In this document: piece by piece, positions 1 to 45,092 of the stretch | Position numbering within the stretch: position 1 is the stretch's first letter | How the letters are laid out: each line of letters opens with the position of its first letter | Assembly: GCA_029978085.1 (NCBI GenBank) | Contig: JAPOJV010000010.1 | Coordinates: 1 to 45,092, forward strand | Length of the DNA: 45,092 bases | Source of the DNA: a bacterium | GTDB taxonomy: Bacteria > Planctomycetota > Planctomycetia > Pirellulales > UBA1268 | Direction of reading: 5' to 3' | Notes under the pieces: model-generated | The model's database searches: none | Told to the model about the DNA's origin: nothing | The model's input: only the letters and a program-made list of their open reading frames with translations | Position numbers and translations under genes: made by a program

Positions 1-734
1 ACCCGGATGTCGATCGCATGGGGCTTGAGCCGCTGCGCCGATGACGAGGCCACGAGCCCCGCCCGCTCCGTGCCCCGCCGCTGCCGGCGGATCCACCGCC
101 GCGCCGCCCGCATGCTCCGCGTGAGCACGATTGGATACTGCTCGCGAAACGACTCGAGCAGCTCCCGCCCCGCCTCCGCCTCGCCGTCGAGCAACGCCTT
201 CACGAAGCGGGAGAGCGATTCGGCGCGGAAGGAACGCATCGAGGTGGCCAGGTGCAAGGCCGGCTCGAACGTGGCGGCCGCCGCACCGGCCCGCGATTCC
301 TTGAGCCGAGCGAGGGCACCGGTGGCCGCATACTCGGAGTCGGTCAGATGCGGCGAAATGAAGACGTCCCAGCTGGGGAACGCCGTGCGGACGCTCTCGA
401 GCCACGCGCCGATCCCCGCTTCGCCCGTGTTGATCTCTTGGCCGCCCCCCACGAGACAGACCACCACGGCCCAGTCGTCATGCCGGTCGAGCGCCGAAAG
501 CAACAGCTCCGACTCCGACTGCGTGAACCCCGGCCGCCCCTTCTTCCGCTTCATGAAGCTCGCGAGCTGCCGGGCATCCCACGCCCGCTGGGCCTCGTCG
601 AACACCACGACATGGTCGTCGGGCGGAGCGGGGTCGCGGAGCGTGTCGTCGCGGAAGTGGTGGACGTTTTGAATGAAGGCTTTCACCTTGTTGCGACAGA
701 CGCCGATGCGCGGGGGCCGACATGGGCGGTGAGC
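1..734 (-). pseudogene. DUF2075-family ATPase/helicase, 5'-truncated and running off the left edge
   Basis: Read leftwards, this frame is open from a TAG at 737-735 to the window edge. It matches the middle of DUF2075 (Schlafen-like P-loop ATPase/helicase) proteins: KAFIQNVHHFRD, the Walker B stretch HVVVFDEAQRAWD, then DRHDDWAVVVCLVGGGQEIN and SPHLTDSEYAA. In intact members the Walker A P-loop lies well upstream of these motifs. Here the recognisable sequence begins at about 690 and the frame is closed by TAG at 735-737. No other leftward frame between 735 and 960 supplies a P-loop. The only plausible in-frame start is a GTG at 686, which would give an ATPase with no nucleotide-binding loop. 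I therefore call a gene remnant. Its C-terminus lies outside the window. Confidence 0.8.
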
Positions 735-799
735 CTACCACCCCGGGGGGACATCCTTGGTCCGGAGCGGCCGGGGAAGAACAATTCCGTGGAACGGGC

Positions 800-827
800 T
801 TGACGCAATAATGTACTTGCGTATACT
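800..827 (+). promoter_or_regulatory. Sigma70-like promoter of the toxin-antitoxin pair
   Basis: TTGACG (800-805) and TATACT (822-827) are separated by 16 bp and each matches the bacterial consensus at five of six positions. The pentamer TACTT occurs at 814-818 and again at 824-828, one helical turn apart, which could be operator half-sites for autoregulation by the antitoxin encoded from 872. The promoter call is from sequence only; the operator idea is inference. Confidence 0.55.
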
Positions 828-871
828 TCTCGAAGCTCGGCTGAAGAACCCAGTACCCTACGGATGCAGCT

Positions 872-1171
872 ATGAACGAATCCAAGTCCTCAGCCGCCGC
901 CCGCGACGACCTCCTGGCCAAGGTGCTGGCGTTGCCTGCGGCTGACCGTGAGTTCATCGCTGAGCGAATCGACGAAACGCTCGAACAAGAGACGGGATTC
1001 TCCCAAAGCCCGTTCGCTACCCCCGAGTTGGCTCAGGCCTGGGCGGACGAGGTGGAGCGACGGATCGACATGATCGACAAAGGCCTCGTGAAGCCGCTGC
1101 CCGCTGATGTCGCCCTCCGCGAGGCACGTGAGCACCTTGAGCGCCGGAGAGCCGGACGAGCGGCGTCGTGA
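872..1171 (+). CDS. Addiction-module antitoxin (PF09720/TIGR02574-like)
   Basis: A 99-residue acidic protein with the layout of short addiction-module antitoxins. The N-terminal half contains LPAADREFIAERIDETL, like the usual LPxxERxxLxxxLxxSL helix. The C-terminal half carries W-x-D-E-V-E-R-R-I followed by a helix with Arg-rich end. It overlaps the toxin gene by four bases (GTGA at 1168-1171), the typical translational coupling of type II modules. By analogy the protein should bind and neutralise the toxin and repress its own promoter at 800-827. The family assignment rests on motif pattern and gene pairing. Confidence 0.8.
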   Translation: MNESKSSAAARDDLLAKVLALPAADREFIAERIDETLEQETGFSQSPFATPELAQAWADEVERRIDMIDKGLVKPLPADVALREAREHLERRRAGRAAS

Positions 1172-1482
1172 GTTTCGCGATTGCGCCGGCCGCTCAGTTA
1201 GAGCTCATCGAGGCGGCTGTTTGGTATGACGATATCCGCCTTGGACTCGGCACTGAGTTCCTTGATGCAATCCAGCAAGTGTTCGCGCAAGTTGCGACCG
1301 AGCTGAGGCTGTACGCCACACTTGAGTATTGGACAGCTTCCCATAGAGAGGTACGACGGTATTGCCTGCGGCGGTTCCCATATGTGATCGTGTATTGGAT
1401 CGAAGGCGACTCAGTGACGGTTGTTGCCGTGAGCCATGCCCGCCGGCGGCCGCTTTACTGGATCAACCGCATTCCGCAGTGA
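1168..1482 (+). CDS. ParE/RelE-family toxin
   Basis: A 104-residue protein with the RelE/ParE fold pattern: an N-terminal strand, an ELIEAAVWYDD helix, a long second helix ending in a Tyr-rich stretch, then REVRRYCLRRFPYVIVYWIE and VTVVAVSHARRRPLYW. RxxxxxxFPYxIxY plus xVxAxxHxRRxPxYW is the signature of the ParE subgroup (gyrase poison) rather than RelE mRNA interferases. The exact target cannot be read from sequence. It starts with GTG and overlaps the antitoxin stop. All motifs appear intact, so this is likely a functional pair, the only complete one in the accessory stretch left of the tRNA. Confidence 0.85.
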   Translation: MSFAIAPAAQLELIEAAVWYDDIRLGLGTEFLDAIQQVFAQVATELRLYATLEYWTASHREVRRYCLRRFPYVIVYWIEGDSVTVVAVSHARRRPLYWINRIPQ

Positions 1483-1641
1483 AGGCGCGTTCTGAAGCCA
1501 GTGGCGGAAAAGGGACCGCACGCAGGACGGGCAGCTGCAGCCGCCACGCCGATTGCTGCACTGCTCCCCGGAATTTCAAAGCGGCAAGCGTGTAGCCGTG
1601 AGGCGTCGCGAGCGGCGGCGGTTTTCTTGCCTTTTGAGGAA

Positions 1642-1657
1642 ATAGCCTATAGGCTAT
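1642..1657. promoter_or_regulatory. Perfect 16-bp palindrome, probable operator
   Basis: ATAGCCTATAGGCTAT reads the same on both strands and ends nine bases before the ATG at 1666. It lies between a possible -35 (TTGAGG, 1634-1639) and overlaps a possible -10 (TATAAC, 1655-1660). HigA-type antitoxins bind palindromes at their own promoter, and the gene that follows encodes a HigA-like helix-turn-helix protein, so an autoregulatory operator is the simplest reading. No Shine-Dalgarno sequence precedes the ATG, and with the proposed -10 the transcript could be leaderless or nearly so. Confidence 0.6.
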
Positions 1658-1665
1658 AACTGCTT

Positions 1666-2085
1666 ATGTGGACGGCGGCCACGACCGATGTCTTCGATGA
1701 GTGGTTCCAGACGCTGGGCGACGAGGAGCGGGCGGAGAGAAACGCGGAGCAGAGTGACGTGGCAAAGACATTCCGGGAACTTGTCGCCCGAACGGGCAAC
1801 GCCAAGACCAAGCGGATCGCCGCTAGGCGCACGCAGGAACTGCTGGCGGAGATGGTGCTGAGCGAGATCCGCGCGGCTCTCGGCAAGACGCAGACTCAGA
1901 TGGCCCGTGCTGCGGGCATGAAGCAGCCAAGCTGGGCCAAGCTCGAAGGACAGTCCGACATGCTGATCTCGACGCTGCGCAAGGTGATGAAGGCGATGGG
2001 CGGCGAGCTCGAACTGACGGTGCGATTCCCCCAGGGCCGCGTCCGCTTGAAGCAGTTCGAGCTCGAGGCCGCAGCCGCGAAATGA
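1666..2085 (+). CDS. HigB-HigA fusion remnant: toxin N-terminus joined to an XRE antitoxin
   Basis: The 139-residue product starts like a HigB/Gp49-type toxin (MWTAATTDVFDEWFQTL), then changes at about residues 18-33 into a HigA-type antitoxin. The latter includes ARRTQELLAEM, a helix-turn-helix around residues 70-100 (GKTQTQMARAAGMKQPSWAKLE) and the conserved tail STLRKVMKAMGGELELTVRFP. The toxin's catalytic body is missing. The simplest history is an in-frame deletion fusing toxin start and antitoxin in a former higBA operon, leaving a solo DNA-binding protein expressed from the toxin promoter. It could still bind the palindrome at 1642-1657, or silence related toxins elsewhere; both are inference. 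There is no internal ATG ahead of the HigA part that would restore a normal antitoxin start. Confidence 0.75.
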   Translation: MWTAATTDVFDEWFQTLGDEERAERNAEQSDVAKTFRELVARTGNAKTKRIAARRTQELLAEMVLSEIRAALGKTQTQMARAAGMKQPSWAKLEGQSDMLISTLRKVMKAMGGELELTVRFPQGRVRLKQFELEAAAAK

Positions 2086-2171
2086 CCATGATACCCATCG
2101 AATCAATCAAGCCGATGAACGATGCCGAGATCGAGGCTGCCGTGCGGGTCGAGGCAAGGTGTATCAAGTAG
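2082..2171 (+). CDS. Possible 29-residue small ORF
   Basis: An ATG overlaps the stop of the preceding gene (ATGA at 2082-2085) and opens a 29-codon frame ending with TAG at 2169-2171. The peptide begins MTMIPIESIKPMNDAEIEA. The overlap is typical of translationally coupled genes, but I recognise no family. It may equally be the start of an antitoxin-linked gene whose remainder was deleted. Kept as a weak candidate only. Confidence 0.2.
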   Translation: MTMIPIESIKPMNDAEIEAAVRVEARCIK

Positions 2172-2174
2172 TGG

Positions 2175-2357
2175 ATGGATAGCGAGGCCCGATCGATGCC
2201 ACTGACCACGCTGGCCGAAATCATTCAAGCGTCGCGGGCGCTGAGCCCCGCTGAACGACTGCAGCTTCTCGATGCGATGTGGGATGCTGAACATCCAGAT
2301 GCTTGGCCCGTCCTGAGCCCAGGCTTGAAGCGGCGGCTCAGATCCGCGGGCGGTTGA
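2175..2357 (+). pseudogene. Addiction-module antitoxin fragment
   Basis: After the internal Met at 2196 the 60-residue frame reads TTLAEIIQASRALSPAERLQLLDAMWD, which matches the N-terminal helix of PF09720/TIGR02574 antitoxins. The second half of the family, with its W-x-x-E-I-x-x-R helix, is absent; after about residue 45 the frame runs into unrelated sequence and stops. No toxin gene follows. The end of the frame overlaps the tail of a probable reverse-strand gene fragment (2338-2481), consistent with a deletion joint near 2330. A short functional protein cannot be excluded. Confidence 0.5.
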
Positions 2358-2481
2358 TCATCCGCAGGCCCGCGATCAGGACGATAGCGCCGACCGTAGC
2401 CGACACGAGGCTGCCGATGAGGCCCGTCGCGGCAAACCATGACGGACCGGCGGGCTCCCCGGGGCTACACTCATCGTTCAT
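2338..2481 (-). pseudogene. Probable GlsB/YeaQ/YmgE C-terminal fragment
   Basis: The reverse strand encodes TGLIGSLVSATVGAIVLIAG followed by LRMINRPRI and a TGA. This resembles the last transmembrane segment of transglycosylase-associated (GlsB/YeaQ/YmgE) membrane proteins, whose C-termini read roughly GLIGSxxxATIGAVxLLxxxRLI. The frame begins with an ATG at 2481 that overlaps the opposing start at 2480, but the first two transmembrane segments of the family are missing. I read it as a gene tail left after a rearrangement. The match is short and therefore tentative. Confidence 0.35.
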
Positions 2482-2854
2482 GGAGACTTTCCGCCTACTC
2501 CTTTTCACGACGCTCTGGACGGTGATCTGGGCGGCGCCGCTGCCGAAGCTCTCCCGCCGCGTGGAGCTCGTGGCCGGGCTGATCCCGTTTGCCGCCTTCG
2601 GGCTGCGGGTATTCGGGGCCTGCTTCATCGGCGTGCCCGCCGACGATCCCGTGCGGATGGTGGTGGCGCCGTTCGTCGACTGGATCAACGGTGCCTCGGG
2701 CCCAGTGCCGTTTCAGTGGGTGCTTGACGTCACCGTGGCGATCGGGCTCGTGTGGTTTGCGTCGATCGCCAACATCTCACGCCGCTGGCGGCTGGCCACG
2801 ATCTGGGTCATGCCCGCCGTCGCCCTCGCAAGCCTCGCCCTCCGGCGGTCGTAG
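2480..2854 (+). CDS. Small integral membrane protein of unknown function
   Basis: A 124-residue protein with a strongly hydrophobic N-terminus (METFRLLLFTTLWTVIWAAP), a second segment at about 31-50, and further segments near 80-97 and 105-120. This suggests three to four membrane passes. The ATG at 2480 is chosen because codons upstream in the same frame read through the reverse-strand fragment and show no membrane or domain character. I recognise no family. It lies 115 bp from the tRNA-Arg gene and has no obvious operon partner. Confidence 0.5.
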   Translation: METFRLLLFTTLWTVIWAAPLPKLSRRVELVAGLIPFAAFGLRVFGACFIGVPADDPVRMVVAPFVDWINGASGPVPFQWVLDVTVAIGLVWFASIANISRRWRLATIWVMPAVALASLALRRS

Positions 2855-2969
2855 AGCGAGTGAGCCGTCACCGGATCGACGCCGAAGAAGTCGGCCGCGC
2901 AGGCATCGGGAATCCGAACACGAGTCCGATCGCCGGCGTGCAGGCACTCGTGAGTTTCTGACCGGAATG

Positions 2970-3043
2970 TACCCCCGACAGGGATCGAACCTGTGACCTG
3001 AGCTTTAGGAAAGCTCCGCTCTATCCAACTGAGCTACGGGGGC
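2970..3043 (-). tRNA. tRNA-Arg (anticodon CCT)
   Basis: Read on the reverse strand, the cloverleaf has acceptor GCCCCCG paired with CGGGGGT (final G-T wobble), D-arm GCTC/GAGC, anticodon stem GAGCT/AGCTC enclosing loop TTCCTAA, and T-arm ACAGG-TTCGATC-CCTGT. The anticodon CCT reads the AGG arginine codon. The discriminator base is A and CCA is not encoded. Sequence to the left of its 3' end is the fragmentary accessory region, consistent with tRNA 3' ends serving as integration points, though no integrase or repeated tRNA end is visible here. Confidence 0.95.
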
Positions 3044-3180
3044 GAGAAACGGGCGAGATCAGCGGTCGAAAACGCTCCGATCGATGAATCTTACGGGGGG
3101 CGGTCGGCCGTCACAAGAATGGCCGCGGTGGCGGATAGACTGAAGCACTCTCATCCCCAGCCCGCTTCCGGATCCGCCGC

Positions 3181-4368
3181 ATGCCGTTGCTCTCTGCCGG
3201 CACGATGCCCTGGCCCACGCTCATCCCGCTCGCCATCGTCGCGGCTGCGGCCGTCGTCTGGCTGCTCGTCGTGCGACGGGCCTATCGCCGCCGGCTGCAC
3301 GACCAGCTTTCGCTCCTGCAGAGCCTCGTCGATCACTCGTCGGCCGTGATCTACCTCAAGGACCTGCAGAGCCGCTACCTGCTCGTCAACAAGCGGCACA
3401 TGGATCTGTGGCCGAAGATGCGCGACTTCAGGCCGGGCACCACACCCTATGACTGGTTTCCCGCGGAGACGGCCAAGGCGTTTATCGAGTCGGACGCGCA
3501 GGTGGCGCGAACAGGCCGCGAGTTCACGTTCACCGAGAACATCGTGCACGACGGCGAGCCGCGGACGTATGTGTCGGTGAAGTTTCCGGTGACCGACGAG
3601 AAGGGCGTCGTCATCGCCGTCGGTGGCGTTTCCACCGACGTGACGGAACTCGAGCAGACGCGGTCGCAACTCGCCCAGAAGGAGCAGGTGCTCCGCCGCC
3701 TCATCGAGGTGCAGGAGCAGGAGAAGCAGCTGCTCTGCCACGAGTTTCACGACGGCCTGATCCAGTATGCCGTCGGCGCGATCATGCTCCTCGAGACCAT
3801 GGCGGAAGACGACCGCACCCTCTCGCCGCAGGCCCGCGACACCGTGACTTCGGCCGTGGCCTGCCTCCGCCGCGGTGTCGAGGATGGCCGCCGCGTGATC
3901 CGGGGCATCCGACCTGCCGCGCTCGACGACCTGGGCCTCAAGGCCGCCATCGAGGATCTCTGCGCGCAGATGCGCGAGGCTGGCTTCACCGTCACCGCCC
4001 ACCTCGCTGCGGACATCGACACGATTCCACCCGCCCTGCAGACGACCGCCTATCGCATCGTGCAGGAGTCGCTGAGCAACGCCCGGAAGTACAGCGGCAG
4101 CAGCAACGTGGAGGTGGGCGTGCGGCGAACGGCCGACACCGTCGAACTGCACGTAGCCGATCATGGCTGCGGCTTCGATCCGCATGCCGCCGGCCGCCAG
4201 GGATTCGGACTGGTCGGCATGAACGAACGCGTGCGGCTCGCAGGAGGCGAGTGCCGGATCGAGAGCGCACCGGGCGCGGGTGCGCGGATCGACGTGCGGT
4301 TGCCGTTGTCCGATCGCGGCGGTGACGCGGCAATGATCCCCGGGGCTTCCGCGCCAGGGGATTTATGA
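3181..4368 (+). CDS. PAS-domain sensor histidine kinase, NarL/HisKA_3 type
   Basis: A 395-residue kinase. One transmembrane helix (about 12-32) leads into a PAS sensor domain (about 45-155: VIYLKDLQSRYLLVN and VGGVSTDVTELE). A short coiled stretch precedes the HisKA_3 dimerisation/phosphoacceptor motif LCHEFHDGLIQ, whose His190 is the likely phosphorylation site. The ATPase domain follows, with N-box ESLSNARKYS, G1 DHGCGFDP and G2 GFGLVGMNERV. Kinases of this type normally phosphorylate a LuxR/NarL response regulator, but none is adjacent, so it is an orphan here. A second in-frame ATG at 3205 is an equally possible start. It converges on the DUF4254 gene with a six-base overlap. Confidence 0.9.
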   Translation: MPLLSAGTMPWPTLIPLAIVAAAAVVWLLVVRRAYRRRLHDQLSLLQSLVDHSSAVIYLKDLQSRYLLVNKRHMDLWPKMRDFRPGTTPYDWFPAETAKAFIESDAQVARTGREFTFTENIVHDGEPRTYVSVKFPVTDEKGVVIAVGGVSTDVTELEQTRSQLAQKEQVLRRLIEVQEQEKQLLCHEFHDGLIQYAVGAIMLLETMAEDDRTLSPQARDTVTSAVACLRRGVEDGRRVIRGIRPAALDDLGLKAAIEDLCAQMREAGFTVTAHLAADIDTIPPALQTTAYRIVQESLSNARKYSGSSNVEVGVRRTADTVELHVADHGCGFDPHAAGRQGFGLVGMNERVRLAGGECRIESAPGAGARIDVRLPLSDRGGDAAMIPGASAPGDL

Positions 4369-4989
4369 CTGCCGGGCCTTGTAGAGATACGGGTTCATCG
4401 CCGGGTCGTTGTACATCTTCATCTGGCGAAACACCCGCAGCGGCCGCTGGCCCGCGAAGATCTCCGTGAGCAGCCGATCGGCCGCCTCCACGAGATGATC
4501 CCGCTGCAGATCGAGGATCACGAGCCGGCCGGCCGCCTTCTCGCGATGCTCCGGCGTGGCGTCGGCCCGCTCAGCCTGCTCCCGCATGTGGTAGCGGCGC
4601 AATTCTAGGATCGAGAGCCGGTCGACGGCGGCGCCGGGCGTCTCCGTGGCAGAGGCCGCGCCGGCCGGAGCGGCGATGCCGCGGGCGGCCAATTCAGCCA
4701 CGAGCCAGTCGTCGACCTTCTCGATCGCGTCGTTGCGGGCCTGGTTGTAGCGGTCGATCGCCCGCTTCACCTCCGCGATTCGGGCATCGGTGACGTCGGG
4801 AGAACGCGCGATGTCTTCCTCGTGCCAGAGGAGGAAGTTGAACCGGTGCAGGTCGCAGATCCGACCCCGCAGCTCCACTTCGGTGTGCGCCGGCTCCACC
4901 TCGTGCCACCGCGCCACCAGCGTCTCGAGCAGGGCGTCGATCTCGCCCAGTGCGGCCGGGGGCAGGTGACGATCCGAGGCAGATGACAT
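4363..4989 (-). CDS. DUF4254 protein
   Basis: A 208-residue, largely helical protein matching DUF4254: LHRFNFLLWHEEDIARSP near residues 48-65, ARNDAIEKVDDWL around 85-97, DRLSILELRRYHM near 124, and a C-terminal RPLRVFRQMKMYNDPAMNP. The ATG at 4989 is used because the family similarity starts just after it; sequence upstream in frame belongs to the ketosynthase gene read in another phase. The family's biochemical role is unknown to me. It is the last gene of a leftward set (ACP, ketosynthase-like protein, ketosynthase, this gene) separated by 34 bp from the ketosynthase, which suggests a link to acyl-chain metabolism or its export. Confidence 0.8.
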   Translation of the reverse strand: MSSASDRHLPPAALGEIDALLETLVARWHEVEPAHTEVELRGRICDLHRFNFLLWHEEDIARSPDVTDARIAEVKRAIDRYNQARNDAIEKVDDWLVAELAARGIAAPAGAASATETPGAAVDRLSILELRRYHMREQAERADATPEHREKAAGRLVILDLQRDHLVEAADRLLTEIFAGQRPLRVFRQMKMYNDPAMNPYLYKARQS

Positions 4990-5023
4990 GCAGGAGACTC
5001 CCTGAAGGACGGAACGAAATCGA

Positions 5024-6262
5024 TCAGGCGGCCTGCCGCAGCACGAGGCACAGGTTCGACCCGCCGAAGCCGAACGAGTTGCTGGCCGCCACCCGCACCC
5101 GCCGGGCCCGGGCCACGTGGGGCACGTGATCGAGCGGGCACTGCGGATCGATGCTGTCGAGATTGAGCGTGGGGGGCACGGCCTGCCGCTCGAGAGCCGC
5201 CAGACAGGCGACCGCCTCGAACGCCGCGGCACCGCTGACGAGATGCCCCGACATGCTCTTCGTCGAACTCACCGGCACGCCGTCGGTGGCCGCACCGAGC
5301 GCCATGCGGATCGCGCCTGCCTCGGCAACGTCGCCCACCGGCGTGCCGGCGGCATGGGCGTTGACGTAGTCGACCTCGTCGGGCGTCACGCCGGCATCAG
5401 TGAGCGCCCGCGTGATCGCTGCGGCCGCGTGGACGGGATCGGTGCTCGGGATCACCATGTGGGCCGCGTCGCTCGACATGCCGATGCCGGCCAGCTCGGC
5501 CCGGGGCTGCGCGCCCCTGGCCCGGGCGGCACTGGCTCGCTCCAAAACGAAGAAGCCGCCCCCTTCGCCCATCACGAAGCCGTCGCGGTCGCGGTCGAAC
5601 GGCCGCGACGCCCGCGCCGGATCGTCGCTGCGGCGGGAGAGCGCCCGCAGGGTGTAGAAGGCGGCGATGCCCACCGGGCTGATCACGTCGCAGCCTCCGG
5701 CGATGCAGGCATCCACCCAGCCGGTGTCGAGCCATGTGCGGGCGAGCGCGAGCGCGTAGCCGCTCGAGGCGCAGGCCGCGGCCACCGTCACGGCCGGACC
5801 ACGGAGTCCGAGCCGGTCAGCCATCCGGTGCACGAGCGAGCGGTCGCGCCGCGGCTCGAACACCTGCGTGCCCCCGTCGAGAAAATCGAGTTCCCACGTC
5901 TTGAGCACCTCGGCGCCGAGACCGAGCACGAGGCCGATCCGCATGCCATCGCCGCGCGGCAGCCGGGCATCGGCCAGCGCGTGCGCCGCCGGTGAGAGGC
6001 ACATCTGCTCCAGCCGGCCGAGCGACCGAAATGCCTGACTCTCGAGGCCGCAGACGGCTACCGGCGGCGCGGGGATCTCCGCGACGGGCGCCGCGAACTG
6101 CTTCGCCTCGCGGCCGAACTCACCGGGATCGATCGCCCGCACGCCCGACACACCCGCGAGCAGGGCGTCGGCGATACCAGAGACCGTGGAGCCGAGCGGC
6201 GATACGGCACCCACGCCCGTGATCACCACGGCCTCGCGGTCGGCATGAGGCTGGGTCGTCAT
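5024..6262 (-). CDS. Beta-ketoacyl-ACP synthase, FabF-like
   Basis: A 412-residue condensing enzyme with the Cys-His-His triad of KAS I/II enzymes: Cys164 in VAAACASSGYA, His303 in YVNAHAAGTPVGD and His340 in KSMSGHLVSGAA. The C-terminal NSFGFGGSN loop is also present. The usual HGTxT motif is HAAGT here, a departure from housekeeping FabF. Length is normal. It starts at ATG 6262, overlapping the stop of the upstream ketosynthase-like gene by four bases (ATGA), so the two are probably co-translated as a KS/KS-like pair. With the dedicated carrier protein upstream this points to a specialised fatty-acid or polyketide-like product rather than bulk lipid synthesis; the product is not predictable from these genes. 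Confidence 0.88.
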   Translation of the reverse strand: MTTQPHADREAVVITGVGAVSPLGSTVSGIADALLAGVSGVRAIDPGEFGREAKQFAAPVAEIPAPPVAVCGLESQAFRSLGRLEQMCLSPAAHALADARLPRGDGMRIGLVLGLGAEVLKTWELDFLDGGTQVFEPRRDRSLVHRMADRLGLRGPAVTVAAACASSGYALALARTWLDTGWVDACIAGGCDVISPVGIAAFYTLRALSRRSDDPARASRPFDRDRDGFVMGEGGGFFVLERASAARARGAQPRAELAGIGMSSDAAHMVIPSTDPVHAAAAITRALTDAGVTPDEVDYVNAHAAGTPVGDVAEAGAIRMALGAATDGVPVSSTKSMSGHLVSGAAAFEAVACLAALERQAVPPTLNLDSIDPQCPLDHVPHVARARRVRVAASNSFGFGGSNLCLVLRQAA

Positions 6263-7113
6263 GCTGCCTCCCGCCGGATCGTGGCCTGCATTGCATGGAC
6301 GGCTTGCCGCGTGAGCCGGATCTCGGCCGGCCAGGGACACTCGACGGTCCACGACGTGAGCACGCCGCCCGTGGCGCACATCGCCACCGCCCGGGCGAAG
6401 TCGCCGAGGGGATCATGCGTTTCGCCGGTCCGTGGCCGCAGCACCGGCCCATCGGGAAGATGCACGGCCAGACTGAGCGCCGCCGTGGCAGCGGGCTCGA
6501 GACACAACGCCAGCGCGCGACACGCCGGATCACCGAGCACAGCACCGTTCGCATCGAGCGTCGGCTCGTCGACCCAGTCGCTCACGACGAGCCAGACGCC
6601 GGCGGCGTCGGCACCGCCCCCCGGCTGCAGGAAGGAGACCGCGGCGAACAGGCCCTCGGCGACCGCGTCGGGTCCGCCACCGATGCCCACGTTGGGGCCG
6701 TGCATACCGAGCGCCACGCTCACGGCGCCGGCGATCGAATGCAGCGAGCACTGCGGCACGATGTGGGGCGACACACTCACGGCCCCCTGCGTTCGCAGTT
6801 TCGCCAGCGACGCGGCCGTCGCGAGCCGGCCGGCCTGGCAGCTCGCCGCCACCACGCCGTGCCCGGAGCAGTCGCGCCGGTCGGCCGGCAGCGCCGCGAT
6901 CGCAGCGAGCATCGCCTGCACCGCCACGACCGTTTGCTCGTCACAATGCCGGAGGAATCGTGACGGGAGGGCGGGACTGCCCTCCGGGCCGGGCTGATCC
7001 CGCAACGGGCCGAGCTGCGAGAGCCGCGCCTCCACGAAGGCATGCGCCGCGATCCCGCAGGCGACGGGGGCACGGGCTGGCGTCGAGGGGCGAAATGGCA
7101 TCGCGGCACGCAT
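6259..7113 (-). CDS. Ketosynthase-like protein without active-site cysteine (chain-length-factor-like)
   Basis: A 284-residue protein resembling the N-terminal half of a ketosynthase. The conserved core VSPHIVPQCSLHSIAG is followed by VALGMHGPNVGIGGGPDAVA. Aligned by eye with its neighbour (GPAVTVAAACASS), the nucleophilic Cys is replaced by Pro within GIGGGPD. The two catalytic histidine motifs are not found, and the chain is about 130 residues shorter than a normal KS. This is the pattern of a non-catalytic partner similar to chain-length factors of type II polyketide systems. It lies 22 bp after the ACP gene and overlaps the KS gene by four bases. An ATG at 7101 is an alternative start. 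Confidence 0.72.
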   Translation of the reverse strand: MRAAMPFRPSTPARAPVACGIAAHAFVEARLSQLGPLRDQPGPEGSPALPSRFLRHCDEQTVVAVQAMLAAIAALPADRRDCSGHGVVAASCQAGRLATAASLAKLRTQGAVSVSPHIVPQCSLHSIAGAVSVALGMHGPNVGIGGGPDAVAEGLFAAVSFLQPGGGADAAGVWLVVSDWVDEPTLDANGAVLGDPACRALALCLEPAATAALSLAVHLPDGPVLRPRTGETHDPLGDFARAVAMCATGGVLTSWTVECPWPAEIRLTRQAVHAMQATIRREAA

Positions 7114-7135
7114 CGATCCGAGGTCGCACGGCCGC

Positions 7136-7399
7136 TCAGGCCGCCTGCTTGCCCTTGGCGGCGATCTTCTTCTCGAGCACGTCGAGCAGGTTGCCGACGG
7201 TCTTGATGTTTTCGAGCAGCTCCGTCTCGATCTGAATGCCGAACCGGCTCTCGATGTGGAGCACGAGGCCCGCCATGTCGAGGGAGTCGAGGTTGAGGCC
7301 CTGCCGCAGCGAGGTGTTGTCCTCGAGGCCCGGATACGACTCGCCGGTCTCCTTCTCGAGGAGTTCGAGGACGATGGCGGAAAGCTCCGAGCGATTCAT
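7136..7399 (-). CDS. Acyl carrier protein
   Basis: An 87-residue acidic protein with the ACP signature LNLDSLDMAGLVLHIE. Ser39 in DSL is the expected 4'-phosphopantetheine attachment site. Helix I (ELSAIVLELLEKETG) and helix III (FGIQIETELLENIKTVGNLL) are recognisable. The Lys-rich tail after residue 77 is unusual for housekeeping AcpP. It is the first gene of the leftward ACP/KS-like/KS/DUF4254 set, which suggests it serves those condensing enzymes rather than general fatty-acid synthesis. The start at 7399 is set by homology; the longer frame upstream is shared with the opposing VanZ promoter region. Confidence 0.88.
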   Translation of the reverse strand: MNRSELSAIVLELLEKETGESYPGLEDNTSLRQGLNLDSLDMAGLVLHIESRFGIQIETELLENIKTVGNLLDVLEKKIAAKGKQAA

Positions 7400-7538
7400 G
7401 GTGGCGGCGTCTCCTGGGGATGACGGAATGGCTGGTCGAATGCGAGGCGAGAGGGTAGCGACCCGGGCCATGGCGACGAAGGGCAATATTCCGTGTAATC
7501 TGGGCACTTTCCGCCCTCGTTCCGGGTCGAAGCTTCGC

Positions 7539-7934
7539 ATGGGCCCCTCCTTCATCGCCCGGCTCGCCGCCACGGTGACCGCCGCCTACACGGCCGTGCT
7601 CGTGTTCGCGACTCACTATCCGAAGCCGCAGGAATTGCTCGGCGCGAACGCCCCGTCCGACAAGACGCTGCACGTGATGGCCTACGCCGTGCTCGCGCTG
7701 CTCGTGGGCCTCACGCTCGTGGCGGCCGGCCGCTGGACGCGACCCGCCATCGCCCGCGCCGCCGCAGGCATGGCGATCTTCGGCGCCCTCGACGAGATCA
7801 CGCAGCCCTTGCCCTGGTTTCGGCGGGCGGCCGATCCGCTCGACTGGGTCTTCGACCTCGGCGGCATCGCACTGGGCCTCGCCGCCGTCGCGGTTGCCGT
7901 CGCCATCTGGCGGAGCGTTCGCGGACGTCAGTAG
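7539..7934 (+). CDS. VanZ-like membrane protein
   Basis: A 131-residue protein with four predicted membrane helices. It has the VanZ-like pattern: THYP after the first helix, [16 protein letters not shown] in the second, [22 protein letters not shown] before the last, and a final helix ending WRSVRG. The D-x-x-x-H and DE-x-x-Q residues are the conserved features of the family, whose founding member gives low-level teicoplanin resistance; the general function is not established. An upstream in-frame ATG at 7470 is possible but would add a charged, non-membrane leader. Its last seven bases overlap the convergent UDP-glucuronate decarboxylase gene. Confidence 0.75.
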
Positions 7935-8902
7935 TTCGGCGTCGGGGCGCGGAACTCGTCGAGCTTCACCGACTTGAACCAGTCGATCGTCTTGGCAAGA
8001 CCCTCGCGGAGCGGCACCTTCGGCTCCCAGCCGAGATGCTGCCTCGCCAGCGTGATGTCGGGTTTGCGCCGCTCCGGATCGTCCACCGGCAGCGGCTTCT
8101 CGACGAGCTGTGACTTTCCACCCACGAGCTCGAGCGTGAGCTCGGCCAGCTGGCGGATCGTGAACTCACCCGGGTTGCCGATGTTCACCGGGCCGATGAA
8201 GGAATCGGGGCCGTTCATCATCCGGATCATCGCCTCGACGAGGTCGTCGCGGTAGCAGAAGCTGCGGGTCTGGGCGCCGGTGCCGAAGATCGTGATCGGC
8301 TCGCCCATGATCGCCTGCCGGATGAAGTTCGACACCACGCGGCCGTCGTAGGGATGCATCCGCGGGCCGTACGTGTTGAAGATCCGCACGATCCGGACGT
8401 TCACGCCGTTGGAGCGGTGGTAGTCCATGAACAGCGTCTCGGCGGCCCGCTTGCCTTCGTCGTAGCAGGCGCGGGGGCCGATCGGATTCACCGACCCGCG
8501 GTAGCTCTCCGCCTGCGGATGCACCTCCGGATCGCCATACACCTCGCTCGTGGAGGCCTGGAGAATCTTGGCCCGGCACCGCTTCGCCATGCCGAGCAGA
8601 TTGATGGCCCCCATCACGCTCGTCTTCATCGTCTTGATGGGGTTGTATTGATAGTGGCCCGGCGCGGCGGGGCAGGCGAGGTTGTAGATCTCGTCGACCT
8701 CGAGCCAGAGCGGATGGATCACGTCGTGGCGGATCAGCTCGAAGTTGCCGCAGCCGAGCAGGTGGGCGACGTTCGACTTCTGGCTCGTGAAGAAGTTGTC
8801 GACGCAGACGACGTCGTGCCCCTCGGCGACGAGCCGCTCGCAGAGATGGCTGCCCAGAAAACCGGCACCGCCGGTGACGAGGATGCGTTTGATGGAGGGC
8901 AT
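7928..8902 (-). CDS. UDP-glucuronate decarboxylase (UDP-xylose synthase)
   Basis: A 324-residue extended short-chain dehydrogenase. The Rossmann motif GGAGFLGSH (11-19) is followed by [18 protein letters not shown], the characteristic UXS stretch. The catalytic set is Thr/Ser near 118 (STSEVYGDP) and Tyr147-x-x-x-Lys151 in [27 protein letters not shown] completes the family pattern. The enzyme oxidises UDP-glucuronate at C4 and decarboxylates it to UDP-xylose, a precursor of surface polysaccharides. No glycosyltransferases are adjacent, so it appears to stand alone. The start is well defined by the N-terminal Rossmann strand. Confidence 0.93.
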
Positions 8903-9140
8903 GGACGACTCCCTGGAGAACGTGACGAGGCCCTTGGTCTACCACGCCCACGGTTGGCTGTCAGCGACCCTCACTTCAGCGAACCAGGAAACTCGGCCGG
9001 GGCCAGTTCTCCGGTGGTTCACACGGCAATCAGACCGTCACTGGCCCGATCGTTGCAGCGGCGCAGACGCGGAGATACGGTGACCTATAGGAATGGATCA
9101 CATCTCGCCCGCGGATCGCGCCGCCCAGGAGCCCCTCTTC

Positions 9141-12100
9141 ATGATCGCTCGTTTTCCCCTCCGCGATCGCCAGCGGCCGGCTCGCCGTCGACTCGGTCTC
9201 GAGCGATTGGAACAGCGGGCCGTGCTTAACGGCTCCCCGGTGACGACGCTCGAGTTCCAGATCCCCGCCCATGTGGCCAACCAGGGCGTGCAGTTCGGCC
9301 TCTGGGGCACCGATGCCAACGGGCATCCTCAGTACATGAAGTCGGACCACACGTTCGCCCGCGTCGACAGCCTCCCCGCGAACACGGCGCAGCTTCCCCT
9401 GGTCCCGCTGGGCCACGGACATTCATACACGACGACGCAGACGTTTAGCATCGGCGTGCCGAACGTGCAGAACATGTCGAGTGGCCTGGTGTTCTTCGTG
9501 GGCCCGGTGACCAACGGCATCGCGGTCAACCTCGACTCCAACAACGACCCCGTGTCGGTCGCCGCGCCGACACCCGGGACGAGTCGTACGGATGTGTATG
9601 GCTTCTTCGAACTCAACAACGCCGTCGCCGGCGGCTCCAGCCAGCTCGACGTCGACGTGACCACTGTCGATCAGTTCGGCATTCCATTCTCCGTCGACTT
9701 CTTCCAGGCCGACGGCACCACCCGGATCGCGACGATGTATCCCTACAACGAAGGCGTGGGCACGCTGCCCGCCATCGACCGGGCGTCGTTCTTCGAGGCC
9801 TTCCAGGCCGAGCACGGGGCGGCGACCGATCCCTTCAGCCTCTGCCTGACGCTCGGCACCATCGACTCCACCGTCGCCCGGCTCGTATCACCGCGGAGCC
9901 TCGTCACCGAATCGGCGTACGTCGGTCAGACGGGCCTGCTCGACACCTACTTCGACGGCACGATCAAGGAGTTCTTCGCGTACTACAAGGACAACGACTT
10001 CACCTACATGCAGCCGCAGCAGGTGGGCGCTGGTTTCGGCACGACATGGGTGGGCAGGACGGTGACGGTGCCGGGCAGTTACACGGAAGGATCACCGGTC
10101 GACCCGACCACAACGTTCGGCATCCAGGCGTTGCAACTCAAGGGCAGCACGGGCATCCGTGCGATCGTGGTGGCCGATGGCGGCAAGGGCTACGACGCGC
10201 CGCCCACGGTGACGATCGCTCCGCCCGACGACCCGAACGGCGTACAGGCCACCGCGACGGCAGTGCTCAAGAATGGGGCCGTGGCCGCCATCGTGATCGA
10301 CAACCCGGGAGGAGGCTACACGACGGCGCCCGCCGTCACGCTCAGCCCACCCACAGGAACGGCCCCCATCAAGGAGCAGGCCACGGCGGAACTCGGCACG
10401 ATCAACGAGTTCGCCGGCGCGGTCGTGAACATCTACAACCCAAAATCGGTCGCCTTCAACAAGGCGACCCTGCCCGCCTGGATGGCCTCGGGGAGCGTCC
10501 AGTGGGGCCAGTCGACGCCGTCGGCGATGGTGTTCGCGGGTATGGACGCCTTTGCCAGCAACACGGTCGATCCGGGCGTGCAGAATCCCACGCCGGGCAC
10601 GCCCAACGCGACGTATGCCGCCACGCTCCCCACGGCCCTGGGCAATATCGAGAACGTGATCGTGTCGGCCTTCGTGCGCGGCATCGCCACCATGCCGAGC
10701 ACGACGGCCCTGAGCCCTGCCGACCCGACGAAGCCCGCCCTGCTCACGCCGCAACAATTCCTGGCGGGAACATCGGCCGCACCACTCGCCTGGCAGGCCG
10801 ACCCCGCCGGCCTCAACCTGGCGGGCGGCACCCTCCAGCCGAACACCCAGTATTTCTACGCCGTCACCACGGTGGACGCCGCGGGCAACGAGACGGTGCC
10901 CACCCGCGTGGTGCAGACGCCGCTCGCCGCCCACCAAAACGCGGCGCAGCTTTCCTGGCTGGCGAACGCCAGCCCCCTGGTGGCGACGTTTCGCGTGTAC
11001 CGCGGCACGTCGGCCGAGTCGCTCGCACTCGTGGGGGAGGTGGCCAACGACCTGCTGAACCCGGCGACCGGCTTCACCGACGGCAATCCGCAGAACGCGC
11101 CTCCGGCCAACGCGGGAACGGCCCCGCCCTACACCTTCTATGCCGCGGGCCGAAAGTACGACGCGTATTCGAAGTTTCTGCACGAGCGGTTCATCAATGG
11201 GCTCGGCTACGGCAACGCCTTCGACGATCAGGGCAATTTTTCGACCAACGTGGAGTTTCCCCCCGGCGGCCAGCCCCCCATCACGCGGATCGTGATCGGC
11301 GACTGGGGACAGGCCGAGCGGTTCAGCGCCACCGCGCCGGCAACGGCCGTCGCCGGCGCTTCCTTCACGATCGACGTGACCGCCGAAGCAGGCGACATGC
11401 TTTCCTTCCGGAGCAGCGATCCGCAGGCCGTGCTGCCGGCGACGCAGGCGTTCAATCCCGCGGCCGCCAGCCTGCCGATCACCCTCAAGACCGCTGGCGT
11501 GCAGACCGTCACGGTGACCGATGCGACGGGACGCGAGGCGATCGTCACCGTCACCGTCGCAGCCGCGCAGGCAGCGAAGCTGGCCTTCGCCCAGCAGCCG
11601 GGGTTCGTGTTCGCCCAGCAGCCGTTCGCCGCGGCCGTGGCCGTGCAGGTGCAGGATGCCTACGGCAATCCGGTGAGCCTCGGCGGCGACCAGGTGAGCC
11701 TGTCGTTCCTGTCGGCCAACGGTGCCACGCTCTCGGGCACCACGCAGACGAACACCGACGCCAACGGCCTGGCCGTCTTCCCCCGCACCGGCTCGGCGGG
11801 CCTCAAGGTGAGCAAGCCGGGCAACTACGCCCTCGTGGCCAGCTTCACCGGAGGCACGCCGCTCCAGATCGCGGCGGCCACGTCGGCCACGTTCAGCGTG
11901 TCGAAGGTGGCGAAGCTCGTGGTGGCGGCGCCGTCCCGCGTGCAGGCCAACGTGCCGTTCCAGCTCACCGTCACCGGGCCCGATCAGTATTTCCAGGGCA
12001 CGGTGACGTTCGCCGCAGCCGGTGACGCCAAGGTGGTGGGACTCGACGGCGTACTCCGGCCGCTCAACCGCTACTCCTACACGTTTACCCCCGGCGATGC

Positions 12101-12254
12101 CGCCAGCCGCACGTTCACCGTGTCGCTGGGCAAGCCCTTCACGACCCGCACGATCACGGCGTCGACCAGCCTGCCCTCGCAGTACAACGGCATCGACACC
12201 GTGGTCGTGAAGGCGCCGTCGACCCGGCGCTCCCGGCTCGGCGCCGGCAGATAG
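9141..12254 (+). CDS. Large secreted GH64-like protein with inserted domains and Ig-like tail
   Basis: A 1037-residue protein beginning with a basic segment and RRLGLERLEQRAVLNG, a planctomycete-type N-terminal motif of exported proteins. Residues ~35-310 resemble the beta-1,3-glucanase (GH64/thaumatin-like) fold: SSGLVFFVGPV, DVYGFFELNN and VTTVDQFGIPFSV. Glu157 and Asp177 fall where I expect the catalytic pair. The fold's closing segment (YDAYSKFLHERFINGLGYG, FAFDD-like) appears only near 670-725. Between them lie a two-unit GxGYxxxPxVT repeat (~327-400) and a fibronectin-III-like stretch (~517-650). Two or three Ig-like domains fill 728-1037. No dockerin or PEP-CTERM is seen. ATG 9141 is preferred because AGGAG lies 10 bases upstream and the export motif follows; 9093 is an alternative. 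Confidence 0.72.
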   Translation: MIARFPLRDRQRPARRRLGLERLEQRAVLNGSPVTTLEFQIPAHVANQGVQFGLWGTDANGHPQYMKSDHTFARVDSLPANTAQLPLVPLGHGHSYTTTQTFSIGVPNVQNMSSGLVFFVGPVTNGIAVNLDSNNDPVSVAAPTPGTSRTDVYGFFELNNAVAGGSSQLDVDVTTVDQFGIPFSVDFFQADGTTRIATMYPYNEGVGTLPAIDRASFFEAFQAEHGAATDPFSLCLTLGTIDSTVARLVSPRSLVTESAYVGQTGLLDTYFDGTIKEFFAYYKDNDFTYMQPQQVGAGFGTTWVGRTVTVPGSYTEGSPVDPTTTFGIQALQLKGSTGIRAIVVADGGKGYDAPPTVTIAPPDDPNGVQATATAVLKNGAVAAIVIDNPGGGYTTAPAVTLSPPTGTAPIKEQATAELGTINEFAGAVVNIYNPKSVAFNKATLPAWMASGSVQWGQSTPSAMVFAGMDAFASNTVDPGVQNPTPGTPNATYAATLPTALGNIENVIVSAFVRGIATMPSTTALSPADPTKPALLTPQQFLAGTSAAPLAWQADPAGLNLAGGTLQPNTQYFYAVTTVDAAGNETVPTRVVQTPLAAHQNAAQLSWLANASPLVATFRVYRGTSAESLALVGEVANDLLNPATGFTDGNPQNAPPANAGTAPPYTFYAAGRKYDAYSKFLHERFINGLGYGNAFDDQGNFSTNVEFPPGGQPPITRIVIGDWGQAERFSATAPATAVAGASFTIDVTAEAGDMLSFRSSDPQAVLPATQAFNPAAASLPITLKTAGVQTVTVTDATGREAIVTVTVAAAQAAKLAFAQQPGFVFAQQPFAAAVAVQVQDAYGNPVSLGGDQVSLSFLSANGATLSGTTQTNTDANGLAVFPRTGSAGLKVSKPGNYALVASFTGGTPLQIAAATSATFSVSKVAKLVVAAPSRVQANVPFQLTVTGPDQYFQGTVTFAAAGDAKVVGLDGVLRPLNRYSYTFTPGDAASRTFTVSLGKPFTTRTITASTSLPSQYNGIDTVVVKAPSTRRSRLGAGR

Positions 12255-12390
12255 CCGGCGAGTCCGGGGCGTGTGACTGTCCGCCGCCTCGAGCAGGCCC
12301 CACACGCTGGCTGCACACGCTTGCACGGAAGCCCGCGGGTCGAGACACTGATGCCGCGTTGGCCAGCACGCTCCACCCACGTCCGTCAGC

Positions 12391-13320
12391 ATGACCGATC
12401 AGTTCACCCGTCGCGAAGCCATCACCGCGGCCGCCGGCACGCTCGCCGCGGCCGCGCCGCTCGCACTTTCCCCGTCACCCGCAGGAGCCGCTCCGATGAA
12501 GGGCCGCATCAAGCAATCGCTCGTCCAGTGGTGCTACAGCATGACCGGCGACCAATGGGACATCGAGAAGCTCTGCCAGGTCGCGAAGGACCTCGGCTGC
12601 AAGTCGATCGAGCTGGCCGCCCCCGACACCTGGCCGACGCTCAAGAAGCACGGCCTCGTCTGCGCCCTGGCTCCCAACGGCATGCCCGGCGCGCCCTTCA
12701 TGAAGGGCTTCAACAACCCGGCCTACCAGCCCGAGGTAATCGCCCGCACGACCGAGATGATCGACGCCTGCGCCGAAGCCGGTTTCCCGGCGGTGATCGC
12801 CTTCACCGGCTACAAGTATCGCGACGCCGAGGATCCGAAGAGCGGCGAGATCTCGCTCGAGGAAGGTGCGGCGAACTGCGTGAAGGGGCTCAAGCAGATC
12901 GCGAGCCACGCCGAGAAGAAGGGCGTGACGATCTGCCTCGAGCACCTCAACACCCGTGACGACTCGCACCCGATGAAGGGACATCCCGGCTATCAGGGCG
13001 ACGACATCGACTATGTGGCGAACATCGTGCGGAAGGTGGGGTCGCCCCGCGTGAAGCTGCTGTTCGACTTCTATCACGTGCAGGTGATGAACGGCGACCT
13101 GATCCGCCGCGTGGAGCAGTGCAAGGACGTGATCGGCCACATCCACGTGGCCGGCTGCCCGGGCCGCGGCGAGCTCGATGAGAACCAGGAGATCTACTTT
13201 CCGCCGCTGATGCGGAAGCTCCTCGACATCGGCTACGAGGGCTACGTGGGCCAGGAGTTCATCCCTACCCGCGACGCCCTCGCCAGCCTGAAGCAGGCCG
13301 TCGCCGCCTGCGACGTGTGA
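12391..13320 (+). CDS. Hydroxypyruvate isomerase-like TIM-barrel enzyme with Tat signal
   Basis: A 309-residue protein. The N-terminus FTRREAITAAAGTLAAAAP is a twin-arginine signal. The mature part is an AP-endonuclease-2-type TIM barrel (xylose isomerase-like) of the hydroxypyruvate isomerase family: SLVQWCY, LEHLNTRDDSHPMKGHPGY, LLFDFYHVQVMNGD, IGHIHVAGCPGRGELD and YVGQEFIPT. Conserved Glu, Asp, His and Glu residues match the metal-binding set. Family members interconvert hydroxypyruvate and tartronate semialdehyde. The convergent neighbour is glycerate kinase, which acts two steps further in the same glyoxylate-to-glycerate route. Planctomycetes have many Tat-exported barrels of uncertain substrate, so the exact reaction is not certain. 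Confidence 0.75.
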   Translation: MTDQFTRREAITAAAGTLAAAAPLALSPSPAGAAPMKGRIKQSLVQWCYSMTGDQWDIEKLCQVAKDLGCKSIELAAPDTWPTLKKHGLVCALAPNGMPGAPFMKGFNNPAYQPEVIARTTEMIDACAEAGFPAVIAFTGYKYRDAEDPKSGEISLEEGAANCVKGLKQIASHAEKKGVTICLEHLNTRDDSHPMKGHPGYQGDDIDYVANIVRKVGSPRVKLLFDFYHVQVMNGDLIRRVEQCKDVIGHIHVAGCPGRGELDENQEIYFPPLMRKLLDIGYEGYVGQEFIPTRDALASLKQAVAACDV

Positions 13321-13331
13321 CCGGAAGTGGG

Positions 13332-13408
13332 CGTGTCACGCCGTGACATGCTGGCCGGCTTCCGGTCACGGCGTGACAGGGCTACTTGTGGGCACGTCAC
13401 GGCGTGAC
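13332..13408. repeat. Cluster of three GTCACGSCGTGAC palindromes between convergent genes
   Basis: The near-perfect 13-bp palindrome GTCACG-S-CGTGAC occurs at 13335-13347 (central C), 13365-13377 (central G) and 13396-13408 (central G). Copies with C and G centres are exact reverse complements, so each can fold on itself or pair with its neighbour into a larger stem. The cluster fills the 105-bp gap between the hydroxypyruvate isomerase stop (13320) and the glycerate kinase stop (13426). The same motif fills another convergent gap at 42095-42140. A bidirectional terminator or a REP-like element is the likely reading. No T-tract follows. Confidence 0.7.
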
Positions 13409-13425
13409 CGGGCTACGCCACGGGC

Positions 13426-14841
13426 CTACGGGCGTGCCAGCACGAGCCGCACGTCGGCGACGTTCGTGCCCGTCGGGCCCGTGACGATCAGGCCGCCCGC
13501 GGTCTCGAGCAGCGGATACGCATCACACCGCACCGCCGCCCGCTCCACGTCGAGCCCTGCCCGCTCGATCGCCATCACCACGCCGGCATCCACGCGCCCA
13601 CCTGCCGCCGGCGTCGGGCCGTCTTCGCCATCGGTGCCCAGGCTGGCGATGCACAGCCCCGCGGGCCAGGCCTGGCCACTCGCTCGCACCGCCGCCAGCG
13701 CCGCGACCGCCGTCTGCTGATTGCGTCCACCCCGGCCATGCTCGACCGGCAGTGTCACGACGGCCTCGCCCCCCTCGATGATGGCGAGCGGACGCCCCGC
13801 GCGACTCGCCCGCTCCGCGAGCATGAGCCCCTCGGCACCGAGCCTGCGGCCGACCGCGTCGGCCGTCTCCGCTGCCGCGGCATCGGCATGCCGCACCACG
13901 ACCTCGTAACCCGCAGCCCGCGCCGCGTCAGCCGCCGCTTCAACGGCCGTCGCATTCGATCCCAGCAGCAGGTGATCGACGCGACAGCCGCGCGGCGTCG
14001 TCCACGATGAGCCGGTGGTCGCGGACGACGGTGCAGCGTCGGCGACGGCCACATCGGCCTCGAGCCGCGCGACGAGCCGCGGCGCGATCCCGGCAGCGAC
14101 AGCGCCGAACCGTTCGAGCACGCGGAGGGCCGCAGTCGGCTGCGGCGTCACCGGAATGCACGGCCCCGATGCGATCAGGTCGAGCGGATCACCGATCACG
14201 TCCGAGAGCACGAGGGCGAGCAGGCGACCGGCGGCACAGGCCCGCGCGAGGCTGCCCGCCTTCACGTCGCTCGCCGCCTGCCGCACCGTGTTGAGATCCC
14301 GAATGTCGGCGCCCGCTGCGGCCAGGAACGTGGCCACGGCGATCTTCTCATCGAGCGGCACACCCGCCCGCGGCGCCGCCACGAGGGCCGACCCGCCGCC
14401 GGTGACGATCACGATCGCGAGATCCTTGGGCGTGAGTCCGGCGACAAGCCCGAGCATCTCCCGCGTGGCCACTTCGGCAGCGGGCGTCGGCATGTTGCGA
14501 CCTGCTGGCCGGGTTTCGCGGACCTCGATCCGCTCGAGCGACATGCCACAACCCGCCGGCACGCTCACGAGACCCATCAGCCGCGCCGGCGCGACGCCCG
14601 CGACGCGTAGCAGCCGTTCCACCGCGGCCGCCATCCCGGCCGCCGCCTTGCCGCCCCCCACCAGGACGATCCGGCCGGTGTCGCCAAGCAGGAGCGGCGG
14701 CACGAGCGACCGGCCATCGAGCAGGAGCTCGCCATCGCGAACCGACAGCCTGCAAGCGACCAGCGTCTGCGGCTGCACGGCCGCGATCGCCGCCGTGCGG
14801 ATCGCCGCGGCGTCGGCTGCGATGTCGTGTCGCTCACTCAT
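13426..14841 (-). CDS. Glycerate 2-kinase, DUF4147/MOFRL type
   Basis: A 471-residue protein of the GckA/TtuD class. The N-terminal DUF4147 domain (about 1-250) has the phosphate-binding GRIVLVGGGKAAAGMA and the GGGSALVAAPR and NTVRQAASDVKAGSLA motifs. A C-terminal MOFRL domain carries GGRNQQTAVAALAA and SLGTDGEDGPTPAAGGRVD. The enzyme phosphorylates D-glycerate to 2-phosphoglycerate, feeding glyoxylate-derived carbon into glycolysis. It converges with the hydroxypyruvate isomerase-like gene. The ATG at 14841 lies eight bases inside the end of the upstream leftward gene, so the two are probably co-transcribed. In-frame sequence further upstream belongs to that gene in another phase. Confidence 0.9.
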   Translation of the reverse strand: MSERHDIAADAAAIRTAAIAAVQPQTLVACRLSVRDGELLLDGRSLVPPLLLGDTGRIVLVGGGKAAAGMAAAVERLLRVAGVAPARLMGLVSVPAGCGMSLERIEVRETRPAGRNMPTPAAEVATREMLGLVAGLTPKDLAIVIVTGGGSALVAAPRAGVPLDEKIAVATFLAAAGADIRDLNTVRQAASDVKAGSLARACAAGRLLALVLSDVIGDPLDLIASGPCIPVTPQPTAALRVLERFGAVAAGIAPRLVARLEADVAVADAAPSSATTGSSWTTPRGCRVDHLLLGSNATAVEAAADAARAAGYEVVVRHADAAAAETADAVGRRLGAEGLMLAERASRAGRPLAIIEGGEAVVTLPVEHGRGGRNQQTAVAALAAVRASGQAWPAGLCIASLGTDGEDGPTPAAGGRVDAGVVMAIERAGLDVERAAVRCDAYPLLETAGGLIVTGPTGTNVADVRLVLARP

Positions 14842-15688
14842 CGGCCGGCCGCGGGAAGTGCTTGGGGTCGAACCGCGTGAGGTCGATGCCGCCGCGGCCC
14901 TCCTCCTCGAGCAGCTTGACCCGCATCTCCAACCGCTCGAGCCGACGGGCGAGCAATGCGGGAGACTCTGCCGCGGGATCGACCGGTTTGACCCGCGGCA
15001 CGACCGGATAGCCGAGCTGCCGCTGGAGCGCCGCGAAGAAGAACAGCGGATCCTTGCCGCGATTGGCCCAGGCGATCCGCCCCTCCTTCTCGCCGAACAG
15101 AATCGCGCGATCGGGCTCCGGCGGCGTGCGGCCCGCCAACAGCGCATCACGCTTTTCGATCCGCCAATACTCGGGGCTGCGAACGGCGACGAGGTCGGCC
15201 AGGTCGATGAGGCCCACCTGCCGCGACACCATTTGGATCCAGCTCTTCCAGGCCGCGTCGAAGACGTCGTCGGCGGCGACGGCGGTGAGGCCATGATCGT
15301 AGTCGAGCCGATTCCGCGACAGGCACTCGAACCGATAGAAGAACAGCCCCTGCGGCGTCGCGGTCTCGCCGCGGTAGGCGGCCTCCCGCTCCAGGATCGC
15401 CAGCGCCGTGCGGATGTCGAACCGGCCCGCCTCCGCCTCGGCCTGCCGCATGATGAAGGTCTGAAAGGCCGTGAAGTAGTGCGGCATCCGGGCCATCGCC
15501 GTGGAGAGCGTGCCCACGAGCTTCAGTTCGCCGACGAGGTAGTCGATCGCCATCGGCAGCTTCGACGTGGCGAGCACCTCCTGGCCGATGGCGGCAAGTG
15601 CCTCCTGGGCCGCGATTCCTGCCGTTATCCGCTCCGCGAGCGACCGGAACAGGTAGGCCTGTTCGATGTATTCCTCACGGTCGAGCAT
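14834..15688 (-). CDS. Conserved protein of unknown function, 284 residues
   Basis: A soluble, mainly helical protein beginning MLDREEYIEQAYLFRSLAER. Features include an FFYRFECLSRNRLDYDHGL stretch, an aromatic-rich PLFFFAALQRQLGYP near 215-235, and a C-terminal helix with a heptad-like ARRLERLEMRVKLLEEEGRG. I do not recognise the family; composition and codon use are like its neighbours. It is divergent from ribBA across 82 bp and overlaps the glycerate kinase start by eight bases. ATG 15688 is chosen because frames further upstream run into the ribBA coding region. Confidence 0.65.
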   Translation of the reverse strand: MLDREEYIEQAYLFRSLAERITAGIAAQEALAAIGQEVLATSKLPMAIDYLVGELKLVGTLSTAMARMPHYFTAFQTFIMRQAEAEAGRFDIRTALAILEREAAYRGETATPQGLFFYRFECLSRNRLDYDHGLTAVAADDVFDAAWKSWIQMVSRQVGLIDLADLVAVRSPEYWRIEKRDALLAGRTPPEPDRAILFGEKEGRIAWANRGKDPLFFFAALQRQLGYPVVPRVKPVDPAAESPALLARRLERLEMRVKLLEEEGRGGIDLTRFDPKHFPRPADE

Positions 15689-15770
15689 GGGCGAAACCGG
15701 ATTGGTGAAGCGGCGGCCGTCGGCCGCCGGCCCCTGCATCCTATAATGGAGGCGTCTCTCCCGCCGCAGG

Positions 15771-16988
15771 ATGCCGCCGATGCCCCACCGTTTCTCCACG
15801 ATCGACGCCGCCGTGGCCGCCATTGCCCGCGGCGAGGTCGTGATTGTGGTCGATGCCGAAGACCGGGAGAACGAGGGAGACTTCGTGTGCGCGGCCGACA
15901 CGTGCACGACCGAGATCGTGAACTTCATGATCTGCCACGGCCGTGGACAGGTCTGCATGCCGATCCTGCCCGACGTGGCCCGCCGGCTCGACCTGCCGAT
16001 GATGGTGGAGGCGAATTCCACGCCCCTTGGCACCGCCTTCACCGTGCCCGTCGATCATAAGACCGCCCGCACCGGTATCACCGCCGGCGAGCGGGCCACC
16101 GCGATCGCGGCGATCCTCGATCCGGTAAGCCGGCCGACCGACTTCGTCCGCCCCGGCCATCTCTTCCCGCTCGTCGCGAAGGAAGGGGGCGTGCTCCGCC
16201 GCGCGGGTCATACGGAGGCCGCCGTCGACCTGGCCCGCATGGCCAACCTCGCCCCGGCCGGCGTGCTCTGCGAGATCCTCGACGCCGAGGGCAACCGGGC
16301 CAACCGCGAGCAGCTCTTCGCACTCGCCAGTGAACACAACCTCGAGATCATCACCATCGAGGAGCTGATCCGCCACCGTCGCACCCGTGAGAAGCTCGTC
16401 GAGCGGATCGCCGAGGCCGACCTGCCGACGAAGTGGGGCCGGTTCCGCGTGATGGCCTACGGCGTGAAGTTCGAGTCGCAGCAGCCGATCGTGCTCACCA
16501 TGGGCGACGTGGCGGCCGCGGCGGCGCCGCTCGTGCGACTGCACTCCTCCTGCTTCACCGGCGACCTGCTCGACAGCCTGCGGTGCGACTGCGGCGACCA
16601 GCTCCACATGGCCCTCGACATGATCGGCCGCGAGGGCTCTGGCGTGCTCGTCTACCTGCCGCAGGAAGGACGGGGCATCGGCCTCGTGGAAAAGATCCGG
16701 GCCTACCAGCTGCAGGATCAGGGTCTCGACACCGTCGAGGCGAATCTCGCGCTCGGCTACAAGGCCGACTCCCGTGACTACGGCATCGGCATCCAGCTGC
16801 TGAAGGATCTCGGGCTCTCCCGCGTGCGGCTGCTCACCAACAATCCAAAAAAGACCGACGCCTTCATCTACGGCGGCTTCGATCTCGAGGTGGTGGATCA
16901 GGTGCCGATCCTGCCGCCGGTGCACGAGTTCAACGAGAAGTATCTCGCCACGAAGCGCGAGAAGCTCGGCCACCGGTTTCCCGGGTGA
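15771..16988 (+). CDS. ribBA: Bifunctional 3,4-dihydroxy-2-butanone 4-phosphate synthase / GTP cyclohydrolase II
   Basis: A 405-residue fusion of the two entry enzymes of riboflavin synthesis. The DHBP synthase half (about 1-205) has AEDRENEGDF (29-38) and RRAGHTEAAVDLA. The GTP cyclohydrolase II half (about 215-400) has the zinc ligands Cys261, Cys272 and Cys274 in SCFTGDLLDSLRCDCGDQL, then LPQEGRGIGL, DSRDYGIG and LLTNNPKK. All key residues are present in both halves, so both activities are expected. No FMN riboswitch fits in the 82-bp upstream gap. A second Met at 15780 is an alternative start. Confidence 0.95.
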   Translation: MPPMPHRFSTIDAAVAAIARGEVVIVVDAEDRENEGDFVCAADTCTTEIVNFMICHGRGQVCMPILPDVARRLDLPMMVEANSTPLGTAFTVPVDHKTARTGITAGERATAIAAILDPVSRPTDFVRPGHLFPLVAKEGGVLRRAGHTEAAVDLARMANLAPAGVLCEILDAEGNRANREQLFALASEHNLEIITIEELIRHRRTREKLVERIAEADLPTKWGRFRVMAYGVKFESQQPIVLTMGDVAAAAAPLVRLHSSCFTGDLLDSLRCDCGDQLHMALDMIGREGSGVLVYLPQEGRGIGLVEKIRAYQLQDQGLDTVEANLALGYKADSRDYGIGIQLLKDLGLSRVRLLTNNPKKTDAFIYGGFDLEVVDQVPILPPVHEFNEKYLATKREKLGHRFPG

Positions 16989-16998
16989 TCCGCCGCGG

Positions 16999-17028
16999 TT
17001 GACCCGCCTGCGCCGCGGCCCGTAGCAT
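16999..17028 (+). promoter_or_regulatory. Probable promoter of the peptide-type ABC importer operon
   Basis: TTGACC (16999-17004) and TAGCAT (17023-17028) are separated by 18 bp, followed by a clear ribosome-binding site GGAGG (17048-17052) nine bases before the ATG at 17062. This is the only intergenic gap of useful size upstream of the five transporter genes, so it likely drives all of them. Confidence 0.4.
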
Positions 17029-17061
17029 CGCGGTTTTCCGTACCGCCGGAGGCGAGATCGC

Positions 17062-19011
17062 ATGCACTCGAGCCACGACCGCGTCGTCACGTCGGTGTAT
17101 GCCGCCGCCCTGCTGGTCGTCATGGCGGGCTGCAGCCCTCCGGATGACGACCCGATCGCCGGGGCCACGGCCGAGCCCATCGCCACGGCCACCGCCGACG
17201 TCGTGCCCCCCGCCGCCCGCCAGGCCGAGGCCTTCGAGCCACCGCCGCTCGACCGCCTGGAGGCCAACACGAAGTGGATCGACCGGCCCGTCCGCGACGG
17301 CCTCACGCTCCTGCGAGCGGCCCAGGAGCAGGAGCCAGTGCTCGCCACCACGGCCGAGGCGCTCGAGTTGAAGAACGACTCGGCCGAGGCGAACGCGAAG
17401 ATCCTCTCGGCGCTCGGCCGCCTGCCCGACGGGGACGCCGCCGATCTCACCGCGCGGATCGACCGGCACGTGGCCGGTGACCTCGGCAGCACGAATCCGA
17501 TCATGATCAGCACGACGGCGGAGTTCGACATTCTCGGACTCACCGGCTTCGGACTCTTCTCCTTTGGCCGCGACCTCGAGCCCTTCGCGTCGGCCGAGAC
17601 GGTGACGAGCTGGAAGACGAGCGCCGACGGCCTGCTCGACAAGGTGGTGCTCCGCGACGACCTCGTGTGGAGCGACGGCACGCCGATCACGGCGCACGAC
17701 GTGGCCTTCAGCTACACCGTGATCATGGACCCACGGGTGCCCGTGCCCGCCGTCCGGAGCGGCACCGACCAGATGCGAGCCGTGCATGCCTACGACGATC
17801 GCACGCTCGTCTTCTTCCACCGCGAGCCGCTCGCGACGAACGTCTGGAACATCAACTTCCCGGTGCTGCCCCGGCACGTCTATGAGAAGACCTGGGAAGA
17901 CGACCCGTCGCTCAAGGACAGCCCCGCGCACGTGAAGCTCGAGGCCGAGCCCGTGGTGGGCGGACCCTACGAGATCGTCGAGCGGACCCGCGGCCAGCAG
18001 ATCGTGCTCCGGCGGCGGAAGAGCTGGTCGCACGTGAAGGGCAAGCAGGTTCGCGACGAGCCTTATTTCGCAGAGATCCGCTTCCGGATCATCGAGGATC
18101 CCAACACGTCGCTGCTGGCGCTCAAGTCGGGTGAGATCGACGAGATGATGCTCCAGCCCGAACAGTGGACGACCCAGACCACCGACGCGGAGTTCTACGC
18201 CCGCAACACCAAGGCGACGGCTCCGGAGTGGGTGAGCTTCCACTTCGGCTGGAACATCGGCACGCCCTTCTTCGCCGATCGCCGCGTCCGCCGGGCCATG
18301 ACCTATGCCTTCGACCACGACCGGATGCTCGACAAGCTCTGCTACGGCCTCTATGTGCCGTGCGCCGGCCCGTTCGCCGCCGACTCCTGGATGGCGGCGG
18401 GGCTGAAGCTCGAACCCTCCAAGCAGGACCTCGACAAGGCCGAGGCCCTGCTCGACGAGGCCGGCTGGATCGACCGCGACAACGACGGCATCCGCGACAA
18501 GGAGATCGACGGAAAGCTCGTGCCGTTCGAGTTCTCGATGCTCGTCAATCAGCAGCCGCACCGGATCAAGATCGCCACGCTCTTGAAGGAGAACCTCGAT
18601 CAGATCGGCATCCGCATGAACGTGCGGCCGCTCGAGGCCACCGTGCTCCAGCAGCTCACGCAGGAGAAGAAGTTCCAGGCCTACTTCGGCGGCTGGGGGT
18701 CGGGCACCGATCCCGACAGCTCGGAGAACATCTGGGCGACCGGCGCGGGGCGGAATTTCGTGGGCTACTCCAATCCCGAAGTCGACCGGCTCTACGTGGA
18801 GGGCCGCCGTGAGTTCGACAAGGCGAAGCGGGCCGAGAAGTATGGCCGCATCCAGCAGATCCTCTCCGAAGACCAGCCCTACACCTGGCTCTACTGGCGG
18901 AACAGTTTCTACGGCTTCTCCCGCGATCTCCGCGGCTACGTCTTCAGCCCCCGCGGCCCCTACCACTACTCGCCGGGCTTCGGCAGCATCTGGAAGCCGC
19001 GGGCGGAGTGA
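17062..19011 (+). CDS. ABC transporter substrate-binding lipoprotein, SBP_bac_5 family
   Basis: A 649-residue extracytoplasmic solute receptor. The N-terminus ends in a lipobox (VMAGC, Cys24), so it should be lipid-anchored. A Pro/Ala-rich stretch (about 25-75) and a short helical region precede the family 5 domain (about 150-645): WSDGTPITAHDVAFSY, VVGGPYEIVERT, VRRAMTYAFDHDRML and the late aromatic YTWLYWRNSFYGFS. Family members bind peptides, nickel or sugars; the ligand is not predictable here. It heads an operon with two permeases and two ATPases. The region before the binding domain is longer than in classic DppA/OppA. Confidence 0.9.
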   Translation: MHSSHDRVVTSVYAAALLVVMAGCSPPDDDPIAGATAEPIATATADVVPPAARQAEAFEPPPLDRLEANTKWIDRPVRDGLTLLRAAQEQEPVLATTAEALELKNDSAEANAKILSALGRLPDGDAADLTARIDRHVAGDLGSTNPIMISTTAEFDILGLTGFGLFSFGRDLEPFASAETVTSWKTSADGLLDKVVLRDDLVWSDGTPITAHDVAFSYTVIMDPRVPVPAVRSGTDQMRAVHAYDDRTLVFFHREPLATNVWNINFPVLPRHVYEKTWEDDPSLKDSPAHVKLEAEPVVGGPYEIVERTRGQQIVLRRRKSWSHVKGKQVRDEPYFAEIRFRIIEDPNTSLLALKSGEIDEMMLQPEQWTTQTTDAEFYARNTKATAPEWVSFHFGWNIGTPFFADRRVRRAMTYAFDHDRMLDKLCYGLYVPCAGPFAADSWMAAGLKLEPSKQDLDKAEALLDEAGWIDRDNDGIRDKEIDGKLVPFEFSMLVNQQPHRIKIATLLKENLDQIGIRMNVRPLEATVLQQLTQEKKFQAYFGGWGSGTDPDSSENIWATGAGRNFVGYSNPEVDRLYVEGRREFDKAKRAEKYGRIQQILSEDQPYTWLYWRNSFYGFSRDLRGYVFSPRGPYHYSPGFGSIWKPRAE

Positions 19012-19012
19012 C

Positions 19013-19999
19013 ATGGCCACGTTCCTGCTCCGCCGCCTCCTGCTCGGCATCCTCACGCTGCTGGTGATCACCTGCTTCGTGTATGGCCTCGCCCGGGCGA
19101 TGCCGGGCACGCCGCTGACGGCCCAGATGGGCGAGGATCCCAGCCGCAAGCTCAACCCCGAGGACCAGGAGCGGCTGCGGCGGATCTACGGCCTCGACAA
19201 GCCCTGGTACACCGGCTACGCCCAGTGGCTCGGCAACGTGGCCCGCGGCGACCTCGGCCGCTCGATCACCCGCAAGCAGCCGGTCACGACGCTGATCGCC
19301 GAGCGGATCGGGCCCACGTTCCTGATCTCCGGCACGGCGCTTCTGCTCATCTGGCTGATGGCGATCCCGCTGGGACTCTACGCCTCGGCCCGCAGCGGCA
19401 CCGCCGACGAACGGGCGACGAGCCTGCTGCTCTATGTGCTCTATTCGTTCCCCACGTTCGTGGCTGCGCTCTTCCTGCAGATCGTGTTTTCCGTGTGGCT
19501 GCGGGGCACCCCCTGGGAGCTGCCGCTCTTCGGCATGACCGACCTGCCCCCGACCGCCCCCTGGCTCGCCCGCGCGGCCGACGTGGCCCACCATGCGATC
19601 CTGCCCGTCGTCTGCCAGACCTACGTCAGCCTCGCCTACGACAGCCGGTTCATCCGGGCGAACATGGCGGAGGTGCTGCGGCAGGACTACATCCGCACCG
19701 CGCGGGCCAAGGGCGCCGGCCCCTGGCGGGTGCTCTTCCGCCATGCCTTCCGCAACACGCTCATTCCGCTGGCCACGCTCATCGGCCTCTCGCTGCCGGG
19801 CCTCATCGGCGGCTCCGTGATCATCGAGCAGATCTTCACCTGGCCCGGCATGGGGCGACTGTTCTTCGAGAGCATCCGCGAGCGCGACTATCCGACGATC
19901 ATGGGCCTCACGCTCATGTTCAGCGTGCTCACGCTCCTCGGGCAGCTGCTCGCCGACCTGCTCTATTGCCTTGTCGATCCCCGCGTGAGCGTCGAGTGA
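19013..19999 (+). CDS. DppB/OppB-like ABC transporter permease
   Basis: A 328-residue inner-membrane permease with an N-terminal helix (LLRRLLLGILTLLVITCFVY), a conserved GLDKPWYTGYAQWLGN periplasmic segment typical of DppB/OppB, and about six membrane helices. The EAA loop for ATPase contact is EVLRQDYIRTARAKGAGPW. The ATG at 19013 follows the substrate-binding gene's stop by one base, and the next gene starts inside this gene's TGA (ATGA, 19999). Translational coupling is therefore likely. It should pair with the DppC-like protein to form the channel. Confidence 0.92.
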   Translation: MATFLLRRLLLGILTLLVITCFVYGLARAMPGTPLTAQMGEDPSRKLNPEDQERLRRIYGLDKPWYTGYAQWLGNVARGDLGRSITRKQPVTTLIAERIGPTFLISGTALLLIWLMAIPLGLYASARSGTADERATSLLLYVLYSFPTFVAALFLQIVFSVWLRGTPWELPLFGMTDLPPTAPWLARAADVAHHAILPVVCQTYVSLAYDSRFIRANMAEVLRQDYIRTARAKGAGPWRVLFRHAFRNTLIPLATLIGLSLPGLIGGSVIIEQIFTWPGMGRLFFESIRERDYPTIMGLTLMFSVLTLLGQLLADLLYCLVDPRVSVE

Positions 20000-21063
20000 T
20001 GGCCACTTCCGGCGGATTTTGGGCGGAGGCCTGGCGGCGCTACCGGCGGCGGCCGCTGGCGATGGCCGCGCTCGCCTTCGTGGGGCTGCTCGTACTCGTG
20101 GCGGCACTGGCGCCGGCGATCGCTGGCACGAAGCCCGTGCTCTGCCGCTACAAGGGACGGCTCTACGCCCCCTGTCTCGGCTACTTCAATCGCCAGTGGG
20201 AGCCGGCCATCTTCACGAAGGACCGCTTCCGCGGCACCTATCCGCAGAACCTGAAGGACAAGGACCCGGAGAGCTGGGCGATCTGGCCGCTCGTGTTTCA
20301 GGATCCCTTTCGCACCGTCCGCGAGAACGAGTGGCCGGGCCGCCCGGAGAACCCGGCAAAGGACGAGGGGCGGCCGAGCCGGACCAATCTGTTCGGCACC
20401 GATCAGGCGGGCGTGGATGTCTTCGCCAAGATGGTGCACGGCACCACCGTGGCCCTGCTCGTGGGCTTCGTGTCGATGGGGATCGCGGGCACGATCGGCA
20501 TCCTCGTGGGCGCGATCGGCGGCTACTTCGGCGGCTGGGTCGACACGCTCACCAGCCGCGTCACCGAGATCGTGATGTGCATTCCCACGCTCGTGCTGAT
20601 CCTGGCGATCATCGCGATCCTGGAGAAGCCCACGATCTGGCACACGATGGCGATCATCGGCGCCACCGGCTGGACGGGCATCGCCCGGCTCACCCGTGGC
20701 GAGTTCCTCCGGCTCAAGAACGCCGAGTTCGTGATGGCCGCGCGGGCCGCCGGCGCCGGCCCGCTGCGGATCATGCTGCGTCACATCCTGCCCAACGCCC
20801 TGGCCCCGATCCTCGTGCCGATCACGTTCGGCATCGCCTCGGCGATCCTCGTGGAGAGCTCGCTCTCGTTCCTCGGTTTTGGGCCGCCGCCGCCGTCAGC
20901 CAGCTGGGGCTCCGTGCTCAACGACGCCCGCAGCAATCTCTCGATGTGGTGGCTGGTGTTCTTCCCCGGCGTCGCGATCTTCCTCACCGTACTCGCCTAC
21001 AACCTCATCGGCGAAGGCCTCCAGGAAGCCACCGATCCCCGACTCCGGGAGGCCCGCAAGTGA
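19999..21063 (+). CDS. DppC/OppC-like ABC transporter permease
   Basis: A 354-residue permease. After one N-terminal helix (about 20-40) comes a long periplasmic insert of roughly 90 residues, from KPVLCRYKGRLYAP to the NLFGTDQAGVDVF motif that precedes the core in OppC proteins. Five membrane helices and the EAA loop EFVMAARAAGAGPLRIM follow, then SWGSVLNDARSN and a final TDPRLRE tail. The insert resembles that of large OppC-type permeases of Gram-negative bacteria. Separated from the ATPase genes by 208 bp that contain a structured repeat (21095-21240). Confidence 0.92.
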   Translation: MATSGGFWAEAWRRYRRRPLAMAALAFVGLLVLVAALAPAIAGTKPVLCRYKGRLYAPCLGYFNRQWEPAIFTKDRFRGTYPQNLKDKDPESWAIWPLVFQDPFRTVRENEWPGRPENPAKDEGRPSRTNLFGTDQAGVDVFAKMVHGTTVALLVGFVSMGIAGTIGILVGAIGGYFGGWVDTLTSRVTEIVMCIPTLVLILAIIAILEKPTIWHTMAIIGATGWTGIARLTRGEFLRLKNAEFVMAARAAGAGPLRIMLRHILPNALAPILVPITFGIASAILVESSLSFLGFGPPPPSASWGSVLNDARSNLSMWWLVFFPGVAIFLTVLAYNLIGEGLQEATDPRLREARK

Positions 21064-21094
21064 TGTGGCTCGAAGATCGTCAGCGCGGTCCGTG

Positions 21095-21240
21095 GTGGGT
21101 CGGGGTTGCCCACGCCCCGGGAGCCGGACGCTCGCTACGGGCATCCATGCCCTTTGCTCGCTCGAATGCCGCCTTCGCTTCGGCATCCTGCCTGCGCTCG
21201 GCGGCATACGCCGGCTCTCGGGGCATGGGCAACCCCTCAC
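21095..21240. repeat. Structured repeat element, copy 1 (about 146 bp imperfect palindrome)
   Basis: About 85% identical by hand alignment to 31665-31809. The ends are near-perfect inverted repeats (21102-21127 with 21211-21236, 26 bp, two mismatches), so the element can fold into one long stem. Inside lie hairpins GGGCAT-CC-ATGCCC (21139-21152), ATGCCG/CGGCAT (21166-21186) and CGGCG/CGCCG (21199-21213). Several differences from copy 2 are paired and preserve base pairing, evidence that structure is maintained. It sits inside the transporter operon between permease and ATPase genes. Reverse-strand frames through both copies encode similar peptides (MPxEPAYAAERxQD), but I regard these as shadows of the structure. 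Confidence 0.75.
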
Positions 21241-21271
21241 GCGTTTTGCGCGGCAACAACGTGAGTGCCGA

Positions 21272-22311
<1,040 letters not shown>

Positions 22312-22315
<4 letters not shown>

Positions 22316-23406
22316 GCAATCAGCCGATCCTCGTCGTCGAACACCTCGAGACGCACTTCCCGATCCGGCGCGGCCTCATGCGCCGTCCGGTGGGCGCGGT
22401 GCGGGCCGTCGATGGCGTGAGCTTCACGGTGGCCAAGGGCCGCACGCTCGGCATCGTCGGCGAGAGCGGCTGCGGCAAGACCACCGTGGGCCGCAGCATC
22501 CTCCGGCTCGTCGAGCCGACCGGCGGCCGCATCGTGTTCGCCGGCCACGACGTGCGGCAGACCCACGGCGCGGCCCTCCGCGGCCTCCGCCGCCGGATGC
22601 AGATCGTGTTTCAGGATCCCTACGGCTCGCTCAATCCGCGGATGACGGTGCGGGCGATCCTCGAAGAAGGACTCGTGATCCACCGGCTCGGCGACGCGGC
22701 CGCACGGCTCGCCCGCATGCGGCAGGCGCTCGAGCACACGGGCATGGCGGCCGCCGCGCTCGACAGGTATCCGCACGAGTTCTCCGGCGGCCAGCGGCAG
22801 CGGATCGCGATCGCCCGGGCGCTCGTGCTCGAGCCGGAAGTGATCGTGCTCGACGAGCCGATCTCGGCGCTCGACGTGTCGATCCAGGCGCAGGTGCTCA
22901 ACCTGCTCGTGTAGCTTCGCGACCGGCTTGGGCTCACCTACCTCTTCATCTCGCACGATCTCTCGGCGGTGGAGCACGTGGCCGACGACGTGGCCGTGAT
23001 GTACCTCGGGCGGATCGTCGAGCAGGCTCCCGCCGGCCGGCTCTGTGCGGCGCCGTTGCACCCCTACACCCTCGCCCTCTTCTCAGCCGTGCCGGCCGTC
23101 GATCCGCGCCGCAGACGGAAGCGGATCGTGCTCCCGGGCGACGTGCCGAGCCCGGCGAATCCCCCGGCAGGCTGCCGGTTTCATCCCCGGTGTCCGCTGG
23201 CCGAACGGGTCTGCCGCGAGGTCGATCCGCCCCCAACCCGGGTCGATGGCCACCTCGTGCACTGCCACGTGGCCGCCCGCGAACTCGAGCGGGCCGGCGG
23301 CGACGCCCGTGCCGCAGGCTCCCGTATGGCCGAGGCCCTCGCCTCAGCCCCCGACATATACTCCAAGGACGTCACCCAGTCCGTTGCTCGAGCCCCCGCG
23401 CCGTGA
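22312..23406 (+). pseudogene. DppF/OppF-like ABC transporter ATPase interrupted by an in-frame TAG
   Basis: Two consecutive frames in the same phase make one DppF/OppF protein of 364 codons with a TAG at codon 201 (22912-22914). Before it are Walker [11 protein letters not shown]-loop QDPYGSLNP, signature FSGGQRQRI and Walker [12 protein letters not shown]. Directly after it, with nothing missing, come [20 protein letters not shown] (H-loop), the HPYTLALF segment and [15 protein letters not shown]. Homologues have Glu or Gln at this spot (LLxELRxxL), each one base from TAG. Termination there would remove the H-switch and inactivate the ATPase. A recent nonsense mutation, a sequence error or readthrough are all possible; flanking codons show no decay. 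Confidence 0.85.
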
Positions 23407-23411
23407 CCCCA

Positions 23412-24182
23412 ATGCTTCTTCGTGCCAGGCTGCTTTCACGCTGCATGATGCTCGTCACCGGGCTCGTGGTCGCGGTCAACGCCGTGGCCGGCGTCGCCGC
23501 GGAAAAGCCTCGCGCCTCCGCCGGCGCTGCGGCGCAGACCACGCCGGTGCCCGTCGTGCCGCGAAAGACCCGCGAAGAACTCATTCGCGAATGGGACATC
23601 AACTCCGACGGCAAGATCGAAATCGGCGAGGCCGAGGTGGCCGCCTCGCGGATGCGGCTGGAACGGGCCACCATGCGGCTCAACAGCGGGTTCGATCCCG
23701 TGACCGGTCGGCCGCGGGGCGAGCCGGAGCCCGTGGAGGAGCCCGTCGAGGACGAGGAGCCGGACGCTGATCTGGCCGCCGAACTCGATGCGGCGACGCA
23801 AGAGGCGCGGCCCAAGCCCACGCCACGGACGACGACGTCGGGTACGCAGCCTCCCACGAGCAGCGCGGCGCGGTTTCCGACACAGCGGCCGCTCCCCGTC
23901 ACTGGCGGCGTGCGGGCCGGCGCGCAGGCCGCGCGGCCCGGCTACGGTGCGGCGCCAGCGCCCAGCCTCAATGCGGGCCGGCCACTGACCACCACACTGC
24001 CGTCGGCCACGCCGCGGCCACTCAACGCCGCGGCCAGCGCCCAACAGGCCGTCGGCGGGCCGCGTGGCCCCGGGCCGGCGGGCCCGGGCACCGGTGCGTC
24101 GACCCAGCGGCCACGAGGCGGGCTCTTGCCTCGTCCGCCACTTCAGCCGCCGCGATCCCGTGACCTCTACGATCCGTATTGA
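23412..24182 (+). CDS. Secreted EF-hand protein with Pro-rich tail
   Basis: A 256-residue exported protein. Residues 1-30 form a signal peptide (hydrophobic MMLVTGLVVAVNAVAG, cleavage near AA-EK). A single canonical EF-hand loop follows at residues 62-73 (DINSDGKIEIGE), with Asp, Asn, Asp, Gly, Ile and Glu at the expected positions 1, 3, 5, 6, 8 and 12, so calcium binding is likely. From about 100 onward the chain is low-complexity, rich in Pro, Ala, Thr, Arg and Gly, and probably disordered. It starts five bases after the interrupted ATPase gene and may be co-transcribed with the importer. A GTG at 23403 is an alternative start. Confidence 0.65.
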   Translation: MLLRARLLSRCMMLVTGLVVAVNAVAGVAAEKPRASAGAAAQTTPVPVVPRKTREELIREWDINSDGKIEIGEAEVAASRMRLERATMRLNSGFDPVTGRPRGEPEPVEEPVEDEEPDADLAAELDAATQEARPKPTPRTTTSGTQPPTSSAARFPTQRPLPVTGGVRAGAQAARPGYGAAPAPSLNAGRPLTTTLPSATPRPLNAAASAQQAVGGPRGPGPAGPGTGASTQRPRGGLLPRPPLQPPRSRDLYDPY

Positions 24183-24521
24183 ATGGCCGACGTGGAGGAC
24201 GTGATCACGACACCGGCAGGAGCCGTCGCCGAGAGCCTTCGGGCCGCCGGCCACCAGCCGCCGGTGCTGATCGTGGCCGACAACACCGCCATTGCGCGTC
24301 ACGCTCCTGACTGGGCACGGTCATTCGCGGCGCTCGGCTGGCAGCACCGCGTACGACTCAGCGACGGACCGGCCGATAACATCGAGGCCGACGCGATCGC
24401 CGCCGAGGCCCGCCATCTCGGCGCCCGCGCGATCGTCGCCGCCGGCGGCACGGCCACCCGGGCAGCCGCCCGCGCCGCCGCGGCCCGCACCGGAACACCA
24501 TGCCTCGTGCTCGGCGATTGA
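24183..24521 (+). CDS. Short Rossmann-like protein, unknown
   Basis: A 112-residue protein whose ATG directly follows the preceding stop. It shows an alternating strand-helix pattern: VLIVADNTAIARHAPDWARS, then ADAIAAEARHLGARAIVAAG and GTPCLVLGD. This resembles the NAD-binding half-domain of iron-type alcohol / glycerol-1-phosphate dehydrogenases (VADxxT ... ADxIVAxGGG), but only about 100 residues are present and no metal-binding half follows. It may be a truncated relative or an independent small protein. The assignment is weak. The position suggests co-transcription with the EF-hand gene. Confidence 0.45.
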   Translation: MADVEDVITTPAGAVAESLRAAGHQPPVLIVADNTAIARHAPDWARSFAALGWQHRVRLSDGPADNIEADAIAAEARHLGARAIVAAGGTATRAAARAAAARTGTPCLVLGD

Positions 24522-24546
24522 GCCGACCCCGCTGCACTTTTAGACT
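24518..24546 (+). promoter_or_regulatory. Probable promoter of the TPM-domain gene
   Basis: TTGAGC (24518-24523) and TAGACT (24541-24546) are 17 bp apart, with GGAG at 24571-24574 five bases before the ATG at 24580. The -35 box overlaps the stop of the preceding gene. Confidence 0.4.
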
Positions 24547-24579
24547 CCGGTTCGCATCTGTTCCCGATTTGGAGACATC

Positions 24580-27120
24580 ATGAAGTCATCGTGTGCCTGG
24601 CTCCTGGCGGTCATGGTCCTGCTGCCTGCGGCGGTCACGCGGGCCGACGACGCCGTGCCGAGCGTGGCGGCCGCCGGCAAGGTGTTCATCTCGGGTGTCG
24701 ACGAATCGTTCACGGCGGTTCGTGAAGCGGTCGAGCGGGCCAAGGCGAAGAGCGGTCGCGACTACCGTGTCGTGGTGGTGGATACGGCGGGCGCGGCGGG
24801 CGATGCCCGCGGGCTGCTCGACCGGATCGTGGCCGAATGGCGCCGCGATGACGAGAGCGGCTTCGATCCTGCAGCCGATGTGACGATCGTGCTGGCGGTG
24901 GGGGATCGCCGGATGGCGATGGACATGCCCTGGGCGCTCGAAGTGGGCAGCGGCCTCGATCGCGAGACGCTGGAGCGCGAGCTGATCCAGAAGGTGTTCG
25001 TGCCCCGCGCGAAGGATGGCCTCTACGACCAGGGACTCGCCGATCTCGTCGCTGCGACGGAGACCTGGGTGGCCACGCGAGCCGACGAGCAGAAAGCCCG
25101 CGCGGAGGCGGCCCGGGTGTTTCGGACCCGCACGCTCCCGATCGGGCTCGCGAGCATGGCCGGCGCCGGACTGCTCGGCACACTGGCCGTGCAGTGGGCC
25201 CGACACGGCCGGAAGCTGCGGCAGGCGCGGGAGAAGCTCGCCACGTTCAAGAGCGAGGTGGTGGCCCTCTCCGATCTGCTCGACGCCGAGCAGGAGCGGC
25301 ATCGCATGCTGCCGCACACAGACCCCGATTTCCAGACGCCGATGGAGGGCCAGACCCGCGCCGCGTATGACAACGTGCAATCGGCCATTCGCCGCTACCG
25401 CGAGCGGTGGCTGGGGCTGATGGACGTCTGGGAGAAGGCCCAGCAGACCGTCGACTCGGAGCGGTTCCTCGGCACGAAGGCATCCGACGAGGCGATCCGC
25501 CTGCTCGACTCGGCCGAGGCCCGACCGCCACTCGACGCCGTGGCCGGCGAATGCCGCAGCCCGCTCGACGTGCTCGAGCAGGCCCATGAAAAAGCCCGCG
25601 AGCTGGCCGCCTCGCTCGACACCGAGTCCGCCGCGGCTCAGGCGCGGCTCGATGGCCTGGCCGGCCGCGGCCGGTCGAGCGCGGTGTTCCAGCCGGCGCT
25701 CGCCGACATCGCACGAGTACGTGCGCAGTGCGCCGCCGAACTCGAGCGGGATCCGGTGGCCGCCCGTGGCCGCCTGGAGACAGCCACTGCCGCGCTCGCG
25801 AGTACGGTCGCCCATGTCGAGCAGATCGAGGCCGCCGACGACCGCCGCACGCGGGCCCTCGAGCAGACAGCCGCGGTGGAGGGGGAGGTGCGGCGCCGCC
25901 GGGCCGAGGGCTGGCTCCTGACGGAGCACGGCGCGAACCCCGACGACCGCATCACCGCCGCGCGACATGCCGGTGGTCTTGCGGCGCAGCTGCTCGATGC
26001 CGGCGAGACGACGGCCGCCCTCGTGCACCTGGAGCAGGCCGAGCGGCTCAATGCCGAGGCGGCCGCACTGGTGGAGAGCATCGTGGCCGCCCGGACGCGG
26101 GCCGAGGAGCTGCTGCCCACCTGTGCCGCGCGGCTCGAGGCGCTGGCCACGCGGCGGGCGGGCACGGCGCGGGCGATCGAGCACCTGGCCGCGTCGTACG
26201 CCGAGAGCTCGTGGGCCGACGTGGCAGACAATGTCGGCCGGGCCGACGAGGGGCTGGCCCGCGTCGAGCAGTTGATCCAAGAGGCCCGTGTGGCACTCGA
26301 GCCGGCGCGGCAGGAATACTTCCGCGCCGTCGCGCTCCTCGAAGAGGCGGTGCGGCAGGAGGACTGGATCGAGGGCTGCCACACGGCGGTCACCGACCGT
26401 CGCGCGGAGCTCGACGAATTGCGGGCCTCCGTGCCCGCGCGTCGGGACCATACCGGCGACCGCGTGGCCGCCCTCGAACGGCGACTGCATCGCCAGCAGA
26501 CCGACCGGGCCCGGGCCAACGAGCGGTGCCGCGAGGCCTCGCGGCTGCTCGACGTGGCCGGAACGGCACTGGCCGTCGCCCGGCCCGACCTGCGACAGGC
26601 GTCCCAGCTCGTGGAGGCGGCCGACGCCGCCGCCGCGCGGGCCGAGCAGTTTGCCGACGACGACGAGCGGCTGGCCCGCCAGGCCGCGGACGAAATCGAG
26701 GAGACCGACGCGCTCCTGCGGCGCGTGGCGGCCTGGTATGCGGAGGGGGTGCAGGCCGACGTCCGCGGCGCAGTCGCCGGCCTCGAGACCGCGCGGTCGC
26801 TGCTTGGCCGTCAGCGGTATGAAGATGCGATCAAAACCGCCGGCGAGGCGGCCCAGGCGGGCCGAGCCGCCTATGCCGCGGCCACGACCGAGGCGGAGCG
26901 GCGACGGCTCCGGCGGCAGCAGGAGATCCGTCGGCGGCAGCTCGAGGAGTCGTTCACGCGGATGTCGCGGGGGGCCGGACCGTGGGTGATCCAGCTGCCC
27001 GGCGGCATGTTCAGCGGCCCCGACCCGTGGCGATCGATGCAGTCGGGCCCACGACCCTCGGCGCCATCGAGCACGGCGGGCGGCGGCTGGTCGCGCGACA
27101 TCGCCCAGGTCGGCTGGTAG
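24580..27120 (+). CDS. TPM-domain membrane protein with long coiled-coil tail
   Basis: An 846-residue protein. A signal peptide (residues 1-22) is followed by a TPM domain (about 40-170: DYRVVVVDTAG, DVTIVLAVGDRRMAMD, YDQGLADLVAATE). TPM domains occur in photosystem-repair proteins and in bacterial membrane proteins of unclear role. A transmembrane helix (about 185-203: IGLASMAGAGLLGTLAVQ) places TPM outside. The remaining ~600 residues are helical, rich in Ala, Glu and Arg, consistent with extended coiled coil in the cytoplasm. The C-terminus turns basic (ERRRLRRQQEIRRRQLEESF) then Gly/Pro-rich. A long coil with a membrane anchor suggests a scaffold, but this is inference. Its stop abuts the convergent PDZ gene. 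Confidence 0.75.
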   Translation: MKSSCAWLLAVMVLLPAAVTRADDAVPSVAAAGKVFISGVDESFTAVREAVERAKAKSGRDYRVVVVDTAGAAGDARGLLDRIVAEWRRDDESGFDPAADVTIVLAVGDRRMAMDMPWALEVGSGLDRETLERELIQKVFVPRAKDGLYDQGLADLVAATETWVATRADEQKARAEAARVFRTRTLPIGLASMAGAGLLGTLAVQWARHGRKLRQAREKLATFKSEVVALSDLLDAEQERHRMLPHTDPDFQTPMEGQTRAAYDNVQSAIRRYRERWLGLMDVWEKAQQTVDSERFLGTKASDEAIRLLDSAEARPPLDAVAGECRSPLDVLEQAHEKARELAASLDTESAAAQARLDGLAGRGRSSAVFQPALADIARVRAQCAAELERDPVAARGRLETATAALASTVAHVEQIEAADDRRTRALEQTAAVEGEVRRRRAEGWLLTEHGANPDDRITAARHAGGLAAQLLDAGETTAALVHLEQAERLNAEAAALVESIVAARTRAEELLPTCAARLEALATRRAGTARAIEHLAASYAESSWADVADNVGRADEGLARVEQLIQEARVALEPARQEYFRAVALLEEAVRQEDWIEGCHTAVTDRRAELDELRASVPARRDHTGDRVAALERRLHRQQTDRARANERCREASRLLDVAGTALAVARPDLRQASQLVEAADAAAARAEQFADDDERLARQAADEIEETDALLRRVAAWYAEGVQADVRGAVAGLETARSLLGRQRYEDAIKTAGEAAQAGRAAYAAATTEAERRRLRRQQEIRRRQLEESFTRMSRGAGPWVIQLPGGMFSGPDPWRSMQSGPRPSAPSSTAGGGWSRDIAQVGW

Positions 27121-27984
27121 TCAGCGAATCTCGATCGGGGCGGCGTCGAGCCGGCCGATCTCGGCCACGGGCTTCGTCGCCGTCGGCCGCTCGAGGAGCC
27201 GCTCCATCTGTTCGACGCGGGCCCGCACCGCTCCGGGCATCCGGCTGCGGCCCTCCGGCGTGTCGATCGCGTCGTTGAACACGACGCGGCCTTTCGCATC
27301 GGTGACCACGAGCCGCTTCTCGTCGCTGGCGACGAGTCGGATCTGGTAGTCGGCATCCTGTCGCACGAGCGTCTCATCGGCGGCAGGCCGCGCCGGCCGC
27401 GGGCCGGCTGCCTGCGATGGCTGCGACGGCTGCGACTGCGACAAGAGCGAGAGCGTCGACGCCGTGGGCCGCAGCGGCGGCGCGGAACGGCCGCCGGCCG
27501 CGGGGCCGGCAGCTGATGCGACCGGCGCTGCCGGCGCTCCGAGCGGAAGCTCGATGATGCGGCCGGCTCGCAGCACATGGCAGGTGCAGGCCGCGCCGGC
27601 CGTCGCTTCGAGCAGGGCATTGAACTGCTCCGGGAGCACGAGCAGTTGGTCATCGAGCTTCACGAGCACGTCGTGCTGGCGGAAGCCGGCGCGGTGTGCC
27701 GGCGAGGTGGGTGTCACGTCGTCGACGACCAGGCCTGCGCCACGGTCGAGGGCAAGTTGCTGCCGCAGCACGGCCGAGGCGCGGGACAGCCGCAGTCCGA
27801 GATCACCAGCCGTCTGTGGCATTTCGACATCGCCCACCGGCTCGAGATGCGAGCGGCGGGCGGGCTGATCGGAATCCGCCGCTGCAGCGACAGTGGCGCC
27901 GGCCCACACGGCGGCGGTGAGGCCGGCCACGAGCAGGGCGTGCGGGTTGAATCGGGGGGCAGGCCTGAGGGCGAGCGTGTGCAT
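27121..27984 (-). CDS. Exported PDZ-domain protein
   Basis: A 287-residue protein with a signal sequence (residues 1-36: HALLVAGLTAAVWAGATVAAA). A PDZ domain follows at about 75-150: GAGLVVDDVTPTSPAHRAGF, then DVLVKLDDQLLVLPEQFNAL and VLRAGRIIELPL. A Pro/Ser/Gln-rich linker leads to a small C-terminal domain (about 215-285: YQIRLVASDEKRLVVTDAKG). No protease domain is present, so the PDZ presumably acts as a binding module in the periplasm. Start at ATG 27984 is chosen to place the signal peptide at the N-terminus. It ends next to the convergent TPM gene, and 285 bp separate it from the divergent gene at 28270. Confidence 0.7.
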   Translation of the reverse strand: MHTLALRPAPRFNPHALLVAGLTAAVWAGATVAAAADSDQPARRSHLEPVGDVEMPQTAGDLGLRLSRASAVLRQQLALDRGAGLVVDDVTPTSPAHRAGFRQHDVLVKLDDQLLVLPEQFNALLEATAGAACTCHVLRAGRIIELPLGAPAAPVASAAGPAAGGRSAPPLRPTASTLSLLSQSQPSQPSQAAGPRPARPAADETLVRQDADYQIRLVASDEKRLVVTDAKGRVVFNDAIDTPEGRSRMPGAVRARVEQMERLLERPTATKPVAEIGRLDAAPIEIR

Positions 27985-28269
27985 CTCGGTGTGATCCGCC
28001 GGTTCCGGAAGACGAGAGAGCGGGTATGTGACGCGCCGCAGGCTTTGACGCCAGAGGACCTTCGGAAGGGCGGCACGCCGCGCGGCAAGCTGGGGAAAGG
28101 ACGGCCGACTCGGCAAGCTGCGGCCGGCAGGGGAGCGAGGCGGCCCGGAGGAGTTCGTGGCGATGACAGCAGTCCGGAAGAGCCTGCTTCGATCGTCTCT
28201 CGCCGGGGTGTCGATACGACGGTCGAAGCGGACGAATGTCGGTCACTCACGGGCAGGGGGCAGCAGATC

Positions 28270-29307
28270 ATGGGCGTACGGCACAGCGGGATTCGGGGTG
28301 TGATGTTCACGGCGACGGCCTGCCTCGCCATGGCATCGGGCATGAGCCGTGCGGCCGAGAAGGCGCCGCTGCCCCCCGCCCCGAAGAAGCCGGTGCTCGT
28401 GCCGGGCACCGGCACGGTCGCGAAGAACGCCTACGACGACTTCGAGGACGAGAAGTGGAAGTGGTACTACAACCACCCCAAGAGCTCAGAGGAGCAGGAC
28501 AAGCGGATGCGCGGCCCGCTGGGCAAGAGCGTGAACGGCCGCTGGTTCGAGGGCCCCAAGCGGGGCACGCCCGACATGGTCAAGCGGATCGAGCTGCCGG
28601 CACCGGGGCTCGAAGGCAGCAGCTACGGCCTGCTCCTCGCCACGCAGCATGCCGGCATTCCGGGCCGCGTCACCTACCAGATGCAGCAGGATGACTTCGT
28701 CTTCAACATGAGCCGCGCGGCCGGCCGTGGCTTCTCGGTGGCCGACAGCCCCAGCGTGGTGACGCGGGTCTACATGCCGCCGTTCGACCAGTGGGAGAAC
28801 CGCACCGGCCCTTCGTTCGGCTTCCGCGCCGGCTGCTTCACCCACGCGATCATCACCGGCGACGACCATCCCGACGAGGGGAAGTTCGGCCTCGAGGAAT
28901 ACTGGCCTGGCATGTTCGTCTGCTACGAGAAGGCCAACCCCAAGAAGAACACCGAGCGGCAGGCCTACATCCGCGTCCGTGGCGGCCGCAATGGCGGCGA
29001 GATCCGCGGCCCGACGATCACGGAATCACAGCTCGGCTGGTGGACGCTCGGCCTCTCGTTCTCGCCCGACGGCATGGTGCACTACTTCGCGAGCGAGGGC
29101 GTGGACGACCTCACGATGGACGACCACATCACGTCGCAGTATCCCTACGGCTACCGCACGGAGTGGCTGAAGACGTTCTTCTTCAATGTCTGCTCCCACG
29201 ACGACGGCCGCACCTGGAGCACGCCCTGGGTGATCGACGACCCGAAGGTCTACTTCGTGAAGCGGCCCCAGATGGCGACGCAGCAGTCGCGGCCGACGAA
29301 GCGGTAG
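28270..29307 (+). CDS. Secreted protein of unknown function
   Basis: A 345-residue exported protein with a signal peptide (GVMFTATACLAMASGMSRAA, cleavage before EKAPL). The mature part begins with a short Pro/Lys segment and NAYDDFEDEKWKWYYNHPKS. It then runs as a single domain with many aromatic residues, including WENRTGPSFGFRAGCF, EEYWPGMFVCYE and a WSTPWVIDDPKVYF tail. The pattern suggests a beta-sandwich, possibly carbohydrate-related, but I do not recognise a family. Codon use matches the neighbours. It is divergent from the PDZ gene and 111 bp from the convergent SBF transporter. Confidence 0.65.
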   Translation: MGVRHSGIRGVMFTATACLAMASGMSRAAEKAPLPPAPKKPVLVPGTGTVAKNAYDDFEDEKWKWYYNHPKSSEEQDKRMRGPLGKSVNGRWFEGPKRGTPDMVKRIELPAPGLEGSSYGLLLATQHAGIPGRVTYQMQQDDFVFNMSRAAGRGFSVADSPSVVTRVYMPPFDQWENRTGPSFGFRAGCFTHAIITGDDHPDEGKFGLEEYWPGMFVCYEKANPKKNTERQAYIRVRGGRNGGEIRGPTITESQLGWWTLGLSFSPDGMVHYFASEGVDDLTMDDHITSQYPYGYRTEWLKTFFFNVCSHDDGRTWSTPWVIDDPKVYFVKRPQMATQQSRPTKR

Positions 29308-29418
29308 TCGCCGGCTGCGGGCCGGTACGAGTTCGCTCGCGGGCGGAGGACCGCCATGCTCGCGATCCTCGCACCGAGCCCTCCGCCTCCTGTTTCAAGC
29401 GGGGGGCGTGCGTCTGGC

Positions 29419-30342
29419 TCACGGCCGTGTCCGCCACCAGCCGGCGAGGAGGCTGCCCATCACCGAGTGGACGACGCTCGAGATGGCACACGGTACCGCC
29501 GTGAGTGGCTCGGCGGCGAAGTGCTTCTGGGCGAGGACGACGCCGAGGCCCGAGTTCTGCATGCCGACCTCGATCGAGATCGTGCGCGAGATCGGCCGAT
29601 CGAAGCGAAACGCCCGCGCGAACAGGGAGCCGACGCCGAAGCCGAGCGCATGGACGGCAGCGACCGCGGCGAGCAGTTGCAGGCCACTGGTGCGAATCGC
29701 GGCGGCGTTCTGCCCCACGATGCTCGCGCAGACCAGCGCGATCGTGACCACGCTCACCAGCGGCGCCACCGGCTGCACCGTCTGCACGACCCGCGGCAGG
29801 AAGCGGTTGATCGCCACGCCTGCCGCGACCGGCAGCACCACCACCTGGAGCGTCGAGAGAAAGAGGCCGAGGGCATCGACCTCCACGAGCCGGCCGGCCA
29901 GCAGCTTCACGAGCAACGGCGTGAGTACCACGGCACCGAGCGTGGAGCAGGTGGTCATCAGCACCGACAGGGCGACGTCGGCCCGGGCGATGTAGGTGAC
30001 GACGTTCGAGGCCGTGCCGCCGGGGCAGGCCGCCACGAGCATGATGCCCACGGCGAACGGCGTCTCCAGCCCGGCCGTCGTGGCGACGAGCCAGCCCGCC
30101 AGCGGCATGATCACAAACTGCGCCGCGAATCCGGCCGCGACGGCACCGGGCCGCGTGGCCACGCGGGCAAAGTCGCCAAGCGAAAGCGTGATTCCCATGC
30201 CGAGCATGATCACGGCCAGACCCACGACGATCGCCGGCCCACGAAACCAGACGAACCACGCCGGCTCGACGAGCGCCAGCCCGCAGGCCACGAGCACCCA
30301 CACGGGAAACGCATTCGCCAATAGATCGAGCGTGCGTCGCAT
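29419..30342 (-). CDS. SBF/bile acid:sodium symporter-family transporter
   Basis: A 307-residue membrane protein with about nine or ten helices. It has the family's hallmark segments: VIMLGMGITLSLGDFARV, PLAGWLVATTAG, VAACPGGTASNVVTYIARAD and ISIEVGMQNSGLGVVLAQKHF. The conserved ECxxG-like and PGGxxSN motifs form the sodium and substrate sites. Bacterial members carry organic anions such as pantoate or keto acids; the substrate is not predictable. The start at 30342 gives a short N-terminus before the first helix. The NTF2-like lipoprotein gene ends 18 bp upstream on the same strand. Confidence 0.9.
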   Translation of the reverse strand: MRRTLDLLANAFPVWVLVACGLALVEPAWFVWFRGPAIVVGLAVIMLGMGITLSLGDFARVATRPGAVAAGFAAQFVIMPLAGWLVATTAGLETPFAVGIMLVAACPGGTASNVVTYIARADVALSVLMTTCSTLGAVVLTPLLVKLLAGRLVEVDALGLFLSTLQVVVLPVAAGVAINRFLPRVVQTVQPVAPLVSVVTIALVCASIVGQNAAAIRTSGLQLLAAVAAVHALGFGVGSLFARAFRFDRPISRTISIEVGMQNSGLGVVLAQKHFAAEPLTAVPCAISSVVHSVMGSLLAGWWRTRP

Positions 30343-30360
30343 GCGTCGGGAGCCGACCGG

Positions 30361-31422
30361 CTACTGGCTGCGAGCGGTGCGGGTGAATTCGCAGGCCGGA
30401 GGCAGGAGTTCGGCCAGCGCATCGGACGAGCACCGGACGACGAGGCCGTCGACGCCCACCCGTTCCAGCGTGCACACACACTCCACACCCTCGTCACGGC
30501 CGCGTCCCTCGACCCGCACCGTCCAGCAATCGCCCGCCTTCGTCCAGGTGGCTTCGGCGAAGCCGCCGGTCGACGTGAAGATCCACGACCGGACCACCTG
30601 CCGCTCGGGATCCCAGCCGATGATCTCGGTGAGCTCGCGGGGACCCGAATTGTCGGCGGGCAGGAGGCCAGGGATGCGAGTGTCGCCGGCGGCCGGCAGG
30701 CTCTCCGGTGCCTGATCGGGCCGCACCGCATGACTACGGACGATGAACGCCCGCCCCGCGCTCCAGAAGCATTGCGTGCTCGCCGTGACACCCTCACCGA
30801 CGTCTTCCCAGGCTCCGAGCAGCCAGGCGAGGTCGTCGAGCGGCCGAACGGCCGCGTCTCCAGCTTCCGGCGCGGGCAGCGGCGACTCCCGCAGGCTCTC
30901 CACGAGCCAGCGGCCGTCCTGCTTGACGACCACCGCGGAGAACCGGCTGGCGGCACTGCCGCCGTCGGTGAACCCGAGCCGCGTCTGACCATCCACCACC
31001 GCCACGTCGTGCCGCACCGGCCGCACGCTGGCGACGTCGATGTCGATCGTGGCGTCGGCATCGGTGGCAAAGAGGGCCGCAAACACGTCGCGAACGGCAG
31101 TCCGGCCGGCCGTCACTTCGCCCGACGCGAGATCGACGCTCTCGCCGCTATCGGCCCAGTGGGCGGCGACCGCCGCGGAATCATGCCGGTTGAAGTCGCG
31201 CAGGTAGCCGGCGAGCATCGCACGAACCTCGGCGGCAACGTCTCCGGTAACCTCCGGACGGGCCGCTGCGACCGCGGCGTCGGCGACGCGAAACGGCCGC
31301 GGCGGCGAAATCACCTGGGGCACGGCCGCAGCTGGACGAGCCGCCACCGGCACCGTCTCGACCGTCTTCCCAGCCGAACAGCCAACCAGAACCACAACCG
31401 CAAGCAGACTCATCCGCCGCAT
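30361..31422 (-). CDS. Lipoprotein with SnoaL/NTF2-like domain
   Basis: A 353-residue protein. A lipobox (LAVVVLVGCS, Cys15) marks a lipoprotein. The central part (about 65-185) matches SgcJ/DUF4440-type NTF2-like domains: LAGYLRDFNRHDSAAVAAHW, then SGEVTAGRTAVRDVFAALF and VVKQDGRWLVESLRES. The C-terminal half (about 200-350) resembles a lipocalin-like domain (PLDDLAWLLGAWEDVGEG, ELTEIIGWDPERQVVRSWIF), as in DUF1579-like proteins. Planctomycetes often have this combination; the function is unknown. ATG 31422 is used because it starts the signal; 31413 is an alternative. Confidence 0.72.
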   Translation of the reverse strand: MRRMSLLAVVVLVGCSAGKTVETVPVAARPAAAVPQVISPPRPFRVADAAVAAARPEVTGDVAAEVRAMLAGYLRDFNRHDSAAVAAHWADSGESVDLASGEVTAGRTAVRDVFAALFATDADATIDIDVASVRPVRHDVAVVDGQTRLGFTDGGSAASRFSAVVVKQDGRWLVESLRESPLPAPEAGDAAVRPLDDLAWLLGAWEDVGEGVTASTQCFWSAGRAFIVRSHAVRPDQAPESLPAAGDTRIPGLLPADNSGPRELTEIIGWDPERQVVRSWIFTSTGGFAEATWTKAGDCWTVRVEGRGRDEGVECVCTLERVGVDGLVVRCSSDALAELLPPACEFTRTARSQ

Positions 31423-31837
31423 GATCTCACCCTCCGTGATGAAGCCCAGCACGACAGGCCACATGATACAAGCGGCAACCAATCGGCCACAACGACGGAG
31501 GCGAGCCGACTGCATCACGATAGGGGCGAGCCGGTCGGGGGTCGCGCGCAGCCGCCGGTGAATTTTGACTGCCAGAGTTGGCACACCACATCAGTTGAGC
31601 ATGAGACGTCACAATCCGCCGGCGGCGAGCACGTGCCCCCGACTGGCGGTTTACCTCGGTCGGCGTGGGTTCGGGGCTGCCCATGCCCCGTCGCCGGACA
31701 CTCGCTACGGACATCCTGTCCTTCGCTCGCTCGGATGCCGCCTTCGCTTCGCCATCCTGGCTGCGCTCGGCGGCATACGCCGGCTCCTGGGGCACGGGCA
31801 GCCCCTCACAGCCGTATTGAGGTTTGGTTCGACGGCT
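31423..31837. other. 415-bp intergenic region holding the second structured repeat
   Basis: No supported gene lies here. From 31665 to 31809 it contains the second copy of the structured repeat (listed separately). The stretch 31423-31660 should hold the promoter of the leftward lipoprotein gene, but I see no convincing -35/-10 pair. A reverse-strand frame of 122 codons spans the repeat and is rejected as a gene. The 28 bp right of the repeat lead to the stop of the acetylesterase gene. Confidence 0.6.
31665..31809. repeat. Structured repeat element, copy 2
   Basis: Aligns over its whole length with 21095-21240. Terminal arms are 31673-31697 and 31780-31805. Position 5 of the outer stem is a T-A pair in copy 1 (GGGGTTGCCC / GGGCAACCCC) and a C-G pair here (GGGGCTGCCC / GGGCAGCCCC). 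The inner hairpin is GGGCA/TGCCC in copy 1 and GGACA/TGTCC here (31709-31721), again a paired change. Flanking genes are on the reverse strand, whereas copy 1's are on the forward strand, so insertion orientation relative to transcription differs. This fits a mobile imperfect palindrome more than an operon-specific regulator. Confidence 0.75.
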
Positions 31838-33310
31838 TTACTTCGCGTCGATCGTCACGCCGGGGAAGTCATCGGTGCGGAATGGCGTGAGCGGCAGGCC
31901 GGCCGCCGAATACATGTTGCAGACCGGGTTGTCGGCCCAGGCGTAGCGAACCGCGACCGGATCGGTGACCGCCTCGCTCGACACCTCGATCCGGCCGTCC
32001 GGCAGGATCGACGCCTTGGCGGCCACGAACTTCCGGTCGGCACCAGCGATCGTGAAGCCGATCGGCTCGGCGACGTCGAAGGGACGCCAGCCGGCCGCAC
32101 CGCCGGAGACGTTGTCGAACGAGAGCACGATCTTCGAGCCCTGCTTCTCCATCGACGTGTAGAGCGGGCTGCGGCAGGCGATGCCCGGCAGCTTGTAGGT
32201 CTCGGCGAGCGCCCAGCGGGCGAGCCGCTTGGCGACGTCTTGCTTGTTCTTGGGGTGGATGTCCTTGCCCTCGCCGATGTCGATGATCACCGCCTCGCCC
32301 GTGGCAGGCAGCGCCTTCATCGTCATGGTCTGAGCCTCACGCAGCTCGGCCCAGTCACTCTCGGCCGGCTCGGACTTCTCGGCTTTGAAGTCGGCCAGCT
32401 GCACCCAGTAGAAAGGGAAGTCGCCGAGGCCCCACTCCTCCCGCCAGGTCTTGATCATGAAGGGAAAGAGTTCGCGGTATTGGTAGGCGCGGCCGGCGTT
32501 CGATTCGCCCTGGTACCAGATCGCCCCCTTGATGCCGTAGCCGATCGAGGGCGTGAGCACGCCCGAGTGGATGTTGCCGGGCCGGGCGTTGCCTCTCATC
32601 TGCCCTTCATTCGGCTTCTCCGCCGACTCCAGCTTCGTCCACCGCTCGTGGATCGCCTTGAGCGTGGGATGGGCGGCGAGCTTCTCACGCTTCACCCAGG
32701 CGTCGGCGGCACTACCGCCCCAGGCATTGTCGATGAGGCCCACCGGCACACCGAGCGTCTGGTGGAGCTGGCGACCGAAGAAGTAGCCAACGGCCGAGAA
32801 GTCGCCGACCGTCTCGGGAGAGCAGGCCGCCCACTTGCCGTTGAAGTTCCACTGGGGCTCCTGCGTGCCGACCTGCGGCACCGAGACGAGACGGATGTTC
32901 GGAAAGGTCGCGGCCGCCTTCTCGATATCGGGATCGTTGGACTGGTTGACGCTCCACTGCATGTTCGACTGGCCGGCGCAGACCCAGACCTCGCCGATGA
33001 GCACGTCGTTGAAGGCGACCTCGTTCTTGCCCTTCACCTTCAGCGTGTGCGGGCCGCCGTACTCCTGGACCGGATCGAGGAACACGTGCCAGGTGCCGTC
33101 GGCCGCGGCCGTGGTCGAGTGGCTCTGGCCCCCGAGCGTGACCGTCACCGCCTCGCCCGGATCGGCCTTACCCCACACCCTGTTCTTGATGCCCTGCTGC
33201 AGGACCATGTGGTCGCCGAACATGTTGTTGAGCGACACGTCGGCAACGGCGGGCACGGCGACGAGGATCGCGACGGCCAGCCAGGCGGGGGCGACACGTG
33301 GGCGGAACAT
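31838..33310 (-). CDS. Sialate O-acetylesterase-like SGNH esterase
   Basis: A 490-residue exported enzyme. Signal peptide at residues 1-23 ([14 protein letters not shown]). The motif [12 protein letters not shown] (about 105-116) contains the nucleophilic Ser of GQSNM, the hallmark of the family. [12 protein letters not shown] and [20 protein letters not shown] supply the downstream block and the catalytic His in DIHP. An N-terminal Ig-like beta domain (about 25-100) and a C-terminal beta domain complete the usual layout. Members remove acetyl groups from sialic acids or from plant and algal polysaccharides; in planctomycetes the latter is likelier. ATG 33310 is chosen for the signal peptide. 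Confidence 0.9.
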
Positions 33311-33476
33311 GGGCTGCGTCTCCAGAAGGGATTGCCGCTCCGGGGCGAAACGGCGGCCGTCAGAATAGCCGCGGCCCTGGGCGAGGAAAACCAGGCACCG
33401 CCGTTGTGCCCGAGCGTTTTCGTCTTTGCCCGCAGGGTGGGTATCGTGTCGTTCGACCCCACGCCAGGAGCCCGCC

Positions 33477-35324
33477 ATGCATCCCGCACCCGACGACGCA
33501 GCCTCCGAGTCCACGCCCGGCTCGAATCACGGCGAGGCACGCCACGCGTCTCAGCCAGCGCCCGCGTCATTCGCCTCGGCCGTGGCCGTGCCGTTGATCG
33601 CGCTCGGCTTGCTCGGCGCCGCGGTGTGGTTCGGATCGACGCCGACGTCCGTGCCGATCGACCACCCGGCGGCTGTGGCGGTCGCCACCGATCCGCTGCC
33701 GAGCTGGAACGAGGGGCCGACGAAGCGGGCGATCCTCGAGTATGTGGCCGCCGTCACCACGCCCGGCAGCAAGGACTTCGTGCCCACGGCCGAACGCGTG
33801 GCCGTGTTCGACAACGATGGCACGCTCGTCTGCGAGAAGCCGATCGCCCACGGCATGTTCCTGATCGATCGCGTGAAGGCGCTCGTCGAGCGGCGGCCGG
33901 AGCTGGCCCACGAGGAGCCGTTCACGACGCTGCTCACCGGCGACCTCGACTTCGTGCGGCGGCTGGGCAAGAAGTTCTTCGCCGACCTGTCGTTCGCGGC
34001 GCTCGGCGGCGTGCCGGAGGAGAAGCTCGAGGCCGAGGCCCGTGACTTCATCCGTACGGCACGGCATCCCGTGTTCGACGTGCCCCTCGGCGAGACGACC
34101 TTCGCGCCGATGAAGGAGCTGATCGCGTTTCTCCGGTCGCGGGACTTCTCCGTCTGGATCTGCTCGGGCAGCGGCGTGCACTTCATGCGGCCGGCGGCTG
34201 CGGAGTGGTATGGCATTCCGCCCGAGCGCGTGATCGCCTCGCGGCCCACGTCGGTGATGCGCGAGATCGAGGGACTCGAACTGGCGGCCGGCGACTCCCC
34301 CAACAAGCGGCTCGATCTCGTCGTGCTGCCCGAGCTCCAGGTGCTCAACGACGAGGAACGCAAGCCCGTGAGCATCGGCGAGATGATCGGACGACGGCCG
34401 ATCTTCGCGGCCGGCAACGTGGGGACCGGCGGCGACGTCGACATGCTCCGCTGGTCGCAGTCCGGTGACCGCCGCAGCCTCCAGCTCCTCGTGCTCCACG
34501 ACGATGCTGAACGGGAGATGGCCTACGGCGAGCCGCAGGACGAGTCGCTGGCGGCCGCCGAGCGGTATGGCTGGCACGTGGTGCGGATGGCGACGGACTG
34601 GAAGACGGTGTTCGTCCGGCCACTCACAAGGAAGACGGCCACCGGGGCAGGGGCGGAAGCTGCCGCACCGCCCCCCGCACAGACAGCGAAACCCGCGGAC
34701 GCCGGTCCGCCGCCGACTCGCTGGGGCGAGGAACTCGCCGCATTCGCCCGTGCCGACCGCGAGACGCCCGCGGCCCCGGGAGGCGTCTGCCTGCTCGGCT
34801 CGTCGAACATCCGCCAGTGGACCACGCTGGCCGATGACTTCCCGGGACTGAACGCCGTGAACCGGGGCGTCAACGGCTGCCGGCTCGCGGACCTCGCCGA
34901 ATTCGCGCCGGTGATCGCTGTGCCGCTCGTGCCCAGGCTCGTCGTCGTGTCGGCCGGCACCAACGACCTCGCCGCCGGCCGCACGCCGGCCGATATCGCC
35001 GCCGACTTTGGCCGCCTCGTGGCGAACCTCCGCCGCGAGCTGCCTGACGTGAAGGTGGCGTTCCTGGCGATCTCGCCCACGATCAAGCGATGGGATCAGC
35101 GCGACGCGCAGGCTGCCGCCAACGCGGCCGTCCGCGCCGCCGTCGAGTCGGGCTCGCTGGGCGCGGGCGTGGCCTTCGTCGACGCCAACCGAGCCTTCCT
35201 CGGCCCGGACGGCACGCCCGCACCGGAGTGCTTCCTCGACGATCAGCAGCACCCCAGCACGATCGGCAACGCCCGCCGCGCCGAACGCATGCGGCCAGTC
35301 CTCGAGCAGCTCTTGTCGGAGTGA
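33477..35324 (+). CDS. HAD phosphatase-SGNH hydrolase fusion, membrane-anchored
   Basis: A 615-residue two-domain protein. One transmembrane helix (about 32-53) anchors the N-terminus. Residues ~80-385 form a haloacid dehalogenase-type phosphatase: [11 protein letters not shown] with nucleophile Asp112 and Asp114, [12 protein letters not shown] as motif II, then [20 protein letters not shown]. An Ala/Pro linker (about 390-440) leads to an SGNH/GDSL hydrolase (about 445-610) with [10 protein letters not shown] (Ser), NRGVNG (Gly), AGTNDLAAG (Asn) and DDQQHPS (Asp/His). All catalytic blocks are present in both domains. The fusion suggests sequential phosphate and ester removal outside the membrane, but the substrate is unknown. 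CCAGGAG precedes ATG 33477, favouring it over an earlier in-frame start. Confidence 0.8.
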
Positions 35325-35334
35325 TCGCGGACGA

Positions 35335-35775
35335 TCACGCGCGGCGGTGGATGTAGTCCTCGACCTGATGCAACGCGGTTTCGCAGCAGGCGAACCGATG
35401 GGCGTTGACGTCGCCGATCGACACCACGCCCACCACGTCGCCACCGGCATCGAGCACGGGCAGATGCCGCACCCGCTGGCTCCGCATGAGTTCAGCGATC
35501 TCGTCGATCCCCATTTCCTGCCCGCAGCAGATCACGTCGGCGGTCATGACGTCGCCAACGAGCGTGTCGGTCGGGGACCTCCCTTCGCCGACGACGCGGC
35601 GGAGCACGTCGCGCTCGGTGAAGATCCCGGCGAGCCGCCGACCGCGGACGACGAGCACCGAGCCGATCCCCTGGTCGTTCATGAGCGCGGTCGCCTCCCA
35701 GACCGTGGCCTCCGGCGGCACGGCGACGATTCCGTGCTGCGATTTCGCATGCAACAGATCGAGCACGGTTTCCAT
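35335..35775 (-). CDS. Two-CBS-domain protein
   Basis: A 146-residue soluble protein consisting of a CBS pair. CBS1 (about 14-68) includes EATVWEATALMNDQGIGSVL and LAGIFTERDVLRRVV; CBS2 (about 75-130) includes MGIDEIAELMRSQRVRHLPV and VVGVVSIGDVN. The G-x-x-T/S-x-x-D endings are the usual adenosine-nucleotide contacts. Stand-alone CBS pairs sense AMP/ATP/SAM-type ligands and regulate partner proteins; no partner is evident. Two cysteines in DVICCGQEM and two in FACCET are unusual. It converges with the HAD-SGNH gene, leaving 10 bp between stops. Confidence 0.9.
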   Translation of the reverse strand: METVLDLLHAKSQHGIVAVPPEATVWEATALMNDQGIGSVLVVRGRRLAGIFTERDVLRRVVGEGRSPTDTLVGDVMTADVICCGQEMGIDEIAELMRSQRVRHLPVLDAGGDVVGVVSIGDVNAHRFACCETALHQVEDYIHRRA

Positions 35776-35906
35776 GATTGCTTTCCTCCCCGAGTGATGG
35801 TGGTGATTCACCCTCGACGCCTGCCCCTGGCCCGTGCGACATTCTACCCGGCGCCGCCGGACGCAGTCCATGCCGCGACGACCCGACGGGCCGAGGAGGA
35901 CGACCG

Positions 35907-36845
35907 ATGAGGGATGAAACCGGGACGGATGAAACCGGCAGCGCGGCGGCCCCACGAAACGGCGCTGCGGCGGCCGGCGGCTGGGGCCTCGACACCTGGC
36001 TGGGTCGGTGTCTCCGTGGCGACTGGCTCCCGTTTCTGTCCGAGCGGCTTCGCGAGCCCGTGGCCCGCATTGTGATCCAGGTCGTCGCCGCCGCGGCGGT
36101 GATGCTCCTCGTCGCACCGCTCGTCGACGCGCGAGGCGAGGCCTGGCTGGACGCCACGTTTGCCCGCACGCTCGGTGCGCTGGCGGCAACACGGGGCCTC
36201 GACAGCGCCATCTCGCTCGCCCAGAGCTCGGAAGTGAGCTTCAGCTTCGGCCCCGGCGGCAGCCTCGGCATCGGTCAGGCGCTCGATCCGGTGAACGACC
36301 TCGTGGAGCAATACGCCGCCGTGCTGCTCACGAGCACGACCGCGCTCGGCGTGCAGCAACTGGGCATGCGAGTCGGCCGGGCGCTCGGCTGGTGGGTGTT
36401 TCTGCCCGCTGGTATCGCGGCATTGGCCGCGGCGGCCTGCGTCGGACCATCCCGAGCAACCTGCCTCGCCTGGAGCCGGCGGCTCTTCGGCATCGCGCTC
36501 TTCGTGCGGCTGGCGATCCCTGCGGCGGGCTGGATCGATTCCCTCGTGGCCGACAGATTCCTCGAGTCCAACTATCAGACCGCGTCGGCCATGGTGGCCG
36601 ACACGGCCGCACGCATCGAGCAGGTGGAAAAGGCCGACGCCGACAGGCCATGGTATGAGCGGTACAACCCGGTCGATGCGATCGGCGACCGCGCCCAGCG
36701 GCTCTATGACACGCTCGCGGCGTTGGGCGAATCGATCGTGAACCTGGCCATCTATTTCACGGTCTCCACGATCGTGCTCCCGCTGGCCACGCTCTGGCTG
36801 CTCTCACGGGTTTCAGGCATCGTGTTTGCCTCACAGCCGCGATGA
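35907..36845 (+). CDS. Integral membrane protein of unknown function
   Basis: A 312-residue protein with about five membrane helices (roughly 52-72, 162-185, 197-215 and 282-305, with a weaker one near 128-150). A soluble segment of about 65 residues (218-280) has a charged YNPVDAIGDRAQRLYDTLAA stretch. GAGGAGGA just upstream of the ATG at 35907 is a strong ribosome-binding site and sets the start. I recognise no family and no catalytic residues. It is divergent from the CBS gene and lies upstream of the YTV gene with a 320-bp gap. Confidence 0.65.
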   Translation: MRDETGTDETGSAAAPRNGAAAAGGWGLDTWLGRCLRGDWLPFLSERLREPVARIVIQVVAAAAVMLLVAPLVDARGEAWLDATFARTLGALAATRGLDSAISLAQSSEVSFSFGPGGSLGIGQALDPVNDLVEQYAAVLLTSTTALGVQQLGMRVGRALGWWVFLPAGIAALAAAACVGPSRATCLAWSRRLFGIALFVRLAIPAAGWIDSLVADRFLESNYQTASAMVADTAARIEQVEKADADRPWYERYNPVDAIGDRAQRLYDTLAALGESIVNLAIYFTVSTIVLPLATLWLLSRVSGIVFASQPR

Positions 36846-37165
36846 TTCACGAACCGCCGCCGCCGCATGCCGAGCACTAGGTGTCCGACGGAGAACCGAT
36901 TTTTTCTCGGGCAAAAGGCGGTTTTTGCTGGCCGGAAAGCCCCTCCGTTCGCGGGATTTCGTTCGATTCCCCAGAAATCCGGCGGTTTCAGCGCTCCCGC
37001 GACTTGCATGCCGTGCAAGTCAACGTAATCTATCCAACTTATCAGGCGGCCGAAGCGTTCGGTCGTCGCAAGAGAAAGGTCTCTTCGACCGACCGTTTTC
37101 GGGCGCGTTCGAGACAACCTGCTCGGTTTTCTGTTCGTTCCTGTTTTTTCTCCCTGGAGGTTTGC
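36846..37165 (+). promoter_or_regulatory. 320-bp upstream region and leader of the YTV gene
   Basis: A gene-free region with likely control elements. A promoter candidate is TTGCAT (37004-37009), 16 bp, TAATCT (37026-37031), predicting a start near 37038 and a leader of about 128 nt. An inverted repeat GACTTGCA-tgccg-TGCAAGTC (37001-37021) overlaps the -35 box and is a candidate operator. A stem-loop and T-run at 37060-37100 are listed separately. The ribosome-binding site CTGGAGG (37154-37160) precedes the GTG start. The stretch 36846-36990 shows nothing definite; frames through it look non-coding. Confidence 0.5.
37060..37100 (+). promoter_or_regulatory. Terminator-like hairpin in the YTV leader
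   Basis: CGGTCGTCGC-AAGAGA pairs with TCTCTT-CGACCGACCG around the loop AAGG, giving roughly 15 base pairs with one bulged C on each side, followed by TTTTC. It lies between the predicted transcription start (~37038) and the GTG at 37166. It could act as an attenuator or as a stabilising 5' hairpin for a highly expressed mRNA. Confidence 0.45.
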
Positions 37166-39007
37166 GTGATCCGCAAAGTTCTTTCTTGCCTCCTGCCGGC
37201 CGTCGCCGTCGTCGCCATGTGCACCAGCACGTGGGCGAAGGACTGCGGCGCCTGCAGCAACGGCTGCGAAGGTGGCTGTGAAGGCGCCGTCGTCAGCGGC
37301 GGTGCATGTGGTGGTTGTGGCGATGCCGGCGCAGCGTGCGGCGGCACCAAGACGGTGTATCAGCGGCAGTACGTGACCGAGATGAAGACGGTCACGAGCA
37401 CGGAATACACCACCGAGACGCGCGAGCGGACCTACACGGTCAACAAGCGCGTTCCGCGGACCGAGGAGCGGACCCGCACGGTCACCGTGCAGGTTCCCGA
37501 GACTCGGACCAAGACCGTGAACTACACGGTCAACAAGAACGTGACGGAGACCAAGACGGCCGAGTACACCGTCCAGGTCCCGTACACCGAGTCGGTCGAG
37601 CAGACCTACACGGTGATGGTGCCGGTGAGCGAGGAGAAGACCTCGACCTACACCGTCATGGTTCCGAAGCAGGAGGAGAAGACCTCGACCTACACGGTTC
37701 AGGTCCCCTACACCGAGTCGGTCGAGCAGACCTACACGGTCATGACCTCCGTGCCCGAGGAGAAGACCTCGACCTACACGGTCCAGGTTCCCTACACCGA
37801 GTCGGTCGAGCAGACCTACACGGTGATGGTGCCGGTGCAGGAAGAGAAGACCGCCACCTACACGGTGATGGTGCCCGTGAAGGAAGAGAAGACTGCGACC
37901 TACACGGTTCAGGTTCCCTACACCGAGCAGGTCGAGCAGACCTACACGGTGAACGTGCCCTACACCGAGGAAATGACCGGCAGCCGGACCGTGCAGAAGC
38001 GCGTCCCGGTGACGAGCATGAAGTCGGTGCAGGTCCGCGGCGGTCACTGGGCCACGCAGCAGGTTGAGATGCCGTCCAGCGGCACCGACGCCTGCGGCTG
38101 CCCGTGCCCCCCGAAGGTCTGCTGCAAGCGCGTCTGGGTTCCGACGTGCGAGACGAAGGAAGTGCCATGCACGACCTACCAGTGCGTCTCGGAGGAAGTG
38201 CCCTACTCCTACACGGTCACCAAGTGCCGTCAGGAGCAGCGCAGCCGGATGGTGTCGGTGCAGAAGTGCCGCACCGAGGAGCGGACCCGTACCTACACCG
38301 TCACGAAGTGCGTGCCGGAAGAGCGGACTCGCACCTACACCGTCACCAAGATGGTGCCGGAGCAGAAGACCCGCACGGTCAACGTGACCAAGTACAAGTC
38401 CGAGGAGCGCACCCGCACCTACACGGTGACGAAGTGCGTGCCGGAGACGAAGACCCGCACGGTCAACGTCACCAAGTATCGTCCGGAAGAGCGGACCCGC
38501 ACCTACACCGTCACGACCTGCGTGCCGGAAGAGCGGACCCGTTCCTACACCGTGACGAAGATGGTGCCGGAGCAGAAGACCCGCACGGTCAACGTGACCA
38601 AGTACAAGAGCGAGACGAAGACTCGCGAGTACACGGTCACCAAGTGCGTGCCCGAGACGATGACCAAGGAAGTTTCCTACACGGTCATGGTCCCGCAGCA
38701 GAAGGAAGAGAAGTACTCCGTCACGGTGTACGACTGCGTCCCCGAGACGAAGACCGAGAGCTACTCGGTCCGCGTCCCCCACACGGTGACGAAGGAAGTG
38801 CCCGTGCAGAAGTGCGTGACCGTCGCCGTCGAAGTGCCCGTCGAGGGTGCTTGTGGTGGTGCGGCTGGTGACGCCGGTGCCTGCGGTGACGCTGGCGCCT
38901 GCGGCTCGGCTGGTGCCTGCGGTGACGCCGGTGCGGCTGCCTGTGGCGATTGCGGCTCCTCGAAGAAGGGCTGCCGTCGCAAGGGCTGCCGTCGCTGCGG
39001 CTGCTAA
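37166..39007 (+). CDS. YTV-repeat cysteine-rich surface protein
   Basis: A 613-residue exported protein starting with GTG behind a strong ribosome-binding site. The signal peptide is RKVLSCLLPAVAVVAM(CTSTWA). Three zones follow. First a Cys/Gly-rich head (about 25-60: GACSNGCEGGCEG). Then a long repeat region with about 20 YTV tripeptides: units of the type VEQTYTVMVPVxEEK up to ~290, a Cys-rich break (CGCPCPPKVCCKR) near 310-325, and units of the type EERTRTYTVTKCVP after that. Last comes a Gly/Ala/Cys/Asp tail ending in a basic KKGCRRKGCRRCGC. YTV-repeat proteins (PF07639) are typical of planctomycetes and have been associated with their proteinaceous cell envelope. Regular charge and cysteine spacing suggests cross-linked fibrous assembly. 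Confidence 0.92.
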   Translation: MIRKVLSCLLPAVAVVAMCTSTWAKDCGACSNGCEGGCEGAVVSGGACGGCGDAGAACGGTKTVYQRQYVTEMKTVTSTEYTTETRERTYTVNKRVPRTEERTRTVTVQVPETRTKTVNYTVNKNVTETKTAEYTVQVPYTESVEQTYTVMVPVSEEKTSTYTVMVPKQEEKTSTYTVQVPYTESVEQTYTVMTSVPEEKTSTYTVQVPYTESVEQTYTVMVPVQEEKTATYTVMVPVKEEKTATYTVQVPYTEQVEQTYTVNVPYTEEMTGSRTVQKRVPVTSMKSVQVRGGHWATQQVEMPSSGTDACGCPCPPKVCCKRVWVPTCETKEVPCTTYQCVSEEVPYSYTVTKCRQEQRSRMVSVQKCRTEERTRTYTVTKCVPEERTRTYTVTKMVPEQKTRTVNVTKYKSEERTRTYTVTKCVPETKTRTVNVTKYRPEERTRTYTVTTCVPEERTRSYTVTKMVPEQKTRTVNVTKYKSETKTREYTVTKCVPETMTKEVSYTVMVPQQKEEKYSVTVYDCVPETKTESYSVRVPHTVTKEVPVQKCVTVAVEVPVEGACGGAAGDAGACGDAGACGSAGACGDAGAAACGDCGSSKKGCRRKGCRRCGC

Positions 39008-39039
39008 GCCCGGCTCGGCATCTTCCATGTTGTGAATCA

Positions 39040-39079
39040 GAGGGGGCCGGACGCGACGCGTCCGGCCCCCTCGCCTTTT
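39040..39079 (+). terminator. Rho-independent terminator of the YTV gene
   Basis: GAGGGGGCCGGACGC (39040-39054) pairs perfectly with GCGTCCGGCCCCCTC (39058-39072) around a three-base loop, a 15-bp GC-rich stem. CGCCTTTTG (39072-39080) follows. It lies 33 bp after the YTV stop, appropriate for a strongly expressed monocistronic gene. Confidence 0.85.
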
Positions 39080-39157
39080 GCCTGGGGGTAGTGCTTTCCA
39101 CCCCTATCTGCTGCAATCGAGGTGAACTCGATCTCGGCCCACATGGAGGTGGACGGC

Positions 39158-40219
39158 ATGCAGCCCAGCGACGATTCCGTGGCCTGGATTCGCCATGTGC
39201 GACAGGCGGTCCGCGACGCCGACACCGATTTCTTCGCGGTCTCACCGCTCCGCTATTGGGCTGACTTCCTCGTCAGCCTCGTGGCGGCCTACACGGCCAC
39301 AGGCGTCTATCTGGCCGCACCGTCAGGCTCCTGGCGCCAGCTCATCGCCTTTCCACTGGCAGCCTTCTGGCTGTATCGGCTCGGCTCGCTGATCCACGAA
39401 GTCTGCCATCTTGGCGAACACGAGATGCCCGTGTTCAAGGCCGCCTGGAACATGCTGGCGGGCGTGATGATGCTCACGCCCAGCCCCTTTTTCACGCGAC
39501 ATCACCGCGACCACCACAGTCAGCGGTTCTACGGCACGCCGGAGGATCCCGAGTATGTGGCCAACGTGGTGACCGGAGGCGACCCTGCGAGCCTCGCCGC
39601 CTACACGGCCTACGTCGTCATCTTTCCAGTGCTCGTCTTCCTGCGGTTTCTCCTCGCTCCGCTCACGTGGCTGCATCCGGGACTGCGGGAGTGGACGCTT
39701 CGCCACGCCTCGGCACTCACGTTCAACCGGCTCTACGAGCGGAAGCTCACCGCGGCCGACCGCCGGGCGATTCTCGCCGTCGAGATTCCCTGCTTCCTGC
39801 GGGCGGCACTGATCCCGGCGCTCGTGCTCCTGGGCATCAACGACTGGACGCGGATTCCGCAGCTCTACGCCCTGGCGGTGGCGACCGTGATGCTCAATCA
39901 GATGCGGCAACTGGCCGACCATCACTTCGAGGGCGACGGTAGCCGCGTGGACATGGAGTCGCACATCCTCGACTCCTGCAACTTCACGCGCAACGATCCA
40001 CTCACGCTGCTCTTCTTCCCGTTCTCGATCCGCTTCCACGCACTGCACCACCTCTTCCCGTCGATGCCCTACCATCAACTGGCGGCAGCCCACGCGCATC
40101 TGGTGACCACGCTTCCGCCGGATTCGCCCTACATGACGCTCGACCGCCCCGGCTGGTGGAGCGTGGCCCGCCGCACGCTCACGCACGCGAAGCCACTGCG
40201 GTTCGACCGCCAGAAGTGA
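39158..40219 (+). CDS. Fatty-acid desaturase-family membrane di-iron enzyme
   Basis: A 353-residue membrane enzyme with the histidine boxes of the FA_desaturase superfamily: LIHEVCHLGEHE (box 1), TRHHRDHHSQRF (box 2) and FHALHHLFPSMPYH (box 3), plus QLADHHFEG. About four hydrophobic helices lie between them. Members introduce double bonds or hydroxyl groups into acyl chains or carotenoids using di-iron and oxygen. The substrate is not predictable. GGAGGT seven bases before the ATG at 39158 favours this start; a GTG at 39122 and an ATG at 39143 are in frame. It stands between the YTV terminator and the STAS gene. Confidence 0.85.
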   Translation: MQPSDDSVAWIRHVRQAVRDADTDFFAVSPLRYWADFLVSLVAAYTATGVYLAAPSGSWRQLIAFPLAAFWLYRLGSLIHEVCHLGEHEMPVFKAAWNMLAGVMMLTPSPFFTRHHRDHHSQRFYGTPEDPEYVANVVTGGDPASLAAYTAYVVIFPVLVFLRFLLAPLTWLHPGLREWTLRHASALTFNRLYERKLTAADRRAILAVEIPCFLRAALIPALVLLGINDWTRIPQLYALAVATVMLNQMRQLADHHFEGDGSRVDMESHILDSCNFTRNDPLTLLFFPFSIRFHALHHLFPSMPYHQLAAAHAHLVTTLPPDSPYMTLDRPGWWSVARRTLTHAKPLRFDRQK

Positions 40220-40327
40220 CGGTTGCTTCGTGCCGCGCCGCGAGGCTACTCTGCCTGTCCGTCGAGGTCGTCGCCGGTCCCCCGCTCGGGGGCGGCGGCG
40301 GCTCGTGCTCCTTCCGCAGTCACAGCC

Positions 40328-40684
40328 ATGGACCAGTTCCGCAGAATTCAGACCGGCAAGACGGGCAACGTGCACATGGTGCTCTTCAAGGACAAGAAGA
40401 TCCTCGACGACACCGTGCTCGACGAGATCCGTGCCGAGCTCGCCCAGTTGATCGGTAAGGCGTCGGGGCCGGATGTGCTGCTCGACTTCTCGAACGTCGA
40501 GTTCATGTCGAGCGCGATGCTCGGCCTGCTCGGCCAGCTGCATCGCAAGATCTCCACCGGCCACGGCCGCTTGAGGATGTGCGGCATCCGGCCCGAGATC
40601 TTCCAGGTCTTCAAGCTGACGAACCTCGACAAGCTGTTCAGCATCCACAAGGACGCCCCGGCGGCCTTGGCGACGTTCACCTGA
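40328..40684 (+). CDS. STAS-domain protein (anti-sigma factor antagonist type)
   Basis: A 118-residue single STAS domain. The signature VLLDFSNVEFMSSAMLGLLG contains Ser61/Ser62 at the position phosphorylated in SpoIIAA/RsbV. The C-terminal LRMCGIRPEIFQVFKLTNLD is typical of the fold. In partner-switching systems the unphosphorylated protein sequesters a kinase anti-sigma factor, and a PP2C phosphatase reactivates it. Exactly such a phosphatase is encoded 17 bp downstream. No anti-sigma kinase or sigma factor is in the window, so the output must be elsewhere. Confidence 0.88.
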   Translation: MDQFRRIQTGKTGNVHMVLFKDKKILDDTVLDEIRAELAQLIGKASGPDVLLDFSNVEFMSSAMLGLLGQLHRKISTGHGRLRMCGIRPEIFQVFKLTNLDKLFSIHKDAPAALATFT

Positions 40685-40701
40685 GACAGGCGACCCACGG
40701 C

Positions 40702-42081
40702 ATGGACGTGCTCATCGCCGAGGACAGCCGCATGCAGGCGAAGTTCCTCGAGCGGAAGCTCACTGAGGCTGGTCATGCCGTCCGTTGGGCCGAGAACGGC
40801 TCGGACGCCTTGGGCCTGGCACGCCAGCGGCGGCCCGACATCATCATCTCCGACATCGAGATGCCGGTGATGACCGGCTACGAGTTCTGCAAGGCAGTGA
40901 AGACCGATCCGACGCTGCGGGGCATTCCCTTCATCCTGCTCTCCACGCTCGCCGACCCGATCGACATCATCCGCGGGCTCGACGCTGGGGCCGACAATTA
41001 CGTCACGAAGCCTTACGAGCCGACGTTTCTGCTCTCGCGGATGAACGACCTGCTCGCGACGCCGCTCGGCGTGGACGATGCGTCGTCGGCTGCCACGCTG
41101 GAAGTCTCGCTCGCCGGCCAGCAGTTCCGCGTGCAGGCTGGCCGGCAGCAGGTGCTCAACCTCCTGGTCTCGACGTTCGAGAACGCCGTGGCCAAGAACC
41201 AGGAACTCGTCGTCGCCAACCAGCAGCTCGCCGCGGCCCGCGACGGCCTGCAGAAGTCGAACACTGAGCTGACGACGCTCAACACCGAGATCTCGCGGAT
41301 CAATGCCCAGATGGTTCGGGACCTGGAGGCCGCGGCCAAGGTGCAGCGTTCGCTGTTGCCCGCCGCCGACGTCGCCATCCCCGCAGCCGACGTGGCCTGG
41401 AAATACGTCCCCTGCCAGAGCCTCGCCGGCGACTTCCTCAATATTTTTCCACTCGACGACCAGCACGTGGGCCTGTTCGTGGTCGACGTGAGCGGCCACG
41501 GCGTCCCGTCGTCGCTCATGGCCGTGACCGTGGGACGGTTCCTCACCCCGAAGGTGTCGGACTCGTCACTGCTCGTGCGGCAGGCCGCCGATGGCGGCAT
41601 CCTGGTCGTGCCACCGGCCGAGGTGGCCACCCAGCTCAACCGGCTGTTCCAGGCCGACGAGTTCTCAGGCCTCTACTTCACGCTCCTCTACGGCGTGCTC
41701 CATGTGCCGACCGGCCGGCTCGACTATGTGTCGGGAGGTCATCCGGCCCTGCTGCGGGTGCCGGCCGCCGGTGGCCCGCCGGAGTTTCATCCGGCCGAGG
41801 GGTTCCCGATCGCGTTCGTGCCGGAGGTCGAATACGGCCAGCAGTCGCTCCAGCTCGCGGCCGGCGACCGGATCTATCTCTATTCCGACGGCGTGCCGGA
41901 GGCGATGGACGCGGCCCAGGAGCCGTACGGCGAAGAGGCGCTCGTCGCCTGCGTCGCCGGCAGCCGGAGCGATTCGCTCGCGTCGAGCGTCGAGAAGCTG
42001 CTCGCCGCCGTCGAAGCCTGGTGCCAGCCGAAGGGCCCGCTCGACGACGTCTCGATCCTCGGCCTCGAGTGGCGACCGTAG
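40702..42081 (+). CDS. Response regulator-PP2C phosphatase (RsbU/SpoIIE-like)
   Basis: A 459-residue signalling protein. The receiver domain (1-120) has phosphoacceptor Asp51 in IIISDIEMPVMTG, acidic AEDS at 6-9 and YVTKPYE with the conserved Lys. A coiled-coil linker (about 155-215: NQELVVANQQLAAARDGLQK) leads to a SpoIIE-type PP2C phosphatase (about 220-459): KVQRSLLPA, SLAGDFLNIF, VDVSGHGVPSSLMA, SGGHPALLR and YLYSDGVPEAMD, with the metal-binding Asp residues in place. Phosphorylation of the receiver probably controls dephosphorylation of the STAS protein encoded just upstream. The kinase for Asp51 is unknown; the orphan kinase at 3181 is NarL-type and not an obvious partner. Confidence 0.93.
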   Translation: MDVLIAEDSRMQAKFLERKLTEAGHAVRWAENGSDALGLARQRRPDIIISDIEMPVMTGYEFCKAVKTDPTLRGIPFILLSTLADPIDIIRGLDAGADNYVTKPYEPTFLLSRMNDLLATPLGVDDASSAATLEVSLAGQQFRVQAGRQQVLNLLVSTFENAVAKNQELVVANQQLAAARDGLQKSNTELTTLNTEISRINAQMVRDLEAAAKVQRSLLPAADVAIPAADVAWKYVPCQSLAGDFLNIFPLDDQHVGLFVVDVSGHGVPSSLMAVTVGRFLTPKVSDSSLLVRQAADGGILVVPPAEVATQLNRLFQADEFSGLYFTLLYGVLHVPTGRLDYVSGGHPALLRVPAAGGPPEFHPAEGFPIAFVPEVEYGQQSLQLAAGDRIYLYSDGVPEAMDAAQEPYGEEALVACVAGSRSDSLASSVEKLLAAVEAWCQPKGPLDDVSILGLEWRP

Positions 42082-42094
42082 TCGCGCGGTAGCT

Positions 42095-42140
42095 CGGTCA
42101 CGCCGTGACCGGAAAGAACAGCCTGTCACGGCGTGACAGG
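42095..42140. terminator. Paired GTCACGSCGTGAC hairpins between convergent genes
   Basis: CGGTCACG-C-CGTGACCG (42095-42111) and CCTGTCACG-G-CGTGACAGG (42122-42140) are each perfect palindromes with 8- and 9-bp arms, and their 13-bp cores are reverse complements of each other. They fill the gap between the phosphatase stop (42081) and the halogenase-like stop (42160). The same core occurs three times at 13335-13408, also between convergent genes. Terminator or REP-like function is inferred from position; no T-tract is present. Confidence 0.6.
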
Positions 42141-42159
42141 ACCACGCGGAGTGACGGGC

Positions 42160-43401
42160 CTACAACTGGCCCTGCGATTCAGCCAGCATCGCCTCCATGG
42201 GCGGCCAGAGGCGGTCGATCTCGGGCTTGAACACGTCGCCGATGAGCACGTCGGTGATCAGCGGCTTGAGGTCGCCATGCCGTCGCACGAGCTGCCCGAA
42301 ATTGAGGCCGTCGTAGAAGCCGCAGACGAGCTTTCGCACCCGCTCCAGGCCCGCGATGTAGGTCGGCCCCCACGAGCCGAGCCGGGTGGCCGATGTGTCG
42401 CCTGCAGCGAGCGCATCGTCGATCGCATCCGCCGCCATCGCCCCGCTGGCGAGCGCGAGCAACATGCCCGAGGAATAGAGCGGATCGAGGAACCCGAACG
42501 CATCGCCCACGAGCACCCAGCCGTCGCCCGCGATCCGCTGAGAGCGGTAGGAATACTCCTTGGCGATCCGAAACGGGCCGCACCGCTCGGCCGTGGCGAT
42601 TCGCGGCTGCACGCCCGGGCAGCGGGCCACTTCCTCGAAGTAGATCGCCTCGGGGTCTTTCGTGGCCCGGTTCTTGAACAGATGGTCGAACGGCGCGACG
42701 ATGCCGACACTGACGATGTCGTCCTGGAGCGGGATGTACCAGAACCAGCCGTTCTTGCCCTGTGTCTGCATGACGACCGTGGCGCCCGCGTCGCGGCCCG
42801 TGTCGCGAACCGCGCCCCGCCAGTAGGTCCAGATCGCAGCCTTCTTGAGCACGGGGTCCCATTCGCGGAGGCCGAGCCGATCGAGCAGGATGCCACTCTG
42901 CCCGGCGGCGTCGACGACGACGCCCGTCTGAACCACGGACTCAGCACCCGTCTCGTCGAGCACCCGCACGCCGACGGCCCGGTCGCCTTCGAACACGACA
43001 TCGAGCACCCGCACGCCCTCCCGCACGTCGACGCCATGCTCGCGGGCATTGTCGAGCATCATCTGGTCGAACTCCTGGCGGGTGACCTGCCAGGTCTGCG
43101 AGCTCTCGTGCGGTTTGTAATCGGCGAAGTAAAAGGGCTCGGAGAGCCTGCCCTGCTCGGAGACGAACTGCACGCTCCGCTTCTCGACGAACGGGCTGCG
43201 GCGCAACTTCGGCAGCATGCCGAGCCGATCGAGCACGCCGAACGTCTCGGGAATCAGCGACTCGCCGACGTGGTACCGCGGAAACCGCTCCCGTTCGTAC
43301 AGCCGCACCCTTCGCCCGTGATCCGCCAGGAGCGTGGCCGTGGTCGCCCCAGCCGGGCCACCGCCGATCACGATCACCTCCGGGTCAGCCGCCTGAATCA
43401 T
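42160..43401 (-). CDS. FAD-dependent halogenase-like monooxygenase
   Basis: A 413-residue flavoprotein. The N-terminal Rossmann motif VIGGGPAGATTA (11-22) is followed by RFPRYHVGESLIPET, characteristic of the halogenase branch of the flavin monooxygenases. The diagnostic W-x-W-x-I-P motif is present at residues 219-224 (WFWYIP), and a candidate catalytic Lys is at 74 in FVEKRS. GDAFGFLDPLYSSGM forms the second FAD contact. FADH2 halogenases need a separate flavin reductase, not seen nearby. Geranylgeranyl-reductase-like oxidoreductases share parts of this pattern, so halogenation is probable but not proven. It is a single gene; no biosynthetic cluster surrounds it. Confidence 0.78.
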   Translation of the reverse strand: MIQAADPEVIVIGGGPAGATTATLLADHGRRVRLYERERFPRYHVGESLIPETFGVLDRLGMLPKLRRSPFVEKRSVQFVSEQGRLSEPFYFADYKPHESSQTWQVTRQEFDQMMLDNAREHGVDVREGVRVLDVVFEGDRAVGVRVLDETGAESVVQTGVVVDAAGQSGILLDRLGLREWDPVLKKAAIWTYWRGAVRDTGRDAGATVVMQTQGKNGWFWYIPLQDDIVSVGIVAPFDHLFKNRATKDPEAIYFEEVARCPGVQPRIATAERCGPFRIAKEYSYRSQRIAGDGWVLVGDAFGFLDPLYSSGMLLALASGAMAADAIDDALAAGDTSATRLGSWGPTYIAGLERVRKLVCGFYDGLNFGQLVRRHGDLKPLITDVLIGDVFKPEIDRLWPPMEAMLAESQGQL

Positions 43402-43533
43402 CGCGTCACCGCTCCCGTGTCACCGACGAAATCACACCCTTTAAAAATAGGCCTCACTCAGTTCGAGGCAACGGCACATACCTCCTCACGCCCCGCCCGC
43501 CCCGCAGGGATGCGAAGGTGCGGGGCCCGTAGT

Positions 43534-43687
43534 CCGCACACTCCGTGTGCGGCCCACGGCCCGAAGGCCACAGGCCCCGCTATTCCACCGAGGGTCCGCA
43601 GACCTCTGATCTACACCCACTTGATCCTCGGCCTTCATTCCCACTCCCGCACACGGAGTGTGCGGACCACGGCCGGAAGGCCGCCCA
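43534..43687. repeat. Two copies of a tandem-hairpin repeat
   Basis: CCGCACAC-TCC-GTGTGCGG (43534-43552) and CCGCACAC-GGA-GTGTGCGG (43647-43665) are 8-bp-arm hairpins whose 19-base sequences are exact reverse complements. Each is followed by a second short hairpin, CCCACGGCCCGAAGGCC and ACCACGGCCGGAAGGCC, so the composite unit is a direct repeat of about 35 bp. Both copies lie in the 286-bp gap between two leftward genes. GC-rich hairpins of this kind suggest a dispersed repeat or transcription-ending element. Nothing else is evident in the gap. Confidence 0.65.
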
Positions 43688-44035
43688 TCAGCCCTCGAAC
43701 TGCTTGAGCGCCGCGAGCGCCGCCATGGCCCGATCGGCCCCACCAAACTGCCCCACCAGCTTCTTCGCCGCCAGGAGTTCGTCCACCGAGATCGCTCCGC
43801 CCCGAACCTTGACACCGGTGCCGACCGCCCCAGCCTGCTTCCGCGGCCGCGGCCGAAAGCCCATTCGCTTGAGCACCATGCTCACCTGCGGCGAGGAGAC
43901 GACGACGCCTTGCTTCTTGAGCGCCGCGATGATCACGACGGGACGGGGCTTCTCTCCTTTCGCCTCGAGCGACTTGGCAAGCTTACGGATCTCTTCGGAC
44001 TTGTTGACGCTCTTGGCATCTTTCTTGTCGGCCAT
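43688..44035 (-). CDS. Small basic protein with helix-turn-helix-like segment
   Basis: A 115-residue Lys-rich protein starting MADKKDAKSVNKSEEIRKLA. Residues ~28-60 read RPVVIIAALKKQGVVVSSPQ followed by VSMVLKRMGFRPRPRK. This has the helix-turn-helix spacing of winged-helix proteins, with a basic recognition-like end. A Gly/Ala-rich part and a C-terminal helix (VDELLAAKKLVGQFGGADR) follow. DNA binding is likely from charge and pattern. The start at 44035 is preferred over in-frame upstream codons because MADKKDAK begins the conserved-looking part. Confidence 0.6.
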   Translation of the reverse strand: MADKKDAKSVNKSEEIRKLAKSLEAKGEKPRPVVIIAALKKQGVVVSSPQVSMVLKRMGFRPRPRKQAGAVGTGVKVRGGAISVDELLAAKKLVGQFGGADRAMAALAALKQFEG

Positions 44036-44161
44036 CAGTGACTGGAACTCCGGTGTTATTGAGCCTGACGATGCGGCACGATTGGCCGCAGTAACTATCA
44101 CACGATGTAACAGTGTACTTCCGGGCCCCGCGGCCACAATCGTCCGCGCGGGGGAGTGTCG

Positions 44162-44569
44162 TCAGCCCGCCTGGACGGCGTGCTTCTGCAGCAGTGCGAG
44201 CGGCACGATCGCCAGCGTCTTCTCGTGGGTGGCTTCGAGCACCACCGGCGGCGGGCTGCCGGCCTGGGCCGCCTCCAGCCATCGCGCTGCGCACAGGCAC
44301 CAGCGGTCGCCGACGACGAGCCCGGGGAATCCCCACTGCGGCTGCGGCGTGACGAGATCGTTGCCGGCCCGCACCGTGAACTCGAGAAACTCCTTCGTCA
44401 TCACGGCGCAGACCGTGTGCACGCCGACGTCGTCGGGGCCGGTGCGGCAGCAGCCGTCGCGGAAGAACCCGGTGAGCGGCTCGCGGGAGCAACCGGCGAG
44501 CGGGCCGCCGAGCACGTTCCGCTCGGGAGGCCGGCTGGGGCCGCGATTCGTGCGATCGAAGTCGATCAT
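44162..44569 (-). CDS. DUF2237 protein
   Basis: A 135-residue protein that fits DUF2237 along its length: NVLGGPLAGCSREPLTGFFR, then DGCCRTGPDDVGVHTVCAVM, GFPGLVVGDRWCLCAARWLE, VVLEATHEKTLAIVPLALL. The conserved cysteines (CS, CC, C, CLC) suggest metal binding. The family has no assigned function that I know of. Upstream it faces the miaE gene divergently across 62 bp. Confidence 0.9.
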   Translation of the reverse strand: MIDFDRTNRGPSRPPERNVLGGPLAGCSREPLTGFFRDGCCRTGPDDVGVHTVCAVMTKEFLEFTVRAGNDLVTPQPQWGFPGLVVGDRWCLCAARWLEAAQAGSPPPVVLEATHEKTLAIVPLALLQKHAVQAG

Positions 44570-44631
44570 GATGGCTGTAAATGTATCATGAACACTCTGA
44601 TCCCGTCGACCTTTTTCTCGCGTGCGTTCAC

Positions 44632-45092
44632 ATGCTCAGCCTCCACTCCGCCTCGTCACCCCGCTGGCTCGCCCAGGTGGACGCCCACCTCGACGAGATC
44701 CTCATCGACCACGCCCACTGCGAGAAGAAGGCGGCGGGCGTGGCAATGAACCTGCTCTTCTCCTATGTCGACCACGTCGAGCTTGCCCGGGAGATGACGG
44801 AGATCGTCAACGAGGAGCTGGAGCATTTCCGGATGGTACTGGACCTGCTCGAGCGGCGCGGCATCCCTTTTCGCAAGCTCGCCCCGAGCAGCTACGGCCA
44901 GCGGTTGCACGAACGGATCCGCAGGCAGGAGCCGGATCGCGCCATCGATCGACTGCTCGTGGCGGGACTGATCGAGGCCCGGAGCTGCGAGCGGTTTTCC
45001 CTGCTCGGCGACCACGTGACCGACCCGGAACTCCGCGACTTCTACCGCGGCCTCTTCGAATCGGAAGCCCGCCACCACGCCACCTACGTCCG
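44632..45092 (+). CDS. miaE: tRNA-(2-methylthio-N6-isopentenyl-A37) hydroxylase, partial
   Basis: The first 153 residues of a MiaE-like di-iron hydroxylase; the gene runs off the right edge. The early LIDHAHCEKKAAGVAMNLL, with Glu31, the NEELEHFRMVLDLLERRGI segment with Glu62 and His65, and EARSCERF and ESEARHHATYV supply the ferritin-like di-iron ligands in the expected order. MiaE hydroxylates the isopentenyl group of ms2i6A at position 37 of tRNAs reading U-starting codons. The ATG at 44632 is chosen because homology starts within ten residues. Confidence 0.9.
   Translation, partial: MLSLHSASSPRWLAQVDAHLDEILIDHAHCEKKAAGVAMNLLFSYVDHVELAREMTEIVNEELEHFRMVLDLLERRGIPFRKLAPSSYGQRLHERIRRQEPDRAIDRLLVAGLIEARSCERFSLLGDHVTDPELRDFYRGLFESEARHHATYV

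Follow-up and report, generated by a model that had tools for sequence, protein, structure and literature searches.

A conserved Pirellulales operon with a ketosynthase and a half-size, cysteine-less ketosynthase-like partner: a candidate source of acyl chains for lipid A

The occurrence in a planctomycete genome of a compact operon, in which the gene for a ketosynthase (KS) is accompanied by that for a short KS-like protein lacking the nucleophilic cysteine and by genes for a dedicated acyl carrier protein (ACP) and a DUF4254 protein, raises the question of what acyl chain such a gene set makes and where this chain is used. The operon lies in a 45,092-nucleotide stretch of DNA (contig JAPOJV010000010.1 of assembly GCA_029978085.1, order Pirellulales), which was analysed at its full length and is referred to here as the window; the carriers of the ACP/KS-like/KS set are lake planctomycetes. 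All four genes, described in an initial annotation as running leftwards, were found on the minus strand (Table 1). The interval 5024-7399 given for them there holds the ACP, KS-like and KS genes, with the DUF4254 gene lying outside of it, and of the gene overlaps that it reported only the 4-nt overlap between the KS-like and KS genes is seen, whereas the ACP/KS-like and KS/DUF4254 junctions contain gaps of 22 and 34 nt, respectively. An ATGA of this kind is present at 43 of 67 KS-like/KS junctions in the GTDB loci described below, and it represents translational coupling of the two genes. The DUF4254 protein scores 169.3 bits against PF14063 (gathering cut-off 27) and is thus a member of this family. 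The phosphopantetheine motif of the ACP is LDSLD, whose DS residues are present in each of the nine ACPs compared (that of the window and those of eight loci outside the family to which its genome belongs), and DSLD is found in 34/34 ACPs of the window's family. Ketoreductase, dehydratase and thioesterase were, as previously claimed, all lacking among the seven proteins scanned, which are those of the operon and its flanks (3184-8902). Elsewhere in the window, a VanZ-like frame and genes resembling NAD-dependent sugar epimerase/decarboxylases and xylose isomerases (7545-8902 and 12391-13320) are kept upstream of the operon across the window's family; a large protein encoded at 9093-12251 has a match to a beta-1,3-glucanase (GH64) domain, and two short adjoining frames at 872-1479 resemble, by their layout alone, a small module of two genes.

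Table 1. Genes of the operon and the junction between the KS-like and KS genes, in window coordinates
Feature	Position	Strand	Description
Acyl carrier protein (ACP)	7399-7136	-	87 aa; PF00550 E 3e-9
KS-like protein	7113-6259	-	284 aa; PF00109 E 1.2e-4 over residues 55-144, barely above gathering score
Ketosynthase (KS)	6262-5024	-	412 aa; PF00109 E 1e-38, PF02801 E 3e-33
DUF4254 protein	4989-4363	-	208 aa, all-helical; PF14063 E 5.7e-50
4-nt ATGA overlap	6259..6262	-	joins KS-like and KS genes

The conservation of this gene order in relatives, which had been proposed as a check and whose absence would have counted against the proposal, is borne out by 73 GTDB loci of the KS-like gene, many of them from the same genomes as our G-numbered set. 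In 67 of these loci the gene after the KS-like gene is a KS gene (five others are cut by a contig end and the KS is missing in one, L092), an ACP gene precedes it in 66 (missing in six, cut in one) and a DUF4254 gene comes after the KS in 56 (absent in nine, cut in eight). In the exceptional locus L092, which is on the same contig as L066, the arrangement ACP-KS-like-DUF4254 is seen at about 1100-2700 with the KS missing between; a KS-like-KS pair is present on another contig of this bin (L094), and the absence points either to gene loss or to an artificial join introduced by assembly or binning. Within the window's family the KS-like gene was matched in 52 genomes (in G539 only partially), and two genomes lack it among the matches listed. 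Among the 396 genomes of the order that were examined, strong matches were found in 10 more Pirellulales genomes outside this family; nine weak matches, among the 71 genomes of the order with a match, are inside full-length KS frames and were rejected as KS-like genes. Across the phylum (392 genomes, E 1e-9) the gene was found in the window's own genome only, in a search whose sensitivity is limited, as six candidates were scored per genome. Literature searches on DUF4254, on planctomycete chain length factor and ketosynthase, and on Planctopirus lipid A returned little or nothing on this set, and none was found for Pirellula with long-chain 3-hydroxy terms. The gene set is thus real, conserved and under-described.

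In the GIGGGPD motif of the KS-like protein the position of the KS nucleophile is occupied by Pro148, so that the Cys to Pro replacement noted earlier is correct, and among 58 aligned sequences this position holds Pro in 52, Gln, Thr and Val in two each, and Cys in none. An AlphaFold2 model obtained with these 58 sequences as input (pLDDT 88.4, pTM 0.87) has as its top Foldseek match 6qsp_B (E 7e-8), which is ApeC, the chain length factor of the aryl-polyene synthase pair ApeO-ApeC (PDB 6QSP), followed by 7f28_C and 7f28_A, the short chains of a bacterial ketosynthase entry. By VIA the model is related to many KSs with Z of 17-18 and to ApeC with 17.1 over 211 residues; since VIA rows no more than 1 Z unit apart count as tied, this comparison does not single out ApeC. 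Against full KSs, the VIA alignments span the chain from beginning to end, yet cover only ~235 of its ~412 residues, a pattern in the model that fits the retention of the N-terminal half and the last strands. ApeC is itself described as half the size of a KS, with the first thiolase domain mostly retained and the second almost lost (in the account given in PMC8358021), and the window's pair resembles ApeO-ApeC in having a KS with an intact triad (C164, H303 and H340 in 32/32) adjoining a Cys-less, roughly half-size partner with a single thiolase fold. Where the two differ is in sequence, the identity between the KS-like protein and ApeC being 17-18%, and in companions, as the window's KS is FabF-like and aryl-polyene companions are lacking in the flank that was scanned. 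The window's KS-like protein also scores below the cut-off for PF13723 (16.1 bits versus 25), to which we take ApeC to be assigned; at E 0.05 this profile matches 5/58 members, and PF00109 matches 9/58. A profile-profile comparison of the KS-like and KS families recovered no relationship (probability 2.3), and by sequence the KS-like family is remote from KSs.

In the actinorhodin and ishigamide KS-CLFs a catalytic KS is likewise paired with a Cys-less partner. The KS-like model matches their chain length factors (CLFs) by Foldseek (1tqy_B and 6kxd_B), but these CLFs, of 402 and 364 residues, are not half-size, and the products are different. The initial annotation had viewed the KS and the KS-like protein as an echo of type II polyketide KS/CLF pairs that departs from them in the length of the partner. 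The echo holds in so far as the fold is CLF-like, whereas the half length is no departure, because ApeC, the best fold match, is likewise a half-size CLF, and this length therefore corresponds to a known architecture and not to decay. Comparison of the KS-like gene with that of the window's nearest relative gives dN 0.13 and dS 0.60 (dN/dS ~0.22), and the gene is under purifying selection. The possibility that the short protein is the decayed half of a full KS, which had been named as what would refute the proposal, is ruled out by this selection and by the conservation of the locus.

The full-length KS is an intact enzyme by its residues, the triad C164-H303-H340 reported earlier being, together with K335 and F202, invariant in all 32 aligned KSs of the window's family. 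It scores 359 bits with the FabF model, far above the 243 bits with a polyketide KS model, and it resembles FabF (KAS II) in keeping the C-H-H-K residues and Phe202 and in showing ~40% identity to the several other, FabF-type KSs encoded by the window's genome. Its score against the FabF equivalog model TIGR03150 (358.8 bits) is below the cut-off of 493.75. At the position of Ile108, given as the FabF gating residue in PMC7138838, it has Ala117, the alignment containing Ala here in 30/32 and Gly in 2/32 sequences; this replacement could leave more space in the pocket. A tree of 52 KSs places the 26 with a KS-like partner in one clade (100/99 support) separate from 26 other KSs. This tree left out four sequences shorter than 330 aa (L207, L208, L234 and L240) and drew its comparison set from other KSs of the genomes examined; for the aryl-polyene, ladderane and type II PKS clades the comparison was by score rank only. 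The partnered KSs are hence of common ancestry, apart from ordinary FabFs. For the KS gene, the comparison with the window's nearest relative yields dN 0.06 and dS 0.43.

The neighbours of the pair outside the window's family bear upon the destination of the chain. There are 14 distinct KS-like/KS loci of this kind, L143 being the same stretch as L104. In six of them (L104, L123, L131, L133, L147 and L149), genes in the order DUF374-ACP-KS-like-KS are contiguous and on one strand, the DUF374 calls coming from Pfam on L143, L147, L149 and L123 and, for L131 and L133, from genome searches covering their contigs. According to PMC6148475, DUF374 corresponds to LpxJ, a family of late acyltransferases of lipid A. 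The deepest fork in the partnered-KS clade has loci bearing it on either side, and in G595 and G712 the DUF374 gene of the locus is the sole DUF374 match of the genome. The chance of finding DUF374 within 2 kb in 5/10 genomes is ~2.5e-13 if independence is assumed, although these genomes are not fully independent. In a seventh locus (L150), LpxD and LpxI genes are directly upstream of KS-like-KS. Of the remainder, L140, L148 and L154 have a BioF/Kbl-family (alpha-oxoamine synthase) gene beside the pair; in L064, L141 and L142 the scan of the neighbours showed no lipid gene, L141 and L142 having DnaJ and EngA-type GTPase genes; and L121, cut by a contig end, has a 25-bit DUF374 remnant, which is uncalled by Pfam and was left out of the count. 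In L148 (8903-9727) and L154 (6982-7749), from two families, a DUF6134 gene is placed between the BioF/Kbl-family gene and KS-like-KS, which is a possible clue to the function of DUF6134.

A working parallel in gene content, drawn by analogy, is provided by the rhizobial cassette acpXL-fabZXL-fabF2XL-fabF1XL-adh-lpxXL. For the A. fabrum genes acpXL-fabF2XL-fabF1XL-lpxXL, the account in PMC11901934 states that the lipid A of fabF2XL mutants is devoid of the very long chain. Like this cassette, the window's operon combines a dedicated ACP with two neighbouring KS-type genes, and the accompanying lipid A late acyltransferase gene is found in the window's relatives only. The planctomycete set differs in having DUF374/LpxJ in place of LpxXL, in lacking FabZ and the dehydrogenase, and in one KS being half-size. 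In the window's operon itself no lipid A late acyltransferase gene is present, and the DUF374 gene of its genome is on contig C10. Among 40 relatives LpxC is present in 39 and DUF374 in 38, and the window's genome has both; since these are on contigs other than that of the operon, the linkage to lipid A in the window's family rests mainly on DUF4254. In one locus of this family (L041), a DUF374-like gene truncated by a contig end lies ~4 kb upstream of the operon, although the Pfam search listing of that genome does not include it.

The DUF4254 gene was earlier suggested to be a functional clue by virtue of belonging to the set. It does provide a clue, and one that points to the LPS core and lipid A and away from polyketides, but it is not bound to the set. 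DUF4254 is single-copy in 98/147 Pirellulales genomes, many of which belong to families other than the one holding the KS-like gene, and it is beside the KS-like/KS pair in none of the 14 outside loci; a KS-specific partner is thereby ruled out. Among 20 DUF4254 loci from other families than that of the window, 7 have a glycosyltransferase family 9 (GT9) gene nearby and 9 an M28 peptidase gene (including L184, L186, L188, L191, L193 and L198), both identities being from Pfam on one representative of each. A survey links DUF4254 to RfaF in flavobacteria (PMC9425974). The AlphaFold2 model of the window's protein is a helical bundle (pLDDT 86.9), a weak query for which the fold search gave no match with E <0.001 and Z values of at most 7.4. 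Its gene shows dN 0.028 and dS 0.29 in the comparison with the nearest relative. In L192 (6868-8913), DUF4254 occupies the C-terminus of an open reading frame of 682 aa.

Based on these results, we favour by a slight balance of probability the interpretation that the operon encodes a KS/half-CLF elongase, working on its own ACP and making a special acyl chain for lipid A or LPS. The KS would be the catalytic member of a putative heterodimer and the Cys-less KS-like protein its chain-length factor, which would complete the dimer-interface wall of the acyl tunnel with no covalent binding of substrate. The pair would extend acyl groups on the dedicated ACP with malonyl units, and the housekeeping fatty acid synthase, whose genes are elsewhere, would carry out the ketoreduction and any dehydration and enoyl reduction required. 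The product may be a long chain, perhaps a 3-hydroxy one. Its presumed destination is outer-membrane lipid A/LPS, because DUF374 or LpxD-LpxI genes adjoin the set in relatives, DUF4254 is linked to GT9 and RfaF, and lipid A genes are present; heterodimer and chain extension are inferred, as is the LPS destination in the window's family. A more specific form of this proposal, in which a KS/half-CLF lineage confined to some planctomycetes serves primary envelope lipid synthesis, building a special long lipid A chain on its private ACP for an LpxJ-type acyltransferase, and the DUF4254 gene of the window's family encodes an LPS assembly factor, is advanced tentatively, as somewhat short of an even chance. 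To our knowledge, no KS/half-CLF pair serving lipid A instead of a polyketide has been described. The LPS of P. limnophilus is reported to contain 3-OH 14:0, 3-OH 20:0 and 3-OH 18:0 (PMC3035269). Since the KS-like gene is not found in most planctomycetes, the pair is not the general source of long 3-hydroxy acids.

The loci with a BioF/Kbl-family gene beside the pair, two of which also have DUF6134, could instead be understood if the pair were a general supplier, providing a special acyl-ACP to lineage-specific acceptors such as an alpha-oxoamine synthase (for a sphingoid-base-like or amino-ketone lipid). The enzymes in question score 274-278 bits to bioF against a cut-off of 426, and their substrate is not fixed by this score. 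This interpretation is unlikely, as such genes are found in only 3/14 outside loci, whereas linkage to lipid A is commoner (7/14) and spans both sides of the deepest fork. Less probable still is a secondary-metabolite type II PKS with a half-size CLF, making an aryl-polyene-like polyene or a small aromatic. ApeC is the nearest fold by Foldseek and planctomycete KS-CLFs are included in a type II PKS catalogue (PMC10132072), but besides the missing reductase and dehydratase no ligase, second ACP or ApeR is present among the seven proteins scanned at 3184-8902, the KS is closer to FabF than to the polyketide KS model, and the distribution of the KS-like gene within the window's family is that of a core-like gene. 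That the KS-like protein is a relic or structural decoy with no role in chain extension is equally improbable, for although its dN is roughly double the KS value and the C-terminal catalytic half is missing, its gene is under purifying selection, is kept beside the KS gene across families and is translationally coupled to it.

If the lipid A interpretation is correct, KS/CLF tunnels would set chain length in a membrane lipid. A second, sequence-distant kind of half-size CLF, situated beside lipid A acyltransferase genes, would then provide a gene handle on lipid A acylation in planctomycetes, whose lipid A was reportedly found by Kerger et al. in 1988 to be unusually rich in long beta-hydroxy acids. 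If confirmed, it would account for a little-understood part of planctomycete biology and would also give DUF4254 a functional context.
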